Of a DNA stretch of 64,000 bases, positions 1-64,000 are shown in pieces. The notes below the pieces were generated by a model, which saw only the letters and a list, made by a program, of their open reading frames with translations, searched no databases and was not told where the DNA came from. The position numbers and the translations under genes are program-made. The DNA comes from an uncultured Hyphomicrobiales bacterium (GTDB taxonomy: Bacteria; Pseudomonadota; Alphaproteobacteria; Rhizobiales; Beijerinckiaceae): contig CAIUWR010000040.1 in NCBI GenBank assembly GCA_903902915.1, forward strand, positions 1-64,000. Reading direction: 5' to 3'. The first letter of the stretch is position 1; each line of letters starts with the position of its first letter.

Positions 1-252
1 CCCACTGGGGCGTTGAAAACCGCCTCCACTGGGTTCTGGACGTCGTGTTCCACGATGATCTGATGCGCCTGAGAACCGAAAGCGGCCCAGCGAATATGGC
101 TGTCATAAAACACTTCGTCCTAAATCTCATCAAGGAGATACAAGACAAGGCGTCCCTCAAGACAAGACGCAAGACCCTCGGTTGGGACGATCAGTACCTC
201 CACGACGCCCTGATGCAAAAATGGCGGTGATAGTGTTCAAGCGATTGCCCTG
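1..252 (+). mobile_element. Right end of an ISAs1-family insertion sequence (left part outside the window)
   Basis: The window begins inside a transposase reading frame that stops at 230. A few bases later comes TTCAAGCGATTGCCCTG (236-252), which looks like the terminal inverted repeat typical of this IS family, whose other end would read as its complement starting CAGGGCAATCGC. The left end and the target duplication cannot be seen. If the element ends at 252, the target duplication would begin at 253. Assignment to ISAs1 rests on the transposase C-terminus. Confidence 0.75.
3..230 (+). CDS. ISAs1-family transposase, C-terminal fragment (5' end outside window)
   Basis: The open frame enters from the left edge and starts with HWGVENRLHWVLDVVF, followed by DDLMRLR and SGPANMAVIKHFVLNL. 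This is the conserved C-terminal end of ISAs1-type DDE transposases (the H-x2-ENxLHWxLDVxFxED block). The last catalytic acidic residue of the DDE triad lies in or near this block in the family. Only about 76 residues are visible, so whether the element is intact upstream is unknown. The stop at 230 is 22 bases from the putative IS end, as expected for a complete right end. Confidence 0.85.
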   Translation, partial: HWGVENRLHWVLDVVFHDDLMRLRTESGPANMAVIKHFVLNLIKEIQDKASLKTRRKTLGWDDQYLHDALMQKWR

Positions 253-532
253 CTGAATTCCGCACTGCTGCGTCAAACAGGCCGCTTCGTTCACGGTTTG
301 ACTCCGCAAATCGCCGCTTCGGGAAAAGCGGCTGGGGAAAACAGGCGCGAAGGGCCCGGGACGCTTGGACCTGAATCAATGGCTGGTGTAGTTTGCCACT
401 CGTCGGATACGACATCTCGTGTTGCGGACCATCACAGAGCGTAAGGCGTTTGAACAACGGCGGCGAGAGCCGACGCGTCTGGCTGTGTGATTTCTGGTTC
501 GGCTGCATTGTTCTAGACTGGATGGAGGACTT
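253..532. other. Intergenic region between the IS end and gcrA
   Basis: No convincing gene is seen in these 280 bases. A small perfect inverted repeat (GCCGCTT, 313-319, and AAGCGGC, 326-332) could be a weak stem-loop. Two GANTC sites, the CcrM methylation target, occur at 300-304 and 373-377, about the number expected by chance. The gcrA promoter should lie here. GGATGGAGGA just before 533 is its ribosome binding site. Confidence 0.5.
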
Positions 533-1150
533 ATGTCCTGGACTGATGAGCGCGTCGAACAGTTGCGAAAGCTTTGGCTTGACGGGAAGAGCGCGAGTCA
601 GATCGCTGGAGAGCTGGCCAACGGGATCACCCGCAACGCCGTGATCGGCAAGGTCCATCGTCTGGGTCTGTCCGGTCGCGTGAAGAGCGCGGGACAGCCT
701 GCGCCCCGGCCGCGTCCTGCGCCGAAGCCCCAATCCACGTCCAACGCCTCTGGTTCAGGTGGCGGGTCGAGCCATGGTTCAAGCCATGGGGCGAGCCTCA
801 GCGCCGGCGCCATGCAACGCGGCCAGGCCGCACAGCGTCAATCCATGCCCATGACGCGCGGCGCCACCGCGCTGGCTTATTCTCCGATGGCTGAAGTCGA
901 GACCGTGTTGCGGCCGACCGAAGAGGTCGTGATCCCGATGTCCGAGCGGGTCACGATCATGGAGCTGAAAGAATCCATGTGTCGCTGGCCATTGGGCGAT
1001 CCTGCGACCCCCGAGTTTCGGTATTGCGGCGCCAGGTCGCCGATTGGCGACACCTATTGCGCGCATCATGCGCGGGTCGCCTATCAGCCGAGCCAGGATC
1101 GTCGGCGCGATCGTGATCGCCGGGCGCAACAGCTCACCCGCATGTCCTGA
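533..1150 (+). CDS. gcrA: Cell-cycle regulator GcrA
   Basis: GcrA is an alphaproteobacterial cofactor of sigma-70 RNA polymerase that acts at promoters carrying CcrM-methylated GANTC sites and drives cell-cycle genes. The N-terminal 50 residues (MSWTDERVEQLRKLWLDGKS, then ASQIA and NAVIGKVHRLGLSGR) are the GcrA helix-turn-helix domain. A low-complexity Pro/Ser/Gly linker (about 51-110) follows, then the C-terminal polymerase-binding part with conserved Cys150, Cys165, Cys176 and the CAHH motif. The length (205 aa) is slightly above the usual 170-180 because of the linker. The start has a strong GGAGGA Shine-Dalgarno. The gene is monocistronic, bounded by the IS remnant upstream and a terminator downstream. 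Confidence 0.96.
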   Translation: MSWTDERVEQLRKLWLDGKSASQIAGELANGITRNAVIGKVHRLGLSGRVKSAGQPAPRPRPAPKPQSTSNASGSGGGSSHGSSHGASLSAGAMQRGQAAQRQSMPMTRGATALAYSPMAEVETVLRPTEEVVIPMSERVTIMELKESMCRWPLGDPATPEFRYCGARSPIGDTYCAHHARVAYQPSQDRRRDRDRRAQQLTRMS

Positions 1151-1164
1151 TCGCGAGCGCATCG

Positions 1165-1202
1165 AAAAGCCCGGCCGCCTTTTGGGCGAGCCGGGCTTTT
1201 TA
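1165..1202. terminator. Bidirectional rho-independent terminator between gcrA and phoB
   Basis: AAAAGCCCGGC (1165-1175) pairs with GCCGGGCTTTT (1190-1200) around a 14-base loop. The arms carry T-rich tails on both strands, so the hairpin can end gcrA from the left and the pho operon from the right. Confidence 0.9.
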
Positions 1203-1218
1203 TTGCGGTGATTGCGTC

Positions 1219-1938
1219 TCAAGCCTTGCCGAAAGTCTCGTCGAAAGCGTAGCCGGCGCCGCGCACCGTGCGCAGCGGATCGCGCTCGCGGCCGCGCACG
1301 ATCGCCTTGCGCAGGCGTCCCACATGCACGTCCACTGTGCGCTCATCGATCTCGGCCGCATCGCCCCAGACAGAGTCGAGCAATTGGGCGCGGGAGAACA
1401 CGCGGCCCGGCTTTTCCATGAGATGTTCCAGCAGGCGAAATTCGGTCGGGCCCAGATGAATGTCGCGCTCGCCCCGGCGCACGCGCCGCGCCATGCGGTC
1501 AAGCATGAGCTCGCCCGCCTGCAACCGTCCCGCGATGCGTTCGGGCCGCGCGCGGCGGAGCAAGGAACGCACCCGCGCCATGAGTTCAGGCACCGAGAAG
1601 GGCTTCACCACATAATCGTCCGCGCCGATGGACAGGCCGCGCACACGCTCGCTCTCCTCGCCGCGCGCGGTGAGGATGATCACCGGCAAATCGCGCGTGG
1701 CTTCGCGGACGCGCAGACGCCGACAGATTTCAAATCCCGAGACGCCTGGCAGCATCCAGTCGAGAATGACGAGGTCGGGAACGCTTTCCGCCAGCATGAT
1801 CTCGGCCTCGTCGCCACGCTCGGCGCGCGAGACCGCATAGCCTTCCGCTTCCAGATTGTAAGTCAGCAACAGCGCGAGCGCCGCCTCATCCTCGACGACA
1901 AGGATGCGGGGCGTCGTCGGAGAACCCGCCTCCATCAT
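1219..1938 (-). CDS. phoB: Phosphate regulon response regulator PhoB
   Basis: OmpR-type response regulator of 239 aa. The receiver domain (about residues 10-125) has the acidic pocket VVEDE, phosphoacceptor Asp60 in LVILDWMLPG, and the conserved Thr and Lys (ILTARG, VVKPFS). A winged-helix DNA-binding domain fills residues 140-235 (GPTEFRLLEHLM, RTVDVHVGRLRKAI, TVRGAGYAF). Phosphorylated PhoB binds Pho boxes such as those seen before pstS and phoR. It is the last gene of the pho-pst series, and its start overlaps the phoU stop (ATGA), so the two are translationally coupled. Confidence 0.96.
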   Translation of the reverse strand: MMEAGSPTTPRILVVEDEAALALLLTYNLEAEGYAVSRAERGDEAEIMLAESVPDLVILDWMLPGVSGFEICRRLRVREATRDLPVIILTARGEESERVRGLSIGADDYVVKPFSVPELMARVRSLLRRARPERIAGRLQAGELMLDRMARRVRRGERDIHLGPTEFRLLEHLMEKPGRVFSRAQLLDSVWGDAAEIDERTVDVHVGRLRKAIVRGRERDPLRTVRGAGYAFDETFGKA

Positions 1939-2630
1939 TTGCCCCCAGCCATGTCGCCCTTGGGCCTGTCCATCGGCAACATTTCGCCGGTGAGGATGTA
2001 ATGCACGGTCTCCGCGATATTGGTCGCGTGGTCTCCGACGCGCTCGACGTTCTTCGAGCAGAAGAGCAGCTGCGTGCAGACGGTGATGTTGCGCGGATCC
2101 TCCATCATGAAGGTGAGGAGGTCGCGGAACACCGAGTCTTCCAGCGCGTCGATTTCGGCGTCGCGCAGCCAGACCGCATCGGCGCGCTCGACATCCCGCT
2201 GCGAGTAGGCGTCGAGCACATCCTTCAATTGCATGGCGGCGAGTTCGCCCATGTGCCGCAGGCCGATCATGGCGCGCGGCAGGCGCTGTTCGCCCGACAG
2301 CGCGACCGCACGCTTGGCGATGTTCTTGGCCAGATCCCCGACGCGCTCCAGATCGCCGGAAATGCGCATCGCGGCGACGATTTCGCGCAGGTCGAGGCCA
2401 ACCGGCTGGCGCCGCGCGATGATCAGCACCGCCGATTCCTCGACTTCGCGCTGAAGGGCGTCGAGGCGCTTGTCCATGGAGATGGTGGAGCGGGCGAGGT
2501 CCGCATCGAGGCGGATCAGCGCGTCGATGCCATCCGCCAGCATTTTCTCGCCGATGCCGCCCATTTCGGCGATCTTGCGGCCGAGCAATTCAAGTTCGCG
2601 ATCAAAGGCCCTGACTGTGTGGTCGCTCAT
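1935..2630 (-). CDS. phoU: Phosphate transport regulator PhoU
   Basis: PhoU is a cytoplasmic all-helical protein with two three-helix repeats. It links the Pst transporter to PhoR and keeps the regulon off when phosphate is plentiful. The family signatures are present twice (VERVGDLAKNIAKRAV around residue 95 and VERVGDHATNIAE near 205). I prefer the second Met (MSDHTVRAF) because a GGGGGG ribosome binding site sits 7 bases before it; the Met two codons earlier would be too close. It overlaps phoB by 4 bases downstream and follows pstB closely. Confidence 0.95.
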   Translation of the reverse strand: MSDHTVRAFDRELELLGRKIAEMGGIGEKMLADGIDALIRLDADLARSTISMDKRLDALQREVEESAVLIIARRQPVGLDLREIVAAMRISGDLERVGDLAKNIAKRAVALSGEQRLPRAMIGLRHMGELAAMQLKDVLDAYSQRDVERADAVWLRDAEIDALEDSVFRDLLTFMMEDPRNITVCTQLLFCSKNVERVGDHATNIAETVHYILTGEMLPMDRPKGDMAGGK

Positions 2631-2644
2631 AATCATTCCCCCCG

Positions 2645-3445
2645 TCAGCCGAAGCGGCCGGTAATATAATCCTGCGTGCGCTTCTGCGCGGGCGATGTGA
2701 ATATCTTGTCGGTATCGTCCATCTCGACCATCTCGCCCAGATACATGAACACCGTCTTGTCGGAGATGCGCGCGGCCTGCTGCATGTTATGGGTGACGAT
2801 GGCGATCGTGTAGCGATCGGACATTTCGTCCATCAGCTCCTCGACCTTCGCCGTCGAGATCGGATCAAGCGCCGAGCAGGGTTCGTCGAAGAGGATCACT
2901 TCGGGCTTGATGGCGACCGTGCGCGCGATGCACAGGCGCTGTTGCTGGCCGCCAGACAGGCTCAGGCCGCTGGCGTCGAGCTTGTCCTTCACCTCGTCCC
3001 ACAAGGCCGCGCCGCGCAGGGCTTCTTCCACGCGCGCGTCCATTTCGCTCTTCGGCAGCTTCTCATAAAGGCGGATGCCGAAGGCGATGTTTTCAAAGAT
3101 CGTCATGGGGAAGGGCGTGGGCTTCTGGAAGACCATGCCGACGCGCGCGCGCAGCAAATTGACGTCGACGCCCGGCCCCAGAATGTTCTGCCCATCGAGC
3201 AAAACCTCGCCCTCGGCGCGCTGGTTGGGATACAGCTGATACATGCGGTTGAGCACGCGCAGCAGCGTGGACTTGCCGCAGCCCGACGGGCCGATGAAGG
3301 CCGTCACCTTGTTGGTCAGCAGCGACAGGTTGATGTTCTTGAGCGATGGCTTGCCCGAGCCATAATAGAAATTGAGATTGCGAATGGCGATCTTCACGCC
3401 TTCGGAATCATGGGTCAGCGCGTCGGCGCGCATCATCTCGTTCAT
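2645..3445 (-). CDS. pstB: Phosphate ABC transporter ATP-binding protein PstB
   Basis: This is the ATPase subunit of the high-affinity PstSCAB phosphate importer, on the cytoplasmic face of the membrane. It has Walker [10 protein letters not shown], the Q-loop [10 protein letters not shown] that is diagnostic of PstB, the signature [14 protein letters not shown], Walker [14 protein letters not shown] and the switch histidine in VTHNMQQA. The length (266 aa) is normal for the family. The start codon overlaps the pstA stop (ATGA). Confidence 0.97.
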
Positions 3446-4287
3446 TTCGGATTCCTCCCGCCGGACAGGCTCCGGGCGACAATGTTGAGAGACAAAACAG
3501 CAAGCGTGATGAGCAGAGCGCCCGCCCAGGCGAGACGTTTCCAGTTAGGATCGGGATTGTTGATGAAATTGTTGATGGTCACCGGCAGATTGGCCATGGT
3601 CTTCGTGAGATCCACGCTCCAGAACTGGTTCGACAAAGCGGTGAAGAGCAACGGCGCCGTCTCGCCGCTCACCCGCGCCACCGCAAGCAGAAGGCCGGTC
3701 ACAAGGCCCACGCGCGCCGCGCGCCAGGTGATCTTGCGGATCATGTAGGACTGCGGCATGCCCAGCGCGACGGCGGCTTCGCGCAGTTGCGTGGGCACCA
3801 GCAGCAACATGTCTTCGGTCGTGCGCACCACCACCGGCAGCGCGATCACCGCCAGGGCCAGCGCGCCAGCCAATCCCGAGAAGCCGCCCATGGGCACGAC
3901 CACCGCGCCATAGACGAAGAGGCCGATGATGATGGAGGGCGCGCTGAGCAGGATGTCGTTGATGAAGCGGATCACCGAGGTGATCTTCGAGAAGCGGCCA
4001 TATTCGGCCATATAGGTGCCCGCCAGCAGGCCGATGGGCGCGCCGACCCCGATGCCAAGGACCGTCAGGATCAGACTGCCGACGATGGCGTTGAGCAATC
4101 CACCGCCTTGCGCGTTGGGCGGCGGCGTCATTTCCGTGAACATCGCCACGGTGAGGCCCGCAAAGCCGTTCCAGAAGAGCGTGAAGAGGATCAACGTCAG
4201 CCAGGCGAGGCCGAAGATGGTGGCGCCGAGACAAAGCGCCATGGCGATGGAGCTTGTGCGGCGACGCCGCGCGTAGAACGGGTTCAT
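3442..4287 (-). CDS. pstA: Phosphate ABC transporter permease PstA
   Basis: Inner-membrane permease of 281 aa with about six hydrophobic segments. The cytoplasmic EAA loop ([19 protein letters not shown]) that docks onto PstB is present. The N-terminus is a short basic stretch (RRRRTS) before the first membrane helix. It overlaps pstB by 4 bases at its end, and pstC stops just before its start, so pstC-pstA-pstB are tightly packed in one transcript. Confidence 0.96.
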
Positions 4288-4288
4288 G

Positions 4289-5290
4289 TCAAACTCCCTG
4301 CTTGCGCTCGAGCCGCATCAACATGAGGCGGGCGGCGGCGAGGACGAAGAAGGTGAGCACGAAGAGCAACAGGCCCAGCAGGATCAGCGCGCTTTGATGC
4401 AGATCGCGGCTCTCGGCGAATTCGCTGGCGATGGCCGCCGAAATCGTCGTGCCCGGGCCGAAGATCGAGCCGGTGATGCGGAAGGAATTGCCGATGACGA
4501 AAGTCACCGCCATGGTCTCGCCCAGCGCCCGGCCCAGCGCGAGCATGACGCCGCCAATCACGCCGACGCGGGTGTAGGGAATGACCACCCGGCGCACCAC
4601 TTCCCATGTGGTGCAGCCAAGCCCGTACGCGGCCTCCTTCAACACCGGCGGAACCGTGTTGAACACGTCGCGCGCGATGGCGGTGACGAAGGGCAGGATC
4701 ATGATGGCGAGCACGAGCGATGCGTTGAACAGGCTCAGATTGCTCGCAGGCCCGGCGAAGATCACATTCAGCACCGGAATGTTTTCGACCGCATCGACGA
4801 TGGCGGGCTCGATCGAGTCGGCCAGCATCGGCCCCAGAACGAAGAAACCCCACATGCCGTAGATGATGGAGGGAATGCCCGCCAGAAGCTCCACCGCCAC
4901 GCCCACAGGCCGACGCAGCCATTGCGGACAAAGCTCGGTGAGGAAGATGGAGATGCCGAGGCCCACGGGAACGGCGATCAGCAAAGCGATGACGGAGCTG
5001 ATCAGCGTGCCGTAGATCGGCCCCAGACCGCCAAGCACCGGATTGGGCCGCGCATTGGGCGCCCAACGCTGGGTGGTGAGAAAGTCAAAACCGTAAGTCG
5101 AGATCGCAGGCCATGCGCCGATGATCAACGAGATGATGATGCCGCCCAGCAGCAACAGCACCGTGGCGGCGGCGATCTGCGCCAGCAGCCGAAACACCGA
5201 ATCGCCCAGTTTGAAGGACGCCAACGCCTTGGCGCGCCAGGCGTTGGTGGGCGCTTCAACGGCGCCTTCTTGCAAAATCATATCCGTCAT
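4289..5290 (-). CDS. pstC: Phosphate ABC transporter permease PstC
   Basis: Second membrane subunit of the Pst importer, 333 aa from the chosen start ([14 protein letters not shown]). An in-frame Met 19 codons upstream lies inside the pstS-pstC stem-loop region and lacks a ribosome binding site, whereas AGAGGA precedes the chosen ATG. The EAA-like loop ([19 protein letters not shown]) and the PstC signature [15 protein letters not shown] are visible, with six predicted membrane helices. The tail of the protein nearly touches pstA. Confidence 0.96.
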
Positions 5291-5323
5291 CGGGAAATCC
5301 TCTTGCACACACAAAAGTCGAAA

Positions 5324-5347
5324 GTGGGGGAGGTCGCCCTCCCCCAC
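5324..5347 (-). other. Stem-loop between pstS and pstC
   Basis: GTGGGGGAGG (5324-5333) and CCTCCCCCAC (5338-5347) form a perfect 10-bp stem with a 4-base loop. It starts 7 bases after the pstS stop and is followed on the transcribed strand by TTTCGACTTTTG. It could be a leaky terminator or a 3' stabiliser that lets pstS mRNA exceed the permease message, as expected for a binding protein needed in excess. Confidence 0.8.
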
Positions 5348-5354
5348 GCTCCGA

Positions 5355-6377
5355 TTACTTGTTCTTGATGCTGTCCGCCCAGGTCTTGCGGATCAGCGTG
5401 GCCACGGAGGCGGGCATGGGGATATAGTCGAGCTCTTCGGCCATCTTGTCGCCCTTGGCGAAGGCCCAGTCGAAGAACTTGATGGCCTCCATGGAAGCTG
5501 CCTTATCAGACGGCTCGCCATACATCAGGATGAAGGTCGCGGCGGTGATCGGCCACGAAGCCTCGCCCGGCTGGTTGGTCAGGATCTGATAGTAGCCGGG
5601 GGCGTTGGCCCAATCGGCGTTGGCGGCGGCGGCCTGGAAGGCGGCGACCGTGGGCTCGACATGCTTGCCAGCCTTGTTGACCATGTCGGCGAAGGTCAGC
5701 TTGTTCTGCTTGGCGTAAGCATATTCCACATAGCCGATGGAGTTCTTGGTCTGGGCGACATTGCCGGCCACGCCGTCATTGCCCTTGGCGCCAACGCCAA
5801 CCGGCCATTCCACCGCCGCGTCCGAACCGACCTTGTCAGCCCAGTCCTTGCTGACCTTGGAGAGGTAGTCGGTGAAGTTGAAGGTGGTGCCCGAACCATC
5901 CGAGCGACGCACGACGGTGATGGCGGCCGAGGGAAGCGTCAGCTTGGCGTTCAGCTTCTTGATCGCGGCGTCGTCCCACTTGGTGATCTTGCCGAGATAG
6001 ATGTCGGCGAGGGTCTCGCCATCGAGCGTCAGCTCGCCGGGCTTCACGCCTTCAAGGTTCACGACGGGCACGATGCCGCCCATGACCATGGGCCACTGCA
6101 CCAGGCCGTCCTTCTTCAGCGCGTCAGCCTTGAGCGGCATGTCGGTGGCGCCGAAGGTCACGGTCTTGGCCTGGATCTGCTTGATGCCGGCGCCCGAGCC
6201 GATGGACTGATAGTTCAGGCCGTTGCCGGTCGCGGTCTTGTAGGCGTCAGCCCACTTCGAATAGATCGGGAAGGGGAAGGTGGCGCCGGCGCCGGTGATG
6301 TCGGCGGCCTGGGCGGTGGCGCCGGTCAAGGCGACAATGGCGACCGCCGCAGCGCGCATCAGGGGATTGAAAGTCAT
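5355..6377 (-). CDS. pstS: Periplasmic phosphate-binding protein PstS
   Basis: Solute-binding protein of the Pst importer, 340 aa with a Sec signal peptide ([19 protein letters not shown], cleavage after ATAQA). The mature protein starts [18 protein letters not shown], the classic PstS N-terminus. The phosphate-binding motifs TDMPLK and [16 protein letters not shown] are intact. The start was set at the signal peptide Met; the longer in-frame extension would run back into the Pho box. It is the first gene of the pst transcript and is preceded by three Pho half-sites. Confidence 0.97.
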
Positions 6378-6455
6378 GCTTGTCTCTCTGGTTGCGGCGG
6401 TCCTGGGGATCGGAGCCGCCTCAGTACTGTCTTTAAGCTTTCGACGTTCCGTTTT

Positions 6456-6484
6456 TACGACAGTCGAATGACAATTAAATGACA
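6456..6484 (-). promoter_or_regulatory. Triple Pho half-site upstream of pstS
   Basis: On the minus strand TGTCATT, TGTCATT and TGTCGTA follow each other with exactly 11 bases between starts (plus-strand copies at 6478-6484, 6467-6473, 6456-6462). The 7-base direct repeats with 4-base AT-rich spacers are the PhoB binding pattern. The array ends 78 bases before the pstS start codon, so it should drive pstSCAB-phoU-phoB under phosphate starvation. Confidence 0.9.
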
Positions 6485-6511
6485 TTATAAACACATGAAA
6501 AATATAAGTTT

Positions 6512-7549
6512 TCAGGATTTAGGCAAAAGCGCCTCGAAGCAGGCGCCATCGCCCGGCTCGCTGGTGATGGACAGACGGCCCCTGTGACGCGCCACAATAT
6601 GCTTGACCAGGGCGAGGCCAAGCCCCGTTCCGCCTTTGGCGCGGCTCGCGCCCGCATCCGCGCGGTAGAAGCGCTCCGTCAGGCGCGGCAGATCCGCGCG
6701 GGCGATGCCCTTGCCATGGTCCCGCACGCGCAGGCGCGCCTGATCGCCCTGCTGGGCGACGGAAATCTCCACATTTGTGACCCGGTCGGGCAGCGAACCG
6801 TAAGTGATGGCGTTGCCGACGAGGTTTTCCACAAGCCGGATCAGTTCGTCGCGGTCGCCCGGAATGATCAGCGTCGGCGGCGCCTCGATCTGAAGCGTGA
6901 CGCGGTTTTCCTTCGCGATGAGGTCGAGGCCGTCCACCACGTGGCGCACGACGCCGACAAAATCCACGGGCGCGTTGGGCCGCAGATGGGCTTGCTGTTC
7001 GATGCGCGAGAGCGAGAGCAGATCGTCGATCAGCCGCTGCATCCGCCGCGCCTGATCGCGCATGATGCCAAGGAAACGCACACGGGCGTTTGGGTCGTCC
7101 CGCGCCGGCCCCTGCAAGGTTTCGACGAAGCCCAGCACCGAGGCCAGCGGCGTGCGCAACTCATGGCTGACATTGGCGATGAAATCCGAGCGCATGCGCT
7201 CCACGCGCAGGGCGTCGGTCGTTTCCCGCAGGGTCAGCATGCAGAGCGTTCCCTCGGCGAGCTCCAGCGGCGCCACATGCGCGTCGAAGACCCGTTCGAC
7301 CGGCACCCGCTCGCGCCAGATGACGCCTTCGGCCGGGCCGCCCGCCAGAACCCGCGTCGCTGCGTCCAGCACGTCGGGCGAACGCAGGGTGAGGGCGAGC
7401 GGATCGCCAGCGCGCGCGGCGGGCAGAAGCGCGCGCATCGGCGCGTTCAAGGCGCGAAGCCGCGTGTCGGGACCAACCAGCAGGGCTGGGTCGCGCAGCG
7501 CGTTGAACAGTGCGGCGCACAGCGCGGCTTCCTCGGGTGCCTTGTCCAA
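6512..7549 (-). CDS. phoR: Phosphate regulon sensor histidine kinase PhoR (no membrane segment)
   Basis: PhoR phosphorylates PhoB when phosphate is low. The protein has an N-terminal PAS-like domain (about residues 10-110), the dimerisation/phosphoacceptor helix [19 protein letters not shown] (His near residue 130) and an ATPase domain with the N box ([11 protein letters not shown]), VRDHGKGI and [11 protein letters not shown]. Unlike typical PhoR there is no hydrophobic segment anywhere, so it should be cytoplasmic or held by partners such as PhoU/PstB. TTG at 7549 is preferred as the start because GAGGAG stands 7 bases before it. The gene precedes pstS with a 134-base gap. Confidence 0.92.
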
Positions 7550-7569
7550 CGTGTCTCCTCGCAAGCGTT

Positions 7570-7604
7570 ATGAGAATCGTTGTGAAGTGGGGAACGATTC
7601 TCAT
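7570..7604. repeat. 12-bp inverted repeat upstream of phoR
   Basis: ATGAGAATCGTT (7570-7581) and AACGATTCTCAT (7593-7604) are perfect complements separated by 11 bases. Each arm contains a GANTC site. The repeat lies between the Pho box and the phoR ribosome binding site, so it could be an operator or an RNA hairpin in the phoR leader. There is no T-tract, so it is not a standard terminator. Confidence 0.8.
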
Positions 7605-7619
7605 GACAGAATTGCGACA
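7603..7619 (-). promoter_or_regulatory. Probable Pho box upstream of phoR
   Basis: The minus strand reads TGTCGCA-ATTC-TGTCAT, two half-sites 11 bases apart, close to the consensus and resembling the pstS array. It suggests that phoR is autoregulated by PhoB. The two half-sites are imperfect, so this is less certain than the site before pstS. Confidence 0.6.
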
Positions 7620-7654
7620 TATGACAAACGCCGGAACGATATTGTCGCAATTCC

Positions 7655-8749
7655 TCAATCGAGGCCCGGGCGCTCGCGGCGTCCATCGTCTTCGCTGCGG
7701 TGCGTCATGTCTTCGCGCAGCGAGGTCCAGCGGCGCATGCTCTCATGGGCTCCAAGCAGCGCCAGCGCCAGAATGAACGGGCCGATATAATAGACCATGC
7801 GGAACAGCAGCAGCGAGGCCAGCAGTCCCTCCTGTGAGGGCGCGGGGACCGCCTTGAGCATGGTCATTTCAAAGGCGCCGATCCCTCCCGGCGCATTCGA
7901 GGCGATGCCGATCAGGCAGGCGAACACATAGGTCGCGGCAAAGGTCACCGGATCCGCGCCATGGCCGCGCGGCAACAGCACGTAAAGACAGGCGGCCGCA
8001 GCGCTGAGTTCGCACACGCCCAGCAACATCTGACTGACGGTGAGCACGAAACCGGGCAGCTCCAGCGTCAGCCCCTGAATGCGGGTGCGCCGATGGCCGA
8101 GCGAAACCCAGGTCAAATAGGCGAGAATGGCGGCCAGAACGCCCAGCCCCATCGCCACGTTCACGGAGACCTTCACATGATTGATCTCGGCGATGCCCAC
8201 CGGATCAAAAACCAGCGCCGTCCCGACCACGATGGTCATGCCCAGCCAGAAGGTGACGCCCGCGATGACCGTCAGGCTCGCCACCTTGGCGGCGGAGACG
8301 CCCTTTTGCGAATAGATCCAGTAGCGCACCGTGCCGCCCGTGATGATCGGAAAGCCCAGCGTGAAGGAAATCGCATAGCTGGTGAAGGAGCCCAGCGCCG
8401 TCGTGCGATAGGGCACGCGCAGGTTCAGTTGGCGCAGGGCCAGCCCATCATAGCCGGTGAGCGCCAGATAGGAGAGGGAGGCGAAGGCGCAGGCCAGCGC
8501 GATCTGGTCCCAGCTCGTCGCCTCGAAGGCGGCGCGCAGGTCGCGCCAACTGACGGCGCGCAGCGTGTTGAAGAGCACGAAGGCGGAAAGGGCGATCAGC
8601 GCCAGGCTGAGGGCCGCGCCCACAAGGCGCCAGCGCCTGCGGCGCCGCATCGCCTTGTCGTGCAGCGGGTCCAGCAATGCGGGAACGACGCCGCCCGCAT
8701 GGATGGGCGCGCCTGTCTCCTCGTTCATCTCTGATTCCGGGCTGACCAT
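7655..8749 (-). CDS. LPG-synthase-type transmembrane flippase domain protein (MprF N-terminal/YbhN-like)
   Basis: Integral membrane protein of 364 aa with about eight hydrophobic segments, preceded by a cytoplasmic basic cluster (MRRRRRWRL). It matches the flippase domain shared by MprF N-termini and the UPF0104/YbhN family (segments such as SYAISFTLGFPIITGGTVRY, and GIASNAPGGIGAFEMTML with the conserved PGGIGxFE). It lacks an aminoacyl-lipid synthase domain, so a role in lipid movement across the inner membrane is likely but the lipid is unknown. Met at 8749 or 8728 could be the start. It lies in the same direction as the YfhO-like gene upstream. Confidence 0.85.
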   Translation of the reverse strand: MVSPESEMNEETGAPIHAGGVVPALLDPLHDKAMRRRRRWRLVGAALSLALIALSAFVLFNTLRAVSWRDLRAAFEATSWDQIALACAFASLSYLALTGYDGLALRQLNLRVPYRTTALGSFTSYAISFTLGFPIITGGTVRYWIYSQKGVSAAKVASLTVIAGVTFWLGMTIVVGTALVFDPVGIAEINHVKVSVNVAMGLGVLAAILAYLTWVSLGHRRTRIQGLTLELPGFVLTVSQMLLGVCELSAAAACLYVLLPRGHGADPVTFAATYVFACLIGIASNAPGGIGAFEMTMLKAVPAPSQEGLLASLLLFRMVYYIGPFILALALLGAHESMRRWTSLREDMTHRSEDDGRRERPGLD

Positions 8750-8849
8750 CAGACGTCCATCGAGCCGGGGTGGCCCGCGCGGCCCTTATGAAGAGCGTGC
8801 GCGATGGTGGCAAGTCCCGCAGGGACGGATGCGAATGGCGCAGCCATGC

Positions 8850-11138
8850 TCACCGCTTCCACATCTGCGCCCAAAGATTTGTGAACGGATCGAAGGTGAA
8901 GCGCACCCTATGGGTTCCAGGCCCCAGCTTTACGGCGCGGAACATCACATTCGCCTGAAGGATCGGCGCAGGCTCGCCATCCACCTGCGCCGACCACCAG
9001 GGGTGCCAGATATCGTTGAGGACAAGATAACAACCTTGAGTCGAGGTCGCCTCCGCGACGACTTCCGTATTCCGATACGACAGGATTCTGGCCTGCCCGG
9101 GCGGGCCCTGCAGCGTGACGCCCGCCTCGTCTCCATCCAGCAGGACCGTGCGGGTGAAATCGACCTGCGGCCAATGTCCATCGGTCAGCATTTGGTCGAT
9201 ATCAATGATTTGCGCTGCGCCCGGCGCCATCACGCGCGGCAGGGCGCGCGGATTCTCCCACACGAAACCATCTTTGGTTTGCGCCACAAAGGTGAAGTCC
9301 TTCGGATCGAAGTCCTTGTCCATCCGCTCCAGCGGATAGCGCGAGACGATGAGGCGCACGCCAAACAGATCGGCCAGGGGCGAGCGGAAGTGCGCGTAGA
9401 GCGGCGAGAAGGTGCGCTGCTCGGGCACGGAGACCTGATCCTGAGCGTTGGTCGCGTCGGTGAAGAGCTTCATGCGGATGGGATTGAAGCCAAGATCATG
9501 GTCGAAGCCATGAATCAGCCCCGCATTGGGCCATTCATAGCCCACGGCCGCCAGCTCCACCCGGTCGCGACGATCGGGCGCCGCATGGGCGGCCAGATGC
9601 GCACGGATCAAGGCCAGCGTCTCGTTCTTCGTATCGGGGTGCAGCACGTCATAGGCCGCAGGCGGCAGGGCCGTCGATTCGTTGGGCTTGTTGCTCACCC
9701 CCAGATCCAGCGTCATGAGGGCCGCCAAAGCGGTTAGCCCCAGCCAGGGGGCGCGGCCCATCACGCCGGGCGCGGCGAACAACGCGGCGAGGGCCAGCGT
9801 CAGGGAAGCCGCGCCGATCGCCAGCGGAACCGAGGCCTGCGCGAGACGGCCCTTGTCCCAGGCGACGAACAGGCACAGTCCGAAAAGCAGGGCCAGGGCG
9901 ACGACGCCAGACTTCAGATGCACCCGTTCCGATCGGGCGATGATCGCGTGGACGCCATAGCCCGCAAGAATCGCCAGCAAGGCGCAGAGGGGAAAGGTGG
10001 CGTCGGCCGGACGGCGGTAGAGCTCGACGCCGGGAATCAGGAAAAAATATTCGAAAACAGGCGTGTACCGTCCCACCGCATAGAGAACCATGAAGATCGT
10101 CATGACGATGAAGATCCGCACCGCCCGGTCGCGCATCGCGCCTGCCGCGCAGGCGAGCGCCGCCAGCGGAATGGCGCCAAAATAGATCGCGCCCATATTG
10201 CGCGCCAGCACCAGGTCCGTTTCGCCCCACACCTGCGAGGAGGGCGGACCCCAGAAATCCTTCATGGGACCATCCACGCCAAAAAGATTGGCGACGACGG
10301 CGGACAGGAAGGCCAGCGGCGGCAAGGAGCCGCGCACCGCCTCCTCCAGGTCCATGCCGGGGCGGTTGGAGTCATCGGCCAGCGCCAGCGTGAAGGCGAT
10401 GGGGATGGCGACCGTCAGCACCCCGCCGACAAAGCCTGCGGACAGCGGCGGCAGGACGCGTTTCAGCCGGCGCCAGACGCCCGGCGCCTCCAGCACATGC
10501 CAGATCGTGTAAGCGGCCAGCACGAAGACGCATAGAAGCGCGATCTGATCGCGGCCCAGCACCATGAAGCCCGCCAGCACGCCCGCCGCAAATCCATATA
10601 AAATGGACGCGCGGGAGAGCGCGCGAGAAAGCGCCAGCAAGGTGAGCGCGAACCAGCACAGCGAGATGACCTCGCCCACATGTTGCAGCCGCCAGGCGGC
10701 GGAACCGCCGAAGGAAAAGGAAAAAGCGGCCACCAGCGCGCCAGCTGGATGCCAATGCCGGTCCTTGAAAAAGGCGATCAGCGCCAGACCCGCCAGAATG
10801 AGCATGCCGAAGACGACGGCGTCCACCGCCCGAAACGAGGGGGCCGCGTTGAAGAGCGCCAGCAGAAAATAGGGCGGCGAGAAGATCTGCGCCTGCGGAT
10901 CGGCGATTTGCGGAAAGCCCGTGAACACGTTCGGCGTCCAGAAGGGGCTGTCGCCTGCGGCGAGCGCACGGGCCAGAAACACGATCTGCGGATAGGCCTG
11001 CGCCTTGGCGTCCCAGGGAATCGTCACCGCCCCCGAAAGCCAGGGCCAGGCGAGAACGAGGGCGCCCATGATGAAGGCGAGGCTTGCGAACAGGTAGAGC
11101 TGTCCATGGGATGCGGACGGCTCGCGAGGGACTGACAT
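8850..11138 (-). CDS. YfhO-family polytopic membrane protein
   Basis: Large membrane protein of 762 aa with roughly twelve hydrophobic segments and a soluble, probably periplasmic C-terminal domain of about 220 residues. The N-terminal luminal loop with IPWDAKAQAYPQIVF and WTPNVFTGFPQIADPQ is characteristic of YfhO/GT-C fold proteins, where an acidic residue in the first loop is catalytic. Known relatives glycosylate cell-wall or lipid-linked polymers using polyprenyl-phosphate sugars. The C-terminus (CYLVLNDIWHPWWSAQVDG) is the conserved YfhO tail. The acceptor here is unknown. ribA lies 36 bases upstream in the same orientation. Confidence 0.85.
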   Translation of the reverse strand: MSVPREPSASHGQLYLFASLAFIMGALVLAWPWLSGAVTIPWDAKAQAYPQIVFLARALAAGDSPFWTPNVFTGFPQIADPQAQIFSPPYFLLALFNAAPSFRAVDAVVFGMLILAGLALIAFFKDRHWHPAGALVAAFSFSFGGSAAWRLQHVGEVISLCWFALTLLALSRALSRASILYGFAAGVLAGFMVLGRDQIALLCVFVLAAYTIWHVLEAPGVWRRLKRVLPPLSAGFVGGVLTVAIPIAFTLALADDSNRPGMDLEEAVRGSLPPLAFLSAVVANLFGVDGPMKDFWGPPSSQVWGETDLVLARNMGAIYFGAIPLAALACAAGAMRDRAVRIFIVMTIFMVLYAVGRYTPVFEYFFLIPGVELYRRPADATFPLCALLAILAGYGVHAIIARSERVHLKSGVVALALLFGLCLFVAWDKGRLAQASVPLAIGAASLTLALAALFAAPGVMGRAPWLGLTALAALMTLDLGVSNKPNESTALPPAAYDVLHPDTKNETLALIRAHLAAHAAPDRRDRVELAAVGYEWPNAGLIHGFDHDLGFNPIRMKLFTDATNAQDQVSVPEQRTFSPLYAHFRSPLADLFGVRLIVSRYPLERMDKDFDPKDFTFVAQTKDGFVWENPRALPRVMAPGAAQIIDIDQMLTDGHWPQVDFTRTVLLDGDEAGVTLQGPPGQARILSYRNTEVVAEATSTQGCYLVLNDIWHPWWSAQVDGEPAPILQANVMFRAVKLGPGTHRVRFTFDPFTNLWAQMWKR

Positions 11139-11174
11139 GGTTGGATCCGAAACAGCGTCGAGGGGTCGTATAGC

Positions 11175-12326
11175 CTATTCCTTGCCGCCCGTCTGCGCTG
11201 GCGCGCCTTCCACGTCAATGAAGTGGCCGGCCCGGTCGCGCTTGGAGGCCAGGTAGCGCACGTTCTGGTCGGTCGTGCGGCCCAGAATGCGCCGGTCGGA
11301 GACAACCTCAAGCCCGGCGGTTCCAAGCGCCGCGATCTTGACCGGGTTGTTGGTCATCACATGCACCCGGGTCACGCCAATCTGGCGCAGCATCTCGGCC
11401 GCGAAATCGAAGCTCCGCTGGTCATGGTCGAAGCCCAGCACCTCGTCGGCGTCATAGGTGTCGAAGCCCTGGGCCTGCAACTTGTAGGCGCGCATCTTGT
11501 TGGACAGGCCGTTGCCCCGCCCCTCCTGGTCCAGATAGAGCAGCACGCCGCCGCCATTCTCGGCCATGAAGCGGGTGGTGTGGCGCAACTGGTCGCCGCA
11601 GTCGCATTTCAGGCTGCCGAAGAGATCCCCCGTCAGGCAGGCTGAATGCAGCCGAACCGTCACCGGCGCGGCGAAATCGGGCTTGCCCACAATGACCGCC
11701 ACCTGATCGCGCAGGCCCTCGCCGCCGCGAAAAATGACGAATTCCGTGTCGGGAGCCCCTTCGAGCGGCACTGGCGCGCGGCCAACGATCCGCAAATCGT
11801 GCAGGCTGTTGCGGCGGAAAGCCTCCACGGCGGCCGCCTCGACCCGCGCCAGGCCTTCGCCCTCGATGTCGCGCAGGGACACCGGCAAGGCGACGACCGC
11901 AGGCAGGACCAGAGCCGCCCGGGCAAGTTCCAATGCGGCGAGATCGAGCCTGCCGGGGGTGGCGACCGGCGCATCGATGCGCGCGCCAACCTCAAGCGCC
12001 AGCGAAGCGACGCGGGCCAGATCAATGGTGGGCAGGGCGATGGCGCCGGGCTTGATCCTGTCAAGGCCAAGGTGGCGCAGGCGGGGCGCGGGCAACAGGA
12101 GACGCGCGCGGCGCTTTCCAAGCGCCTCCAGCGTCGGCGCATGGCGGGCGTCGAGCGCTTCCACGCAAAGCATCAGAAGATGGGAGCGGCCAGCCTTGAC
12201 GATGACGGGGCGGCCAGAGCGAATTTCCGCCAGGGCGCGCTCGACAGCGATCTGTCCAGGCCCGCCGTCCGCCTCAAAAATGTTCTTGATTTCAGCCACA
12301 CGACCCCCGACTGAACTTGACAGCAT
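11175..12326 (-). CDS. ribA: GTP cyclohydrolase II with degenerate RibB-like N-terminal domain
   Basis: First step of riboflavin synthesis (GTP to diaminopyrimidine phosphate). The C-terminal 200 residues are a full GTP cyclohydrolase II: zinc cysteines in SACLTGDLFGSLKCDCGDQL, then YLDQEGRGNGLSNKMRAYKL and the nucleotide-binding VMTNNPVKI. The N-terminal 170 residues resemble the DHBP synthase fold (GRPVIV), but the acidic DEDREDEGD metal-binding segment is missing, so this half is probably inactive. I use Met at 12326 (383 aa); Met at 12368 is also possible and has a better ribosome binding site (AGCAGGA). A longer upstream open frame is only the antisense of the neighbouring gene. Confidence 0.92.
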   Translation of the reverse strand: MLSSSVGGRVAEIKNIFEADGGPGQIAVERALAEIRSGRPVIVKAGRSHLLMLCVEALDARHAPTLEALGKRRARLLLPAPRLRHLGLDRIKPGAIALPTIDLARVASLALEVGARIDAPVATPGRLDLAALELARAALVLPAVVALPVSLRDIEGEGLARVEAAAVEAFRRNSLHDLRIVGRAPVPLEGAPDTEFVIFRGGEGLRDQVAVIVGKPDFAAPVTVRLHSACLTGDLFGSLKCDCGDQLRHTTRFMAENGGGVLLYLDQEGRGNGLSNKMRAYKLQAQGFDTYDADEVLGFDHDQRSFDFAAEMLRQIGVTRVHVMTNNPVKIAALGTAGLEVVSDRRILGRTTDQNVRYLASKRDRAGHFIDVEGAPAQTGGKE

Positions 12327-12401
12327 TGATTTGGTTACGTGAACGACAGCCTGTTGGATGGGCTCCATAGCGCACATCCTGCTCATTTCATAGGAGCCCT
12401 G

Positions 12402-13112
12402 ATGACTGAGGGAAAAGCGCGTGAGCGGAAAAGCGGAACCGAAAGCGCCGCGGCTGACGCATTTCAGCCCATCTTGGAGGCTCCGGCGGAGCGTCCCTTC
12501 GTGGTGGCCCAACTGGGCCAGTCGCTCGACGGACGCATCGCCACGGTGACCGGGGAGTCGCGCTACATCAATGGACCTGCGGCGCTGGATCACCTGCACA
12601 GGCTGCGCGCAGCGGTGGACGCGGTGGTGGTCGGAGCGGGCACCATCGTCGCCGACGATCCGCAGTTGACCGTTCGGCGGATCGAGGGACGCAGCCCGGC
12701 CCGTGTGGCGATCGACCCCACCGGGCGGCTGGGAAGCGGCGGCGCCTGGCTCGCCCGCGACGGGGCGCCGCTGCTGCTGGTGAGCGCGGGCGAGGCCTGC
12801 CCGCAAGGCGTGGAGCTTGTGCGCCTGCCGCTCCACGAAGGCTTGATGCGCCCGGCCGACATCGTCGCCGCGCTTTTCGCGCGCGGCTATCGCAAGCTGC
12901 TGATCGAGGGGGGCGCGCGCACCATCTCGTCCTTCATCGACGCTGGCTGCGTCAACCGCTTGCATCTGCTGATGGCGCCGGTGATCATTGGCTCCGGCAA
13001 GACCGGGCTGGAGCTCGCGCCGCAGGGCGATTTGTCGCGGGCTCTGCGTCCGCCCACCAGCGTCCATCTTCTCGCGGGGGGCGAGGTTCTTTTCGATTGC
13101 GCGCTGGTGTAG
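12402..13112 (+). CDS. RibD-type reductase domain protein (stand-alone)
   Basis: Protein of 236 aa matching the C-terminal reductase half of RibD, which has a dihydrofolate-reductase fold and uses NADPH to reduce the ribosylamino-pyrimidine in riboflavin synthesis. Signatures: VVAQLGQSLDGRIAT, YINGPAALDHLHRLRAAVDA, VGAGTIVADDPQLTVR and LLIEGGARTISSFI. The zinc deaminase half is absent, so it is either a second reductase or acts on another substrate. ATG at 12402 is supported by AGGAG 6 bases upstream. It is transcribed away from ribA from a shared promoter region of only about 75 bases or less. Confidence 0.87.
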   Translation: MTEGKARERKSGTESAAADAFQPILEAPAERPFVVAQLGQSLDGRIATVTGESRYINGPAALDHLHRLRAAVDAVVVGAGTIVADDPQLTVRRIEGRSPARVAIDPTGRLGSGGAWLARDGAPLLLVSAGEACPQGVELVRLPLHEGLMRPADIVAALFARGYRKLLIEGGARTISSFIDAGCVNRLHLLMAPVIIGSGKTGLELAPQGDLSRALRPPTSVHLLAGGEVLFDCALV

Positions 13113-13139
13113 CATCAGGCCGCAATTGGGAGGCAGAAC

Positions 13140-13700
13140 ATGTCCGATCAGATTCGCCCGCCTGTTTATTCGTCAGCGTCCAAATGGATTCATTGGCTTA
13201 CCGCGCTTTGCGTGTTGATGATCATCCCCGGCGGCATTCTCATGACCCACATGGAGGAAGGCCCGTTGCAGGACCAGATCTATGATCTGCACCGTTCCTT
13301 CGGCGTGGTCGTCTTCATTCTGGCGGTGACGCGCGTGGCGGCGCGCAAGGCCTTCGGCACGCCCGCGCCGGTGGAGGCGCTGACGCCTCTCGAGCGCCGG
13401 GCCTCGGTGGCCGTGCACCATTCCCTTCTGACGCTGATTTTCGTCATGCCGATTCTGGGCGTGGTGATGACCTCGTTCTACGGCGACGGCGTTTCCGTCT
13501 TCGGGCTCTTCACCCTGCCGCAGATGTTCGCCAAAAAAGAGCCGGTCTACGACGTGCTGGCCGCCATCCATGGCTGGCTGGGCTATTTGATGGCTGCGCT
13601 CATCCTGTCGCATTTCGGCGGGGCGATCATGCACACCTTCATCAAGCGCGACGGCGTGCTGCAAAGGATGCTGCCTGCGCCCCGAAAGGGGCAAGTTTAA
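13140..13700 (+). CDS. Cytochrome b561 family protein
   Basis: Small four-helix membrane haem protein (186 aa). Candidate haem-ligand histidines lie in or near the membrane helices: His18 (KWIHW), His51 (LHRS), His93/94 (VHHS), His144 (IHGW) and His158/His165. Family members move electrons between quinones and periplasmic acceptors or scavenge superoxide. The 27-base gap after the RibD-like gene suggests cotranscription. A GGGAGG ribosome binding site precedes the ATG. Confidence 0.9.
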   Translation: MSDQIRPPVYSSASKWIHWLTALCVLMIIPGGILMTHMEEGPLQDQIYDLHRSFGVVVFILAVTRVAARKAFGTPAPVEALTPLERRASVAVHHSLLTLIFVMPILGVVMTSFYGDGVSVFGLFTLPQMFAKKEPVYDVLAAIHGWLGYLMAALILSHFGGAIMHTFIKRDGVLQRMLPAPRKGQV

Positions 13701-13780
13701 GTTCCGCCGTTCAGCGCAGCGTCGGCGGCGCCGCCAGACATCGGGCAGGGGCAGCGACGAAGCCTGTGCGGCCCGCCAAA

Positions 13781-13813
13781 AAAAGAGCCCCGAAACCGGG
13801 GCGGGGCTCTTTC
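13781..13813. terminator. Terminator between cytochrome b561 and bicupin genes
   Basis: AAAAGAGCCCCG (13781-13792) pairs with CGGGGCTCTTT (13802-13812) around a 9-base loop. A run of A on the left and T on the right make it usable from both convergent genes. Confidence 0.9.
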
Positions 13814-13818
13814 TCGTC

Positions 13819-15045
13819 TCAGACCACGTCCTTGCGGGTGTCCGCATCGGCTGGCTTGTCGTACCATTTGGGGTCCATGCGGCAGGGGACGCCGTTTTCC
13901 CGCAGGGTCTGTTCATATTCGTTGCGGATGAACGGATCTTCCATCCAGTAGGGGATGGCGGTGCCGCCCTGATTCACGTCGATGGCGGTGTAATCGGTGT
14001 GCTTCTGGCCGGGGGCGCCGGGGTCGCGGCCGGGGTTGTGGGGGCCGAACCAGGCGCTCAGGCGGAAGTCTTCCTTGGAGACGCTGAAGTGCTGGTGATA
14101 CCAGCGCGCGCCGCCCGGCGCCGCCGTCACCAGCCCCACCGGCTCGTAGTCGAGGCGGTTGACCTGATCGGCCACGCCGTTCTCCCACGGCCGCTCGCCG
14201 CAATGCTCGGGCCATGAATAGGTGTAGCCCTTGCCCTTCAGGCAGATCAGAACCGCCGCCGAGGTATGGGCGTGGCCCTTGGAATAGCGGCCGTTCTCGT
14301 GCTGGCCGATCCAGTAATAGAAGCTGTTGTTCGTCATGAAGGGCTCGACGCGGCGATAGCCGACGGACCGGCGGTTATCGAGCGGCAGTTCGCAATTGAT
14401 GACGTCGGGGATGAAGTTGGTCTTGCGCATGGCCAGACCACGCACCGGATCGGGCTCGATGTCGTCCTTGGGCTTGAAGAAGTCATCGGCGCCGGAAAAG
14501 CGGTCTTCGAACACGAAGGGGTTCTCGAACACGGCCTTGGCGTTTTGCAGCGCGTTCAGCACGACGGGCGCGGTGGTGCCGCCCAGCAGCAGGGCGCCGC
14601 CGGAGGTCGCGTTGACGTGGCGGTGCATGGCGTTCATGGGGATCGAGAACATCGAGCCCTTCTGCCATTCGAAGACATGCTTCTTGGACTGGCCGTCGAT
14701 CCAGACTTCCGTCGAACCGCGCCCTTCCACCACGAGGAAGATCTCCTCATACATGTGCTTTTCGGGGTTCAGCGCGCCGCCGGGCGGAATCTCCACCACA
14801 TAGCAGCCCCACTTCGTTTCGGTGCCATAAAGCTGGATGAAATGGCCTTTGCCGCCGGTGCGCTTCCAGGGCATCAGGGGCAGATTCTGCACCTTGCTGA
14901 TGCCGATGCCGCGAAACACGGGAATGCCCTCGGACTCCATCCAGGCGTCATAGGGGGTGGGCTGTTTCTTGAATTCGCCGAAACCGGCCTTTTTGGCGCC
15001 GGCCGGCTCGTGCCAGTGAACGCCGTCTTTCCCGTCATGGGGCAT
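13819..15045 (-). CDS. Bicupin protein, metal site only in the C-terminal cupin
   Basis: 408 aa protein with two cupin barrels (about residues 80-160 and 245-335), the architecture of gentisate-type ring-cleaving dioxygenases. In the first barrel the HxH motif is degraded (NPEKHMYEE) though HRH is kept at 141-143. The second has GHAH (His258, His260) and YHQH (His317, His319), with Val in place of the usual glutamate. In gentisate dioxygenases the metal sits in the N-terminal barrel, so this is a distinct group. It is a paralogue of the bicupin at 18223 and lies divergent from the EutA-like gene. A metal-dependent oxygenase or isomerase function is plausible; the substrate is unknown. Confidence 0.8.
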   Translation of the reverse strand: MPHDGKDGVHWHEPAGAKKAGFGEFKKQPTPYDAWMESEGIPVFRGIGISKVQNLPLMPWKRTGGKGHFIQLYGTETKWGCYVVEIPPGGALNPEKHMYEEIFLVVEGRGSTEVWIDGQSKKHVFEWQKGSMFSIPMNAMHRHVNATSGGALLLGGTTAPVVLNALQNAKAVFENPFVFEDRFSGADDFFKPKDDIEPDPVRGLAMRKTNFIPDVINCELPLDNRRSVGYRRVEPFMTNNSFYYWIGQHENGRYSKGHAHTSAAVLICLKGKGYTYSWPEHCGERPWENGVADQVNRLDYEPVGLVTAAPGGARWYHQHFSVSKEDFRLSAWFGPHNPGRDPGAPGQKHTDYTAIDVNQGGTAIPYWMEDPFIRNEYEQTLRENGVPCRMDPKWYDKPADADTRKDVV

Positions 15046-15071
15046 GGGATCCTCCTTGGGTGAATGTCCGT

Positions 15072-15091
15072 CTTTGGCTAATCCGCCAAAG
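15072..15091. promoter_or_regulatory. Inverted repeat in the divergent bicupin/EutA-like promoter region
   Basis: CTTTGGC (15072-15078) and GCCAAAG (15085-15091) are perfect complements with a 6-base spacer, 26 bases before the bicupin start codon and about 100 before the EutA-like gene. It is a candidate operator. It does not resemble the palindrome at 24329. Confidence 0.45.
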
Positions 15092-15190
15092 GTCTGGCGC
15101 TGTCAATCTCGCTGGCGACAGTTGACTCCAATCCCGCCATGCGCGAACCAAGCAGCGGGACCGAAATGAACGAAGGGGCGAGCGCAGCGC

Positions 15191-16906
15191 ATGGCGAAGG
15201 AAGACGAGAAGAAGACCGCTGGCCACTCCATGGGCGAACATACAATGGGCCTCAGCTGGGCGCATGTGCATGCCGAAGACGCCGACCATGACCATGACGA
15301 ATTCGACTCCGACGTGCCGCTGGAAGAAAATCCGCTCTGGATCCAGGATAATGTGACGCTTGTGAGCGTCGGCATCGACATCGGCTCCTCCGGCACGCAG
15401 GTCATCTTCTCCAGGATCCACCTGCGCCGCCTCGCCGAAGAGCTGACCAGCCGCTTCTATGTGGTCGCCCGCGACACGCTGTTTCTCTCCCCGGTCTCCC
15501 TGACGCCCTATTCCAGCGAGACCCGCATCGACGACAAGGCCCTGCGCAAAATCGTCGAGGACGCCTATGAGGCGGCGGGGCTCGCCCCCGGCGACATCGA
15601 CGCTGGCGCGGTGATTCTCACCGGCGAGGCCCTGCGGCGCGAGAACGCCCAAAGCATTTCGGCCATGCTTTCGGAGGCGGGCGGCGATTTCGTCTGCGCC
15701 ACGGCGGGCCATCATATGGAGTCCATGCTCGCCGCCTATGGCTCGGGCGCGGCGCAGGCCTCGCTGGAGCTTGGCAAGCGCGTGCTGAACATCGACATTG
15801 GCGGCGGCACCACCAAGCTAGGCCTCGTGGACAAGGGCCAGTGCATCGCCACCGCCGCCTTCCATGTGGGCGGGCGCTTGCAGGTGGTGGACGAGCATTT
15901 CCGCATCACCCGCCTCGATCCCGCCGGCAAGCACCATGCGAAGCGCGCGGGCTTCGACTGGAATCTGGGCGATCAGGTGACGAGCGAGGATCTCGACAAG
16001 GTCGCCGACGTCATGGCCGAAACGCTGATCGTCGCCCTGACCCAGCGCCCCGCGCCCCATGATGTGGAGCATCTGTTCCTCACCGATCCCATCGCCGATT
16101 TCGGCGATATCGGCGGCGTCATGTTCTCGGGCGGCGTCGCCGAATATGTCTATGACCGCGAGCCGCGCGATTTCGGCGACATGGGCAAGCGGCTTGGTTC
16201 GGCCCTTGCGCGCAAGATCGCCGCCGGTCGCTTTCCCTGGCCCATGCTGCCCGCGCGCGAATGTATCCGCGCCACGGCGCTGGGCGCGTCGGAATATTCG
16301 GTGCAGCTCTCGGGCAACACGAGCTACATCTCAAATCCCGGCGCCTTGCTGCCGCGCCGCAACTTGCAGGTCATCCAGCCCGCCTTCGAATTTACCGAGG
16401 AGGTGGACGGGGAAGCGCTGGGCAAGGCGATCATCGCCCACCGCAAGGCTTTCGAGGTCGAGGGCGCAGAAATCGACATCGCGCTCGCCTTCCACTGGAA
16501 GGGCATGCCGTCCTATGACCGCATCTTCGCCACAGCGCAGGGCGTCGCCATCGGCCTCGCCGATCATATCGCGGCGCAAAAGCCCATCTATGTGATGCTG
16601 GATGGCGACATCGCGCAGACCCTGGGCGCGGTGCTGCGCGAGGATTGCAAGGTGATGAGCGAAATCCTCGTCATCGACGGCGTGATGCTGATGGACTTCG
16701 ACTATATCGACCTCGGCAAGGTGCGCATCCCCTCCTACACGGTGCCTGTGACGATCAAATCGCTGGTCTTCAGCGAGGATCCGCGCGGACTGCGCTCGAA
16801 GGAGCGCATCCACCACGTCGAGGCCGATCACGACCATCACCACCATGATCACGGCCACGGCCATCACCATCACCACCATCATCACGATCATGACGAAGGA
16901 AACTGA
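15191..16906 (+). CDS. EutA-like actin-fold ATPase with histidine-rich ends
   Basis: 571 aa protein related to EutA, the ATPase that reactivates B12-dependent ethanolamine ammonia-lyase. ATPase motifs are GIDIGSSGTQVIFSRI (phosphate 1, residues 61-76) and NIDIGGGTTKLGLVD (about 200-214); TGEALRRENAQ and CATAGHHMESMLAAYG are EutA-specific stretches. It differs by a His/Asp segment near residues 25-38 and a tail of about 25 residues that is mostly His and Asp, which should bind metal ions. No ethanolamine ammonia-lyase genes lie in the window; the neighbours are cupins, an ABC ATPase and a His-rich protein. A role in activating or metallating a neighbouring enzyme is inferred. Confidence 0.85.
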   Translation: MAKEDEKKTAGHSMGEHTMGLSWAHVHAEDADHDHDEFDSDVPLEENPLWIQDNVTLVSVGIDIGSSGTQVIFSRIHLRRLAEELTSRFYVVARDTLFLSPVSLTPYSSETRIDDKALRKIVEDAYEAAGLAPGDIDAGAVILTGEALRRENAQSISAMLSEAGGDFVCATAGHHMESMLAAYGSGAAQASLELGKRVLNIDIGGGTTKLGLVDKGQCIATAAFHVGGRLQVVDEHFRITRLDPAGKHHAKRAGFDWNLGDQVTSEDLDKVADVMAETLIVALTQRPAPHDVEHLFLTDPIADFGDIGGVMFSGGVAEYVYDREPRDFGDMGKRLGSALARKIAAGRFPWPMLPARECIRATALGASEYSVQLSGNTSYISNPGALLPRRNLQVIQPAFEFTEEVDGEALGKAIIAHRKAFEVEGAEIDIALAFHWKGMPSYDRIFATAQGVAIGLADHIAAQKPIYVMLDGDIAQTLGAVLREDCKVMSEILVIDGVMLMDFDYIDLGKVRIPSYTVPVTIKSLVFSEDPRGLRSKERIHHVEADHDHHHHDHGHGHHHHHHHHDHDEGN

Positions 16907-16920
16907 CCTTCGTCATGATC
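16886..16920 (+). other. Perfect 14-bp stem-loop spanning the stop codon of the EutA-like gene
   Basis: GATCATGACGAAGG (16886-16899) and CCTTCGTCATGATC (16907-16920) are exact complements with a 7-base loop, AAACTGA, that contains the stop codon. There is no T-tract. It may be a transcript-end stabiliser, a rho-linked terminator or a recent duplication-inversion. Confidence 0.9.
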
Positions 16921-17021
16921 GAGTGCTATGAAGACAAATCGGGGAAAGCTGGCGCAAAGTCGGCGAACCGGGGTCCGGGCGCAACCTGGGCTATGGGCGG
17001 GAACGATCCAGGGAGGCGAAT

Positions 17022-18158
17022 GTGCTGAGCGTCCGGTCACTGAACACCGAATACAAGACCCAGAAGGGCCCCTCCGTGAGGGCGGCGCAGGATGTCTGCT
17101 TCGAAGTGCCCAAGGGCATGTTCTTCACCTTGCTCGGCCCGTCGGGCTGCGGCAAGACGACGACGCTGCGCTCCATCGCGGGGCTTGAGCGCCCGACCTC
17201 CGGGGAGATCGAGGTGAATGGACGGATGGTCTATTCCTCAGCCCAGGGTCTGTTCGTGCCGCCCAACAAGCGCAATTTCGGCATGGTGTTCCAGTCCTAC
17301 GCCATCTGGCCGCATATGACCGTCTTCGCCAATGCGGCCTTCCCGCTGGAAGTGCGTCCCAACAAGTCGTCCAAAGCGCAGATCGCCGACAAGGTGATGA
17401 AAGTGCTGCATGCGGTGGGCCTCGACCATCTGGCGGAGCGCGACGCCACCAAGCTCTCCGGCGGCCAGCAGCAGCGCCTGGCGCTCGCCCGGGCGCTCGT
17501 CATGGAGCCCGAGCTTCTGTTGCTCGACGAGCCGCTGTCGAACCTCGACGCCAAACTGCGCGACCGCATGCGCGTCGAGCTGAAGCGCATTCAACGCGAG
17601 CTTGGCCTCACCACGATTTATGTGACCCATGATCAGGGCGAGGCGCTCGCGCTCTCCCACGAGATCGCGGTCATGAGCGAGGGGCGAATCGTGCAGATCG
17701 GTTCGCCCCGCACCATTTACGAGCGCCCACGCAATCGATTCGTGGCCGATTTCATCGGCTCGACGAATTTCGTCGATGGCGATGTGCTCGGCAAGGATGA
17801 AGTCACCGGCCTCGTGCGTGTGCGCACCCGGCTTGGCGACCTTCTGGCGACGTCGGAAGCCGAGCTTTTCGCGGGTTCTGCGGTCACTTTGTCCATCCGT
17901 CCCGAGGACGTGGAGCTTTCCGAGGATGCGCCGCCTGCGGGCCGTTTGCTGAACACTTGCGCGGGCGTCATGGATCTGCGCGTTTTTCTCGGAGATTTCG
18001 TAGACTTCCAAGTCAAAGTGGGCGATTACATGCTGCAATCGCGTGGGCATCCGTCATTGCGCACCCCGGTGGGCGCCATGATCAATGTCCGCATGGATCC
18101 GCACAAGTGCGTGGCGCTGCCCGCTGAAGCCTCAAGCGCGGCGTCGGCCGCCGCCTGA
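17022..18158 (+). CDS. ABC transporter ATP-binding protein (CysA/PotA/UgpC type), no permease nearby
   Basis: 378 aa ATPase with Walker A GPSGCGKTT (residues 39-47), Q-loop VFQSYAIWPHMTVFANAAFP, signature [15 protein letters not shown], Walker B LLLLDEPLSNLDAKLRDRM, switch His in VTHDQGEAL, and a C-terminal TOBE-type regulatory domain (about 245-365). These features mark importers of polyamines, sugars, ferric iron or similar. No permease or exported binding protein is encoded in the window, so partners must be elsewhere or the protein is not a transporter part. GTG start with GGGAGG 5 bases upstream. It sits between the EutA-like gene and the bicupin, same strand. Confidence 0.88.
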   Translation: MLSVRSLNTEYKTQKGPSVRAAQDVCFEVPKGMFFTLLGPSGCGKTTTLRSIAGLERPTSGEIEVNGRMVYSSAQGLFVPPNKRNFGMVFQSYAIWPHMTVFANAAFPLEVRPNKSSKAQIADKVMKVLHAVGLDHLAERDATKLSGGQQQRLALARALVMEPELLLLDEPLSNLDAKLRDRMRVELKRIQRELGLTTIYVTHDQGEALALSHEIAVMSEGRIVQIGSPRTIYERPRNRFVADFIGSTNFVDGDVLGKDEVTGLVRVRTRLGDLLATSEAELFAGSAVTLSIRPEDVELSEDAPPAGRLLNTCAGVMDLRVFLGDFVDFQVKVGDYMLQSRGHPSLRTPVGAMINVRMDPHKCVALPAEASSAASAAA

Positions 18159-18222
18159 GCGCTCATTCATCGCCGCTTGTCGGCATCTATTGACGACCCT
18201 CGAACCGAAGAAGGAGAGCTTT

Positions 18223-19341
18223 ATGGCCAAGAACGCAATCGTCTCCGACGATCTTGCCAAGAAATTCGCGACCGAGAAGGACACGCCCTATCTGCGCTGG
18301 GTGCGCGATGAAGGCCTGGACATCATCAGCGCCCATTACATCCGCAACCTGCGCACGGTCGAGCTGAAGCCCTGGGCGCGTCGCGGCGGCAAGGGCGTCT
18401 ACATCAACCACGAAGCCTCCCGCACCTCGAACGATTGCTATGTGTGCGAAATCGCGCCGGGCAAGAAGCTTGAGCCGCTGCGCCAGCTCTTCGAGGAGAT
18501 GATCCTCGTGCTCGACGGTCGCGGTTCCACCACCGTGTGGAACGACGCCGGTCAACGCATCACCTTCGAATGGAAGGCTGGCGCGCTTTTCGCCATTCCG
18601 CTGAACTGCTGGCACCAGCATTTCAACGGCTCGGGCAGCGAGCCCGCCCGTTTCGTGTCGGTGACCAACGCGCCCCCGATCATCAACCTCTATGAAGACA
18701 TCGACTTCGTCTTCAACACCCCGCACGACTTCAAGGAGCGCTTCAACGGCGAGCCTGATTATTTCGCCAACAAGGGCGAGCAGGAGGGCTTCAAGCTCAC
18801 CACCAACTTCGTGCCGGATGCGCCGAACATTCCGCTCATCACCGCCAAGGAGCGCGGCGCGGGCGGTGGCCACATTCGCTTCAACATGGCGAAGGGCTCG
18901 ATGAACAGCCACATTTCGCAGTTCCCCATCGGCACCTACAAGAAGGGCCACGCCCATGGTCCCGGCGCCCATGTGATCATCCTCGGCGGCCAGGGCTATT
19001 CGCTCATGTGGGCTGAGGGCGACGAGCCCAAGCGCTACGATTGGGAAATCGGCACCATGATCGTGCCGCCGAACATGTGGAACCACCAGCACTTCAACAC
19101 CGGCACGACGCCGTCGCGCTACCTCGCGTTCAAGCACGAGGTCGTCTCGATCCGCAACGCGCAGGGTGTGCCGAAGGCCTGGATCTCCAAGCGCATCGGC
19201 GGCGACCAGATTGATTACGCCGACGAAATGCCGCTCGTGCGCAACATGTTCAAGGACGAGCTGTCCAAGGTCGGCCTTGAGCCGCGCATGGACGAGGCCT
19301 ACAAGACCGAGCTGGAAACCCTGCCGCCGAAAGTGGCTTGA
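18223..19341 (+). CDS. Bicupin protein with C-terminal four-histidine motif
   Basis: 372 aa, two cupin barrels (about 65-150 and 225-305). The first barrel has lost the HxH pair (LEPLRQLFEE) but keeps HQH at 131-133. The second has GHAHGPGAH: His243, His245, and His250 where cupins usually have Glu, plus NHQH (His288, His290). It is a paralogue of the 13819 gene (shared GRGSTxVW, NFVPD and C-terminal segments). The start is set at MAKNAIVSDD, preceded by AAGGAG; the longer frame runs into the ABC gene. It is probably a metal-dependent dioxygenase-like enzyme; the substrate is unknown. Confidence 0.8.
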   Translation: MAKNAIVSDDLAKKFATEKDTPYLRWVRDEGLDIISAHYIRNLRTVELKPWARRGGKGVYINHEASRTSNDCYVCEIAPGKKLEPLRQLFEEMILVLDGRGSTTVWNDAGQRITFEWKAGALFAIPLNCWHQHFNGSGSEPARFVSVTNAPPIINLYEDIDFVFNTPHDFKERFNGEPDYFANKGEQEGFKLTTNFVPDAPNIPLITAKERGAGGGHIRFNMAKGSMNSHISQFPIGTYKKGHAHGPGAHVIILGGQGYSLMWAEGDEPKRYDWEIGTMIVPPNMWNHQHFNTGTTPSRYLAFKHEVVSIRNAQGVPKAWISKRIGGDQIDYADEMPLVRNMFKDELSKVGLEPRMDEAYKTELETLPPKVA

Positions 19342-19375
19342 GGGTTCGCCGGATCGGCGCTCTCACGACATCGAC

Positions 19376-19405
19376 GGCCTGCGGATTTGTCCGCGGGCCG
19401 CTTTT
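19376..19405 (+). terminator. Stem-loop after the bicupin gene
   Basis: GGCCTGCGGA (19376-19385) and TCCGCGGGCC (19390-19399) pair over 10 bp with one G-U wobble and a TTTG loop, followed by GCTTTTGC. The hairpin is strong but the T-run is short, so it may attenuate rather than fully stop transcription into the next cupin genes. Confidence 0.6.
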
Positions 19406-19437
19406 GCTTCCAACATTGACCATCAACGGAGAAGACC

Positions 19438-20016
19438 TTGGCTGAACAGGAGCACGCGGGCGCCGGCCACAACAGCGCCGCCCAACGCGAGGAAGTCGTC
19501 TGGGAGCGCTGGACGAAAAAGCGCACCTTCGTGCGCGCCCTCGAAGGCACCTATGGCGAATTGGTGCGCGAACTTTTCAATCAGCCGCGCGTCTATCCGA
19601 CGAGCGACCACAAGTGGAAGGGCGGGCCCGGCCACTATGGCAAGAAGATCATCAATCCCCAGTCCGTGAAGGTGGCTCAGTCCATCGAGACCCATATCGA
19701 GGTCTTTTCTCCGGGCGGTTATGGCCAGAAGCATGGCCACATGAACAGCGCGGTCTTCTTCGTGCTCAAGGGCACGGGCCATGACGTGCATGACGAACGC
19801 CGTTACGACTGGGAGGCGGGCGACGCCCTCATCGTCGAGAACGCTTGCGTGCATCAGCATTTCTCGGACGACCATGACGACGAGTGCATCACCCTGGTGA
19901 TGAAGGCGAAGCCGCTCTTCCTGTTCATGCATCTGCTGTTCCAGAAGGTGGCTGAATTCCCGCCCAAGGATGGCACCGCCAAGCAGCTTGCCTATTCGCC
20001 ACCGGCCGATCTCTGA
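19438..20016 (+). CDS. Single-domain cupin protein
   Basis: 192 aa protein with one cupin barrel in its second half. The metal motif is HGH (His99, His101) without the usual glutamate (Val106), with VHQH (His139, His141) as second motif, so a three- or four-His metal site is possible. The N-terminal 80 residues (VWERWTKKRTFVRAL, GPGHYGKKIINPQ) are not recognised. Translation starts at TTG with GGAGAAG just upstream; no better start is available. It is followed after 9 bases by another cupin gene, so the two are surely cotranscribed and may form a heteromer. Confidence 0.75.
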   Translation: MAEQEHAGAGHNSAAQREEVVWERWTKKRTFVRALEGTYGELVRELFNQPRVYPTSDHKWKGGPGHYGKKIINPQSVKVAQSIETHIEVFSPGGYGQKHGHMNSAVFFVLKGTGHDVHDERRYDWEAGDALIVENACVHQHFSDDHDDECITLVMKAKPLFLFMHLLFQKVAEFPPKDGTAKQLAYSPPADL

Positions 20017-20025
20017 GGTGCAACC

Positions 20026-20580
20026 ATGAGCTTTCTAGATCCGCGCGAACGTGAACGCGCCCAGACCCACACGCTGACCGCCAACTTCTACGACGCCGCC
20101 CTCGAAGCCTCGAAGACCTTTCGCAAGGGCTACGCCGAGCAGGTGAACATCGTGAAGGCCGCTGATATGCCCTTCGAGCGGTCTCGCCATGGGCTGATCA
20201 AGCACATCATCAACGAGCAGATGAACACGAAGGAATATTGCCTCGACATCTACATGCAGTTCCTGCCCGTCGGCAAAGCCTCGGGCAAGCATCGGCATCT
20301 GTCGGAGGAGGTGTTCTATGTCGTCGAAGGTTCGGGCTACGACCTGCATTGGGACGTGCGTTTCGACTGCAAGGACGTGATGGAGTTCGAATGGGACGCC
20401 GAGCCCCGCAAATTCGAATGGAAGGCGGGCGACTTCGTCTATATTCCGCCCTACGTCGCCCATCAGCATTTCAACGCCGATCCCGCCAATGAGACGCGGA
20501 TCATCGTGGTCAACAGCCGCATCGTGAAGGCCATGGGCTTCGACTGGTTCGAACAGATCGAAGACGCGCAGGGTTACTGA
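20026..20580 (+). CDS. Single-domain cupin protein with canonical metal motif
   Basis: 184 aa protein. The cupin has the complete motif KHRHLSEEVFYVVEG (His89, His91, Glu95) and the second-motif histidines in VAHQHF (His146, His148), so it should bind a divalent metal. The N-terminal half is helical (YDAALEASKTFRKGYAEQV) and has no clear match. It lies 9 bases after the preceding cupin gene. Because the two differ in the glutamate position, they may be a catalytic and a non-catalytic partner. Function unknown. Confidence 0.78.
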   Translation: MSFLDPRERERAQTHTLTANFYDAALEASKTFRKGYAEQVNIVKAADMPFERSRHGLIKHIINEQMNTKEYCLDIYMQFLPVGKASGKHRHLSEEVFYVVEGSGYDLHWDVRFDCKDVMEFEWDAEPRKFEWKAGDFVYIPPYVAHQHFNADPANETRIIVVNSRIVKAMGFDWFEQIEDAQGY

Positions 20581-20587
20581 GTGCGAA

Positions 20588-20613
20588 GCCGGCGCCATCC
20601 AGCGCCGGCGTTT
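20588..20613 (+). other. Stem-loop between cupin and His-rich genes
   Basis: GCCGGCGC (20588-20595) and GCGCCGGC (20602-20609) form a perfect 8-bp stem with a 6-base loop, followed by GTTTCCC. It could be a weak terminator or processing site before the histidine-rich gene. Confidence 0.6.
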
Positions 20614-20632
20614 CCCTTTCAAGGAGACGAAT

Positions 20633-21076
20633 ATGTGCGGCGAATTGGAAGACGACGGCCCGGCCGCCCTTGAGGATCATCTCTATACGGCGTTCCTCGC
20701 CCATGCGCGCGCGCTGCTGGCCGAACAGGCCCGTAACGCGGGTCAGGATCAGGACACCGCCGCCGCCTATGCGGACAAACTTTTCGGCGACGCCTTGATG
20801 CGCGCACGCAGCGATTGCGAAGCGCGCGATCCAGAACTGCGCTATCAGACGCTGGCGGTGCAGCCGCTGGTTTTCGCCAGGCTCGCGGGCTTCCTCGCCT
20901 CGCATCTGTCGCTGGGCGAAGATCCGTTGCGCCGGGTGATGGAAGCCATGATGCACGGCTATGCGGAAGCCGAACATCTGGAGCCCGAGCACGGGCACGA
21001 TCATGACGACGAAGACGAGCATGATCATGATCATGCGCATGGCCATTCACATGGCGGCGGGCATCATCATCATTAG
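20633..21076 (+). CDS. Small protein with histidine-rich C-terminus
   Basis: 147 aa. Residues 1-115 look like an all-helical acidic domain (LEDHLYTAFLAHARALLAEQ, PLRRVMEAMMHGYAEAEHLE) with no family I recognise. The last 30 residues are His/Asp/Glu rich (HGHDHDDEDEHDHDHAHGHS, ending HHHH), which is typical of nickel, cobalt or zinc storage and chaperone tails. AAGGAGA precedes the ATG. It is the last gene of the cupin transcript and resembles the tail of the EutA-like protein, suggesting shared metal handling. Function not established. Confidence 0.72.
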   Translation: MCGELEDDGPAALEDHLYTAFLAHARALLAEQARNAGQDQDTAAAYADKLFGDALMRARSDCEARDPELRYQTLAVQPLVFARLAGFLASHLSLGEDPLRRVMEAMMHGYAEAEHLEPEHGHDHDDEDEHDHDHAHGHSHGGGHHHH

Positions 21077-21097
21077 GGGCAGTCGGCATTAGGCCGT

Positions 21098-21128
21098 CGG
21101 CAGTCGGTGGAACGAACCCCGACTGCCG
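21098..21128. terminator. Hairpin between convergent genes
   Basis: CGGCAGTCGG (21098-21107) and CCGACTGCCG (21119-21128) are perfect complements with an 11-base loop, between the His-rich gene and the convergent decarboxylase-like gene. No T-run follows, so termination is likely but not certain. Confidence 0.6.
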
Positions 21129-21140
21129 GCAGCCGACCTA

Positions 21141-22127
21141 CTATATCTTGAACGCCTCGTGCGTCTCCGGCGCGAACAGCTCTTCGGGCTTGAGCAGGCG
21201 CTTCGAGAGGCCGCATTCGAAGTGGTACTTGAGGAAGGTCGAGAGCACCTTCTCATTGTCCTGCAGACCATAGGCCCAATAGTTCGCGCCCATTTCCTTG
21301 ATGGTCTGGTCCACTTCCCAATTCAGGAAGGGCAGCATGGCCTTCAGCACGGCGGTCTCGCGCAGGTCGGCGTAGGTCTTCTTCTGCGATTCCACGAAGG
21401 CCTTGTAGAGCGACTGGGCGACCCAGCGGTTCTGCTCGTATACGTCGCGGCGGATGGCGATCGTATGCATGATCGGGAAAATGCCGGTCTTGCGGAAATA
21501 ATCCCGCTCCACATCGCCATAATTCTCGAACAGGCGCACCACGTTCTTGCCGTCATAGGTCGAGGGCGCGCGGGCGGTGTGCAGAGCGTCGATCTCGCCG
21601 TCGCGCAGCATCTGCGAGAGGGTCTTGTCGTCGGGAATCGCGTGCACCTTGATGTTGGCGGGCAGGTCCAGCGCCAGCTTCTCGGGACGGCCGGGCTCTT
21701 CCTCGCCGCCGGTGTAATAGGTGACGCTATCGACAGGCACGCCGTAATGTTCGGAAAGCGTGCCGCGAATCCACACGGGCGCGGTCATCTGGAATTCCGG
21801 CACGCCGACCTTCTTGCCGATGAGATCCTTGGGCGTGCGAATGCCGGACTTGGCGTTCACATAGATGCAGGAATGGCGGAAGAAGCGCGAGGGGAAGATC
21901 GGGATCGCCACGAAGCGGCGCGGCTCGCGAAACAGCGAGACCGTGTAGGACGAGAGCGACATTTCCGCGACGTCGAATTCCTGATGGCGCAGCATGCGGA
22001 AGAAGGTCTCTTCCACCGGCAGGTCATGGTAATTGATGTCGATGCCGTCGGGCTGGACGGAGCCGTCCTGAATGGAGCGCGTGCGGTCATAGTTCCAGCA
22101 GGCGAGCGACAGATTGAGTTTCGACAT
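21141..22127 (-). CDS. 4,5-dihydroxyphthalate decarboxylase-like protein (periplasmic-binding-protein fold, no signal peptide)
   Basis: 328 aa protein with the NMT1/periplasmic-binding-protein fold. It resembles Pht5-type 4,5-dihydroxyphthalate decarboxylases (PVEETFFRMLRHQEFDVAEM, GIRTPKDLIGKKVGVPEFQM, GEIDALHTARAP, FPIMHTIAIRRDVYE). The N-terminus MSKLNLSLACWNYDRTRS is not a signal peptide, which fits a cytoplasmic enzyme better than a transport binding protein. It ends a four-gene minus-strand operon (Rieske ferredoxin, CobW GTPase, IclR, this gene) opposite a phthalate-dioxygenase-type oxygenase. Decarboxylation of a dihydroxy-aromatic acid is a reasonable guess; a solute-binding role cannot be excluded. 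Confidence 0.75.
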   Translation of the reverse strand: MSKLNLSLACWNYDRTRSIQDGSVQPDGIDINYHDLPVEETFFRMLRHQEFDVAEMSLSSYTVSLFREPRRFVAIPIFPSRFFRHSCIYVNAKSGIRTPKDLIGKKVGVPEFQMTAPVWIRGTLSEHYGVPVDSVTYYTGGEEEPGRPEKLALDLPANIKVHAIPDDKTLSQMLRDGEIDALHTARAPSTYDGKNVVRLFENYGDVERDYFRKTGIFPIMHTIAIRRDVYEQNRWVAQSLYKAFVESQKKTYADLRETAVLKAMLPFLNWEVDQTIKEMGANYWAYGLQDNEKVLSTFLKYHFECGLSKRLLKPEELFAPETHEAFKI

Positions 22128-22169
22128 GGAATCCTTCCCCGGGTTTTGAATGGCCAGACCTCGCCCGGC

Positions 22170-22994
22170 TCAGTAAGCAGCCCGGGCTTTATACCCGAGC
22201 CGGATGGAAATGACATTGGCGGTCTCGACCACCAAAGGCGCATAGCGCGCCAGCGTCTCATCGGACAATCGTTGCAGCGGCCCCGCCATGCCCACTGCGC
22301 CCACGACCAACCCGCTGGAGTCGCGGATGGGCGCGGCGATGGAGCGCATGCCCAGTTCGCTTTGCTCATCCTCGCGCGCATATCCAAGCTGGCGCACCTC
22401 TTCCAGCGCGGCCCGCAGCGCGTCGGGCTGCGTTTGCGTCTTGGGGGTGCGCGGGCGGAAACGTTCGCGCAGCATCGGCTCGACAAGTTCGGGCGGCTGA
22501 AAGGCGAGGATCGCGCGGCCCTCCGCCGTGCAGAGCGCAGGCTTGCGCGCGCCCAGATTGGCGCGCATGCGGATCGCCTGGGTGCTCTCGAGATCATAGA
22601 CATACATGATCTCGGAACCGTCGAGCACGGCCAGATGCACCGTCTCGTTGGTGGCTTCGCGCAGGTCGAAAATATAGGGGCGGCCTTCGGTGGACAGGTC
22701 CATGCGCTGGCGCACCAAAGCGCCAAGGGCGAAGAGCGCAATGCCGAGCCGGTATTTCTCGGTCTCGGGATTTTGCTCCAGCATGCCTTCGGCCACCAGC
22801 GTCGAGGCCAGCCGATAGACCGTGCTCTTGGCGACGCCAAGGCGGCGCGCCAGGCTGGTGACGCCGATCTCGGCTTCCCCTTCGGAGAACATCTTCAGCA
22901 GCCGCACGGCGGTCGTCACCGACGAGAGCCGGGAGCCGCGCTCCTGCGGGGCCGCGCCGTCGGCGCTCGCTTTTGATTCGCCCTGCGTCGCCAT
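22170..22994 (-). CDS. IclR-family transcriptional regulator
   Basis: 274 aa. A winged helix-turn-helix (about 30-85: EIGVTSLARRLGVAKSTVYR) is followed by the IclR effector-binding domain (LHLAVLDGSEIMYVYDLEST-like segment, IRDSSGLVVGAVGMAGP). IclR proteins often control aromatic catabolism and respond to pathway metabolites. Its start overlaps the CobW stop (TGATG). The palindrome at 24329 in the operon promoter is the likely target. Confidence 0.93.
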   Translation of the reverse strand: MATQGESKASADGAAPQERGSRLSSVTTAVRLLKMFSEGEAEIGVTSLARRLGVAKSTVYRLASTLVAEGMLEQNPETEKYRLGIALFALGALVRQRMDLSTEGRPYIFDLREATNETVHLAVLDGSEIMYVYDLESTQAIRMRANLGARKPALCTAEGRAILAFQPPELVEPMLRERFRPRTPKTQTQPDALRAALEEVRQLGYAREDEQSELGMRSIAAPIRDSSGLVVGAVGMAGPLQRLSDETLARYAPLVVETANVISIRLGYKARAAY

Positions 22995-23944
22995 CAGGCG
23001 CTCCCCCGCAGGGTTGCGGCTATGTCGGCGGCGGGCTTCAGATGGGCGATGATGGTCACGCCAGAGCGCTCGGGCGGGCGCGCGCCGGGTGGGGCGGGGG
23101 TGATGTCGAGGGCGTCGGGGGTGGCCTGCACCAGCATCCAGCCGCCGCTGGAGAGCAGCACCAGCCCCTTGAGCCGCAGCAGCGCGTCGGGGGCGCTGGC
23201 CAGCGCGGCTTCCACGGCCCGCCGCAACGCCGCAGCGTCGAGTCCTTCGAGCGGGGCGAAGGCGGTGGTCAGGCCCTGCGTGTGATGGGCGTGGCTGTGA
23301 TCATGTCCGCAGGAGACCTGCTTGCGGCCTTCCAGCGCATCAAGAAGCGTCGCGGCGGACAGGTTCGCGTTGGCGGAGGCGAGCAGGATGGCGCCGGGCC
23401 GCAGGCAGTCCAGACAGGCCTGCGCCTCGGCCAGCGCCTCAGGGGAGGCGGCGTCGATCCGGGTCAGCACGATGGCGTCCGCATGGTCGATCTGGCTGCG
23501 GCATTCGGGATGGCTGGTGACCTGCCACGGCCCAAGGCGCGCGTCGAAGGTGGAGACCAGCCCGCGCAGCTCATAGCGCTCGCCCACAACGCCTTGCGAC
23601 AGCCGCGCCAGGATGGGGGCGGGATCGGCGACGCCGGTGGTCTCGATCAGCACCCAGGAGAAGGGCGGAATGCGCTTGTGCAGACGGTCGAAGAACAGGC
23701 GCTCCAGCGTGGCGGACAGATCTTCGCCCGCGGAGCAGCAGGCGCAGCCATTGTCGAGCAGCAACGGCGCGTCGGACGAGGTCTCGACGAGCCGATCGTC
23801 GAGGCCCACTTCGCCCAGTTCATTGACGATGACCATGGCGCCCGCAAAGGCCTCCTCGCGCAACCAGCGCGCAAGAAGGGTCGTCTTTCCGCTGCCCAGA
23901 AAGCCGGTCAGTAGCAGGATGGGGACGCGCAGGCGCGGAGCCAT
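22994..23944 (-). CDS. CobW-type G3E GTPase, putative metallochaperone
   Basis: 316 aa member of the COG0523 GTPases that deliver Zn, Co, Fe or other metals to enzymes. GTPase motifs: GFLGSGKTT (14-22), ETTG (101-104), TRID (161-164). The metal motif CACC is at 67-70, and a short His cluster (GHDHSHAHH, about 213-221) lies between the GTPase and C-terminal domains. It is cotranscribed with the Rieske ferredoxin and IclR genes, so it probably serves a metalloenzyme of this cluster rather than cobalamin synthesis. The metal cannot be told from sequence. Confidence 0.9.
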   Translation of the reverse strand: MAPRLRVPILLLTGFLGSGKTTLLARWLREEAFAGAMVIVNELGEVGLDDRLVETSSDAPLLLDNGCACCSAGEDLSATLERLFFDRLHKRIPPFSWVLIETTGVADPAPILARLSQGVVGERYELRGLVSTFDARLGPWQVTSHPECRSQIDHADAIVLTRIDAASPEALAEAQACLDCLRPGAILLASANANLSAATLLDALEGRKQVSCGHDHSHAHHTQGLTTAFAPLEGLDAAALRRAVEAALASAPDALLRLKGLVLLSSGGWMLVQATPDALDITPAPPGARPPERSGVTIIAHLKPAADIAATLRGSA

Positions 23945-23964
23945 GGAAACTCCCGCAGAAGGCC

Positions 23965-24276
23965 TCAGAGCTCGATGAAGACGGTCTCGCCTTCAGTGAC
24001 GACCTTGTAGGTCTTGATGGGAATCATGCAGGGCGGATCGACGACTTCACCGGTCTTGATGTTGAACGACCCGTTGTGGAAATCGCATTCCACCACGTCG
24101 CCGGAAATCGGCCCCTCGGAGAGCGAGCCTGGCCCATGGGTGCACAGGTCGTCCGTCACATAGAAGGCGCCATTGAGATTGAAGACCGCCAGCTCGAGAC
24201 CCTCGGTCTCGACCTTGATGGCGCTGCCTTCCATCACATCGGAAGTCTTGCACAATTCAATCTTCTGCGCCGACAT
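23965..24276 (-). CDS. Rieske-type [2Fe-2S] ferredoxin
   Basis: 103 aa soluble ferredoxin with cluster ligands Cys45-x-His47 (CTHGPGSL) and Cys64-x2-His67 (CDFHNGSFN). It should feed electrons to the Rieske oxygenase transcribed divergently from 24450. No ferredoxin reductase gene is seen in the window, so a host reductase must complete the chain. The start MSAQKIEL is supported by GAGGAG upstream; the longer frame would cover the promoter region. First gene of the minus-strand operon. Confidence 0.93.
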   Translation of the reverse strand: MSAQKIELCKTSDVMEGSAIKVETEGLELAVFNLNGAFYVTDDLCTHGPGSLSEGPISGDVVECDFHNGSFNIKTGEVVDPPCMIPIKTYKVVTEGETVFIEL

Positions 24277-24287
24277 GGGGCTCCTCG

Positions 24288-24317
24288 TTGACGTTTCACC
24301 CGGGCGGGTGGTAAATC
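24288..24317 (+). promoter_or_regulatory. Predicted sigma-70 promoter for the Rieske oxygenase
   Basis: TTGACG (24288-24293) and TAAATC (24312-24317) are separated by 18 bases. The palindrome at 24329 would cover the transcription start, as expected for a repressed promoter. Inferred from sequence only. Confidence 0.45.
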
Positions 24318-24328
24318 GCATTCATCGC

Positions 24329-24351
24329 TATGCGGAACGCTGTTCCGCATA
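24329..24351. promoter_or_regulatory. Candidate IclR operator in the divergent Rieske promoter
   Basis: TATGCGGAAC and GTTCCGCATA are perfect complements around GCT, a 23-bp palindrome halfway between the ferredoxin and oxygenase genes. The TGCGGAAC-type arms resemble known IclR-family sites, and an IclR gene is in the operon. Confidence 0.7.
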
Positions 24352-24449
24352 CAAGAACCACCCGTCAATAACAACTGGCGGAGACGCGGTCAACGCTTCC
24401 CGCCCGTTTCAATGGGACCGGTCGGGGGGTCGCCAGAGGAGATGAGGTC

Positions 24450-25736
24450 ATGCTCAAGAAAGAACAGAACGACTACGTCACACAGACCGGCCCTGGCACG
24501 CCCATGGGCAATCTGTTCCGCTGCTACTGGATCCCCGCCCTGCTCGCCGAAGAGCTGCCGGAGAACGATTGCCCGCCGGTGCGCGTGAAGCTGCTCTCCG
24601 AGCGCCTGCTCGCCGTGCGCGACAGCGAGGGCCGTCTGGGGCTCATCGACGAGTTCTGCGCCCATCGCGGCGTGTCGCTCTGGTTCGGCCGCAATGAAGA
24701 GTGCGGCATTCGCTGCCCCTATCACGGCTGGAAGTTCGATGTGACCGGCCAGTGCGTGGAAGTGCCCTCCGAGCCCGCCGAGTCCGGCTACGCCAACAAG
24801 ATCAAGCTGAAGTCCTATCCGCTCATCGAAAAGGGCGGCGTGCTCTGGACCTATATGGGCGACCCCGCGCAGCAGCCTCCCGAGCCCGAGTTCGAATTCT
24901 GCTCCGTGCCCTTGAACCAGACCTTCACCACCAAGCGCTTGCAGGAGAACAATTGGCTGCAAGGCATGGAAGGCGGCATCGATTCGTCGCATGTGTCGTG
25001 GCTGCATCGCGGCGATCTGTCCAACGATCCGCTGTTCAAGGGCTCGGCAGGCAACAAGTACAACATGTCGGATCTGTCCCCGGTGTTCGAAGTCGTCGAG
25101 AACGACGGCGGCCTGCTGATCGGCGCGCGCCGCAACGCCGAGGACGATCAGTATTACTGGCGCATCACCCCCTGGGTCATGCCCACCTATACGGGCGTTC
25201 CCCCGCGCGGCGATCACCCGATCCACGGCCATTTCTGGATCCCGATCGACGATCACAATTGCTGGGCCTGGAGCTATGACTACCACCCCACCCGTCCGTT
25301 GACGGACGCCGAGGTGTCGGCCATGCGCGACGGCAAGGGCATCCATGTGAAATATGTGCCCGGCACCTATATTCCGCTCGCCAACAAGACCAACGACTAC
25401 CTGATGAACCGCGAGGCCCAGAAGGCCGGACGCACCTTCAGCGGCGTCGAGGGCATCGGCATGCAGGACGCGTCCTTGCAGGAGAGCATGGGCCCGATCT
25501 GCGACCGCACGAAGGAAAACCTCGTCGGCACCGACAACGGCGTCATCATGGCCCGCCATCGTCTGATGCGCGCCGCCAAGGCGCTGGCCGAGAAGGGCAC
25601 GATCCCGCCGGGCGTGAATCCTGAGCACCACAAGGTGCGTCAGGCGGCGCTGCTGCTCAAGCGCGACGTGAACTTCAAGGACGGCGCGAAGGAAGCGCTG
25701 ATCGCCAAGAAGGGCGTGCGCCAGACCTCGGTCTGA
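24450..25736 (+). CDS. Rieske non-haem iron oxygenase, phthalate 4,5-dioxygenase type
   Basis: 428 aa oxygenase alpha subunit. Rieske ligands are Cys70-x-His72 (CAHRGVSLWFG) and Cys89-x2-His92 (CPYHGWKFD). The mononuclear iron site is GGIDSSHVSWLHRGD (His181, His186), with a carboxylate later in the chain. The sequence resembles phthalate 4,5-dioxygenase and related alpha-only (homomultimeric) oxygenases that attack aromatic acids or demethylate methoxy-aromatics. The ATG follows AGAGGAGATGAGGTC. The ferredoxin gene is divergent; a small unknown gene follows. The substrate is unproven; the Pht5-like gene in the opposite operon points to a carboxylated aromatic. Confidence 0.9.
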   Translation: MLKKEQNDYVTQTGPGTPMGNLFRCYWIPALLAEELPENDCPPVRVKLLSERLLAVRDSEGRLGLIDEFCAHRGVSLWFGRNEECGIRCPYHGWKFDVTGQCVEVPSEPAESGYANKIKLKSYPLIEKGGVLWTYMGDPAQQPPEPEFEFCSVPLNQTFTTKRLQENNWLQGMEGGIDSSHVSWLHRGDLSNDPLFKGSAGNKYNMSDLSPVFEVVENDGGLLIGARRNAEDDQYYWRITPWVMPTYTGVPPRGDHPIHGHFWIPIDDHNCWAWSYDYHPTRPLTDAEVSAMRDGKGIHVKYVPGTYIPLANKTNDYLMNREAQKAGRTFSGVEGIGMQDASLQESMGPICDRTKENLVGTDNGVIMARHRLMRAAKALAEKGTIPPGVNPEHHKVRQAALLLKRDVNFKDGAKEALIAKKGVRQTSV

Positions 25737-25812
25737 GCGAACATGCGGCTGCGGGCGATCCCCGCAGCCGCTTCTCGATCAAATGTGGTTCGGCCCCTTT
25801 GGGAGACTGACG

Positions 25813-26331
25813 ATGCTGAGTGAATCCGCCCGCATGTCGAGCGCGCAGGAAGCGGCCTATCGCATCCAGTATCCAAACTCGAAGCAGCGCGCCGCCAAGA
25901 TCATCGCGCTCGACAAGACCAGCGCCCGCATCGTCGATGAAGTCTCGCGGCTGCCCTGGCATGGCGCAGCCTTTTTCGCCTCGCTCTCCTTCGCCCCCAA
26001 GGGTTCGCCCGGCGATGGCAAGGACGAAAGCCTTCAGGCGTGGCTGAGCGATCTGGCGGGCCGCACCATGGAGCTGGTGGCGGAGGTCGAGGCTTCGGAT
26101 TTCGTGGTGGTGTTGACGGCGGCAGGCGAAGATGCGCGCGCCATCTCCATCATCGCCGACGCCTGCAAGCTGCACAACAAGAGCCTCGTCGGCCTCGTGG
26201 TGCCGCGCGAGGGCGCGAGCGACGATGCGGTGAACGCCTCGCTCAATTATCTGCGGCCCTTCACGCGCATGCTCGTGGTGGCCAATGGCGTGGATTACGT
26301 GGAAGCGATGTTGCGGGCGCTGCGGGCTTAG
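25813..26331 (+). CDS. Hypothetical protein with Rossmann-like segment
   Basis: 172 aa from ATG 25813 (GGGAG upstream); Met at 25834 is an alternative. I do not recognise a family. The middle part (SDFVVVLTAAGEDARAISII, then ACKLHNKSLVGLVVP) reads as alternating beta strand and helix, like a nucleotide- or cofactor-binding alpha/beta protein. There is no signal peptide, cysteine pair or membrane segment. It follows the Rieske oxygenase by 76 bases on the same strand and may be an accessory to it. Confidence 0.7.
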   Translation: MLSESARMSSAQEAAYRIQYPNSKQRAAKIIALDKTSARIVDEVSRLPWHGAAFFASLSFAPKGSPGDGKDESLQAWLSDLAGRTMELVAEVEASDFVVVLTAAGEDARAISIIADACKLHNKSLVGLVVPREGASDDAVNASLNYLRPFTRMLVVANGVDYVEAMLRALRA

Positions 26332-26361
26332 ACAGGCCGCTTTTTCGTCAACCTACACCCC

Positions 26362-26397
26362 AAATAAAAAGCCCTCCCCGCGCGAACGGGGAGGGCT
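26362..26397 (-). terminator. Terminator of the molybdenum hydroxylase operon
   Basis: GCCCTCCCCG (26371-26380) and CGGGGAGGGC (26387-26396) form a 10-bp stem. On the minus strand it is followed by TTTTTATTTG, a normal terminator for the gene ending at 26420. Confidence 0.92.
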
Positions 26398-26419
26398 CCG
26401 TCGTTTCAGCCTGCTGCGA

Positions 26420-28681
26420 TCAGGCCATGCCCGCCTTGATGCGCTCTGGCGTGAAGGGCGCCTGACGCAGGCGCACGCCGGTGGCGTCATAGATGGCGTT
26501 GGCGACGGCGGCGGCCAGCGGACGCATGGCGCTTTCGCCCGCGCCTGTCGGCTTTTCGTTCTTCATGTTGATGAGAACGATGTCGATGGACTCCGGCGCC
26601 TCGGTCATGTCGAGGATCGGATAGGTCTGCCAATCCACGCTGGTGACGTTCTTGTCATCGAACATGACCTCTTCGTGCAGGGCGCGGCTGAGGCCCTGGG
26701 TGACGCTGCCCTCGATGGTGAGGGAGAGCGTCTGCGGATTGATGATGATGCCGCAATCATGCGCCACCGTGAACTTGCGTCCCCAGACCTTGCCGGTCTT
26801 CAGATTCACCTCGACCTCCGCGATCACCGCGACGCGCGTGCCGCTGCGCTGGGCGTAGGCGATGCCCTGACCATGGGCGATGTCGCCCTTGACCTGCTTG
26901 CGCGCGGCGGTGCGCGGCTGCCAGCCCGCCTTCTCCGCCGCCGTCTTCACCACGGCGACGTCGCGGGCTTCCGTCAGATGCTTCAGGCGGAAGGCGACCG
27001 GATCGGTGTTCGTCGCGAAAGCCACTTCGTCGATGAAGCTCTCGCTGGCGAAATGCAGCTGCGGTCCAAGCGGATCGCGCAGATGGGTGCTGCGCAGCGG
27101 CGAGGCGCGGTCGAGCTGCGGCTGCACCGTCTCCCAGGACTTGCGCTTGGCCTTGAAGCCATAGGACTCCTCGGGCACGTTGAAAGCCAGCGTCGGCTTC
27201 AGCGGCACGTCGAGCAACTGGCCCGCGAGCGTGTCATGCAACTCCGATTCGTTGCTGTTCACATCGACGCGTGAAAAGCCTTTGGAGTGGAAATCCCAAC
27301 CGATGATGGCGCCGTCCTTGTCGAGGGCCGCGCGCACGGTGTGGATCGAGGCGGGGCCTTTGGGATCCCAGCCGGTGCCCTGATGACGCATGCCCTGCAT
27401 GCGCACAGGCGCGCCGAGCGCCTTGGACATGATGGCGGCGTCCGCCACCGCGTCGCCCGCGTCATTGCGGCCGTAGGAGCCGGGACCGGGAACCCAGACG
27501 CCGCGCATGGTCTCCGGGTCGATCTCGAGCATCTTCGCCGCCCCATCACGTGCGTAATGGGGCTTTTGCGAGCCCGTCCATACGGTGGATTCGCCATTGG
27601 GCTTGAAGTCGACGACAGCGCAAGCCGGTCCCATGCTGGCATGCGACTGGAAAGGCCATTCGTAGACCGCCTCGACGATCCGCGCGGCGCCCTTGAACAC
27701 CTCGTCCGCATTGCCGTCGTCCTGCTCCACGCCCCGCTTCTGCACTTTCGCATGGCGGATATAGTCGTAGATGCCCTTGTTGCCGACGAAGGGCGGCTTG
27801 ACCTCGGACCAGGTCACCTTGAGCTGACGCGACGCCTTGATCGCGTCCCATTCGCGGGGCGCGGCGACGGCGAGGAAGCCCTTCCGCCAGACGATCTTGA
27901 CGCCGGGAATGTCCTTGACGGACGACTCGTCCACCGCCGTGGGCGTGGAGCCGGCGACCTGTGGAAGGATCATGCGGCCGTGCAACATGCCCGGAACCTT
28001 GACGTCCACCACATAATCGCCCGTGCCCAGCACCTTCGGCGGCACGTCGCGGCGCTTCGGCGATGAGCCGATCACCTTGTGCTCGGAGACGGGCTTGCGC
28101 TGGCCTTGACCCTTCACGAAGAGGCCGTTGCCGATCTGTTTGTTCCATTCGAGCTGGGTGTCGAAATAGCGGCCGCCGATCAGCTCGCCATAGGTCACTT
28201 TCTTCGAAGGGTCTGCCTTGGCGCTGACCACGCCATCGTTGACCGTCAGCTGGTCGGCCGGGATGCCCAGATGTTGCGCAGCCATGGCGACAAGCTGGAA
28301 GCGGGCTTCCGCCGCAGCGCTGGCCAGCGCCGTGCCGCCCATCTGGATGCCGGTGGAGCCGGAGGCGCCGCCCTGGTTGACGCTGGTGGCCGTGTCGCCT
28401 GCGCGGACGGTCACTTTTTCAATGGGAAGGTCCAGCTCTTCGGCGACCATCTGGGCGACGCCCAGATCGGTGCCCTGGCCCATGTCCATCTTGCCCCAGT
28501 AGCCGATGGCGGAGCCGTCAGCGTTCACGCTGATGTAGGAGGACAGGTTCTCGGGCTTCAGCGCGGGGCGCTTGTCGGCGCCGAAAACGGCGGCGCGCGC
28601 GCTGGCGCCCGGCAACACGACGGAGACCGTCAGCGCGCCCATGCCGGTGAGGAGGGAACGGCGATTGAGATTCATGTTCAT
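26420..28681 (-). CDS. Molybdenum hydroxylase large subunit, isoquinoline 1-oxidoreductase (IorB) type
   Basis: 753 aa molybdopterin-cytosine-dinucleotide enzyme of the xanthine oxidase family. A twin-arginine leader (NRRSLLTGMGALTVSVV) predicts export of the folded complex to the periplasm. Cofactor and active-site elements: GKMDMGQGTDLGVAQMVAEE, YGRNDAGDAVADA and the C-terminal GAGESAMRPLAAAVANA with the catalytic Glu. IorB-type enzymes hydroxylate N-heteroaromatics or oxidise aldehydes, passing electrons to cytochromes. The start is set at MNMNLNRR after GAGGAG. The small Fe-S subunit gene lies immediately upstream. No XdhC-like maturation gene is near. Confidence 0.92.
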   Translation of the reverse strand: MNMNLNRRSLLTGMGALTVSVVLPGASARAAVFGADKRPALKPENLSSYISVNADGSAIGYWGKMDMGQGTDLGVAQMVAEELDLPIEKVTVRAGDTATSVNQGGASGSTGIQMGGTALASAAAEARFQLVAMAAQHLGIPADQLTVNDGVVSAKADPSKKVTYGELIGGRYFDTQLEWNKQIGNGLFVKGQGQRKPVSEHKVIGSSPKRRDVPPKVLGTGDYVVDVKVPGMLHGRMILPQVAGSTPTAVDESSVKDIPGVKIVWRKGFLAVAAPREWDAIKASRQLKVTWSEVKPPFVGNKGIYDYIRHAKVQKRGVEQDDGNADEVFKGAARIVEAVYEWPFQSHASMGPACAVVDFKPNGESTVWTGSQKPHYARDGAAKMLEIDPETMRGVWVPGPGSYGRNDAGDAVADAAIMSKALGAPVRMQGMRHQGTGWDPKGPASIHTVRAALDKDGAIIGWDFHSKGFSRVDVNSNESELHDTLAGQLLDVPLKPTLAFNVPEESYGFKAKRKSWETVQPQLDRASPLRSTHLRDPLGPQLHFASESFIDEVAFATNTDPVAFRLKHLTEARDVAVVKTAAEKAGWQPRTAARKQVKGDIAHGQGIAYAQRSGTRVAVIAEVEVNLKTGKVWGRKFTVAHDCGIIINPQTLSLTIEGSVTQGLSRALHEEVMFDDKNVTSVDWQTYPILDMTEAPESIDIVLINMKNEKPTGAGESAMRPLAAAVANAIYDATGVRLRQAPFTPERIKAGMA

Positions 28682-28692
28682 GATCGCTCTCC

Positions 28693-29151
28693 TCAAGCCT
28701 GAGCTGCGCGCTTGATCGCGCGCAACATCGCCACATGGGCGCCACAACGGCACTTAAGGCCGGTGAGGGCCTCGCGAATTTGCGCATCGGTTGGTTTGGC
28801 GGTCTTTTCGAGCAGCGAGACCGTGTTCATGATCCAGCCATTGAGGCAGTAGCCGCACTGGGGCACCTGCTCGTCGATGAAGGCTTGCTGCACCTTGTGG
28901 GGTTTGCCGTCCGTCTGGATGCCCGCCAGCGTCGTCACCTTGGCGCCAGCCAGCGAATCGACGGGGGTCACGCAGGAGCGCACAGGCTCGCCATTCACCA
29001 GCACCGTGCAGGCGCCGCATTGGGCGAGGCCGCAGCCGAATTTGGGATTGCGAAGGCCAAGATCGTCGCGCAGCGCGTAGAGCAAAGGCATATCTGGATC
29101 GGCGTCTATGCTATGCGCCTTTCCATCGACATTGAGTTCGATTTTGGCCAC
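28693..29151 (-). CDS. [2Fe-2S] subunit of the molybdenum hydroxylase (IorA type)
   Basis: 152 aa from a GTG start preceded by AAGGAG. The plant-type cluster is CGLAQCGAC...C (Cys40, 45, 48, 60) and the second cluster is CGYC...CRC (Cys99, 102, 134, 136). The two-cluster subunit without an FAD subunit is the IorAB arrangement. It lacks its own leader and would be co-exported with the large subunit. The 11-base gap to the large-subunit gene shows one operon. Confidence 0.93.
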   Translation of the reverse strand: MAKIELNVDGKAHSIDADPDMPLLYALRDDLGLRNPKFGCGLAQCGACTVLVNGEPVRSCVTPVDSLAGAKVTTLAGIQTDGKPHKVQQAFIDEQVPQCGYCLNGWIMNTVSLLEKTAKPTDAQIREALTGLKCRCGAHVAMLRAIKRAAQA

Positions 29152-29257
29152 GGCGGTCTCCTTCCAACAGCGGGGCCACACGCCCCTTGACCGCCATATT
29201 GCCCAATCCGCCGCGAGCGTCCAGAGGCTTCTGGCGCCCCGCAGGATTGCTGCGTTG

Positions 29258-29269
29258 CAATGCGCATTG
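29258..29269. promoter_or_regulatory. 12-bp palindrome in the divergent hydroxylase/LLM promoter region
   Basis: CAATGCGCATTG is a perfect palindrome lying about midway in the 178-base gap between the Fe-S subunit and LLM genes. It could be an operator for both transcripts. The regulator is unknown. Confidence 0.45.
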
Positions 29270-29329
29270 GCAAGCGCGCCGTCCTCGCCTAACCTGTCCG
29301 TGGGACGAAACGCACATGAGACAAACATC

Positions 29330-30373
29330 ATGAGACTTGGCATCTGGACACCGGCGCCGCTTTCCATGCGCCCGGACGCAGTGGCGCAACCGGCCATCGA
29401 CGCGCTGACCCGCCACGGGGGCGGGGTTGATCAGAATTATCTCTATGCGCTCGACACGCTCCAGCGGGCTGAGGAACTGGGCTTCTCCATCAGCCTCATC
29501 GCCCAGCGATTTTTAGGGCCGGACCTTGATTCCTGGATCTTCGCCTCGGCGCTGGCGGCGGGCACCAAAAGCATCGAACTCATGGCCGCCGTGCACCCGG
29601 GCATCATGGATCCGCGCATCGCCGCCAAGATGGGCGCCTCCATCGACCGCATCAGCGGCGGGCGGTTTTGTGTGAACATCGTCAACGGCGGCAGGCCGCA
29701 TGAATTCGCGGTCTTCGGCGAATGGATCGAGCAGTCGGAGGCGCGCTATCGCCGCATGCACGAATTCATCAAGGTGATGAAGGGCATGTGGACGAGCGAC
29801 GATTTCTCGTTCGACGGCGAGTTTTATCATGTCGCGCATGGAACCGTGCCGACGAAATCCGTCCGCACGCCCCATCCCCCCGTCTACGCCGCCAGCCGCG
29901 TGGACGAGGGCATGAATGTGGTCGCGCAGGAATGCGACACATGGTTCGTGAATTACAACAAGGACTTCCATTTTTATGCCGAGAGTCTCAAACGCATGGA
30001 GACCGAGATTGGCATGATGGAGCGGCGCACCCGCGAGCTGGGCCGCACCATGAAATATGGCGTCAACGGCTGCATGCTCATCGGCAAGACCGATGAAGAG
30101 GCGGTGGCGGTTGGCGAGGGCTATCTGGAACAGCTCAAGACCGATCCGACGATCTTCTCGGCCTCGGGCGGGCTTGGCGCCAATCTCATCGGCTCGCCCA
30201 AGAGCATTCTGGAGCGCATCAAGCGCTACGAGGATATGGGCGTGGGCATGCTGATGCTGCAATTCTATCCCTTCCGTCAGGGACTGGAGGTCTTCGCGCA
30301 GGAGATCCTGCCCCATCTCACCATTGATCGGGGCGAGCGGGCGCGGCTTGCGCTGGATGGCGCCTCCGCTTGA
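29330..30373 (+). CDS. LLM-class flavin-dependent monooxygenase (SsuD/SfnG-like)
   Basis: 347 aa bacterial-luciferase-fold flavoprotein. Conserved parts: N-terminal LGIWTPAP, the ELMAAVHPGIMDPRIAAKMG strand, RFCVNIVNGG and the FMNH2-binding region HEFAVFGEW with RYRRMHEFI. It is closest in style to alkanesulfonate and dimethylsulfone monooxygenases and to RutA, which use reduced flavin from a separate reductase; no reductase gene is seen nearby. ATG 29330 was chosen because the longer frame lies in the promoter region. It begins a plus-strand trio with the KAS III-like and ThDP genes. The substrate is unknown. Confidence 0.88.
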   Translation: MRLGIWTPAPLSMRPDAVAQPAIDALTRHGGGVDQNYLYALDTLQRAEELGFSISLIAQRFLGPDLDSWIFASALAAGTKSIELMAAVHPGIMDPRIAAKMGASIDRISGGRFCVNIVNGGRPHEFAVFGEWIEQSEARYRRMHEFIKVMKGMWTSDDFSFDGEFYHVAHGTVPTKSVRTPHPPVYAASRVDEGMNVVAQECDTWFVNYNKDFHFYAESLKRMETEIGMMERRTRELGRTMKYGVNGCMLIGKTDEEAVAVGEGYLEQLKTDPTIFSASGGLGANLIGSPKSILERIKRYEDMGVGMLMLQFYPFRQGLEVFAQEILPHLTIDRGERARLALDGASA

Positions 30374-30419
30374 TCGCATTGGGTCTTGCGTAACGTCTTC
30401 ATCGCGACGATGAAGGGTG

Positions 30420-31424
30420 ATGATTTCGCAAAGGACCGACGTGACCCTAGCCAGCCGTTTATCCGCTTTCGGGCGTTACGCTCCCGACAGGGTCGTGCGC
30501 AACGCCGAGATCGAGACGCGGCTCGGGCTTGAAGCGGGCTGGATCGAGCGGCGCACGGGCATTCGCGCGCGCCGCTACGCCGATCCCTCGCAGGCCCTGA
30601 GCGACCTTGCGGTCGCTGCGGGCGAAGACCTGTTCGCCCGCAACAACGACATTCCCCGCGACGTGGGGCTGCTTCTGCTCGCCACCTCCACCCCCGACCA
30701 CCTCCTGCCGCCATCAGCTCCGCTGGTGGCCCACCGGCTGGGCCTCAAGGGGGCTGGCGCCGTTGATCTGGCCGCCGCCTGCGCGGGCTTCGTCTATGCG
30801 CTGGTGTTGGCGGATGGTTTCGTGCGCGCGCAGGGGCGGCCCGCCATGGTCATCGCCGCCAATCTCCTGAGCCGCAGGCTCGATCCCATGGACAGGGCCA
30901 GCTCGGTCCTCTTCGCCGATGCGGCGGGCGCCGTGCTGCTCACCCCCACGAAGGAGCCCGGTTGCGGCCTGCTGGGGGTCGATCTCGCCAGCGACGGCGC
31001 TGGCTATGAGCTGGTGCATATCGAGGCTGGCGGCAGCCGCAGGCCCTTCGTGGAGGCGCAGGATCCGCGCGAGACCCTGATGCGCATCGCCGATGGGCAG
31101 GCGCTCTACCAGCAGGCCGTGGCCATGATGAGCGCCAGCGCGCAGCGGGCGCTGGATCAGGCGGGGCTGAGCGCGGCGGATATTTCCCGGTTCGCCCCCC
31201 ATCAGGCCAATGGCCGCATGACGCAAATGGTGGCCCACCAATTGGGCGTCGCGCCCGCCGCCATCCTGTCGAGCATCGAGCACCACGGCAATTCCTCCGC
31301 CGCCACGATTCCGCTGACCCTCGCGCTGGCCCATGAGGCGCGGCCCTTTGCGGCGGGCGAGCGGCTGCTGGTGACGGCGGCGGGGGCGGGACTGACCGGC
31401 GGGGCGGCCGTCATAGGTTTCTGA
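30420..31424 (+). CDS. 3-oxoacyl-ACP synthase III (FabH)-like enzyme
   Basis: About 334 aa thiolase-fold enzyme with the complete Cys-His-Asn triad: LAAACAGFVYAL, FAPHQANGRM and HHGNSSAATIPL. FabH starts fatty acid synthesis, but relatives in catabolic or secondary-metabolite clusters transfer or cleave other acyl groups. The position between an LLM monooxygenase and a ThDP enzyme suggests a pathway-specific role. The start is uncertain: GTG 30417, ATG 30420 or GTG 30441, the last having AAAGGA 5 bases upstream. Confidence 0.88.
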   Translation: MISQRTDVTLASRLSAFGRYAPDRVVRNAEIETRLGLEAGWIERRTGIRARRYADPSQALSDLAVAAGEDLFARNNDIPRDVGLLLLATSTPDHLLPPSAPLVAHRLGLKGAGAVDLAAACAGFVYALVLADGFVRAQGRPAMVIAANLLSRRLDPMDRASSVLFADAAGAVLLTPTKEPGCGLLGVDLASDGAGYELVHIEAGGSRRPFVEAQDPRETLMRIADGQALYQQAVAMMSASAQRALDQAGLSAADISRFAPHQANGRMTQMVAHQLGVAPAAILSSIEHHGNSSAATIPLTLALAHEARPFAAGERLLVTAAGAGLTGGAAVIGF

Positions 31425-31509
31425 CCGCGCAGGATTGGCCTTTGACGGCCTTGCCTTTATGGTTGCGCCCATCAAATCGCGGCCCGGCCGCGTCAGGGGA
31501 GAAAACCGG

Positions 31510-33219
31510 ATGTCCGAATCGAAAAAGCCCGCTTCCGTCGGCGAAGCCTATCTGAGCGCCTTGCTCGCCAGCGGCGTGAAACATGTCTTCGCCAATGGCG
31601 GCACCGATTTCGCGCCGATCATCGAGGGCCTCGTGCAGATGAAGGGCCGCGGCGAGCCCGCCCCCAATTTCATCACCGTGCCGCACGAGAACGTGGCCAT
31701 GGCCATGGCGCAGGGCTATTCGAAAGTTTCGGGCGAGCCCTCCTGCGTGATGGTCCATGTGAATGTGGGCACCGCCAACACGATCTGCGGCCTGATGAAC
31801 GCCGCGCGCGACAATGTGCCGGTGCTGCTGGCCGCTGGCCGCACGCCCCTCACCGAGACCGGCCATATCGGCTCGCGCGACGTGCCGATCCACTGGGCGC
31901 AGGAAAACTTCGACCAGAACGGCATCGTGCGCGAACATGTGAAGTGGGATTACGAGCTGCGCCACGGCCAGCCGATCAACACCATCGTCTCCCGCGCCAT
32001 CGACATCGCCATGAGCGAGCCGCGCGGCCCGGTCTATCTGTCCCTGCCGCGCGAGGCTCTGGGCGATGATCTGATCGACGCCGGTCCGCAGCCGCGCGTG
32101 ACGCCCGGGAGCGCCATCCCCGCCGCCCCCGCGCTTGAAGCGCTGGAGCAGGCCGCCGACATGATCGCGCGCGCCCAGACGCCGCTGATCATCACGGGCC
32201 GTTCGGGAACCTCGCCCGGCGCCTTCGAGGCGCTTGGCGCGCTGGCGATGGATCACGCCATCGCGGTGGCCTCTGGCCCCGCTCCCAACATCGCCTCCGC
32301 CAATCCGATGAATCTGGGCATGTTGTCCAAGCCCCTGCTGGAATCCGCCGATCTCATCGTGGTGCTGGATTCGCCGGTGCCGTGGGTGCCGCGCAACATG
32401 CAGCCCAACCCCAACGCCAAGATCATCCATATCGGCCATGATCCGCTGTTCCACACCTATCCGCTGCGCGGCTTCCCGATGGATCTCGTCATCGCGGGCG
32501 CGCCGGGCGCGGCCATCGTCATGCTGCGCGAGATGCTCAAGGGCAAGCTGCGCGACAAGGCCGCCGTGGTCGACGCGCGCCGCGCCCGCATCATGGAGAT
32601 GCGCGCCAAGATCGACGATTTCCGCAAGGGCATGATCGAGAAAATGACCTCGACCTCGCCCATCAGCCCGATCTATGTGGCCCATTGCCTCAATCAGGTG
32701 AAGAACGAGGACGCGATCATCGTGGAAGAGTTGGGCGCGCCCTATCCCTTCCTCGACATCACCCGGCACGACAGCTTCATCACCGGCGCGTCCGGCGCGC
32801 TGGGCATGGGCATCGGTCAGGCGCTCGGCGCCAAGCTCGCCGCGCCCCATCGCCAGGTCATCTCCACCGTGGGCGACGGCTCCTACATGTTCGGCGTGCC
32901 GCTGGCGGCCCATTATGTGTCGCGTGCGGAGAAGCTGCCGACGCTGACCATGGTGTTCAACAATTCGCAGTGGTACGCCGTGCGTCGCGCCACCATGTCG
33001 ATGTATCCTGATGGGGATGCGGCCAAGCAGAACAGCCTGCCTGTGGTCGATCTGTCGCCCTCGCCGGATTTCGAGAAAGTGGCGGAAAGCTGCGGCGGGT
33101 ATGGCGAGCGGGTGGAAGATCCCGCCAAGCTCATCCCGGCGCTTGAGCGCGCGCTGCGCAGGGTCGAGGACGGGCAGCAAGTGCTGTTCAACGTCATCAC
33201 GGGCCTGCGCCAGTACTAG
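31510..33219 (+). CDS. Thiamine-diphosphate-dependent enzyme (acetolactate synthase/benzoylformate decarboxylase superfamily)
   Basis: 569 aa. Three-domain ThDP enzyme: PYR domain with catalytic Glu in VPHENVAMAMAQGY, a central domain (about 190-330) and a PP domain with the ThDP motif GDGSYMFGV ... FNNSQWY. The family decarboxylates 2-oxo acids or ligates or cleaves C-C bonds. The sequence does not allow a choice between acetolactate synthase, benzoylformate decarboxylase and oxalyl-CoA or hydroxyacyl-CoA lyase types. ATG 31510 follows GGGGAGAA. It is the last gene of the island, and its stop overlaps that of the convergent cyclopropane synthase gene. Confidence 0.9.
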   Translation: MSESKKPASVGEAYLSALLASGVKHVFANGGTDFAPIIEGLVQMKGRGEPAPNFITVPHENVAMAMAQGYSKVSGEPSCVMVHVNVGTANTICGLMNAARDNVPVLLAAGRTPLTETGHIGSRDVPIHWAQENFDQNGIVREHVKWDYELRHGQPINTIVSRAIDIAMSEPRGPVYLSLPREALGDDLIDAGPQPRVTPGSAIPAAPALEALEQAADMIARAQTPLIITGRSGTSPGAFEALGALAMDHAIAVASGPAPNIASANPMNLGMLSKPLLESADLIVVLDSPVPWVPRNMQPNPNAKIIHIGHDPLFHTYPLRGFPMDLVIAGAPGAAIVMLREMLKGKLRDKAAVVDARRARIMEMRAKIDDFRKGMIEKMTSTSPISPIYVAHCLNQVKNEDAIIVEELGAPYPFLDITRHDSFITGASGALGMGIGQALGAKLAAPHRQVISTVGDGSYMFGVPLAAHYVSRAEKLPTLTMVFNNSQWYAVRRATMSMYPDGDAAKQNSLPVVDLSPSPDFEKVAESCGGYGERVEDPAKLIPALERALRRVEDGQQVLFNVITGLRQY

Positions 33220-34529
33220 GCGAAACGGTCTGAATCAGAGCGGCCGGCGAAGCGATTCGCCGGCTTCTCGCCGGGGGCCGCCTCCGCCATGCGCTGGTCT
33301 GCGTTCGCGCCGTCCCTCAACCGCAAGGCCTCCTCGCGTTCCGCGATATAAGTTCGCGTCATCGGCACGACGCCCACTTTCTTCACCAATTGAAACTGGC
33401 AGTTCACATGTTGCCCGAGGCGGAAGCAGGCTTCCGATCCTGTCAGATAGAACTCCCACATGCGGCAGAAACGTTCGTCATAGAGGGCGGCCGCTTCCGC
33501 GCGTCGCGCCATGAACCGCTCGCGCCAGGCTTTCAGCGTTTCGGCGTAATGCAATTGCAAGATCTCGACGTCGGTGACCATGAGGCCCGCGCGCTCGATG
33601 GCGGGCAGGGCCTCCGACATGGCGGGAATATAACCGCCGGGAAAGATATGTTTGGTGATCCACGGATTGGTGACGCCCGGGCCATCCGTGCGCGTGATCG
33701 TATGCACCAGCGCCACGCCGTCGTCAGCCAGCAGCTGCGCGACCTTGCGGAAATAATCGTCGAAGAAACCGACGCCCACATGTTCGAACATTCCCACCGA
33801 CACGATGCGGTCGAAGCGACCCTGCGTTTCGCGATAATCCTGCAAGCGAAAGTCCGCCTGCGCTGAGAGGTTTTGCGCTTGCGCGCGGGCCTGCGCCACG
33901 CCCAGCTGTTCGGCTGAAATGGTGACGCCCGTCACCTGCGCGCCGCAGTGGGCGGCCAGATACAGCCCCATGCCGCCCCAGCCGCAGCCGATGTCCAGCG
34001 CGCTGTGGCCGGGCTCGATCAGCAGCTTGGCGGCGATGTGACGTTTCTTGGCGAGCTGGGCCACTTCGAGGCTATCGGCGGGATCCTCGAAATAGGCGCA
34101 CGAATATTGCCGGTCGGCGTCGAGGAAGAGCGCATAGAGCCTTTCGTCGATGTCATAGTGATGGGCGACATTGGCGCGTGCGTGAAGCAGGGTGTTGTTC
34201 TGCTGGATGCGCCGCAGCAACACGCGCGTGCGGGTCAGCAGGCGCAGCCAACGCGCGCCCGCCAGCGTGGCCGTGTTGCGCAGTCCAAGGCTCAGGAGGT
34301 CGAGCAGGTCGCCTCGTGTAATGGTTACGTCGCCCTCCATATAGAGCTCGCCGAGCGCGAGTTCCGGGTCGCGCAGGAAGCGCAGTTCCGCCGCCGCCGT
34401 CCTGAAGCTGATCGCGAGCGTTGGGCCACTCCCGTCTCCAACTGTGAAGGATGGCCCAAAGGCGGGCTCCACGGTCAGGCTTCCCTCCCTGACCAGCCCG
34501 TCCAGACATTTCTCCAGCATTCGCGCCAT
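33216..34529 (-). CDS. cfa: Cyclopropane-fatty-acyl-phospholipid synthase family protein
   Basis: 437 aa SAM-dependent enzyme that methylenates unsaturated membrane acyl chains. The SAM motif is ALDIGCGWGGMGLYLAAH; the active-site region YSCAYFEDP and IVSVGMFEHVGVGFFDDYF are conserved. The N-terminal 130 residues are the usual lipid-binding extension. ATG 34529 (MARMLEKC) is preferred with GGAG upstream; an in-frame Met at 34592 exists. The C-terminus (about the last 50 residues) is polar and low-complexity. The stop codon overlaps that of the ThDP gene on the other strand. Confidence 0.92.
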   Translation of the reverse strand: MARMLEKCLDGLVREGSLTVEPAFGPSFTVGDGSGPTLAISFRTAAAELRFLRDPELALGELYMEGDVTITRGDLLDLLSLGLRNTATLAGARWLRLLTRTRVLLRRIQQNNTLLHARANVAHHYDIDERLYALFLDADRQYSCAYFEDPADSLEVAQLAKKRHIAAKLLIEPGHSALDIGCGWGGMGLYLAAHCGAQVTGVTISAEQLGVAQARAQAQNLSAQADFRLQDYRETQGRFDRIVSVGMFEHVGVGFFDDYFRKVAQLLADDGVALVHTITRTDGPGVTNPWITKHIFPGGYIPAMSEALPAIERAGLMVTDVEILQLHYAETLKAWRERFMARRAEAAALYDERFCRMWEFYLTGSEACFRLGQHVNCQFQLVKKVGVVPMTRTYIAEREEALRLRDGANADQRMAEAAPGEKPANRFAGRSDSDRFA

Positions 34530-34638
34530 AACCGCTCCGCTTGCGTTGCGAGCGGCCCGCAGCAGGGCGGACCGGATCGCGAGAGGGTGCATTCAACGTC
34601 ATCCCCAACATTTGGTGGGGGCCTTCGCGTTCCCTCCG

Positions 34639-34664
34639 GGAACCTTGTCCGCCCGCGCGCGGTT
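34639..34664 (+). promoter_or_regulatory. Possible EcfG-type stress promoter for the Gly-rich protein
   Basis: GGAAC (34639-34643) and GGTT (34661-34664) are 17 bases apart; the EcfG consensus is GGAAC-N16/17-CGTT, so the -10 has one mismatch. It lies 77 bases before the start codon. GTTCCC-TCC-GGGAAC (34629-34643) overlaps it as a small hairpin. Confidence 0.35.
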
Positions 34665-34740
34665 CGGGGAAAGCGCGGCGACGCCCGGATAACGGCCAAG
34701 GTGGCCATTGGTTCAACAGACGCGCATTTGGAGGCTTCAC

Positions 34741-35310
34741 ATGTCCCGACTCGCTCCTATTGCTCTTGGAATTTCGATGGGGTGCAGCGCACTCATCGCC
34801 CTGTCCCTACCCGCCCTCGCGCAACGCGGTGGCCATGGCGGGGGCCATGGGGGGGGCGGGTTCTCGCGCGGAGGCGGCAGCTTTGGCGTGGGACGGTTCG
34901 GCGGCGGCGGCGGCGGCTTCGCCCCGGCCTTCAGCGCATCGCGAGTCGGCATGGTGGGCATGCGGCCGGGCTTCACGCCTCGCCCCGGATTCATTGGGCG
35001 GCCTGGTTTTGCAGGACGGCCGGTGGCCTTCAACCGGTTCAACCGCACAGGCTGGCGCAATCGCGGCTGGTGGGGTCCGGGCGTAGGGCTGGGGCTCGGA
35101 CTTGGACTCGCTTCCGCCCCCTATTGGGGCTGGGATGACTATTATTCCTCGCCCTATATCGGCGTCGGCTTTGACGCCGGGATCGGGGGAATCGGCGGGT
35201 TTTGCTCCACCCCGGTCCTCACCTGCCAGCTTTATGATCTCGCGCCTGTGGGCACCGGCTGTTCCTGCCGGACGCCTGTTGGGCGGGCGCGCGGCGTCGT
35301 TTCTCCTTGA
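34741..35310 (+). CDS. Gly-rich exported protein of unknown function
   Basis: 189 aa with a Sec signal peptide (MSRLAPIALGISMGCSALIA, cleavage after PALAQ). The mature part starts with Gly/His repeats (GGHGGGHGGGG) and then a RPGF-type Gly/Arg/Phe stretch, a small-residue segment VGLGLGLGLAS and a cysteine-containing C-terminus (four Cys). Proteins like this are common in Rhizobiales envelopes, but no function is known to me. It is monocistronic. Confidence 0.75.
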   Translation: MSRLAPIALGISMGCSALIALSLPALAQRGGHGGGHGGGGFSRGGGSFGVGRFGGGGGGFAPAFSASRVGMVGMRPGFTPRPGFIGRPGFAGRPVAFNRFNRTGWRNRGWWGPGVGLGLGLGLASAPYWGWDDYYSSPYIGVGFDAGIGGIGGFCSTPVLTCQLYDLAPVGTGCSCRTPVGRARGVVSP

Positions 35311-35515
35311 ACCGAGCCCTCAAAGCTGACCAAATGGGTCCGTTTTCCCCTCGTTAAGTGATCCAGCGCAAAGACCGCGTCGAGCGGAAGCGGCAGGGTG
35401 AGACCATCCGCCGCCTCCCCGCTCGACGCAGGTTGGTTTATGTGATCACATCCTGACGCAAGTTCGGCAGGAACGAGAGGCCTCCGCACGACGCGGTTCG
35501 GCAGGGAAAACGGAT
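35311..35515 (+). promoter_or_regulatory. hemA leader with long stem-loop and a 12-bp palindrome
   Basis: CGTCGAGCGG (35378-35387) and CCGCTCGACG (35419-35428) are perfect 10-bp complements; inside them GCGGC and GCCGC add a second helix, giving a long hairpin of 51 bases. Next, ATGTGATCACAT (35440-35451) is a perfect palindrome resembling a compact CRP/FNR-type site without the usual spacer. Neither matches a riboswitch I know. They may control haem synthesis. Confidence 0.6.
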
Positions 35516-36811
35516 ATGGATTACGAAGCCATTTTCCATCAGGCGATCGAACGCTTGAAGAGCGAGCGGCGCTATCGGGTCTTTGCGGACCTTGAGCGCG
35601 ACGCGAGCCGCTTTCCCGTCGCCCTGTGGCGCCCCGAAGGGCAGGAAGACCAGCCCCGCGAGGTCGTGATCTGGTGTTCCAACGATTATCTGGGCATGGG
35701 CGGCCATCCGGCCGTTGTGAGCGCGGTGACGCGGGCCGCCGAGCGCCACGGCGCTGGCGCGGGCGGCACCCGGAACATCTCGGGCACCCATCACCCCATC
35801 GTCGAGCTGGAGCAGGAGCTCGCCGATCTGCATGGCAAGGAAGCGGCGCTCGTCTTCACCTCTGGCTGGATCTCCAATCTGGCGGGCATTTCAACGATCG
35901 CGAGCCTGCTGCCTGATTGTCTGATCCTGTCGGACGAGCTGAACCACAATTCCATGATCGAGGGCGTCCGCCGTTCGGGCTGCGAAAAGCAGCTCTGGCG
36001 CCACAATGATCTCGCGCATCTCGAAGAGCTGCTGATCGCCGCCGGTCCCGACCGCGCCAAGCTGATCGTCTGCGAGAGCCTCTATTCCATGGATGGCGAC
36101 ATCGCGCCGGTGGCCGGCATAGCTGACCTCGCCGAAAAATATGGCGCCATGACCTATATCGACGAGGTCCATGCGGTTGGCATGTATGGTCCGCGCGGCG
36201 GCGGCGTCTGCGAGCGCGAAGGCGTGATGAATCGCATCGACGTCATCGAGGGCACCTTGGCGAAAGGTTACGGGACGCTTGGCGGCTATATCGCGGCCAG
36301 CGCCTCCATCATCGATGCGGTGCGCAGCTACGCGCCCTCCTTCATTTTCACCACCGCCCTGCCGCCCACCGTGGCGGCTGGCGCCTGCGCCGCCGTGCGC
36401 CACCTCAAGACCTCCTCGCAGGAGCGCAGCCGCCATCAGCGCATGGCTTTGCTCACCAAGCACGCCCTGCGCGCCGCCGGCCTGCCGGTGATGGAGAATG
36501 CCTCCCATATCGTGCCGGTGATGGTGGGCGACGCCGAGACCTGCAAGAAGGCGAGCGACCTTCTGCTGGAGCGCCACGGCATCTATATCCAGCCGATCAA
36601 CTATCCCACCGTCGCCATCGGCACGGAGCGCCTGCGCATCACCCCGACCCCCCGTCACGAGGAGGTTCATGTGGCTGATCTGGTCGAGGCGCTGGTTGAT
36701 GTGTGGACCACCTTGGGCCTGCCCTTCACGGCCTCGGAGATCATTCCGCTGCGCCGCGCCGAGCCGGAAGCGGTCTGCGTCTATCCCGAAATGAAGCGCG
36801 CAGCGGAGTGA
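35516..36811 (+). CDS. hemA: 5-aminolevulinate synthase
   Basis: PLP enzyme of 431 aa condensing glycine and succinyl-CoA, the committed step of haem synthesis in alphaproteobacteria. Family motifs: [34 protein letters not shown], the PLP Asp in [12 protein letters not shown], and the PLP lysine Lys250 in [13 protein letters not shown]. Full length for the family. The upstream leader is structured. It is flanked by an unrelated membrane protein on the other strand. Confidence 0.97.
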
Positions 36812-36820
36812 TCCGCGCCT

Positions 36821-37888
36821 TCAGGGCTTCTTCGTCAGGAACAGGCGCACCACCACCGGCATGCCGAAGTTGAGCAGGAAGAAGCGCGCCAGATGGTGCG
36901 CAGCCACATAGAAGGGGTCGAAGCCCAGCGCCAGAGCCAGCACGGCCATGGCCTCGAAGCCGCCCGGCGAGAAGGCCAGGAAGGTCGCGCCGAAGGGCAG
37001 CGCCAGCGCCACCGAGGTCACGCCGGCGAAGCCCGCGGCGATGAAGACCGTCAGGGTGATCGAGCCCACGATGACGGGGGACTGGCGCAGGAAGAGCCCC
37101 CAGTCAAAGCCCGCGAAGCGCGATCCGGACCACGCGCCAATCAGGATCTGCCCGCTGATGAGGGCGATCTGCGGCGCGCGTCCGTGGGCGACCTCGAACC
37201 CATGCGAGAGCGCCGAAACGGTCATCGCGCCCAGCAACATGCCGCCCGCCAGCTTGCACCGCGTCAACACATAGCCAAGACAAGCGCCCGCAGCGCATTC
37301 GGCGGCGAACATCAGCCAGCTGTCATCAGGCCGCACGGAGCCGATGGCCAGATGCATGCCGGATTCGGCCACCAGCACCGGCACCAGCGCCATCAGGAAC
37401 AGCACCCGCACCATCTGCACGGCGACGACGCGGGGCGTGTTGGCGTTGGTGGTGGGGATGATCGAAAGAATATAGGCCAGCGCTCCGGGCACGGAGGCGA
37501 GGAGGGCGGTGGAGCGGTTCCAGCCCGCAAATTTTATGCAGATCAGCGTCGAGATGGCCGTCATCACGAAGACGCAGATCATCATGGTGGTCACGCTGGC
37601 GGGATAGGTCGCCACATTGTGCAAGGTCTCCGGCGTCACGGCGGCGCCGATCGACACGCCCGAGACCAGCATGGCCATGAAGCGCAGCGCCTTGCCCAGC
37701 GGCACGATGCTGGCTGGCCGCAGCGAGCCCATGGTCGCCACCGCGATGAGCGAGCCCGACATGGCCCCCGCCGGAATGCCCAGCGACATCAGCGACAGGC
37801 CCCCCACCAGTCCTATGCCCACAGTCGCCAGCTGACGGCTCATGGGCTGTTCGACCAGAAAGACTTTGCTTTTGCTGACAGTGGTCAT
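36821..37888 (-). CDS. AbrB-family membrane protein
   Basis: 355 aa with about ten hydrophobic segments arranged as two similar halves, the AbrB duplication. Typical stretches are LGIPAGAMSGSLIA, ASVPGALAYILSIIPTTNAN and FLAFSPGGFEAMAVLALALG (the conserved PGG motifs of each half). The family is sometimes named after ammonia monooxygenase regulation, but its function is unknown and transport is suspected. A GTCCCC hairpin stands 8 bases before the start codon. Confidence 0.9.
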   Translation of the reverse strand: MTTVSKSKVFLVEQPMSRQLATVGIGLVGGLSLMSLGIPAGAMSGSLIAVATMGSLRPASIVPLGKALRFMAMLVSGVSIGAAVTPETLHNVATYPASVTTMMICVFVMTAISTLICIKFAGWNRSTALLASVPGALAYILSIIPTTNANTPRVVAVQMVRVLFLMALVPVLVAESGMHLAIGSVRPDDSWLMFAAECAAGACLGYVLTRCKLAGGMLLGAMTVSALSHGFEVAHGRAPQIALISGQILIGAWSGSRFAGFDWGLFLRQSPVIVGSITLTVFIAAGFAGVTSVALALPFGATFLAFSPGGFEAMAVLALALGFDPFYVAAHHLARFFLLNFGMPVVVRLFLTKKP

Positions 37889-37896
37889 GAAGTCTC

Positions 37897-37913
37897 GTCC
37901 CCGTCGGGGACGG
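37897..37913. other. 17-base hairpin at the AbrB-family gene start
   Basis: CGTCCCCG and CGGGGACG flank a single T. On the mRNA it would include part of the ribosome binding region (GGGGACGAG) and could limit translation. Confidence 0.6.
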
Positions 37914-37980
37914 GAGTTATCGGGAGGCGCTGCGCGAAGGTCATGCTTTTAACCATGCACCGGGCGAGCCAGCAAGCGCC

Positions 37981-39174
37981 CTAGCTGCGCAGCCACGCCG
38001 CCAGCCGCCCCGCCGCTTCGCTGATCGACGCCGGATCGCGGGCGAAGCAGATGCGCATGAAGCCTTCGCCGCCCGGGCCGAAGGCCGTGCCGGGCGCAAG
38101 GCCCACATTGGCCTCGTCGACGATCCGCAGGGCCGCCGCGCGGCTGTCCGCCAATCCGTCGAAAGCGCAGAAGAGATAAAAGGTACCCACAGGCTGCGCG
38201 AAGCGCGCCCGGCTAGTGGCCGCAAGCGCCCCGCAAAGGGCGTCGCGGCTGGCGCGCAGGCGGGTGCGTTGGCGGGTGAGGACGTCCTCGCCCTGTTCAA
38301 GGGCGGCTATTGCGGCGCGCTGGGTTGGGGTGGCGACGCCCGAGGTGGAATATTGGATCAGGTTCTCGATCATCGGCCCCAGCTGCGCGGGCGCCTCCAG
38401 CCAGCCCACGCGCCAGCCGGTCATGGCCCAGTTTTTCGACAGGGTCTGCACGAAGAGAATGCGGTCGTCCGGCGCGCAGACGTCGTGGAAGGAGGGCGCG
38501 CGGGCGCCCTCGTAGACGATCCGCCCATAGATCTCGTCGGCGATGATCCACAGGCCATGTTTGCGCGCCAGCGCCAGCAGGGATTCCAGCTCGGGCAGGG
38601 TCGCGGTCCAGCCAGTGGGATTGGCGGGGGTGTTGATCACCAGCGCGCGCGTGCGCGGCGTGATCGCGCGGGCGACCCGCTCAGGATCGAGCCGCCAGCG
38701 CAGCCCTGCGCCCAGATCGCTCAAGTCGAGCGCCACGCCCACGGTGCGCGCGCCGCTGATGGTCAACGCCGCCTCGAAATTCGGCCAGGCGGGGGTGGGG
38801 ACGATGACCTCGTCGCCTGGTCCAGCCAGAAGCCGCATGGCGATTTGGAGCGCGTGCATGCCCCCGGTGGTGACGAAGAACTGGTCGGGCGCAAAACTGC
38901 GTCCCGGCCCGCCGTAACAGCGCGTCATATAGGCCGCGATGGCGTCGCGCAGCGCAGGCAGGCCGCGCTGCGCCGTATAGAAGGTCTCCCCCGCCTCGAA
39001 GGAGCGCCTCGCGGCGTCGGCGATGAAGGCGGGCGTCGGCAGATCGCCCTCGCCCACCCAGAGCGGAATCAGCCCCTCGCGTCCCCCGCCATAATTGAAC
39101 AGTTCGACAATGCCGCTCTGTCGCGCCTCGCGCGCCTCGGGGCGGATGGAGTCGATCAATGGAGCGTGGGTCAT
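37981..39174 (-). CDS. Class I/II PLP-dependent aminotransferase
   Basis: 397 aa fold-type I aminotransferase. Motifs: TTGGMHALQIAM, the Asn loop NTPANPTGW, the PLP Asp-Tyr in IIADEIYGRIV, PLP lysine in QTLSKNWAMTGWRVGW, and the C-terminal arginine in FMRICFARDP. It is close to the aspartate/aromatic transaminase group; the amino donor and acceptor are unknown. The start MTHAPLIDS is chosen by homology length; the ribosome binding site is weak and Met at 39207 is possible. It faces away from the hybrid kinase gene. Confidence 0.88.
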   Translation of the reverse strand: MTHAPLIDSIRPEAREARQSGIVELFNYGGGREGLIPLWVGEGDLPTPAFIADAARRSFEAGETFYTAQRGLPALRDAIAAYMTRCYGGPGRSFAPDQFFVTTGGMHALQIAMRLLAGPGDEVIVPTPAWPNFEAALTISGARTVGVALDLSDLGAGLRWRLDPERVARAITPRTRALVINTPANPTGWTATLPELESLLALARKHGLWIIADEIYGRIVYEGARAPSFHDVCAPDDRILFVQTLSKNWAMTGWRVGWLEAPAQLGPMIENLIQYSTSGVATPTQRAAIAALEQGEDVLTRQRTRLRASRDALCGALAATSRARFAQPVGTFYLFCAFDGLADSRAAALRIVDEANVGLAPGTAFGPGGEGFMRICFARDPASISEAAGRLAAWLRS

Positions 39175-39299
39175 GGCTGCGTCCCGGGTGGGAGGGTTTT
39201 CTAACATGATGGCGGCGTGACGCCAGCCAGGAGTTGGGCTGGCCCCGCCTGCCGCGCCAGTGCTAGGTTGTGACAGCAACCGGAAACGCTGGAGCTGCG

Positions 39300-42200
39300 A
39301 TGATCGCCGGATGGGCCGCCGTATTGACCGCCTTGATCTATGTCTGCGCCTTGTTCGCCATCGCCCATTATGGCGAGACCGCGGGGCGGCGGCTGATCGC
39401 CGGGCGGGCGCGCCCTCTCGTCTATGCGATGGCGCTGGGCGTCTATTGCACCTCCTGGACCTTCTTTGGCTCGGTGGGGCTGGCTTCCTACGACGGGTTT
39501 GATTTCCTGCCGATTTACATCGGCCCGATTCTCGTCTTCGCGCTCGGCTATCCGTTGGTTTTACGGATCGTGCAGCTTGCGAAGGCGCAAAACATCACCT
39601 CCATCGCCGATTTCATCGCGGCCCGCTATGGCAAGTCCGAGCAGGTGGCGGCGCTGGTGGCGATCATCGCCCTGATCGGCGCCGTGCCCTATATCGCGCT
39701 TCAACTGAAAGCCATCTCCAGCTCGCTGGCGACGGTGCTCGATTCGCTGGATGCGGGGCGGGCTGTGGTGCATTCCTCCTCCGGCGAGCATGTCTCCATC
39801 GGCGTCGCCGTCGTGCTCGCCTGTTTCGCCATGGCCTTCGGCACCCGGCAGATCACCGCGACCGAGCATAATGATGGGCTGATGATGGCCATCTCGGCGG
39901 AGAGCGTGGTCAAGCTGATCGCCTTTGTCTGCGTTGGCGGCTATGTGACCTGGTGGATGTTTGATGGCGTGGGCGATCTGACTTTTCAGGCGGCGTCCAG
40001 CGATAGCGTGCGCAAGATGCTCTCCGCGCCGCTGGATGTGGCGACCTGGACCACCAACACGCTGTTGTCCGCCTGCGCGATTTTGCTGCTGCCGCGACAA
40101 TTCCATGTGACGGTGGTGGAGAACCGCGACGAACGCGATGTGCGCACCGCCGCATGGCTTTTTCCGCTCTATCTCGTCGCGATCAATATCTTTGTCATTC
40201 CGCTCGCGGTTGCGGGGCTGCTCACCTTTCCCGAGGGCGCGCTTGACCGCGATATGACCGTGCTCGCCTTGCCGCTGTCCGACCACGCCTCCGTGATCGC
40301 GCTGATCGCCTTGCTGGGCGGCCTGTCCGCCGCCACCGCCATGGTCATTGTGGAATGCGTTGCGCTGTCCATCCTGGTCTCGAACGATCTGGCCATGCCG
40401 TTGCTGCTGCGCGGTCAGGGGCGCGGCGATCTCGCGCGCCTGCGCGACACGGGCGCGGTGGTGCTTTTCATCCGCCGCCTCGCCATCGTCGTGATGCTGG
40501 GCGTCGGCTATGTTTATTTCCGCGTGTCCAGCGAGGCGGCGCTGGCCTCCATCGGCCTCTTGTCCTTCGCCGCCATCGCGCAGATCGCCCCGGCCTTTCT
40601 GGGCGGTTTGTTCTGGGCCCGCGCCACCGCGCGCGGCGCCAAGGCGGGGTTGATCTTTGGCACGCTCGTCTGGGCCTATACGCTGCTGTTGCCCTCGCTT
40701 GCGCCCGCCTCCAGCATGATCGAAACCCTTGTCGCGCAAGGTCCGTTGGGCTTGCGATGGCTGCGCCCCACCGCCATGTTCGGCATGGACTTGCCGCCCC
40801 TGGTGCATGGGGTGCTGTTGAGCCTCACGATCAATATGCTTGCCTTCGTCGGCTTCTCCCTGACGCGCCGCGCCACCGCCATCGAACGATTGCAGGCGGA
40901 TGTGTTCGTCGGGCCGAGCGGATCGCCCATCGGCGAGACTTTTCGCCTGTGGCGCACTTCCGCGACGGCGGGCGAACTGGAGACCACCGTGGCGCGCTAT
41001 CTGGGCGCCGAGCAGGCGCGACAGGCCTTCGCGCGTTTCTTCGACGCGCGCGGCGGCGTGGTGCCGCCAACGGTCGAAGCCGACGTGCATCTTCTGCGCT
41101 TCGCCGAACATCAGCTCGCATCCGCCATCGGCGCCGCCTCCTCGCGCCTCGTCTTGTCGCTGCTGCTGCGCGGGCGCGCGGTATCGCGTCAGGCTGCGCT
41201 GAAACTCATCGACGACGCCTCCGCCGCCCTCCAGTATAATCGCGACCTCTTGCAGCATGCGCTGGATTTCGCGCGTCAAGGCATCACCGTCTTCGACAAG
41301 GACATGCGGCTTATCTGCTGGAACCGCGAATTTCGCGAACTCTTCGATTTTCCAGCGGAGCGTCTCAACGCTGGCATGGGGCTTGAGGATATCCTTCGGT
41401 TCAACGCGCAGCGCGGCATCTATGGCCCCGGTCAGACGGAGGATCTTATGGCGATCCGCATCCGTTCGCTGGTGAACGACAGCGAACCGGTCCGCTTGCG
41501 GCTGTCGCCGAGCGACAATGTTCTCGAGATTCGTTCCGCGCGCATGCCCGATGGCGGCCTCGTGACGACCTATACCGACGTGACCGAAACGGTGGAGGCC
41601 GAGGAGGCGCTGGCCGCCACAAATGAGACGCTGGAACAACGTGTGCGTGAGCGCACGGAAGAGCTGGTGCGGCTGAACGCGGAACTCGCCCGCGCAAAGG
41701 CCGAGGCGGATGACGCCAACCTCTCCAAGACGCGGTTTCTGGCGGCGGCGAGCCATGACATCTTGCAGCCGCTGAATGCGGCGCGCCTCTATGCGACCAC
41801 GCTTGTGGAGCGCATCGACAACGATTCAGGCGCGAAGGAAACCGAACTCATCCGCAACATGGACGCATCGCTGGAAGCGGTGGAGGAAATTCTCACAGCC
41901 TTGCTGGATATTTCGCGCCTTGACGCGGGCGCCATGAAGGCGGAGCTCTCCGTGTTCCGCATCGACGATATTCTAGGCCAATTGAAAATTGAACTTACCC
42001 CCCTGGCGCGCGAGCAGGGGCTGCGCATAGATTTCGTCCCCTGTTCGCTCAGCGTGCGCTCGGACCGCCGCCTGCTGCGCCGCCTGCTGCAAAACCTCAT
42101 TTCCAACGCCATCAAATATACGGTGAAGGGCCGCGTGGTTGTGGGCGTGCGCAGACGGGGCGACATGATCGAGGCGCAGGTGCTCGACACCGGGCTTGGA

Positions 42201-42833
42201 ATTCCCGAATCGCAGCAAAAGACGATTTTTCGCGAGTTCGAGCGATTGGCGCAAGCGGCGAAGACAGCGCGCGGTCTTGGACTCGGCCTCTCCATCGTGG
42301 AGCGCATCAGCCGCGTGCTCGATCACAAGATCCGCGTGCGCTCAAGGCCGGGCGAGGGGTCGCTGTTTTCCGTGCTCGTTCCAGTGTCGGCCCAGGTGGC
42401 TGCGGCCCGAAGCGTTGCGGAGGCGCCCTCCGTCCCGCAAACCTTGCTCACGGGCCTCAACGTGCTGACCATCGACAACGAGCCGCGCATTCTGGCTGGC
42501 ATGAACCATTTGCTCAGCGGCTGGGGTTGCGTCGTCGTGGTGGCCGCGGACCTCAGGGAAGCGACCGCCGCGCTGGAGGCGCGCGCGATCACGCCCGACG
42601 TCATCATCGCCGATTATCACCTCGACGACAGCGACGGCGTTTCGACCATCGCCGCTCTGCGCCAGACCTGGGGCGTCGATTTGCTCGCCATTCTGGCCAC
42701 TGCCGATCGGTCGCTTGAAATTCGCGATCTGGCGGCGAGCCATAATATCCGGGTGCTCAACAAGCCGTTGCGGCCCGCCGCCTTGCGCGCCCTGTTGTCG
42801 CAATGGCGCGTGACGCGCGTCGCCGCCGAGTGA
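39300..42833 (+). CDS. Symporter-fused hybrid sensor histidine kinase (CrbS/MxtR-like)
   Basis: 1177 aa. Residues 1-530 are a sodium:solute symporter-like domain with about 13 helices (YCTSWTFFGSVGLASYDGFD, ITSIADFIAARYGKS). A PAS domain (about 650-760), a coiled-coil linker, a HisKA domain with His819 (ASHDILQPLNAARL), an ATPase domain (NLISNAIKYT, GLGLGLSIVERI) and a receiver domain with Asp1105 (IIADYHLDDSDG) follow. The set and order match CrbS/MxtR kinases that sense acetate and control acs and acetate uptake through a LuxR regulator (CrbR/ErdR). Such a regulator is present at 62063. ATG 39300 follows GGAG; GTG 39270 is an alternative. Confidence 0.9.
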   Translation: MIAGWAAVLTALIYVCALFAIAHYGETAGRRLIAGRARPLVYAMALGVYCTSWTFFGSVGLASYDGFDFLPIYIGPILVFALGYPLVLRIVQLAKAQNITSIADFIAARYGKSEQVAALVAIIALIGAVPYIALQLKAISSSLATVLDSLDAGRAVVHSSSGEHVSIGVAVVLACFAMAFGTRQITATEHNDGLMMAISAESVVKLIAFVCVGGYVTWWMFDGVGDLTFQAASSDSVRKMLSAPLDVATWTTNTLLSACAILLLPRQFHVTVVENRDERDVRTAAWLFPLYLVAINIFVIPLAVAGLLTFPEGALDRDMTVLALPLSDHASVIALIALLGGLSAATAMVIVECVALSILVSNDLAMPLLLRGQGRGDLARLRDTGAVVLFIRRLAIVVMLGVGYVYFRVSSEAALASIGLLSFAAIAQIAPAFLGGLFWARATARGAKAGLIFGTLVWAYTLLLPSLAPASSMIETLVAQGPLGLRWLRPTAMFGMDLPPLVHGVLLSLTINMLAFVGFSLTRRATAIERLQADVFVGPSGSPIGETFRLWRTSATAGELETTVARYLGAEQARQAFARFFDARGGVVPPTVEADVHLLRFAEHQLASAIGAASSRLVLSLLLRGRAVSRQAALKLIDDASAALQYNRDLLQHALDFARQGITVFDKDMRLICWNREFRELFDFPAERLNAGMGLEDILRFNAQRGIYGPGQTEDLMAIRIRSLVNDSEPVRLRLSPSDNVLEIRSARMPDGGLVTTYTDVTETVEAEEALAATNETLEQRVRERTEELVRLNAELARAKAEADDANLSKTRFLAAASHDILQPLNAARLYATTLVERIDNDSGAKETELIRNMDASLEAVEEILTALLDISRLDAGAMKAELSVFRIDDILGQLKIELTPLAREQGLRIDFVPCSLSVRSDRRLLRRLLQNLISNAIKYTVKGRVVVGVRRRGDMIEAQVLDTGLGIPESQQKTIFREFERLAQAAKTARGLGLGLSIVERISRVLDHKIRVRSRPGEGSLFSVLVPVSAQVAAARSVAEAPSVPQTLLTGLNVLTIDNEPRILAGMNHLLSGWGCVVVVAADLREATAALEARAITPDVIIADYHLDDSDGVSTIAALRQTWGVDLLAILATADRSLEIRDLAASHNIRVLNKPLRPAALRALLSQWRVTRVAAE

Positions 42834-42836
42834 GGC

Positions 42837-43946
42837 TCAGGATGGCCGCGCGATCTTGACGCCGGGCCAGGCCTTGGGCGCGACACGGTTGTACTGTTTG
42901 GGCAATGGCAGCGTCACACCAAGTTTTTCCGCCGCATGCCAGCCCCAGCGCGGATCGTCGAGAAAGGCGCGCGCCAGCGCCACCTGATCGACGCCGCCTT
43001 CCGAGACGATCGCTTCGGCCTGATGCGCGTCCGCGATGAAGCCCGCCGTGCGCGTCACAATCCCCGCCTCGGCCCGCACCTTTGCGGCGTTGGGCACATT
43101 GAAGCCGGGACCGCTGGCGGGGCGCCCGCCCGCAATGATATTGCCCGAGCTGACGCAAACATAATCCAAGCCGCGCGTCTTGAAGCCGCGCGCCATATCG
43201 ACCGCATCCTCCACGGTGAGGCCGCCTTCGATATAGTCCGTTCCGGTGATGCGCGCGCCCACCGCCATATGGGTCGGCGTCGCCGCCCGCACGGCCTCGG
43301 CCACGGCGAGGGGAAAGCGCAGACGTCCTTGCGGATCGCCGCCCCAGGCATCCGTGCGCTTGTTGGAGATGGGGCTGTGGAATTGGTGGATGAGATAGCC
43401 ATGGGCCGCATGCAGCTCGACCATGTCGAAGCCGATGCGCGCCGCGCGCGCCGCCGCTCGCCCGAAAGCATCTATGGTGCGTTCGATTTCCGCCTCGTCC
43501 ATCGCCGCAGGTACGTGCCAGTTGGCGGCATAGGGCAGCGAGGAGGGGGCGCAGGTGCGCCATGCGCTTTCATGCGTCAACAATGACCCGCCGCCATCCC
43601 AATTCTTGTGGGTCGAGCCCTTGCGGCCCGCATGGCCAAGCTGAATGCTGAATTTCGTGTCCGGCATAGCCACCGCGCGCGCGGCTTGCAGCACGCGGGC
43701 GAGCGCATATTCGCATTCGTCAGAATAGAGCCCGAGACAGCCGTGGGAAATGCGCCCTTCGCGCGTCACCCCCGTCGCCTCCAGCGTCACCACGCCAGCG
43801 CCCGACATGGCGTAATTCATCACTTGCTGAAGGTGCCAATCGCTGGCGCAGCCGTCATTGGCCGAATACTGGCACATGGGCGCGATGGCGATGCGATTGG
43901 GGGCGCGCACCGGGCCAAGATCGAGGGGTGAAAACAAAATGGACAT
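42837..43946 (-). CDS. NADH:flavin oxidoreductase (Old Yellow Enzyme, YqjM/NamA-like)
   Basis: 369 aa FMN TIM barrel that reduces activated alkenes using NAD(P)H. Motifs: PNRIAIAPMCQYSAN (with the Cys typical of the YqjM branch), QLGHAGRKGS, HAAHGYLIHQFHSPISNKR and the phosphate site VALARAFLDDPRW. It follows the FadJ-type gene by 57 bases and probably closes the beta-oxidation operon, where it could reduce enoyl or dienoyl intermediates. That link is inference. Confidence 0.93.
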   Translation of the reverse strand: MSILFSPLDLGPVRAPNRIAIAPMCQYSANDGCASDWHLQQVMNYAMSGAGVVTLEATGVTREGRISHGCLGLYSDECEYALARVLQAARAVAMPDTKFSIQLGHAGRKGSTHKNWDGGGSLLTHESAWRTCAPSSLPYAANWHVPAAMDEAEIERTIDAFGRAAARAARIGFDMVELHAAHGYLIHQFHSPISNKRTDAWGGDPQGRLRFPLAVAEAVRAATPTHMAVGARITGTDYIEGGLTVEDAVDMARGFKTRGLDYVCVSSGNIIAGGRPASGPGFNVPNAAKVRAEAGIVTRTAGFIADAHQAEAIVSEGGVDQVALARAFLDDPRWGWHAAEKLGVTLPLPKQYNRVAPKAWPGVKIARPS

Positions 43947-44003
43947 GGAAAGCCTCCCGTTCGCCCAAGGCTACCCGGTTTGGCCGAAAAGCAAAAGGGC
44001 CGC

Positions 44004-46208
44004 TCACACCGTCGTCGCCGGAGCGAAGCGCGTGTAGAACAGCTCCCTTTTCGCCGCCATGTCCACAAGCAGCGCGCAAGGCGCGAAGCGCGGCCCATGG
44101 GTTGCGGCGAGCCGCTCGCACAAACCCACGAAGGCGGCCGCCCCCATGCCGTCGATATAACTCAGAACGCCGCCCGTAAACGGCGCGAAGCCAAACCCGA
44201 GAATGGACCCCACATCCGCCTCCCGCGGATCCGTCACGACGCCTTCCTCCATGGTGCGCGCCGCTTCCATCGCTTGCACCACGAGGAACCTTAGTTGCAG
44301 CTCCTTGACGTCGATGGCGTCCGGATCAAGCTTCCGCGTCTGCAACAGGGAAAGACCCGACCACAGGCGTTTGCGTCCGTTTTCAGGATAGTCATAAAAG
44401 CCCCCGCCGCTTTTGCGGCCCAAGCGCTGATGCTCGTTCACCAGCCGGTCCAGCAACCATTCCTGACGCGCATCGACGGCTTTTCCGCCGATTTCCAGTT
44501 TGGTCGCCTGAATGATTTTCCAGGCCAGATCAAGGCCCACTTCGTCGTTGAGCGCAAGTGGACCCACCGGCATGCCCGCCATCCGCGCGGCGTTTTCGAT
44601 CATGGCGGGCGGGGTTCCCTCCGTAAACATCAGATGCCCCTCGCGTATGAAGTTCATCACGCAACGGTTGGCGAAAAAGCCGCGACTGTCATTGACGACG
44701 ATGGGAGTCTTGCGCAGCGCGCGGACGAGATCGAGAGCGGCCGCGAGCGCCGACTGTCCCGTGCGCCGGCCCATGATGACCTCAACGAGCGGCATCTTCT
44801 CGACAGGCGAAAAGAAATGCAGCCCGATGAATTGTTCCGGGCGCAGAGCGCTATCCGCCAGCGACGTGATCGGCAGCGTCGAAGTGTTCGAGGCGAAGAT
44901 TGCGTCAGGACGCATATGGCGTTCGGCCTCGCGGATCGTGCGCGCCTTGACGTCGCGGTCCTCGAAGACAGCTTCGATGACAAGATCGCAATCGCTTAGC
45001 GCGGCGAAATCATCCGTGGTGGTCATGCGGTCGAGCAGGGCGTCCCGTTCGGCCTCGCTGGCGCGCCCGCGCAGCACCCGTTCGCAAATGAGCTTGCGCG
45101 CGGTGGCCTTGCCGCGTTCGGCAAGTGACAGGTTCCGGTCGATCATGGTCACGCCAAACCCTGCCGCTGCGCAGACATAGCCAATGCCTGCGCCCATGAA
45201 GCCCGCGCCGATGACGCCGATCCTGCCGACGGGCGCCGGGGCGATGTGTGCGGGACGATGCGCGCCTTTGTTCAGCGCAGTCATGGAGACGAAGAGGGAG
45301 CGGATCATCGCCGCAGCTTCCGGCGAGCGCAGAATCTTCGCGAACCAGCGGCTTTCCGCGCGCAAGGCCAGATCCATCGGCAATTGCAGACCGTCGTGCA
45401 ACACCTGCAAGATGGCCTTGGCCGCGGGATAATTATCCATGGTCTCACGACGGTAAATGGCGTTGGCCGCAGGCCAGACCATCATCCCGCCCCTCGAATA
45501 AACCGGGCCTGACGGCGGGCGGAACCCGGGTCCATCCCATGGCGCGACGCCTTCGCCGCCTTGCGCGATCCAGGCTTTCGCGCGTGAGACAATGGCCTTT
45601 GCCGGGGCTAGGTCATGCACCAGATTCATGGCTTTCGCCTGAGCCGGGCGCAGCTGATCTCCTTTGAAAAGCATTTGCAAGGCGTCGCCCGTAGTCATCA
45701 GGCGCGCGACGCGCTGCGTGCCGCCAGCGCCGGGAAAAAGCCCGATCTTTATTTCCGGCAGACCCACGCGCGTGGCGTCGTCATCGGCCATGATGCGATA
45801 GTGGCAAGCAAGCGCCAATTCGAACGCGCCGCCAAGGCAGGCCCCGTGGATGGCTGCGGCGAAGGGCTTGCCGCAGGTTTCAACCCTGCGATAGATTTGC
45901 GAGAGCCTGCGTGAGCGTTCGAAAAAGGCTTGCGTCGCTGCTTCTTCTCCGTGTGCGGTCGCGGTCGCTCCGAATTCGCGCGCGATGGCCTCCAGCATAT
46001 TCAAATCGGCGCCGCCGGAAAAAGAGTCCTTGCCTGAAGAAATCACGCAGCCCTTGATGGCGGGGTCGGCCGCGACCGTGTCGATCAGCCCTTCGAGGGC
46101 GTCCATCACTGCAAAGGTGATGATGTTCATGACGCGGTCGGGCATATCCCAGATGGCGTGCGCGACGCCGTCAGGGTCGATGTCCAGATTGAAAGGGGCC
46201 TTGGTCAT
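44004..46208 (-). CDS. Bifunctional enoyl-CoA hydratase/3-hydroxyacyl-CoA dehydrogenase (FadJ/FadB type)
   Basis: 734 aa alpha subunit of the beta-oxidation complex. The N-terminal crotonase domain has SSGKDSFSGGADLNMLEAI and the oxyanion-hole GACLGGAFELALAC. The NAD-binding domain begins IGVIGAGFMGAGIGYVCAAA; the C-terminal dehydrogenase domains include the catalytic His in FIGLHFFSPVEKMPLVEVI and the NRCVMNFIREG region. The start MTKAPFNLD follows GGGAGAA. The thiolase gene lies 20 bases upstream, so both make one complex. Confidence 0.95.
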   Translation of the reverse strand: MTKAPFNLDIDPDGVAHAIWDMPDRVMNIITFAVMDALEGLIDTVAADPAIKGCVISSGKDSFSGGADLNMLEAIAREFGATATAHGEEAATQAFFERSRRLSQIYRRVETCGKPFAAAIHGACLGGAFELALACHYRIMADDDATRVGLPEIKIGLFPGAGGTQRVARLMTTGDALQMLFKGDQLRPAQAKAMNLVHDLAPAKAIVSRAKAWIAQGGEGVAPWDGPGFRPPSGPVYSRGGMMVWPAANAIYRRETMDNYPAAKAILQVLHDGLQLPMDLALRAESRWFAKILRSPEAAAMIRSLFVSMTALNKGAHRPAHIAPAPVGRIGVIGAGFMGAGIGYVCAAAGFGVTMIDRNLSLAERGKATARKLICERVLRGRASEAERDALLDRMTTTDDFAALSDCDLVIEAVFEDRDVKARTIREAERHMRPDAIFASNTSTLPITSLADSALRPEQFIGLHFFSPVEKMPLVEVIMGRRTGQSALAAALDLVRALRKTPIVVNDSRGFFANRCVMNFIREGHLMFTEGTPPAMIENAARMAGMPVGPLALNDEVGLDLAWKIIQATKLEIGGKAVDARQEWLLDRLVNEHQRLGRKSGGGFYDYPENGRKRLWSGLSLLQTRKLDPDAIDVKELQLRFLVVQAMEAARTMEEGVVTDPREADVGSILGFGFAPFTGGVLSYIDGMGAAAFVGLCERLAATHGPRFAPCALLVDMAAKRELFYTRFAPATTV

Positions 46209-46228
46209 GCAAGCGTTCTCCCGCAGCG

Positions 46229-47437
46229 TCAAACGCGCTCGATGATGGTGGCTGTGCCCTGGCCTGCGCCGATGCAAAGCGTCACGAGCGCAATGGTCTT
46301 GTCCGTCCGCTCCAGCTCGTCGAGCGCCGCGCCCAGCAACATGGCGCCGGTGGCGCCAAGCGGATGGCCAAAGGCGATGGCGCCGCCATTCACGTTGATC
46401 CTGGCGGCGTCCAGAGCGAAGGCCTGCGCAAAGCGCAGCACGACGGCGGCGAAGGCCTCGTTCACCTCGAACAGATCAATATCGGCGAGCGTCATATGCG
46501 CGCGCGCCAGCACTTTGCGGGTCACATCCACAGGACCGGTGAGCATCAGCGCAGGGTCGGAGCCGATATTGGCGAAGGCGCGGATGCGCGCGCGCGGCTT
46601 CAGGCCCGCCGCTTGTCCCGCTTGCGCGGAGCCCAGCAGAACCGCGGCGGCGCCATCGACGATGCCGGATGAATTGCCCGCGTGATGCACATGGTTCAGC
46701 GCCTCGATCTCGGGATGCGCCTGAATCGCGACGGCGTTGAAGCCCGCCTGTTCCGCCAGAATGGAGAAAGAAGGTTTCAAAGCGGCGAGGGACTGCAAGC
46801 TGGTGTGCGGACGCATGTGTTCATCGCGGTCCAGCAGGACGAGCCCATTGACATCGCGCACCGGGACGATGGACTTTTCAAAGCGCGCCTCCGTCCAGGC
46901 CAGCGCAGCCCGGCGTTGGGACTCCACCGCGCAGGCGTCCACGTCCTCGCGTGTGAATCCATATTTCGTCGCGATGAGATCGGCCGATACGCCCTGCGGC
47001 ATGAAAAAGCTGGGGATGGCTATGGCGGGATCGACAGGCCATGCGCCGCCAGACGCGCCGATGCCCACGCGGCTCATGGATTCCACGCCGCCGCCGATGG
47101 TCATGTCATGCTGGCCCGCCATGATCTGCGCGGCGGCGAAATTCACCGCGTCAAGCCCTGAAGCGCAGAAGCGATTGATTTGAACGCCCGGCGCATCGGC
47201 GCCAAAGCCTGATGTGATCGCCGCCGCGCGCGCGATGTCGCCTCCCGCTTCGCCGACCGGATCGACGCAGCCGAGCACGATGTCGTCGATCAGCGTTGAT
47301 TCAAGGCGATTGCGGCTTCGCAACGCGCGCAGGACGGTCGTGGCCAGACCAAGGCTGGAGACTTCATGCAGCGCGCCGTCCGGCTTGCCGCGTCCGCGCG
47401 GTGTGCGCACGGCGTCGAAGATGAATGCGTCGGGCAT
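46229..47437 (-). CDS. Acetyl-CoA C-acyltransferase (thiolase)
   Basis: 402 aa thiolase, the last step of beta-oxidation, partner of the FadJ-type protein encoded just downstream. Catalytic nucleophile Cys is in INRFCASGLDAVNFAAAQI; the His is in GGAIAFGHPLGATGA; the second Cys is in CIGAGQGTATIIE. The start MPDAFIFDAVRTPRGR has GGAG 6 bases upstream. Confidence 0.95.
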   Translation of the reverse strand: MPDAFIFDAVRTPRGRGKPDGALHEVSSLGLATTVLRALRSRNRLESTLIDDIVLGCVDPVGEAGGDIARAAAITSGFGADAPGVQINRFCASGLDAVNFAAAQIMAGQHDMTIGGGVESMSRVGIGASGGAWPVDPAIAIPSFFMPQGVSADLIATKYGFTREDVDACAVESQRRAALAWTEARFEKSIVPVRDVNGLVLLDRDEHMRPHTSLQSLAALKPSFSILAEQAGFNAVAIQAHPEIEALNHVHHAGNSSGIVDGAAAVLLGSAQAGQAAGLKPRARIRAFANIGSDPALMLTGPVDVTRKVLARAHMTLADIDLFEVNEAFAAVVLRFAQAFALDAARINVNGGAIAFGHPLGATGAMLLGAALDELERTDKTIALVTLCIGAGQGTATIIERV

Positions 47438-47468
47438 CAGCCGCTCCATGGACGCGCAGCGCGCGGGA

Positions 47469-49256
47469 TTAAAACGCCTCGTCCGGCAGGGTCGTCAACA
47501 CTTCCGCGCCGCTGACGATGCGCGCCAGATGCGCGCCTGTCTCGGGCAGGATGCGGGCCATGAAGTAACGCGCCAGATCGAGCTTCGCATCCATCCGTGG
47601 CGCGGGCGCGCGGGCCTTGCGCAGCAGGGCGGCCCTTGCGATGCGCGCCCACATATAGGCCAGCGCGACAAGGCCGAAGAGGTGCATGTAGTCGTGGGCG
47701 GCGGCGGCGGCGTCATCGGACTTCGTCGGCGCGTTTCGCATGAGCCATAGCGTGGCCTGTTTCAGACGCCCGAGGCTTTCCTCCAGCGGGCCAAGGCATG
47801 GCGCCAGCGCGGCGTTCGACGCGTTCTCGGAAATAAAGATCCGGATGTCGTCGAGGACGTTCCGGAGGGCGCGCCCGCCGTCCTTTTGCAGTTTCCGGCC
47901 CACCAGATCGAGGGCCTGAACGCCATTGGCGCCTTCATAAATCATGGCGATGCGCGCATCGCGCACGAATTGCTCCATGCCGGCATCGACGATATAGCCA
48001 TGTCCGCCAAACACCTGCTGCGCCTTCACCGCATTGGCGAAGCCATAGTCCGTAAGCACGCCTTTCAACACAGGCGTGAGCAGGCTCACGATGCCGCTGG
48101 CGCGCTCGCGTTCCTGCGCGTCTTCGCCCCGCTGCGCGACGTCCGCCATCAGCGTGGCCCAAATCAAAAGTGCGCGGGCGGCCTGGTTGAAGGCGCTGAT
48201 GTCGAGCAACATGCGTCGCACATCAGCATGGACGATGATGGGATCGGCCGGGCTTTTCGGCGCTTTTGCGCCTGAAAGGGCGCGCCCCTGAAGCCGCGTT
48301 TGCGCATAGGCGGCGGCGTTCTGATAAGCGACCTCGGATATGGCGAGGCCCTGGTTCGCCACGCCGAGCCGCGCCTCGTTCATCATGAGGAACATGGCGG
48401 AAAGGCCGTGGTTTTCAGCGCCGATCAGGAAACCTGTCGCGCCGTCGTAATTCATCACGCAGGTCGCGTTTGCGTGAATGCCCATCTTGCGTTCAATGGC
48501 GCCGCAGGAAATGGCGTTGCGCGCGCCCGCCGCGCCGTCCTCGTCCGGGAGCCGCTTTGGCGCAATGAACAGCGATATTCCAGCTGTGCCCGGGGGCGCG
48601 CCTTCGATGCGCGCCAACACCAGATGCACGATGTTTTCGGCCAGATCATGCTCGCCTGCGGAGATGAAGATCTTCTGTCCTGTGATGGCATAACTGCCGT
48701 CCTCGCGCGGGACCGCTTTTGTTTTCAGAAGGCCAAGGTCCGTGCCGCAGTGGGGCTCGGTGAGGTTCATCGTGCCGCACCATTCGCCGCTGATGAGGCG
48801 GGGCAGGTAGAGCCGTTTCAACGCTTCGCTGGCGTGTTGTGAAATGGTTGCGATGGCGCTTTGCGTGAGGCCCGGATACATGGTGAAGGCCATGTTGGCC
48901 GCCCCCATATATTCATTGACGATGGAGGCCAATGTATAGGGCAGGCCCTGACCGCCATAGGTCGGATCTGCGGCCAGGCCGATCCAGCCGCCCTGCGCAT
49001 AGAGTTTATAGGCCTCCTTGAATCCCTTGGGCGTCGTCACGTTTCCATCGGCGTCGCGCGTACAGCCCTGTCGGTCTCCGGGTAGATTGAGGGGCTGCAA
49101 GACATCCTCGCCCAGACGCGCGGCCTGTGTCAGCACGGCGCGCATGTCATCAATGGTGAGGCCGGAAAAGGCTTGCGAATGTTGGCCAAGATCCTGCGCG
49201 AAGACATCTTCAAGCAGGAACAGAGCCTCTTCGACCGGCGCTTTGTAGATGGGCAT
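47469..49256 (-). CDS. Acyl-CoA dehydrogenase with C-terminal AcdB-type domain
   Basis: 595 aa flavoprotein that makes the first double bond of beta-oxidation. Motifs: GGWIGLAADPTYGGQGLPYT, TMNLTEPHCGTDLGLLKTKA, the MNEARLGVANQGLAISEVAY helix and the C-terminal VFGGHGYIVDAGMEQFVRDA with IYEGANGVQALDLVGRKL. The long C-terminal extension is typical of the FadE-like group that works on longer acyl-CoA. It heads the operon acyl-CoA dehydrogenase, thiolase, FadJ-type, Old Yellow Enzyme. Confidence 0.94.
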   Translation of the reverse strand: MPIYKAPVEEALFLLEDVFAQDLGQHSQAFSGLTIDDMRAVLTQAARLGEDVLQPLNLPGDRQGCTRDADGNVTTPKGFKEAYKLYAQGGWIGLAADPTYGGQGLPYTLASIVNEYMGAANMAFTMYPGLTQSAIATISQHASEALKRLYLPRLISGEWCGTMNLTEPHCGTDLGLLKTKAVPREDGSYAITGQKIFISAGEHDLAENIVHLVLARIEGAPPGTAGISLFIAPKRLPDEDGAAGARNAISCGAIERKMGIHANATCVMNYDGATGFLIGAENHGLSAMFLMMNEARLGVANQGLAISEVAYQNAAAYAQTRLQGRALSGAKAPKSPADPIIVHADVRRMLLDISAFNQAARALLIWATLMADVAQRGEDAQERERASGIVSLLTPVLKGVLTDYGFANAVKAQQVFGGHGYIVDAGMEQFVRDARIAMIYEGANGVQALDLVGRKLQKDGGRALRNVLDDIRIFISENASNAALAPCLGPLEESLGRLKQATLWLMRNAPTKSDDAAAAAHDYMHLFGLVALAYMWARIARAALLRKARAPAPRMDAKLDLARYFMARILPETGAHLARIVSGAEVLTTLPDEAF

Positions 49257-49292
49257 CGCTGTCTCCGCTGGGTCGCGCTGCGCGCAATCAGA

Positions 49293-49562
49293 TTATCGCG
49301 TGCAGATAAGGTCGCGCCTTGTGTCCAATGTTCCATTGGCGGTCCGCACCTTGTGGGTCAGGTAAATGCAGTCTTCGTCGTCGGGGCCATAGGCGCGTTG
49401 CACGCGGAAGCTTGGCGCCGTGGTGAGGGGGCGTCTGGCGATGTCCGCGTCATCCACTGTGTCGAGGCCGAGCGCCGCCCGGGCGCCATTCGCCGCCAGC
49501 AGGGCGATGGCCAGAGTTGCGGCCATCAGGGTCATGTGTTCCCACGTCGCCTTGCGCATCAC
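49293..49562 (-). CDS. Small secreted protein of unknown function
   Basis: 89 aa with a signal peptide (hydrophobic MTLMAATLAIALLAANG, cleavage after ARA). The mature 60-residue part has two cysteines (CIYL and ICTR) that could form one disulfide. Met 49562 or 49559 is the start. A match to the EcfG promoter consensus lies about 40 bases upstream, so it is probably a general-stress-response gene. No family recognised. Confidence 0.75.
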   Translation of the reverse strand: MMRKATWEHMTLMAATLAIALLAANGARAALGLDTVDDADIARRPLTTAPSFRVQRAYGPDDEDCIYLTHKVRTANGTLDTRRDLICTR

Positions 49563-49601
49563 GATCTCCGGTCAAACAGCGGCTTTCGCTGATGGGGAGA
49601 C

Positions 49602-49626
49602 AACGGAGCAGGAACCCAATGGTTCC
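49602..49626 (-). promoter_or_regulatory. Consensus EcfG (general stress sigma factor) promoter
   Basis: On the minus strand GGAAC (49622-49626) is followed after exactly 16 bases by CGTT (49602-49605). This is the full EcfG consensus GGAAC-N16/17-CGTT, positioned to drive the small secreted protein gene. Confidence 0.7.
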
Positions 49627-49636
49627 GCTTGGCGCG

Positions 49637-49663
49637 CCAGCCCGGCGCAACGCCGGGTTCTGG
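49637..49663. other. Hairpin upstream of the repair helicase gene
   Basis: CCCGGCG (49641-49647) and CGCCGGG (49651-49657) pair around CAA, with CCAG and CTGG outside. It lies between two divergent genes, so it is not an obvious terminator; it may sit in the helicase leader. Confidence 0.5.
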
Positions 49664-49723
49664 TCAGTCCGGCGCGTTTTTTGACGCGGGGCGGTATCCA
49701 CCACGCCTTAAAAGGCTTTAGAT

Positions 49724-52303
49724 GTGACGGTGACGCCGCGCTTGACCATCTTGCCCGATCCCTTCCGCTCCTGGTTCGCTGCGCGCGGCTGGGCTCCGCG
49801 CGCCCATCAGCTGGCTTTGCTGAAGCTGGCGCGGCTGGGCCGCAGCGCGTTGCTCATCGCCCCCACGGGCGCGGGCAAGACGCTGGCTGGCTTTCTGCCG
49901 AGCCTGATCGAACTGGCGGGCGCTCAGGGCGCGCGCGGGCAGGGCTTGCATACGCTCTACATATCGCCCCTGAAGGCGCTGGCGGTGGATGTGGCGCGCA
50001 ATCTTGAAACCCCTGTCGCGCAGATGGGCCTTGGGGTGCGGGTGGAGACGCGCACCGGCGACACGTCGGCTTCCAAGCGCCAGCGACAAAGGCGCGATCC
50101 GCCGCAGATCCTGCTCACCACGCCTGAACAGCTGGCGCTCCTGCTGGCCAGCGCCGATGGCGAGCATCTGTTCGCCACCCTGCGGCGCGTGGTTCTTGAT
50201 GAATTGCATGCTGTGGTCACGTCCAAACGCGGCGACCTTTTGTCGTTGGGTCTGGCGCGGCTGCGCAAGCTGGCGCCTGATATGTCGATGGTCGGCCTGT
50301 CGGCCACCGTGCGCGATCCCGATGAGCTGCGCCGCTGGCTCGTCCCGCAGCGAGGCGCTGGTGAAATGGCGGAGCTTGTGGTGGCGGCGCCCGGCGCCCC
50401 GCCCGCCATCGCCATGCTCGACACGCGCGAGCGCCTGCCGTGGTCCGGCCATGGCGCCAGCCACGCCATTGGCGAAATCTACGAGCGCATCAAGGCGTCG
50501 CGCATGACGCTGGTTTTCGTCAATACGCGCGCGCAGGCCGAAGCCGTGTTCCAGCAGCTCTGGCATGTGAACGAAGACGCGCTGCCCATCGCGCTGCATC
50601 ACGGTTCGCTGGATGCGGGGCAGCGTCGCCGGGTGGAGGAAGCCATGGCGGCGGGGCGGTTGAAGGCGGTGGTCTGCACCTCGACGCTCGATCTGGGCAT
50701 CGACTGGGGCGATGTGGATCTCGTCGTGAATGTGGGCGCGCCCAAGGGGGCGAGCCGCCTGTTGCAACGTATCGGCCGCGCGAACCATCGGCTGGACGAA
50801 TCCTCCCGCGCCCTGCTCGTGCCCGCCAATCGCTTCGAGGTTCTCGAATGCGCCGCCGCCATCGAAGCCGCCGCCGAGGGCGCGCAAGACACGCCGCCCG
50901 CCCGCACGGGGGCGCTCGACGTGTTGTGCCAGCATGTGCTGGGGATGGCCTGCGCCGCGCCGTTTCTCAGCGACGACCTTTACGAAGAGGTCATCTCCGC
51001 CGAGCCCTATGCGCATTTGCCCCGCGCGGATTTCGACGATGCGGTGCGTTTCGTCGCCACCGGCGGCTACGCACTGCAAAGCTATGACCGCTTCGCCAAG
51101 ATCAAACGCTTGCAAGATGGAAGCTGGCGCATCGCCAATGGCAAGATCGCGCAGGCCTATCGCATGAATGTCGGCACGATCATCGAATCCGACATGTTGA
51201 AGGTGCGGCTGGTGCGCGGCGTGGCGGCGAAGGCCTCGCGTGCGGGCGCGGCGCGGGGAAGCGCGCTTTATGCGCCCGCCAAATTGGCGCCCGGCGCGCA
51301 GCCCGCGCCCTACACCGGGCGCCTCACGCGCGGCGGGCGCGTGCTGGGCGAGATCGAAGAGTATTTTCTGGAGACCTTGGCGCCGGGCGACACATTTCTA
51401 TTCGGTGGCGAAGTGCTGGCGCTGGCGGGCATCGTCGAGAATGAGGCCCATGTGTCGCGCGCCCATTCCGATGCGCCCAAAGTGCCGTCCTATGCGGGCG
51501 GCAAGTTTCCGCTCTCCACTTATCTGGCGGCGCGCGTGCGCAAATTGCTGGCCTCGCCCAAGGCCTGGGGCGCCTTGCCCGAGCAAGTGTCGGACTGGCT
51601 CGGCCTGCAACAGGAAAAGTCGCTGCTGCCGCCGCCGGGCAAACTCCTGGTCGAGACCTTTCCGCGCGGCGGGCGCCATTATCTCGTCGCCTATCCTTTC
51701 GAGGGGCGGCTCGTGCATCAGACGCTCGGCATGTTGCTGACGCGGCGCATGGAGCGCATGGGGCTGAAGCCGCTGGGCTTCGTGGCGAATGAATATGCGC
51801 TGGCGGTCTGGGGCCTCGCGGATGTGGGAACGCGCGCGCAAAAAGCGCTTTTTTCCATGGACGATCTGTTCGCGCAGGACATGCTGGGCGACGATCTTGA
51901 AGAATGGTTGCAGGAGTCCGCCCTGATGAAGCGCACCTTCCGCAATGGCGCGATCATCTCGGGGCTGATCGAGCGGCGCTTTCCCGGCAAGCAGAAGACC
52001 GGGCGGCAGGTCACCATCTCCACCGATCTGGTTTACGATGTGCTGCGCCGCCACCAGCTGGACCACATCCTGCTGCGCGCCGCGCGCGAGGACGCCATGT
52101 CGGGCCTGCTCGATCTGGAGCGGCTGGCGCAGATGCTGGCGCGGGTGCATGGTCAGATCATCCACAAACATCTGGAGCGCATCTCGCCCCTCGCGGTGCC
52201 CATCATGCTGGAAATCGGCCGCGAGCCGGTCTATGGCGAGGCGCAGGATGAGATTCTGGCCGATGCGGCGGGCGCCTTGGTCGATGAGGCGATGGGCGGC
52301 TGA
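49724..52303 (+). CDS. Ligase-associated DNA repair DEXH helicase (Lhr-Core type)
   Basis: 859 aa superfamily 2 helicase with Walker A APTGAGKTLAGFLP, DELH box (VVLDELHAVV), motif III LSATV and motif VI IGRANHRLDESS, then a winged helix and the Lhr-core C-terminal domain. Relatives move 3' to 5' and work with an ATP ligase, an exonuclease and a phosphoesterase in a DNA damage response; all four are in this window. GTG start with AAAAGG 8 bases upstream. The phosphoesterase gene follows by 11 bases. Confidence 0.94.
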   Translation: MTVTPRLTILPDPFRSWFAARGWAPRAHQLALLKLARLGRSALLIAPTGAGKTLAGFLPSLIELAGAQGARGQGLHTLYISPLKALAVDVARNLETPVAQMGLGVRVETRTGDTSASKRQRQRRDPPQILLTTPEQLALLLASADGEHLFATLRRVVLDELHAVVTSKRGDLLSLGLARLRKLAPDMSMVGLSATVRDPDELRRWLVPQRGAGEMAELVVAAPGAPPAIAMLDTRERLPWSGHGASHAIGEIYERIKASRMTLVFVNTRAQAEAVFQQLWHVNEDALPIALHHGSLDAGQRRRVEEAMAAGRLKAVVCTSTLDLGIDWGDVDLVVNVGAPKGASRLLQRIGRANHRLDESSRALLVPANRFEVLECAAAIEAAAEGAQDTPPARTGALDVLCQHVLGMACAAPFLSDDLYEEVISAEPYAHLPRADFDDAVRFVATGGYALQSYDRFAKIKRLQDGSWRIANGKIAQAYRMNVGTIIESDMLKVRLVRGVAAKASRAGAARGSALYAPAKLAPGAQPAPYTGRLTRGGRVLGEIEEYFLETLAPGDTFLFGGEVLALAGIVENEAHVSRAHSDAPKVPSYAGGKFPLSTYLAARVRKLLASPKAWGALPEQVSDWLGLQQEKSLLPPPGKLLVETFPRGGRHYLVAYPFEGRLVHQTLGMLLTRRMERMGLKPLGFVANEYALAVWGLADVGTRAQKALFSMDDLFAQDMLGDDLEEWLQESALMKRTFRNGAIISGLIERRFPGKQKTGRQVTISTDLVYDVLRRHQLDHILLRAAREDAMSGLLDLERLAQMLARVHGQIIHKHLERISPLAVPIMLEIGREPVYGEAQDEILADAAGALVDEAMGG

Positions 52304-52314
52304 CAGGTGAACGC

Positions 52315-53037
52315 ATGACCGCCGTGACGAACCAGACCCAACCGGTCGCGCGTTTCGCGCCGGGCGGCTTCGCCTTGCATGGGGAAGCCGCGGTCGCCGA
52401 TGTGTCGGGCGCGCTCTGGCTGGCCGACCATGGCGCCCTCGTGGTCTCCGATCTGCATTTCGAAAAGGGCTCGGCCTATGCGAAGCGCGGCGTCATGTTG
52501 CCGCCTTACGACACGGCGGCGACGCTGGCGCGCCTTGCGGATGTGGTGGCCCGCTACGCGCCCAGGATGATCGTGGCGCTGGGCGATTCCTTTCACGATG
52601 GCGGCGGCGCCGCGCGCATGGGCGAGGCCGACCGCGCTGCCTTGCGCGGCTTGCAGGCGGGCCGCGACTGGATCTGGATTTCAGGCAATCACGATCCCGA
52701 GCCACCGATCGAGCTGGGCGGCGCCTGCGCCGGGGAGATGAGGCTGGGCGCTCTGACCCTGCGCCATGAGCCGCAGGCGGGCGCGGCGCCGGGCGAAGTG
52801 GCGGGACATCTGCATCCGGTGGCGCGGGTGGTCTCGCCTGCGGGCAGTCTGCGCAGGCGGTGTTTCGCCAGCGATGGCGCGCGCTGCATATTGCCCGCCT
52901 TCGGCGCCTTCGCGGGCGGGCTGAACATTTGCGACGCGGCTTTCGCGCCGCTGTTTTCCCGCGCGCCCGTGGTCGCCCATGTCCTGGGGCGCACGCGGAT
53001 TTATTCCGTGCCGATCATGCGCTGTCTGGGCGACTGA
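52315..53037 (+). CDS. pdeM: Ligase-associated DNA repair endonuclease PdeM
   Basis: 240 aa calcineurin-like metallophosphoesterase. Metal ligands are in VVSDLHFEKG, ALGDSFHDGG, ISGNHDPE and VAGHLHP. PdeM (MPE) partners the Lhr-Core helicase and acts on DNA ends. It is cotranscribed with the helicase and ends 3 bases from the convergent PodJ-like gene. Confidence 0.93.
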   Translation: MTAVTNQTQPVARFAPGGFALHGEAAVADVSGALWLADHGALVVSDLHFEKGSAYAKRGVMLPPYDTAATLARLADVVARYAPRMIVALGDSFHDGGGAARMGEADRAALRGLQAGRDWIWISGNHDPEPPIELGGACAGEMRLGALTLRHEPQAGAAPGEVAGHLHPVARVVSPAGSLRRRCFASDGARCILPAFGAFAGGLNICDAAFAPLFSRAPVVAHVLGRTRIYSVPIMRCLGD

Positions 53038-53040
53038 GGC

Positions 53041-56000
53041 CTACAGCTTCGAGACCTTCGATTTGGGAGCGGCGCCCGGCGCGGCGGGCTTTGGCGTATT
53101 GGTGACGGACAACAGGTCCCAGCCGCCGGGCGGGGGAGCGACGTCATTGACGGCCGGGTTTGGCGTCTGTGGGCGGTAGGCCTCCACGATGGCTTTCGCT
53201 GCGGCCGTCTGGGTGGGGGTGAGCAGCGCGGCGATCTCCTCGCGCTTTTGAGCAGAATCCGCGTCGCCCTGCGTGGCGGCGACGGTGAACCAGGCCCATG
53301 CGGCCGGCAGATTCTTTTCCACGCCCATGCCTCGGGCGTTGAGAATCGCCAGATTGTATTGGCTGTCGCGCAATCCATAATCGGCGGCCTTGCGGAACCA
53401 TGAGGTCGCGGCGACGTAATCGACCTTGCCACCGGCGCCCTCGGCGTTCAGCACGCCCAAATTATGCATGGCGCGCACATGTCCCTGCGCGGCGGCGCTG
53501 GCGTAGAGCTCTTGCGCCCGCTTGAGATCTTTCGGGCCGCCCAGTCCGCGTTCCAGCATGGCCGCGAGGCGATACTGGGCGGGCGCCAGCTTTTGTTGCG
53601 CCGCCTTTTCCAGCCATTGCTGGGCGGATTGATTGTCCTGCGCCATGCCGCGCCCTTCAGCCAGGCGCACGCCCATTTCATATTGGGCGGCGGGAAGGCC
53701 TGCGGCGGCGGCGTCCGCCAGCCGCGCGCCGGTGGGCGCCGGATCAAAGCCGTTCGTCGCAAGAGGTGGGGTGAAGCCGGGAGCCGCAGCTTTATCCGGC
53801 GCAGCCATCAGAGAAGGCTGGGGAGGCGGCGCTTGTTCCGCAGTCGGCGCGGCAGCTGCGGCCTGAGCGGGGGCGGGGGCGGGGGTGGGGGCGGGGGCGG
53901 GGGTGGGGGCGGCCTGTGCGGGCTCCGCTCCGGCTTGCGCCTCTTGCGGCAGATCGGGGCGAGCGGCTGACGCCACGACATCGGCGGGCTTTTCGCTATT
54001 GCGCAACCGAAGCGTTTGCAGCGTTCCAAGAATGAGCACCAGACCCGCAAGCGCGATCAGGATCGGGCGACGGCGCGCGCTGAGGGCCTTGCGCAGGGCT
54101 CCCAGCGGGCCTTGCGTTTGCGTTGGCTGCGGCTGCGGCGCCGGGTGCGCCATAATCTCGGGGTCGGTGGCCGGAGGCGTCGTCATTCGGACGGCGCGTT
54201 CGCCGATCTGGGTGAGCAAATCGCCCAGATGCGAGTTCGCCTCCGGCTTTTCTGTTTCGTTCGCGGCGGTTGCGGCGCGTCGGGCGGCGGCGATGAAGCT
54301 CGCCTGATTGGACAAAACCGCGCCAGGGCCCGGATGGCGCACAGGCGTCGCCTCCTTGCCCGGCTCCATTTTCACGTCAACCTGCGGCGCGGTCGGCAAG
54401 GCATCCAGCAACGGCTCCTTGCGCTGGTCTTCGACCGTTGGCTTTTTCAGCGCGTCCTTGGCGACTTGCGGGGATGGCTCCTTGCTCGCCTCTGGTTTTG
54501 GCGGGTGGCGGGTGTCCCGCCGGGCGTCCACAGATGGAGCGTTTTTCGGCTCATCCGTCTGCGCGACAGGTTCCGGGCGCACTTCGCAGAGTTCCGATTC
54601 CAGATCCGTCAGGCGGTTGACCAGCAGCTCCATCGTTTGATGGACGGCGCTCATCGTCTGGGTCATGCGACGCTCGGACGTCTCCTGATGCGCGCGCAGA
54701 TCGAGAAGTTCGCGCTTCAGAAGGTCGCTACCCCCGGATGGATGCGCGACCGCTTGCGGCGTCAGGTCTGAGTGACGTTCATTAGCTTCCGCCACATCGG
54801 CGGTGGCGTCGCGCAGATCCTGGATTTGCTGGAAGAGGTCTGAAATCGAGTCGTCGACCGCAGCTTCGGGCGAACCGGTTTTCCGCGCTTGTCCCGCGCG
54901 CCGGGGAAGCCTCGCCAGATGTCCCTGCACCTGTTCGAGCATGGCGAGCGCAGGGGCGTTGGCTTCGGCGGGCGCGGCGCCGAACTGGCGCGCGAGCCGG
55001 GCGATCTCCGACTGCAACTGCGTCAGCATCTCTTCTTCCCGCGAGGGGGTGGAGATCGCGTCGATCTTGGTGGCGAGTTGCAATATCTGCGCTTCGAGCG
55101 CGTTGACGCCCGGAGGATCGCGCCGGGTCAGCGACTCGATCCGGTCCACCAGCAGCTCGATCTGCGACTGTAGCCCATCGAGCACCGAGACCTCCGGCGT
55201 GGAGGTGGTGAGGGCGTCGATGCGTCCTGACAGGCCGGACACTTCCTTGCGCAACGCCTCGAGCGGCTCGTTGCTCATATGGCTGGCGGCGGCGGTCTGC
55301 ACGCTCACCGATACGGCGTCGACGCGCGCGGAAAGGCTGCCGATGTCGCGACGCAATCCCTCGAGCACAGGATTGTCCGTGCGTGCGGTCGCCGCTTCCA
55401 CCTTGTTGGACAGGCGCCGCAGTTCGCTTTCGACGGGGGTGAGGTCGATGGTCGGAATTTTGATTTCAGGCGCTGGCCTGTCGAGCTTGTGGGCGAGCTC
55501 CTGCATCATTTGCTCGAGCGCGCTCGTATCCACCTTCGCGAGAAGCGAGGCGTTGGAATCGACCCGCCGATGCACATTGTCGATGCGGCGGGCGAGGTCG
55601 CCAAATTGCGGCGAGGGGTCCGCCGCAAGGGCGAGCGCCTCGACCCGGCGGGTCAGCTGGTCGAGCTTTCGATTGACGGAGTCCATCTGGCCAGTGAGTT
55701 GGCTCTGGCCCACGAGGGCGCGGATCTCGTCGAGCCCCGTCATGAGTTCGTTGGTCTCCGCGACTGTCGCCGCGGAGGCGGCGAGCGCGTCGATTCGGGC
55801 GCCCAACAGATCAAGTTGCCGTTCAATTCTGGGCGCGTGGGCCGACCGCGCTTCGACCGTCGTCAGCAGCTCGCGAATCTCGTCGGCCTTCGCGTTGAGG
55901 TAGCGCAGGGCGCCGCTGTCGGGCGAGGGCTGACGATCAAAGGCGACGGGCGCTGCGGCGCGATTCATGGCCTCGTCGCGCGGGCGGGACAGAGGCCGCT

Positions 56001-56673
56001 CGGGATGTCGGGCCACGCTCTCGTATGAGGCGGGCTGCGGCAAGTCGCCGATGTTGCGCGCAAGCTGGTCGAGCTGTTTGCGGAGCATGGCGCGTTCAGT
56101 CGCCGCCCCGCTCCGCATTGGCGCATCGTCGATGCGCGCCTCGGGCGGACGTCGCATAGACGTCGCCGGGGGCGATTCGAGCGGCGCCTCAACGGGCCTT
56201 TCCTTGTTCTGTTCGCGGTCGGTCAGCCGCAGCGCTTCCTTGAGCGCTTCCTTCAGGGCCGACTGGTGCGTGTCGTGCGGCTCCGTTGCAGTTGCATAGG
56301 AGGCCCGGGGCGCCGACTTGAGCGGTGCGCGTGCGCCATCGCCAAGCCGTTTGGCGAGATCCTGCAGCATGTCGTCCACCTTGCTTGTGGCGTGCTGCAC
56401 CGGGCGCGGTGCGGCGCTTTCGCTTGCCGGATCCACGGAGAAGAGCCGCGGAGAGCTGCGTTCGGCGACGCGCGCCAACCGCTCCAGTATCGCCCCCGCG
56501 CATTCCTCTTCATCCAGCGTGACGGGATCGAGCCCCTTGCCGACGGCGTGATCCTCGATTGTCCGCTTGAGCCATTGGCCCAAGGTCAATCCGTCACGAA
56601 TCGCAGCGTCCCTGGCGGCTTCCCGCACATCTGGATCGAAGCTCTGAATGGTCCAAGGAGTGGCTCTGCTCAT
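53041..56673 (-). CDS. PodJ-like polar localization protein with Sel1 repeats
   Basis: 1210 aa. The cytoplasmic N-terminus starts MSRATPWTIQSFDPDVREAA, a conserved PodJ-type module, followed by a very long coiled-coil region (about 200-680) with repeated LxxLxxRID segments. A single membrane helix (RPILIALAGLVLILGTLQTL, near 880) leads to a Pro/Ala linker and then four or so Sel1-like repeats in the periplasm (AAQYEMGVRLAEGRG, PAQYRLAAMLERG, RAMHNLGVLNAEG). PodJ organises the new cell pole. Its promoter region carries a CtrA-type box. The linker is encoded by a striking G5-run repeat at 53869. Confidence 0.9.
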   Translation of the reverse strand: MSRATPWTIQSFDPDVREAARDAAIRDGLTLGQWLKRTIEDHAVGKGLDPVTLDEEECAGAILERLARVAERSSPRLFSVDPASESAAPRPVQHATSKVDDMLQDLAKRLGDGARAPLKSAPRASYATATEPHDTHQSALKEALKEALRLTDREQNKERPVEAPLESPPATSMRRPPEARIDDAPMRSGAATERAMLRKQLDQLARNIGDLPQPASYESVARHPERPLSRPRDEAMNRAAAPVAFDRQPSPDSGALRYLNAKADEIRELLTTVEARSAHAPRIERQLDLLGARIDALAASAATVAETNELMTGLDEIRALVGQSQLTGQMDSVNRKLDQLTRRVEALALAADPSPQFGDLARRIDNVHRRVDSNASLLAKVDTSALEQMMQELAHKLDRPAPEIKIPTIDLTPVESELRRLSNKVEAATARTDNPVLEGLRRDIGSLSARVDAVSVSVQTAAASHMSNEPLEALRKEVSGLSGRIDALTTSTPEVSVLDGLQSQIELLVDRIESLTRRDPPGVNALEAQILQLATKIDAISTPSREEEMLTQLQSEIARLARQFGAAPAEANAPALAMLEQVQGHLARLPRRAGQARKTGSPEAAVDDSISDLFQQIQDLRDATADVAEANERHSDLTPQAVAHPSGGSDLLKRELLDLRAHQETSERRMTQTMSAVHQTMELLVNRLTDLESELCEVRPEPVAQTDEPKNAPSVDARRDTRHPPKPEASKEPSPQVAKDALKKPTVEDQRKEPLLDALPTAPQVDVKMEPGKEATPVRHPGPGAVLSNQASFIAAARRAATAANETEKPEANSHLGDLLTQIGERAVRMTTPPATDPEIMAHPAPQPQPTQTQGPLGALRKALSARRRPILIALAGLVLILGTLQTLRLRNSEKPADVVASAARPDLPQEAQAGAEPAQAAPTPAPAPTPAPAPAQAAAAAPTAEQAPPPQPSLMAAPDKAAAPGFTPPLATNGFDPAPTGARLADAAAAGLPAAQYEMGVRLAEGRGMAQDNQSAQQWLEKAAQQKLAPAQYRLAAMLERGLGGPKDLKRAQELYASAAAQGHVRAMHNLGVLNAEGAGGKVDYVAATSWFRKAADYGLRDSQYNLAILNARGMGVEKNLPAAWAWFTVAATQGDADSAQKREEIAALLTPTQTAAAKAIVEAYRPQTPNPAVNDVAPPPGGWDLLSVTNTPKPAAPGAAPKSKVSKL
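53869..53909 (+). repeat. (GGGGGC/T)n tract, potential G-quadruplex, within the PodJ-like gene
   Basis: Seven runs of five G separated by single C or T, period 6. It encodes, on the other strand, alternating Pro-Ala/Pro-Thr in the periplasmic linker. Copy-number change by 6 bases would keep the frame. Confidence 0.95.
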
Positions 56674-56964
56674 ATCAAATCCATACAGGGCAGCGAAAAA
56701 AACCAGAGACCCGCAGCTTCAGACAAACCGGTCGTGGCTTGATCGGGGTAGCGTTAATGAAACGACATTCGGCAATCATGGTTAAGGTCAGGTTAACGGT
56801 GGTTCGATTTTGACACAGGCGCGAATCATTTAGGTTGAAATTAATCAGTAGCACAATTTAGAGTTGCATATAGCAAGGGCCTGAAGTGTAATCTCCTCAT
56901 CAAACGGCGCCGTGACGGAACGCCGTAGCAGCCGATGGCGCCGAACGCCGCAAAGGGGATCGCG
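56674..56964. promoter_or_regulatory. Divergent promoter region with CtrA-type box
   Basis: These 291 bases separate the PodJ-like and MerR genes. TTAA-GGTCAGG-TTAA (56782-56796) is an exact match to the CtrA consensus TTAA-N7-TTAA, 109 bases before the PodJ-like start. One GANTC site (56823-56827) lies further out. The part next to MerR is AT-rich (about 56815-56890) and likely holds its promoter. No gene is seen here. Confidence 0.7.
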
Positions 56965-57447
56965 ATGGGACACAATCCTTCCATTTCGCAAGTATTTGAC
57001 GTGCCTCAAGATGTGTTGACCATTGGGGAGATGGCGCGGGAATATGGGGTCACCCTGCGCGCGCTTCGCTTCTATGAGGACCGGGGCCTCTTGCGTCCTG
57101 TGCGCAATGGCGTGACGCGTTATTATTCGGCTGAGGCGCGCGCCCGCCTCGAGCTGATTCTCAAGGGCAAGCAGCTTGGCTTCACCCTGAGCGAGATCCG
57201 CGACCTCATCGCGAATCATTCCGAAGAGCCTGTCCGCAGCTTCGAGCTGTCCCTCGACCAGACGCAGATCCTGACCCAGATCAGCATGTTGCAACGCCAG
57301 CGCGACGATATCGAGCGCGCAATCGAGGAATTGCGGCAAACGCAGGAGCGGTTGGCAGGCCCCAATGGCGAGCCGCCCGCCGCCGCCATCGTCGCGGCGG
57401 GCGCCAACGCCGGCGCCGGCGCCTTGAAGGGACTCAAAAATCCCTGA
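56965..57447 (+). CDS. MerR-family transcriptional regulator
   Basis: 160 aa. The N-terminal winged helix (LTIGEMAREYGVTLRALRFY, then EDRGLL) is followed by a helical dimerisation segment (residues 90-130). Cysteines for metal binding are absent and the C-terminus ends in an Ala/Gly-rich tail, so the effector is not a thiol-bound metal; it is unknown. ATG 56965 follows AGGGGA. It sits 9 bases before the repair exonuclease gene on the same strand, so it may regulate or be cotranscribed with the repair genes. Confidence 0.9.
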   Translation: MGHNPSISQVFDVPQDVLTIGEMAREYGVTLRALRFYEDRGLLRPVRNGVTRYYSAEARARLELILKGKQLGFTLSEIRDLIANHSEEPVRSFELSLDQTQILTQISMLQRQRDDIERAIEELRQTQERLAGPNGEPPAAAIVAAGANAGAGALKGLKNP

Positions 57448-57456
57448 AAAAGGTTT

Positions 57457-58494
57457 ATGTTGACCGCCATGGCGGCCAGCGACGTTCTCACCCTCACGCC
57501 TGCGGGGCTCTATTGCCGCGCAGGCGATTTTCATATCGATCCCCTGCGGGCGGTGGAGCGCGCGCTCATAACCCATGGCCATTCCGACCATGCCCGCGCA
57601 GGCCATGGCTGCGTTCTGGCCACAGCGCAGACGCTGGGAATCATGGCGCTGCGCTACGGCGAACATTTCGCGGGCGCGACGCAGGCGCTGGCCTATGGCG
57701 AACCGTTGGCGCTGGGCGAGGTCGTGGTTTCGCTTCACCCCGCAGGCCATGTGCTGGGCTCCGCGCAAATCCTCATCGAGGCGCAGGGCTACCGGCTCGT
57801 GGTTTCCGGCGATTACAAGCGCGCCCGCGATCCCACCTGCGCGCCCTTCGAGCCGATTCGCTGCGACGCCTTCATCAGCGAGGCGACCTTCGGCCTGCCG
57901 GTGTTTCGCCATCCCGACGCGCGCGCGGAGGTGGAGAAGCTCATCGCGTCCTGCCGCCTGTTTCCTGATCGCGCCCATCTGGTGGGGGCCTATTCGCTCG
58001 GCAAGGCGCAGCGCGTGATGGCGCTGCTGCGGGAAGCTGGCTGGGATCGCCCCATCTGGACCCATGGGGCGATGGAGAAGATCACCAGCTTTTATGAGAG
58101 CGAGGGCGTCCCGCTGGGCGATATTCGCAAAGTCGCGGCGGCGGACCGCGCGAAGCTTGCGGGTGAGATCGTCATTTGTCCGCCGTCCGCTACGCAGGAT
58201 CTTTGGGCGCGCAAATTTCCCGATCCGGTGGTGGCCTTCGCCTCGGGCTGGATGCGCATCCGCGCCCGCGCCCGGCAAGGGGGCGTGCAACTGCCGCTGG
58301 TGATTTCCGATCACGCGGATTGGGACGAATTGCGCGCCACGGTTGAGGATACCGGCTGTTCGGAGCTCTGGGTCACCCATGGCGCGGAGGATGCGCTGGT
58401 CCATTGGGCGAGCCAGCGCGGCTTGCAGGCGCGCCCGCTCAATCTCATCGGTTATGGCGACGATGACGAGCCTGTGGCGGAGCCGCAGCCATGA
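57457..58494 (+). CDS. Ligase-associated DNA repair exonuclease (metallo-beta-lactamase fold)
   Basis: 345 aa nuclease of the beta-CASP-like group. Metal ligands: ITHGHSDHARAGHG (HxHxDH), LHPAGHVLGSAQI and SGDYKRARDP, with HADWDEL near the end. It partners the ATP ligase, whose ATG overlaps its stop (ATGA). The family occurs only in this four-protein repair set. Confidence 0.93.
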   Translation: MLTAMAASDVLTLTPAGLYCRAGDFHIDPLRAVERALITHGHSDHARAGHGCVLATAQTLGIMALRYGEHFAGATQALAYGEPLALGEVVVSLHPAGHVLGSAQILIEAQGYRLVVSGDYKRARDPTCAPFEPIRCDAFISEATFGLPVFRHPDARAEVEKLIASCRLFPDRAHLVGAYSLGKAQRVMALLREAGWDRPIWTHGAMEKITSFYESEGVPLGDIRKVAAADRAKLAGEIVICPPSATQDLWARKFPDPVVAFASGWMRIRARARQGGVQLPLVISDHADWDELRATVEDTGCSELWVTHGAEDALVHWASQRGLQARPLNLIGYGDDDEPVAEPQP

Positions 58495-60161
58495 ACCGTT
58501 TCGCCGAGCTGCTCGACCGTCTGGCCTATGAGCCCTCGCGCAACAACAAACTGCGCCTGCTGACGGACTATTTCCGCACGCAGGCCGATCCTGACCGCGG
58601 CTATGCGCTGGCGGCCATGACCGGCGCGCTGACTTTCGCCCATGCGAAACCCGCCCTCGTGCGCACGCTCATCAGCGACCGCACCGATCCTGCGCTCTTC
58701 GCCATGAGCTATGACTATGTGGGCGATCTGTCGGAGACGGTGGCCTTGCTCTGGCCTGCGCCCTTGCAGCTTGCGACGGCCGCAGGCTCCAACCAACCAC
58801 CCGCGCCGAGCCTCTCCGACATCGTCGAGCAAATGCGCGAGACCACGAAAAGCGCCCTGCCAAAACAACTCGCCCTCTGGCTCGACGCGCTGGACGAGAC
58901 CGGGCGCTGGGCTCTGTTGAAGCTCATCACGGGTGGTTTGCGCATCGGCGTCTCTGCGCGCCTCGCCAAGACGGCGGTGGCGGCCATGGGCGGGCTTGAT
59001 CCAAATGAGGTGGAGGAGGTCTGGCACGGCTTGCAGCCGCCCTATCTTGAGCTCTTCGCCTGGGTGGAGGGCCGCGAGCCCCGTCCGATCACGGATGATC
59101 CCGCGCCCTTCCGCACGCCCATGCTGGCCCATGCCCTTGATGAGGCCGATTTCGCCGCGCTCGATCCGGCGGACTTTTCCGCAGAGTGGAAATGGGACGG
59201 AATCCGCGTGCAGGCGGTGACCGGCTTCGCCGCCGCAGGCGCCAGCGTGCAGCGGCTCTATTCGCGCACCGGCGAGGACATGTCCCACAGCTTCCCAGAC
59301 ATGCTGGAGGCGCTGGGCGCGGCGGGCCTTGGAAGCGTGGCCATAGATGGCGAGCTGCTGGTGGTGCGCGAGGGGCTCGTGCAGTCCTTCGGCGTGTTGC
59401 AGCAGAGGCTCAACCGCAAGAGCGTCAATGCGAAACTGATCGCGGACTATCCGCTGCATGTGCGCGCTTATGATCTGCTGATGGAGAATGGCGAGGATCT
59501 GCGCCCGCTGCCCTTCATGGAGCGGCGCGCGCGACTGGAGGCGCTGCTCGCGCGGTGCGATCCGGCGCGTCTGGATCTGTCGCCGCTCGTGCCTTTCGAG
59601 ACGTGGGAGGCGCTGGCGCAAGCGCGGCGCGATCCCGCCAGCGCGGGGGCGGGCGCCGACGCCGAAGCCATCGAAGGAGTGATGCTGAAGCGGCGCCAAT
59701 CCATCTACGTGCCCGGCCGCCCCAGGGGGCCGTGGTGGAAATGGAAGCGCGATCCATTCAATGTGGACGCGGTGCTGATGTACGCCCAGCGCGGCCATGG
59801 CAAACGCTCGTCCTTTTATTCGGATTTCACCTTCGGCGTCTGGCGCGAAGGGACGGGCGGGGAGGAACTGGCGCCCGTGGGCAAGGCCTATTTCGGCTTC
59901 ACGGACGAAGAACTTGGGCTGCTCGACAAATGGGTGCGCAACAACACGGTCAATCGTTTCGGCCCCGTGCGCGAAGTGAGCCATGGCGGCGACGATGGGC
60001 TGGTGCTGGAGATCGCCTTCGATGGGCTCAATCGCTCCACGCGGCACAAGTCGGGCCTCGCCATGCGCTTTCCGCGCATATCGCGCATCCGCTGGGACAA
60101 GCCCGCCCGGGAGGCGGACCGGCTGGAGGCTCTGGAACGCTTGCTGCCGACTGATCAGTAA
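58491..60161 (+). CDS. ATP-dependent DNA ligase (repair-associated)
   Basis: 556 aa. Nucleotidyltransferase motif I is EWKWDGIRVQ (Lys is the adenylated residue), with the later motifs DGELLVV, AIEGVMLKRRQS and WWKWKRDPF. The N-terminal 200 residues are the ligase DNA-binding domain; the OB fold is at 430-550. No nuclease or polymerase domain as in LigD. It overlaps the exonuclease gene by 4 bases. Confidence 0.94.
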   Translation: MNRFAELLDRLAYEPSRNNKLRLLTDYFRTQADPDRGYALAAMTGALTFAHAKPALVRTLISDRTDPALFAMSYDYVGDLSETVALLWPAPLQLATAAGSNQPPAPSLSDIVEQMRETTKSALPKQLALWLDALDETGRWALLKLITGGLRIGVSARLAKTAVAAMGGLDPNEVEEVWHGLQPPYLELFAWVEGREPRPITDDPAPFRTPMLAHALDEADFAALDPADFSAEWKWDGIRVQAVTGFAAAGASVQRLYSRTGEDMSHSFPDMLEALGAAGLGSVAIDGELLVVREGLVQSFGVLQQRLNRKSVNAKLIADYPLHVRAYDLLMENGEDLRPLPFMERRARLEALLARCDPARLDLSPLVPFETWEALAQARRDPASAGAGADAEAIEGVMLKRRQSIYVPGRPRGPWWKWKRDPFNVDAVLMYAQRGHGKRSSFYSDFTFGVWREGTGGEELAPVGKAYFGFTDEELGLLDKWVRNNTVNRFGPVREVSHGGDDGLVLEIAFDGLNRSTRHKSGLAMRFPRISRIRWDKPAREADRLEALERLLPTDQ

Positions 60162-60171
60162 AGGCGCGCGG

Positions 60172-61950
60172 TCATGCCCCCTTGTCCGGACCAAGCACGT
60201 CGCCTTCGCCATGCAGCAAGCCATGCACGAAGGCGGCCGCCTCGCTGGTGTGATCGGCGGGATGTCGAAAGCTTGCCCCAAATCCAGCCAGCGTTGCGGC
60301 CGCAAAACCCGCCTCGGAGGCCATGGCGACATCATCGGCGGTGGGCTGCCGGCCCGCCAGCAGGATGATCGCCTCGGCTACCGCCAGCCCTGTGACAAGG
60401 GCGATGGCGCCATCCTGCCCTTCGGCGCGCGGCCAAAGGCTCAGCAGCAGCAGGGGCGCAATGGCCACGGCGCTGAGCGCGAGGGCGGCGCCGATCAGCA
60501 AGCGCGGGTCGGGCGCATTGCTCGCCAGCTGGGCGGCGCAGCTGGCGATGGCCCCCAGCAGGACCAGGCGCGTCACCGCCAGGCGGTGGCTTGCGAGGGC
60601 GGAGGCTTCGCGCTTGCGGCGACTGGCGTCGTCGCCAAGCGCGGTCGCAAGCGTGAAGAAACCGGCCGCTGAGAGAACCAGCGCGATGGAGATGCGTCCG
60701 GCCATGGCCAGTCCGGAAAATGCGGCGCCATAGCCGCGCAGTTCCGCCAGCCCGAGCAGCAGATAGTCGCTGGTGGCGGTGATGTCGGAGGGCCTCAGCG
60801 CGCCCGAAAAGCCCGGCAGGGCGGCGCAAGCCTCCCGCGCCTGCGCGATGGTTGCAGGATGGGCGCCGCAGATCCCGACCAGGCCTCGGCCGCTGGCCTC
60901 CAGCAAGAAGGCGGGAAGATCGCCCGGGCGCAGGCCCACGCCGCCTGCTTGCAGCGTCTGTGTCGAGGCCGCTGCGATCATGAGCGCCATGAGCGCGAGC
61001 AGGACGCACCAGACGAGGCCCGAGAGGCCGCCGCGCTGGGTCTCCCGCGCGTTCTGCGTCGTGATGGCGGGCGCAAGCAGCGATCCAAGGGCCGCCACCC
61101 CCAGCGCGACCCCGATGACGATCAGGCTATCGGCTTCCATGGGAGCAGGCGAGCCCGCTCGCCACTGCGTCATATGCGCGAGCGCTTCCTCGAAGGCGAC
61201 GCGATTTCCCGGCAGGGGCAGGGGAATGGCCTCGCCGCTGCCGATCATCAGAGCGAGCGGGGCCGCGATCCCGGCGATCAGGAGCCCGGCCGCGCCGGTC
61301 GCCGACCACACAAGGCCCGCCATTCCTCCAGGAACGACAATCAACGCCACGATGACCGCAGCCAGAATGGCGCAGGTTTGCGCATCGGCGGCGGTCGCCT
61401 GCGCGAGGCTGTGCTGAGCCATGGCGAGCCCCGCCAGACCAATGCAGAGGCCTGCGGCGCCGGTGGCGAGCGTGGCGCCCAGCCGAATGGTCAAGCCGGG
61501 AAAGCGCGCGACAAGCATGCTGGCGATGGAAAAGGCGCCTGTTTTCCGCAACATCGGCCCCGTCCACAGGGCTGCCAGCAAAAGTCCCGATCCCAGCCCC
61601 GCCATCAGGCTGGAGAGCGAGACGCCAGCGGGGCCCGGCGGTGTGAAGGGCATGGCGAGCGCGAGGCCCAGAGCTGTCAGGGCGAGCCCGGCATAGACGC
61701 CCGGCGCGGCGCGGCCCGCCGCATAGAAACTTGAGATCCGCATGGAGCGCAGCATGAAACCGATGGCCGCGAGCCCCGTGACGGCGAGGGCGGGAGCGAG
61801 CAGGGCGACGAAGGGCTCCGGCGTCCCGATTCGGTCGAGAAGAACGAAAATGCCGGCGCCCAGAAGAAAGGCCGCAGTGGCGAAAGCGACCCGTCCGTCA
61901 ATGGCGGCGCGGTCTATCTCCTTGCGCCACCCCGGATTGTCCTGCGTCAC
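60172..61950 (-). CDS. Sodium:solute symporter, VC_2705-like
   Basis: 592 aa with about 13-14 hydrophobic segments. It resembles the VC_2705 subgroup of the SSS family, relatives of acetate permease ActP (FYAAGRAAPGVYAGLALTAL, SIASMLVARFPG, ITTQNARETQRGGL). The start is GTG 61950 (VTQDNPGW), with GGAGAG upstream, rather than the GTG four codons earlier. It is divergent from a LuxR-type regulator; in Vibrio a similar symporter lies near crbR. Acetate or another short carboxylate is the likely substrate. Confidence 0.85.
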   Translation of the reverse strand: MTQDNPGWRKEIDRAAIDGRVAFATAAFLLGAGIFVLLDRIGTPEPFVALLAPALAVTGLAAIGFMLRSMRISSFYAAGRAAPGVYAGLALTALGLALAMPFTPPGPAGVSLSSLMAGLGSGLLLAALWTGPMLRKTGAFSIASMLVARFPGLTIRLGATLATGAAGLCIGLAGLAMAQHSLAQATAADAQTCAILAAVIVALIVVPGGMAGLVWSATGAAGLLIAGIAAPLALMIGSGEAIPLPLPGNRVAFEEALAHMTQWRAGSPAPMEADSLIVIGVALGVAALGSLLAPAITTQNARETQRGGLSGLVWCVLLALMALMIAAASTQTLQAGGVGLRPGDLPAFLLEASGRGLVGICGAHPATIAQAREACAALPGFSGALRPSDITATSDYLLLGLAELRGYGAAFSGLAMAGRISIALVLSAAGFFTLATALGDDASRRKREASALASHRLAVTRLVLLGAIASCAAQLASNAPDPRLLIGAALALSAVAIAPLLLLSLWPRAEGQDGAIALVTGLAVAEAIILLAGRQPTADDVAMASEAGFAAATLAGFGASFRHPADHTSEAAAFVHGLLHGEGDVLGPDKGA

Positions 61951-62062
61951 GGCTCTCTCCACTGTGGATGCGGCGGGCGATCAAACTCGCTCAACAATAG
62001 GGCAATTGACAGGAATGCAAGAGTGTCCGCCAATAGGGCTATCCTTTGGGGGGCCTTTCGCC

Positions 62063-62725
62063 GTGAGCGCTTCAACCCGCATTATCATAGCCGACGATCA
62101 TCCGCTTGTGCGCGGCGCCTTGCATCAGGCCGTCGCTGGCGCCGTGGAGGGTTGCTCCATCGTCGAATGCCCGGACATCGACGCATTGACCCGCGAGCTT
62201 GATGACAACGACGAGGTCAATCTTGTCCTGCTCGATCTGGCGATGCCGGGGGTGCGCGGCTTTTCCGGCCTTATGTATTTGCGCGCCCAGCATCCCGGCG
62301 TGCCGGTGGTGGTCGTTTCGGGCAACGAGGACCGGGGCGTCATGCGCCGCTGCATCGACTTCGGCGCGTCCGGCTTCATCCCCAAGACGACCGACATGAA
62401 GGCGATGCGCGCCGCCATCAATGTCGTGCTGGAGGGGGGCACATGGACTCCGCCGGACGTCGACCTGTCCGCTCCCGCCGACAAGGACACCGCCGACATC
62501 GTGCGGCGCATGGCCTCGCTCACGCCCCAGCAGGTGCGGGTGCTGATGATGCTGTCCGAGGGGCTGCTCAACAAGCAGATCGCCTATGAGCTGACGGTTT
62601 CCGAGGCCACGGTGAAGGCTCATGTCTCCGCCATCCTGCAAAAGCTGGGGGTGGAGAGCCGCACGCAGGCGGTCATCACCGCCAAGAAAATCGAGGGCGG
62701 CACTTTTGATGGCGACACGCCCTGA
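62063..62725 (+). CDS. LuxR-type response regulator (CrbR/ErdR-like)
   Basis: 220 aa. The receiver has the pocket IIADDHPLVRGAL and Asp58 (LVLLDLAMPGV), with Lys in GFIPKTTD; the C-terminal LuxR helix-turn-helix is LTPQQVRVLMMLSEGLLNKQ, then VSEATVKAHVSAILQKLGV. This NarL-type layout fits CrbR/ErdR, the partner of CrbS/MxtR kinases, and such a kinase is encoded at 39300. GTG 62063 is chosen because the receiver begins at once and GGGGGG lies 9 bases before it; a longer start at a Met near 62015 is possible. Confidence 0.85.
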   Translation: MSASTRIIIADDHPLVRGALHQAVAGAVEGCSIVECPDIDALTRELDDNDEVNLVLLDLAMPGVRGFSGLMYLRAQHPGVPVVVVSGNEDRGVMRRCIDFGASGFIPKTTDMKAMRAAINVVLEGGTWTPPDVDLSAPADKDTADIVRRMASLTPQQVRVLMMLSEGLLNKQIAYELTVSEATVKAHVSAILQKLGVESRTQAVITAKKIEGGTFDGDTP

Positions 62726-62792
62726 TTTGGCCCTTCGCGCTGGCTAAGGAGGCGTGACTCGCATCTCGTCGCCAGCTCGTCAGGATTTTTTC

Positions 62793-63068
62793 ATGGCCGA
62801 CACATTCGCCCGCGTCCTCGGCGGCCCGCCGCTTTCGGTGCTGGCCCGCCTGCTCATGCTTTCGCTGATCGTCGGCGCGCTGCTCATGTGGCTCGAGATT
62901 CATCCTGTCGAGGTGATCGACAGCGTCGCGCGCATGGTCCTCAGGCTGTGGAACATGGGCTTTGGCGCCGTGCGCATGGTCGCGGAATATGTGATCGCCG
63001 GTGCGGTCATCGTGGTTCCGCTCTGGCTGGCGTCCCGTCTGTTCAACGTGGGACGGGGCGCGCGCTGA
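62793..63068 (+). CDS. Small two-helix membrane protein, unknown function
   Basis: 91 aa with two hydrophobic segments (LSVLARLLMLSLIVGALLMW and YVIAGAVIVVPLWLASRLF) around a short polar loop. It resembles a small conserved protein family of Rhizobiales (possibly DUF6460). No function is known. It ends exactly where the convergent pyrD gene ends. The start ATG is preceded by AGGATTTTTTC. Confidence 0.7.
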   Translation: MADTFARVLGGPPLSVLARLLMLSLIVGALLMWLEIHPVEVIDSVARMVLRLWNMGFGAVRMVAEYVIAGAVIVVPLWLASRLFNVGRGAR

Positions 63069-64000
63069 TCAGGCCAGATCGCCCGCCCAGTCCCGCGCGC
63101 GTCGGCCCACCACGTCCTTGATGCTGGCCAGATTTTCCTGATCGAGCTTCGCGGTGAGCCCGCGCAGGATCTCGCCGGGCAGCCCCGCGCCTTTATAGAC
63201 CATCGCGGAATAGAGCTGGATCAGGCTTGCGCCCGCCTCGATCTTGGCGAAGGCGCTGTCCGGGCCGTCAACGCCGCCAGCCCCCACGATGGGAAAGCGT
63301 CCCTCCACCCGCAGGAAGGCCGCGCCCAGCATTCGCGTGGACAGCTTGAACAGGGGCTTGCCCGAGAGCCCGCCCGCTTCCTGCGCCGTGGCGCCCTCCC
63401 GCAGATCCGCAGGCCGGGTGATGGTGGTGTTCCCCAGGATCAGCGCGTCGATCCCACGCGCCGCGCAGACCCGGATGATGTCGTCGAGGTCGCCCATGGC
63501 CAGATCGGGCGCGATTTTCAAAAACACGGGTTTGCGGCCATGGATCCGTGCGGCTTCGTCGCGGGCGTCCAGCACGCGGGCCAGCAGATCGTCGAGCGCG
63601 GCGGCCTGTTGCAGATCGCGCAGGCCGGGGGTGTTGGGGGAGGAGATGTTGATGGTGAAATAGCTCGCCACATCGGCGAAGGCCTTCACGCCCTGCACAT
63701 AATCGCCCGCGCGGTCCGTGGATTCCTTGTTCGCGCCGACGTTCACGCCCACCAGTCCGGGCTTGCCGTCGCGGGCGGCCAGACGCGCGTGGGGCGGGGC
63801 GTGGCCTTCGCTATTGAAGCCCAGCCGATTGATGACGCCTTCATCTTGCGGCAGGCGGAAGAGGCGAGGTTTCGGGTTGCCGGGCTGCGGCAAGGGGGTG
63901 ATCGTGCCCACCTCCACAAAACCAAAACCGAGGCGGAACAGGGCGTCCGGCGCCTCCGCGCCCTTGTCATAGCCAGCGGCCATGCCCAAAGGATTGGGAA
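63069..64000 (-). CDS. pyrD: Dihydroorotate dehydrogenase (quinone), N-terminus outside window
   Basis: Class 2 enzyme of pyrimidine synthesis, membrane-associated through its N-terminus and reducing quinone. The visible 310 residues start PNPLGMAAGYDKGAEAPDAL and include GFNSEGH, the FMN region FTINISSPNTPGLRDLQ with catalytic Ser, KIAPDL, LGNTTITRP, GGLSGKPLF and IVGAGGV. About 50 N-terminal residues lie beyond position 64000. Confidence 0.96.
   Translation of the reverse strand, partial: PNPLGMAAGYDKGAEAPDALFRLGFGFVEVGTITPLPQPGNPKPRLFRLPQDEGVINRLGFNSEGHAPPHARLAARDGKPGLVGVNVGANKESTDRAGDYVQGVKAFADVASYFTINISSPNTPGLRDLQQAAALDDLLARVLDARDEAARIHGRKPVFLKIAPDLAMGDLDDIIRVCAARGIDALILGNTTITRPADLREGATAQEAGGLSGKPLFKLSTRMLGAAFLRVEGRFPIVGAGGVDGPDSAFAKIEAGASLIQLYSAMVYKGAGLPGEILRGLTAKLDQENLASIKDVVGRRARDWAGDLA

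Follow-up and report, generated by a model that had tools for sequence, protein, structure and literature searches.

The gene at 15191-16906 on the forward strand of the window (the whole stretch of 64,000 nucleotides that we analysed, from an uncultured Hyphomicrobiales bacterium) encodes a protein which, judged from its sequence, is a full-length ASKHA ATPase of the EutA family with intact ATPase motifs and a predicted ATPase activity. The reading that we prefer, and to which comparisons of sequences lead us to give slightly better than even chances, is that this ATPase has switched client: it would act as an ATP-driven activase or reactivase of the adjoining cupin, a bicupin with the fold of salicylate and gentisate dioxygenases. 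The absence of EutB from the genome, the presence of four EutA paralogues, and the linkage and co-occurrence with cupins elsewhere all support an ATPase which serves cupins.

The open reading frame starts with ATG, is free of internal stops and translates into 571 amino acids. In the Pfam scan the product matches PF06277 (EutA) over residues 56-527 with an E-value of 2.9e-117 and covers profile positions 2-474 of 475, its score of 392.9 bits far exceeding the cut-off of 27; the name "EutA-like" which the initial annotation had given to this gene is thus borne out. The AlphaFold2 model is mostly above a pLDDT of 70 for residues 41-524 and of low confidence at both ends (residues 1-40 and 525-571); the Pfam match, the model and the conserved motif residues place the ATPase core at about residues 56-528. 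The residues of the DxG, NxDIGGGT and SGGV stretches, which we take to be the phosphate and adenosine motifs of ASKHA ATPases, are conserved in at least 95% of 146 EutA-like copies, and the same residues are kept in at least seven of eight reference EutA linked to eutB.

The protein is homologous over its full length to EutA, the reactivase of ethanolamine ammonia-lyase, with the ATPase motifs conserved, and among its matches it is 30-33% identical to EutA of E. coli, Klebsiella, Listeria, Clostridioides and haloarchaea. It differs from EutA by its position in a separate clade, its scores below the NCBIfam cut-offs, a genome without EutB, its linkage to cupins and the His-rich ends found in its clade; that it works like EutA can be said by analogy at most. 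The tree separates the 146 EutA-like copies, as one clade with a support of 0.87, from the eight eutB-linked EutA. The best score against the NCBIfam EutA equivalog is 328 bits for a cut-off of 598; the three paralogues of the same genome and the copies of loci L143 and L134 also fall below the EutA cut-offs, while EutA of E. coli and of Listeria lie above. This cut-off is incompletely specific, because the eutB-adjacent copy of L174 falls below it too. None of the solved structures matches E. coli EutA at an E-value of 0.01, so that the comparison of folds is limited to the ASKHA level. There, the protein resembles the BadF-type activators (component A of 2-hydroxyacyl-CoA dehydratase), which are ASKHA ATPases activating an enzyme, with a Z-score of about 14; unlike them, it has no invariant Cys for an Fe-S cluster (38 EutA-like proteins aligned), and the Pfam BadF match is below cut-off. 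The G3E GTPase metallochaperones (UreG, HypB, COG0523/CobW) are similar in that they join an NTPase to a His-rich stretch, and in some loci the EutA-like gene lies near Ni/Co permease genes. The EutA-like protein is of the EutA/ASKHA fold instead of the P-loop G3E type, with no Pfam match to a P-loop CobW, HypB or UreG domain, and its clients would be cupins.

Both ends of the protein are rich in histidine, as had been claimed. The N-terminal His/Asp-rich stretch (15191-15325, forward strand) was recognised from motif counts, bears a DHDHD motif and includes HSMGEHTMGLSWAHVHAEDADHDHDEF; the C-terminal poly-His tail (16772-16903, same strand) was recognised from His counts and ends with HHVEADHDHHHHDHGHGHHHHHHHHDHDEGN; both are modelled with low confidence. 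The density reaches 15 His per 20 residues, well above the window background, where the maximum is 5 in the 50 other genes picked by codon bias; a His-rich frame at 20633-21076, overlooked by this gene picking, reaches 10. The ends are largely limited to one clade of EutA-like proteins, E0: DH[DE]HD is found at the N-terminus of 78 of its 81 scorable members, in none of seven scorable eutB-linked EutA and in two copies outside E0 (one in E6, one in E9), while at least five C-terminal His are present in 87 of 92 members of E0 and in no copy of the other clades. Clades E1, E3 and E5 pair with bicupins and are devoid of such ends. Since this holds for most of the other clades pairing with bicupins, the mechanism cannot centre on the ends, and we rejected that idea.

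The genome to which the window belongs (3.68 Mb, 99.9% complete) has no match to EutB, the E. coli control being positive. EutC is represented by one N-terminally truncated gene on another contig (profile positions 67-235 of 235). The initial annotation had supposed that ethanolamine ammonia-lyase is absent, and this proved correct. Near the truncated EutC gene lies a frame (L010:10852-12393) whose translation reads as a phage-type integrase. Four full-length EutA paralogues are present, on the contig of the window (C40) and on contigs C77, C45 and C1. The C45 copy has a bicupin at 17 bp, the C1 copy a single cupin at 57 bp with another behind it, and the C77 copy no cupin on its 12.9-kb contig, though EutA2 copies related to it have cupA as a same-strand neighbour. 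Given the lack of EutB, the truncation of EutC and the four paralogues, we rejected the possibility that the gene is the sole EutA of a hidden eutBC; the search for eutBC and the survey of cupin linkage proposed in the initial annotation found no such arrangement in this genome. Other B12 enzymes, which it had also named, are present in the form of methylmalonyl-CoA mutase, whose genes are on a contig (C95) with none of the four EutA genes. The search for diol dehydratase (PF02286) gave no match, but its control was silent as well.

The EutA-like gene does sit among cupins. The bicupin cupA (13819-15045) is on the reverse strand, and the bicupin cupB (18085-19341, also delimited as 18223-19341) and two single-domain cupins (19438-20016 and 20026-20580) are on the forward strand; all four match Cupin_2, and the two bicupins flank the EutA-like gene. 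In relatives, cupA is the same-strand partner of another paralogue, EutA2 (gaps of 30-129 bp in L015, L017, L022, L025, L026, L032 and L040), from which it is set apart here. Members of clade E0 have same-strand bicupins of the cupB clade, and cupB is probably the client cognate to the EutA-like protein. The idea that the single cupins are the halves of a split bicupin is weak: in a comparison of four sequences with the bicupin profile, one corresponded to the N-terminal half and three to the C-terminal half. An ABC transporter ATPase (17022-18158, forward strand; ABC_tran, TOBE_2) is encoded between the EutA-like gene and cupB, and ABC ATPases of one cluster are found in 52 related loci. Beyond the cupins, the His-rich frame mentioned above (20633-21076, forward strand) encodes an orphan of 147 amino acids with no Pfam or NCBIfam match, whose family is found in 9 loci. 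On the reverse strand follow a periplasmic-binding-protein-like gene (21141-22127; a weak NMT1 match below cut-off, E 0.0033), whose family is found in 35 related loci and whose product presumably resembles 4,5-dihydroxyphthalate decarboxylase, an IclR-type regulator (22170-22994; IclR_C, HTH_IclR) and a CobW/COG0523-type GTPase with a short His cluster (22994-23944; cobW, CobW_C), so that a GTPase of the G3E kind is encoded in the gene's own cluster. A Rieske-type oxygenase large subunit (24450-25736, forward strand) is suggested by several Rieske oxygenase models which match in part, all of them below cut-off.

The linkage to cupins of EutA homologues in other genomes, for which the initial annotation had called, is observed both as co-occurrence and as adjacency. 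Of 385 alphaproteobacterial genomes, 11 have EutA at an E-value of at most 1e-25 and 12 have the bicupin at one of at most 1e-60, the two occurring together in 11; we infer that the two counts refer to the identical set of genomes from their matching numbers and handles. The twelfth bicupin genome, G520, in which no EutA was found, is 70% complete. With the genome of the window excluded, Fisher's test gives 6e-19, for genomes which are not independent by descent. In an order-level survey of 297 genomes, full-length EutA is present in seven besides that of the window, and six of these seven have bicupins; in the seventh, G238, EutB lies 26 bp from EutA and the bicupin is absent. Altogether, EutB is found in three of 18 EutA-bearing genomes (G238, G058 and G183). 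In G058 and G183, EutB is away from EutA and the full-length EutA copies (one and two, respectively) are all bicupin-linked. In these two genomes, both enzymes may thus be clients of the EutA-like protein, or EutB may do without it.

A bicupin lies within 600 bp of 31 of the 37 survey copies, a set which leaves aside the genome of the window, the eutB-adjacent copy of G238 and a fragment of 101 positions (G267:C254). Four of the other six (L140, L143, L152 and L154) run with a single cupin, in the order UbiD-like decarboxylase, EutA, NicO, single cupin for L143, L152 and L154 and likewise, minus NicO, for L140; beside the remaining two, L145 (on a 4.7-kb contig) and L153, no cupin was seen. 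In the pooled set, 81 of 146 EutA-like copies have a bicupin within 500 bp, a count which includes copies on short contigs that cannot be judged; for the 83 copies flanked by 5 kb or more on both sides, a bicupin is found at up to 500 bp in 48 and at up to 5 kb in 62. Two pairs of loci are identical in DNA (L050/L149 and L062/L155), and we therefore repeated the counts on the 144 distinct copies, which gave 46 of 81 and 60 of 81 for the same two distances. The 80 relative loci, the best 80 among 521 or more relatives, over-represent clade E0, and the pooled analysis omits L001-L006 and L092-L131, most of which were re-sampled there with longer flanks. In L045, L054, L065, L067, L076 and L084 the EutA-like gene has a His-rich C-terminus and no recognised cupin nearby. 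All eight reference EutA have EutB as a neighbour, at up to 42 bp in seven cases and at 745 bp in the eighth, and the stretches examined around them contain no bicupin. Classical eut operons have a cupin of their own, EutQ.

Not only the families but also their clades are paired. We rejected the idea that the bicupin nearest to a EutA-like gene is always its partner, on account of the divergent E0-B0 neighbours (13 pairs, all on opposite strands); these abut two operons, and we therefore judged pairing from same-strand pairs. Among 58 distinct same-strand pairs, E0 goes with cupB types in 22 and E1 with cupA types in 19, the remainder being E3-B7 (5), E5-B9 (4) and E2, E6 or E9 with others (8); the sole bicupin clade common to two EutA clades is B3, with E2 and E6. 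For these 58 pairs the mirror-tree correlation is 0.874, the best of 2000 shuffles reaching 0.128; within E0 alone it is 0.74 (best shuffle 0.35) and within E1 alone 0.90 (best shuffle 0.75). Earlier mirror tests had given 0.43 for all 80 pairs, 0.88 for 60 same-strand pairs and 0.75 for 20 opposite-strand pairs alone. The agreement comes partly from the shared descent of linked genes, and its informative part is that between paralogues. In the bicupin tree, the cupB types and four single lineages form a clade of 60 sequences (support 0.75), and the cupA types group with B7 (0.88) and with B9 (1.0); in the EutA tree, E0 is supported at 0.90 and E1 weakly, at 0.17. The cupA and cupB groups were named only after the trees were seen.

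The model of the cupB bicupin has a pLDDT of 85.7. In a second look at its structural matches, the top folds are salicylate and gentisate 1,2-dioxygenases, with Z-scores of 21.4-21.0 (about 21 to 2phd and 3bu7) and an rmsd of 3.4-4.8 over 260-271 residues, while MncA and oxalate decarboxylases reach at most 19.5; Foldseek's own ranking puts MncA and oxalate decarboxylases above gentisate dioxygenase. The bicupin shares a three-His metal site with its best second-look matches and differs from them by an identity of 12-16%, a conserved HxH in the C-terminal cupin and the EutA-like partner. Against the NCBIfam models of gentisate and 5-aminosalicylate dioxygenases, the bicupins score at most 31 bits for cut-offs of 442 and 650. 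In 121 aligned bicupins, the C-terminal domain has H289 and H291 in 117 each and H334 and H336 in 121 each, the N-terminal site being more variable. The partners of E5 (B9) have Tyr and Pro in place of H289 and H291 in four of four, which speaks against a uniform metal site. At position 296, a fourth His is present in 22 of the 24 bicupins that are partners of E0 on the same strand, the other two having Tyr, and in all eight partners of E2, E6 and E9, while the 19 partners of E1 all have Val or Ile. As E2, E6 and E9 have no C-terminal tail, the fourth His does not track the tails. Three-His cupins are typical iron sites as well.

A link to nickel or cobalt comes from permease genes. NicO transports Ni or Co, and a NicO gene (PF03824) is found in 19 of 124 EutA-like loci, each time at most 3.2 kb from the EutA-like gene although up to 10 kb was examined; the gap is at most 19 bp in L051, L134, L143, L152 and L154. 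For two NicO representatives, Pfam confirms PF03824, "high-affinity nickel-transport protein". The genome of the window has three NicO genes in 3.68 Mb, two of them read from split matches and none of them near EutA; at this density, the 2.03 Mb scanned should contain about 1.7. The NicO-bearing loci are related, yet their gene orders differ (a betaproteobacterial set, L134, L143/L152/L154, L165 and L162/L166/L167), and the annotation of Phyllobacterium zundukense has a cupin, EutA, a HoxN/HupN/NixA transporter and NikR one after another. The other 105 loci have no NicO by the profile used, which was built from the NicO genes of these loci, so that other types can escape it. Rfam gives no match at the gathering threshold in the window or in seven NicO-bearing loci, so that we find no cobalamin riboswitch there, and no B12-binding domain occurs among the cluster genes scanned with Pfam.

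On our preferred reading, the ATPase would make contact with an empty or inactivated cupin, and a cycle of ATP binding and hydrolysis would open or remodel it; this would release a metal that is wrong or spent, or product trapped inside, and let the right divalent metal enter. In clade E0, the His/Asp-rich ends might keep metal close to the client cupin. A more specific version, that an EutA-fold ASKHA ATPase loads or re-loads Ni or Co into cupin dioxygenases of aerobic catabolism, aided by a Ni/Co permease of its own in some lineages and by built-in His-rich donors in one clade, is tentative, and we put its chances well short of even. The initial annotation had proposed a new type of activase or metal insertase: linkage and co-occurrence uphold an ATPase serving cupins, whereas support for the insertase is indirect and comes from the NicO genes (19 of 124 loci), the His-rich ends of E0 and the CobW GTPase.

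The pairing of genes and of clades fits equally well with a two-subunit ATP-using enzyme, which is the main rival: an ASKHA kinase or hydrolase would spend ATP on a substrate and the cupin would perform the coupled step. The ASKHA fold includes kinases, and such catalytic subunits have precedents in hydantoinase/oxoprolinase and acetone carboxylase. We nevertheless regard this explanation as unlikely: bicupins exceed EutA copies in several genomes (15 against 2 in G408, for example), which fits a helper better than a fixed subunit, stretches of about 18-20 kb of the window's genome (L188-L190) contain bicupins but no EutA that could be recognised, and the architecture of the partner varies between bicupin and single cupin. 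That the two genes merely travel together in aromatic-catabolism clusters, with no interaction, deserves hardly any credence, although these clusters also have transporters, Rieske oxygenases, aldolases and regulators in common; EutA and cupin remain together where the other neighbouring genes differ, and their pairing is specific to paralogues.

Two further explanations turn on metal. The protein could still work for cobalamin, reactivating ethanolamine ammonia-lyase or a different B12 enzyme or handling its B12, while NicO, a transporter of Ni or Co, and CobW would supply the cobalt. EutA is described as releasing damaged cobalamin in an excerpt of a review (PMC5821096), the genome of the window has mutase genes, and G058 and G183 combine EutB with EutA copies which are all bicupin-linked. 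Against this, the window's genome is without EutB, its mutase contig is without EutA, and neither a B12-binding domain nor a cobalamin riboswitch appeared in the searches above, and we consider this explanation improbable. Alternatively, nucleotide binding would suffice and the protein would be a metal buffer or sensor, supplying the catabolic cluster from a store of Ni, Co or Zn in its His-rich ends. The ends, the His-rich orphan and the CobW-type GTPase of the cluster and the linkage to NicO are consistent with such a role; the conservation of the catalytic-motif residues and the pairing of most other clades with bicupins in the absence of these ends make it improbable too.

We know of no earlier ASKHA metal insertase, and the EutA-like protein would be the first if the insertase reading were true. 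In the same excerpt on ethanolamine use (PMC5821096), the sole role given to EutA is that of a helper to one B12 enzyme, from which it removes the damaged cofactor, and an excerpt of a review of NTPase metallochaperones (PMC9164220) mentions neither EutA nor ASKHA. In the open literature, judged by titles and the starts of abstracts and with subscription journals largely outside, we found no report of a pairing of EutA with a cupin oxygenase; one Eut paper, on Clostridium difficile, does contain the word "cupin". According to its abstract (PMC4416304), the quercetinase QueD is a cupin dioxygenase for which Ni is likely the physiological metal and whose Glu-to-His (4-His) variant has residual activity with Ni or Co; an ATPase helper is unmentioned in this abstract, and we liken QueD to the bicupins by description alone.

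Our preferred reading would mean that a side branch of EutA, found mostly in EutB-less genomes and paired with cupins, brings ATP-driven reactivation to metal enzymes of aromatic catabolism that do not use cobalamin. The annotations "ethanolamine ammonia-lyase reactivating factor" beside cupins, as in Phyllobacterium, would then be explained, heterologous expression of such cupins may fail without the ATPase, and the identity of the metal, Ni/Co or Fe, could be tested directly in a cupin family that is uncharacterised. The loading of Ni or Co, if true, would amount to an undescribed system of metalloenzyme maturation, and these cupins would join the nickel or cobalt enzymes.

In the window, the EutA-like gene is followed by an ABC ATPase gene (17022-18158, + strand) without an intervening permease frame, as is also the case in the compared locus L015. 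A permease frame of 581 aa stands ahead of the ABC ATPase in four other loci (L014, L059, L070 and L073). The ABC ATPase of the window may have lost its permease, or may use one which is encoded elsewhere. Two orphan proteins are encoded further along on the same strand: one of 147 aa with a His-rich C-terminus (20633-21076), which has no match in Pfam or NCBIfam and whose family is present in 9 related loci, and one of 182 aa (25783-26331), which has no Pfam match and is similar to a family found in 10 related loci. A member of the latter family directly precedes a NicO permease in locus L166 (L166:13174 and 13714).

A single run of genes for a UbiD-like decarboxylase, the EutA-like protein, NicO and a single cupin of 124-131 aa is found in L143, L152 and L154; L140 has the same run without NicO. 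This run is a second form of the module, free of the bicupin. The bicupin itself has 15 matches in G408 (a genome of about 2.4 Mb) and 12 in G674 (about 3.0 Mb), an expansion of this cupin family that is large and uncharacterised.

The window's own genome carries an N-terminally truncated eutC on contig C22 (L010:9330-9920, - strand). Given this truncation, the phage-type integrase frame nearby (L010:10852-12393) and the fact that no eutB was found in this genome, the gene appears to be left over from an ethanolamine ammonia-lyase that has been lost. EutB is present in two surveyed genomes, G058 and G183 (loci L126, L127; L168, L171), in which every full-length EutA copy is linked to a bicupin. 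In these genomes, either the EutA-like protein serves both the EutB enzyme and the bicupin, or EutB functions without EutA.
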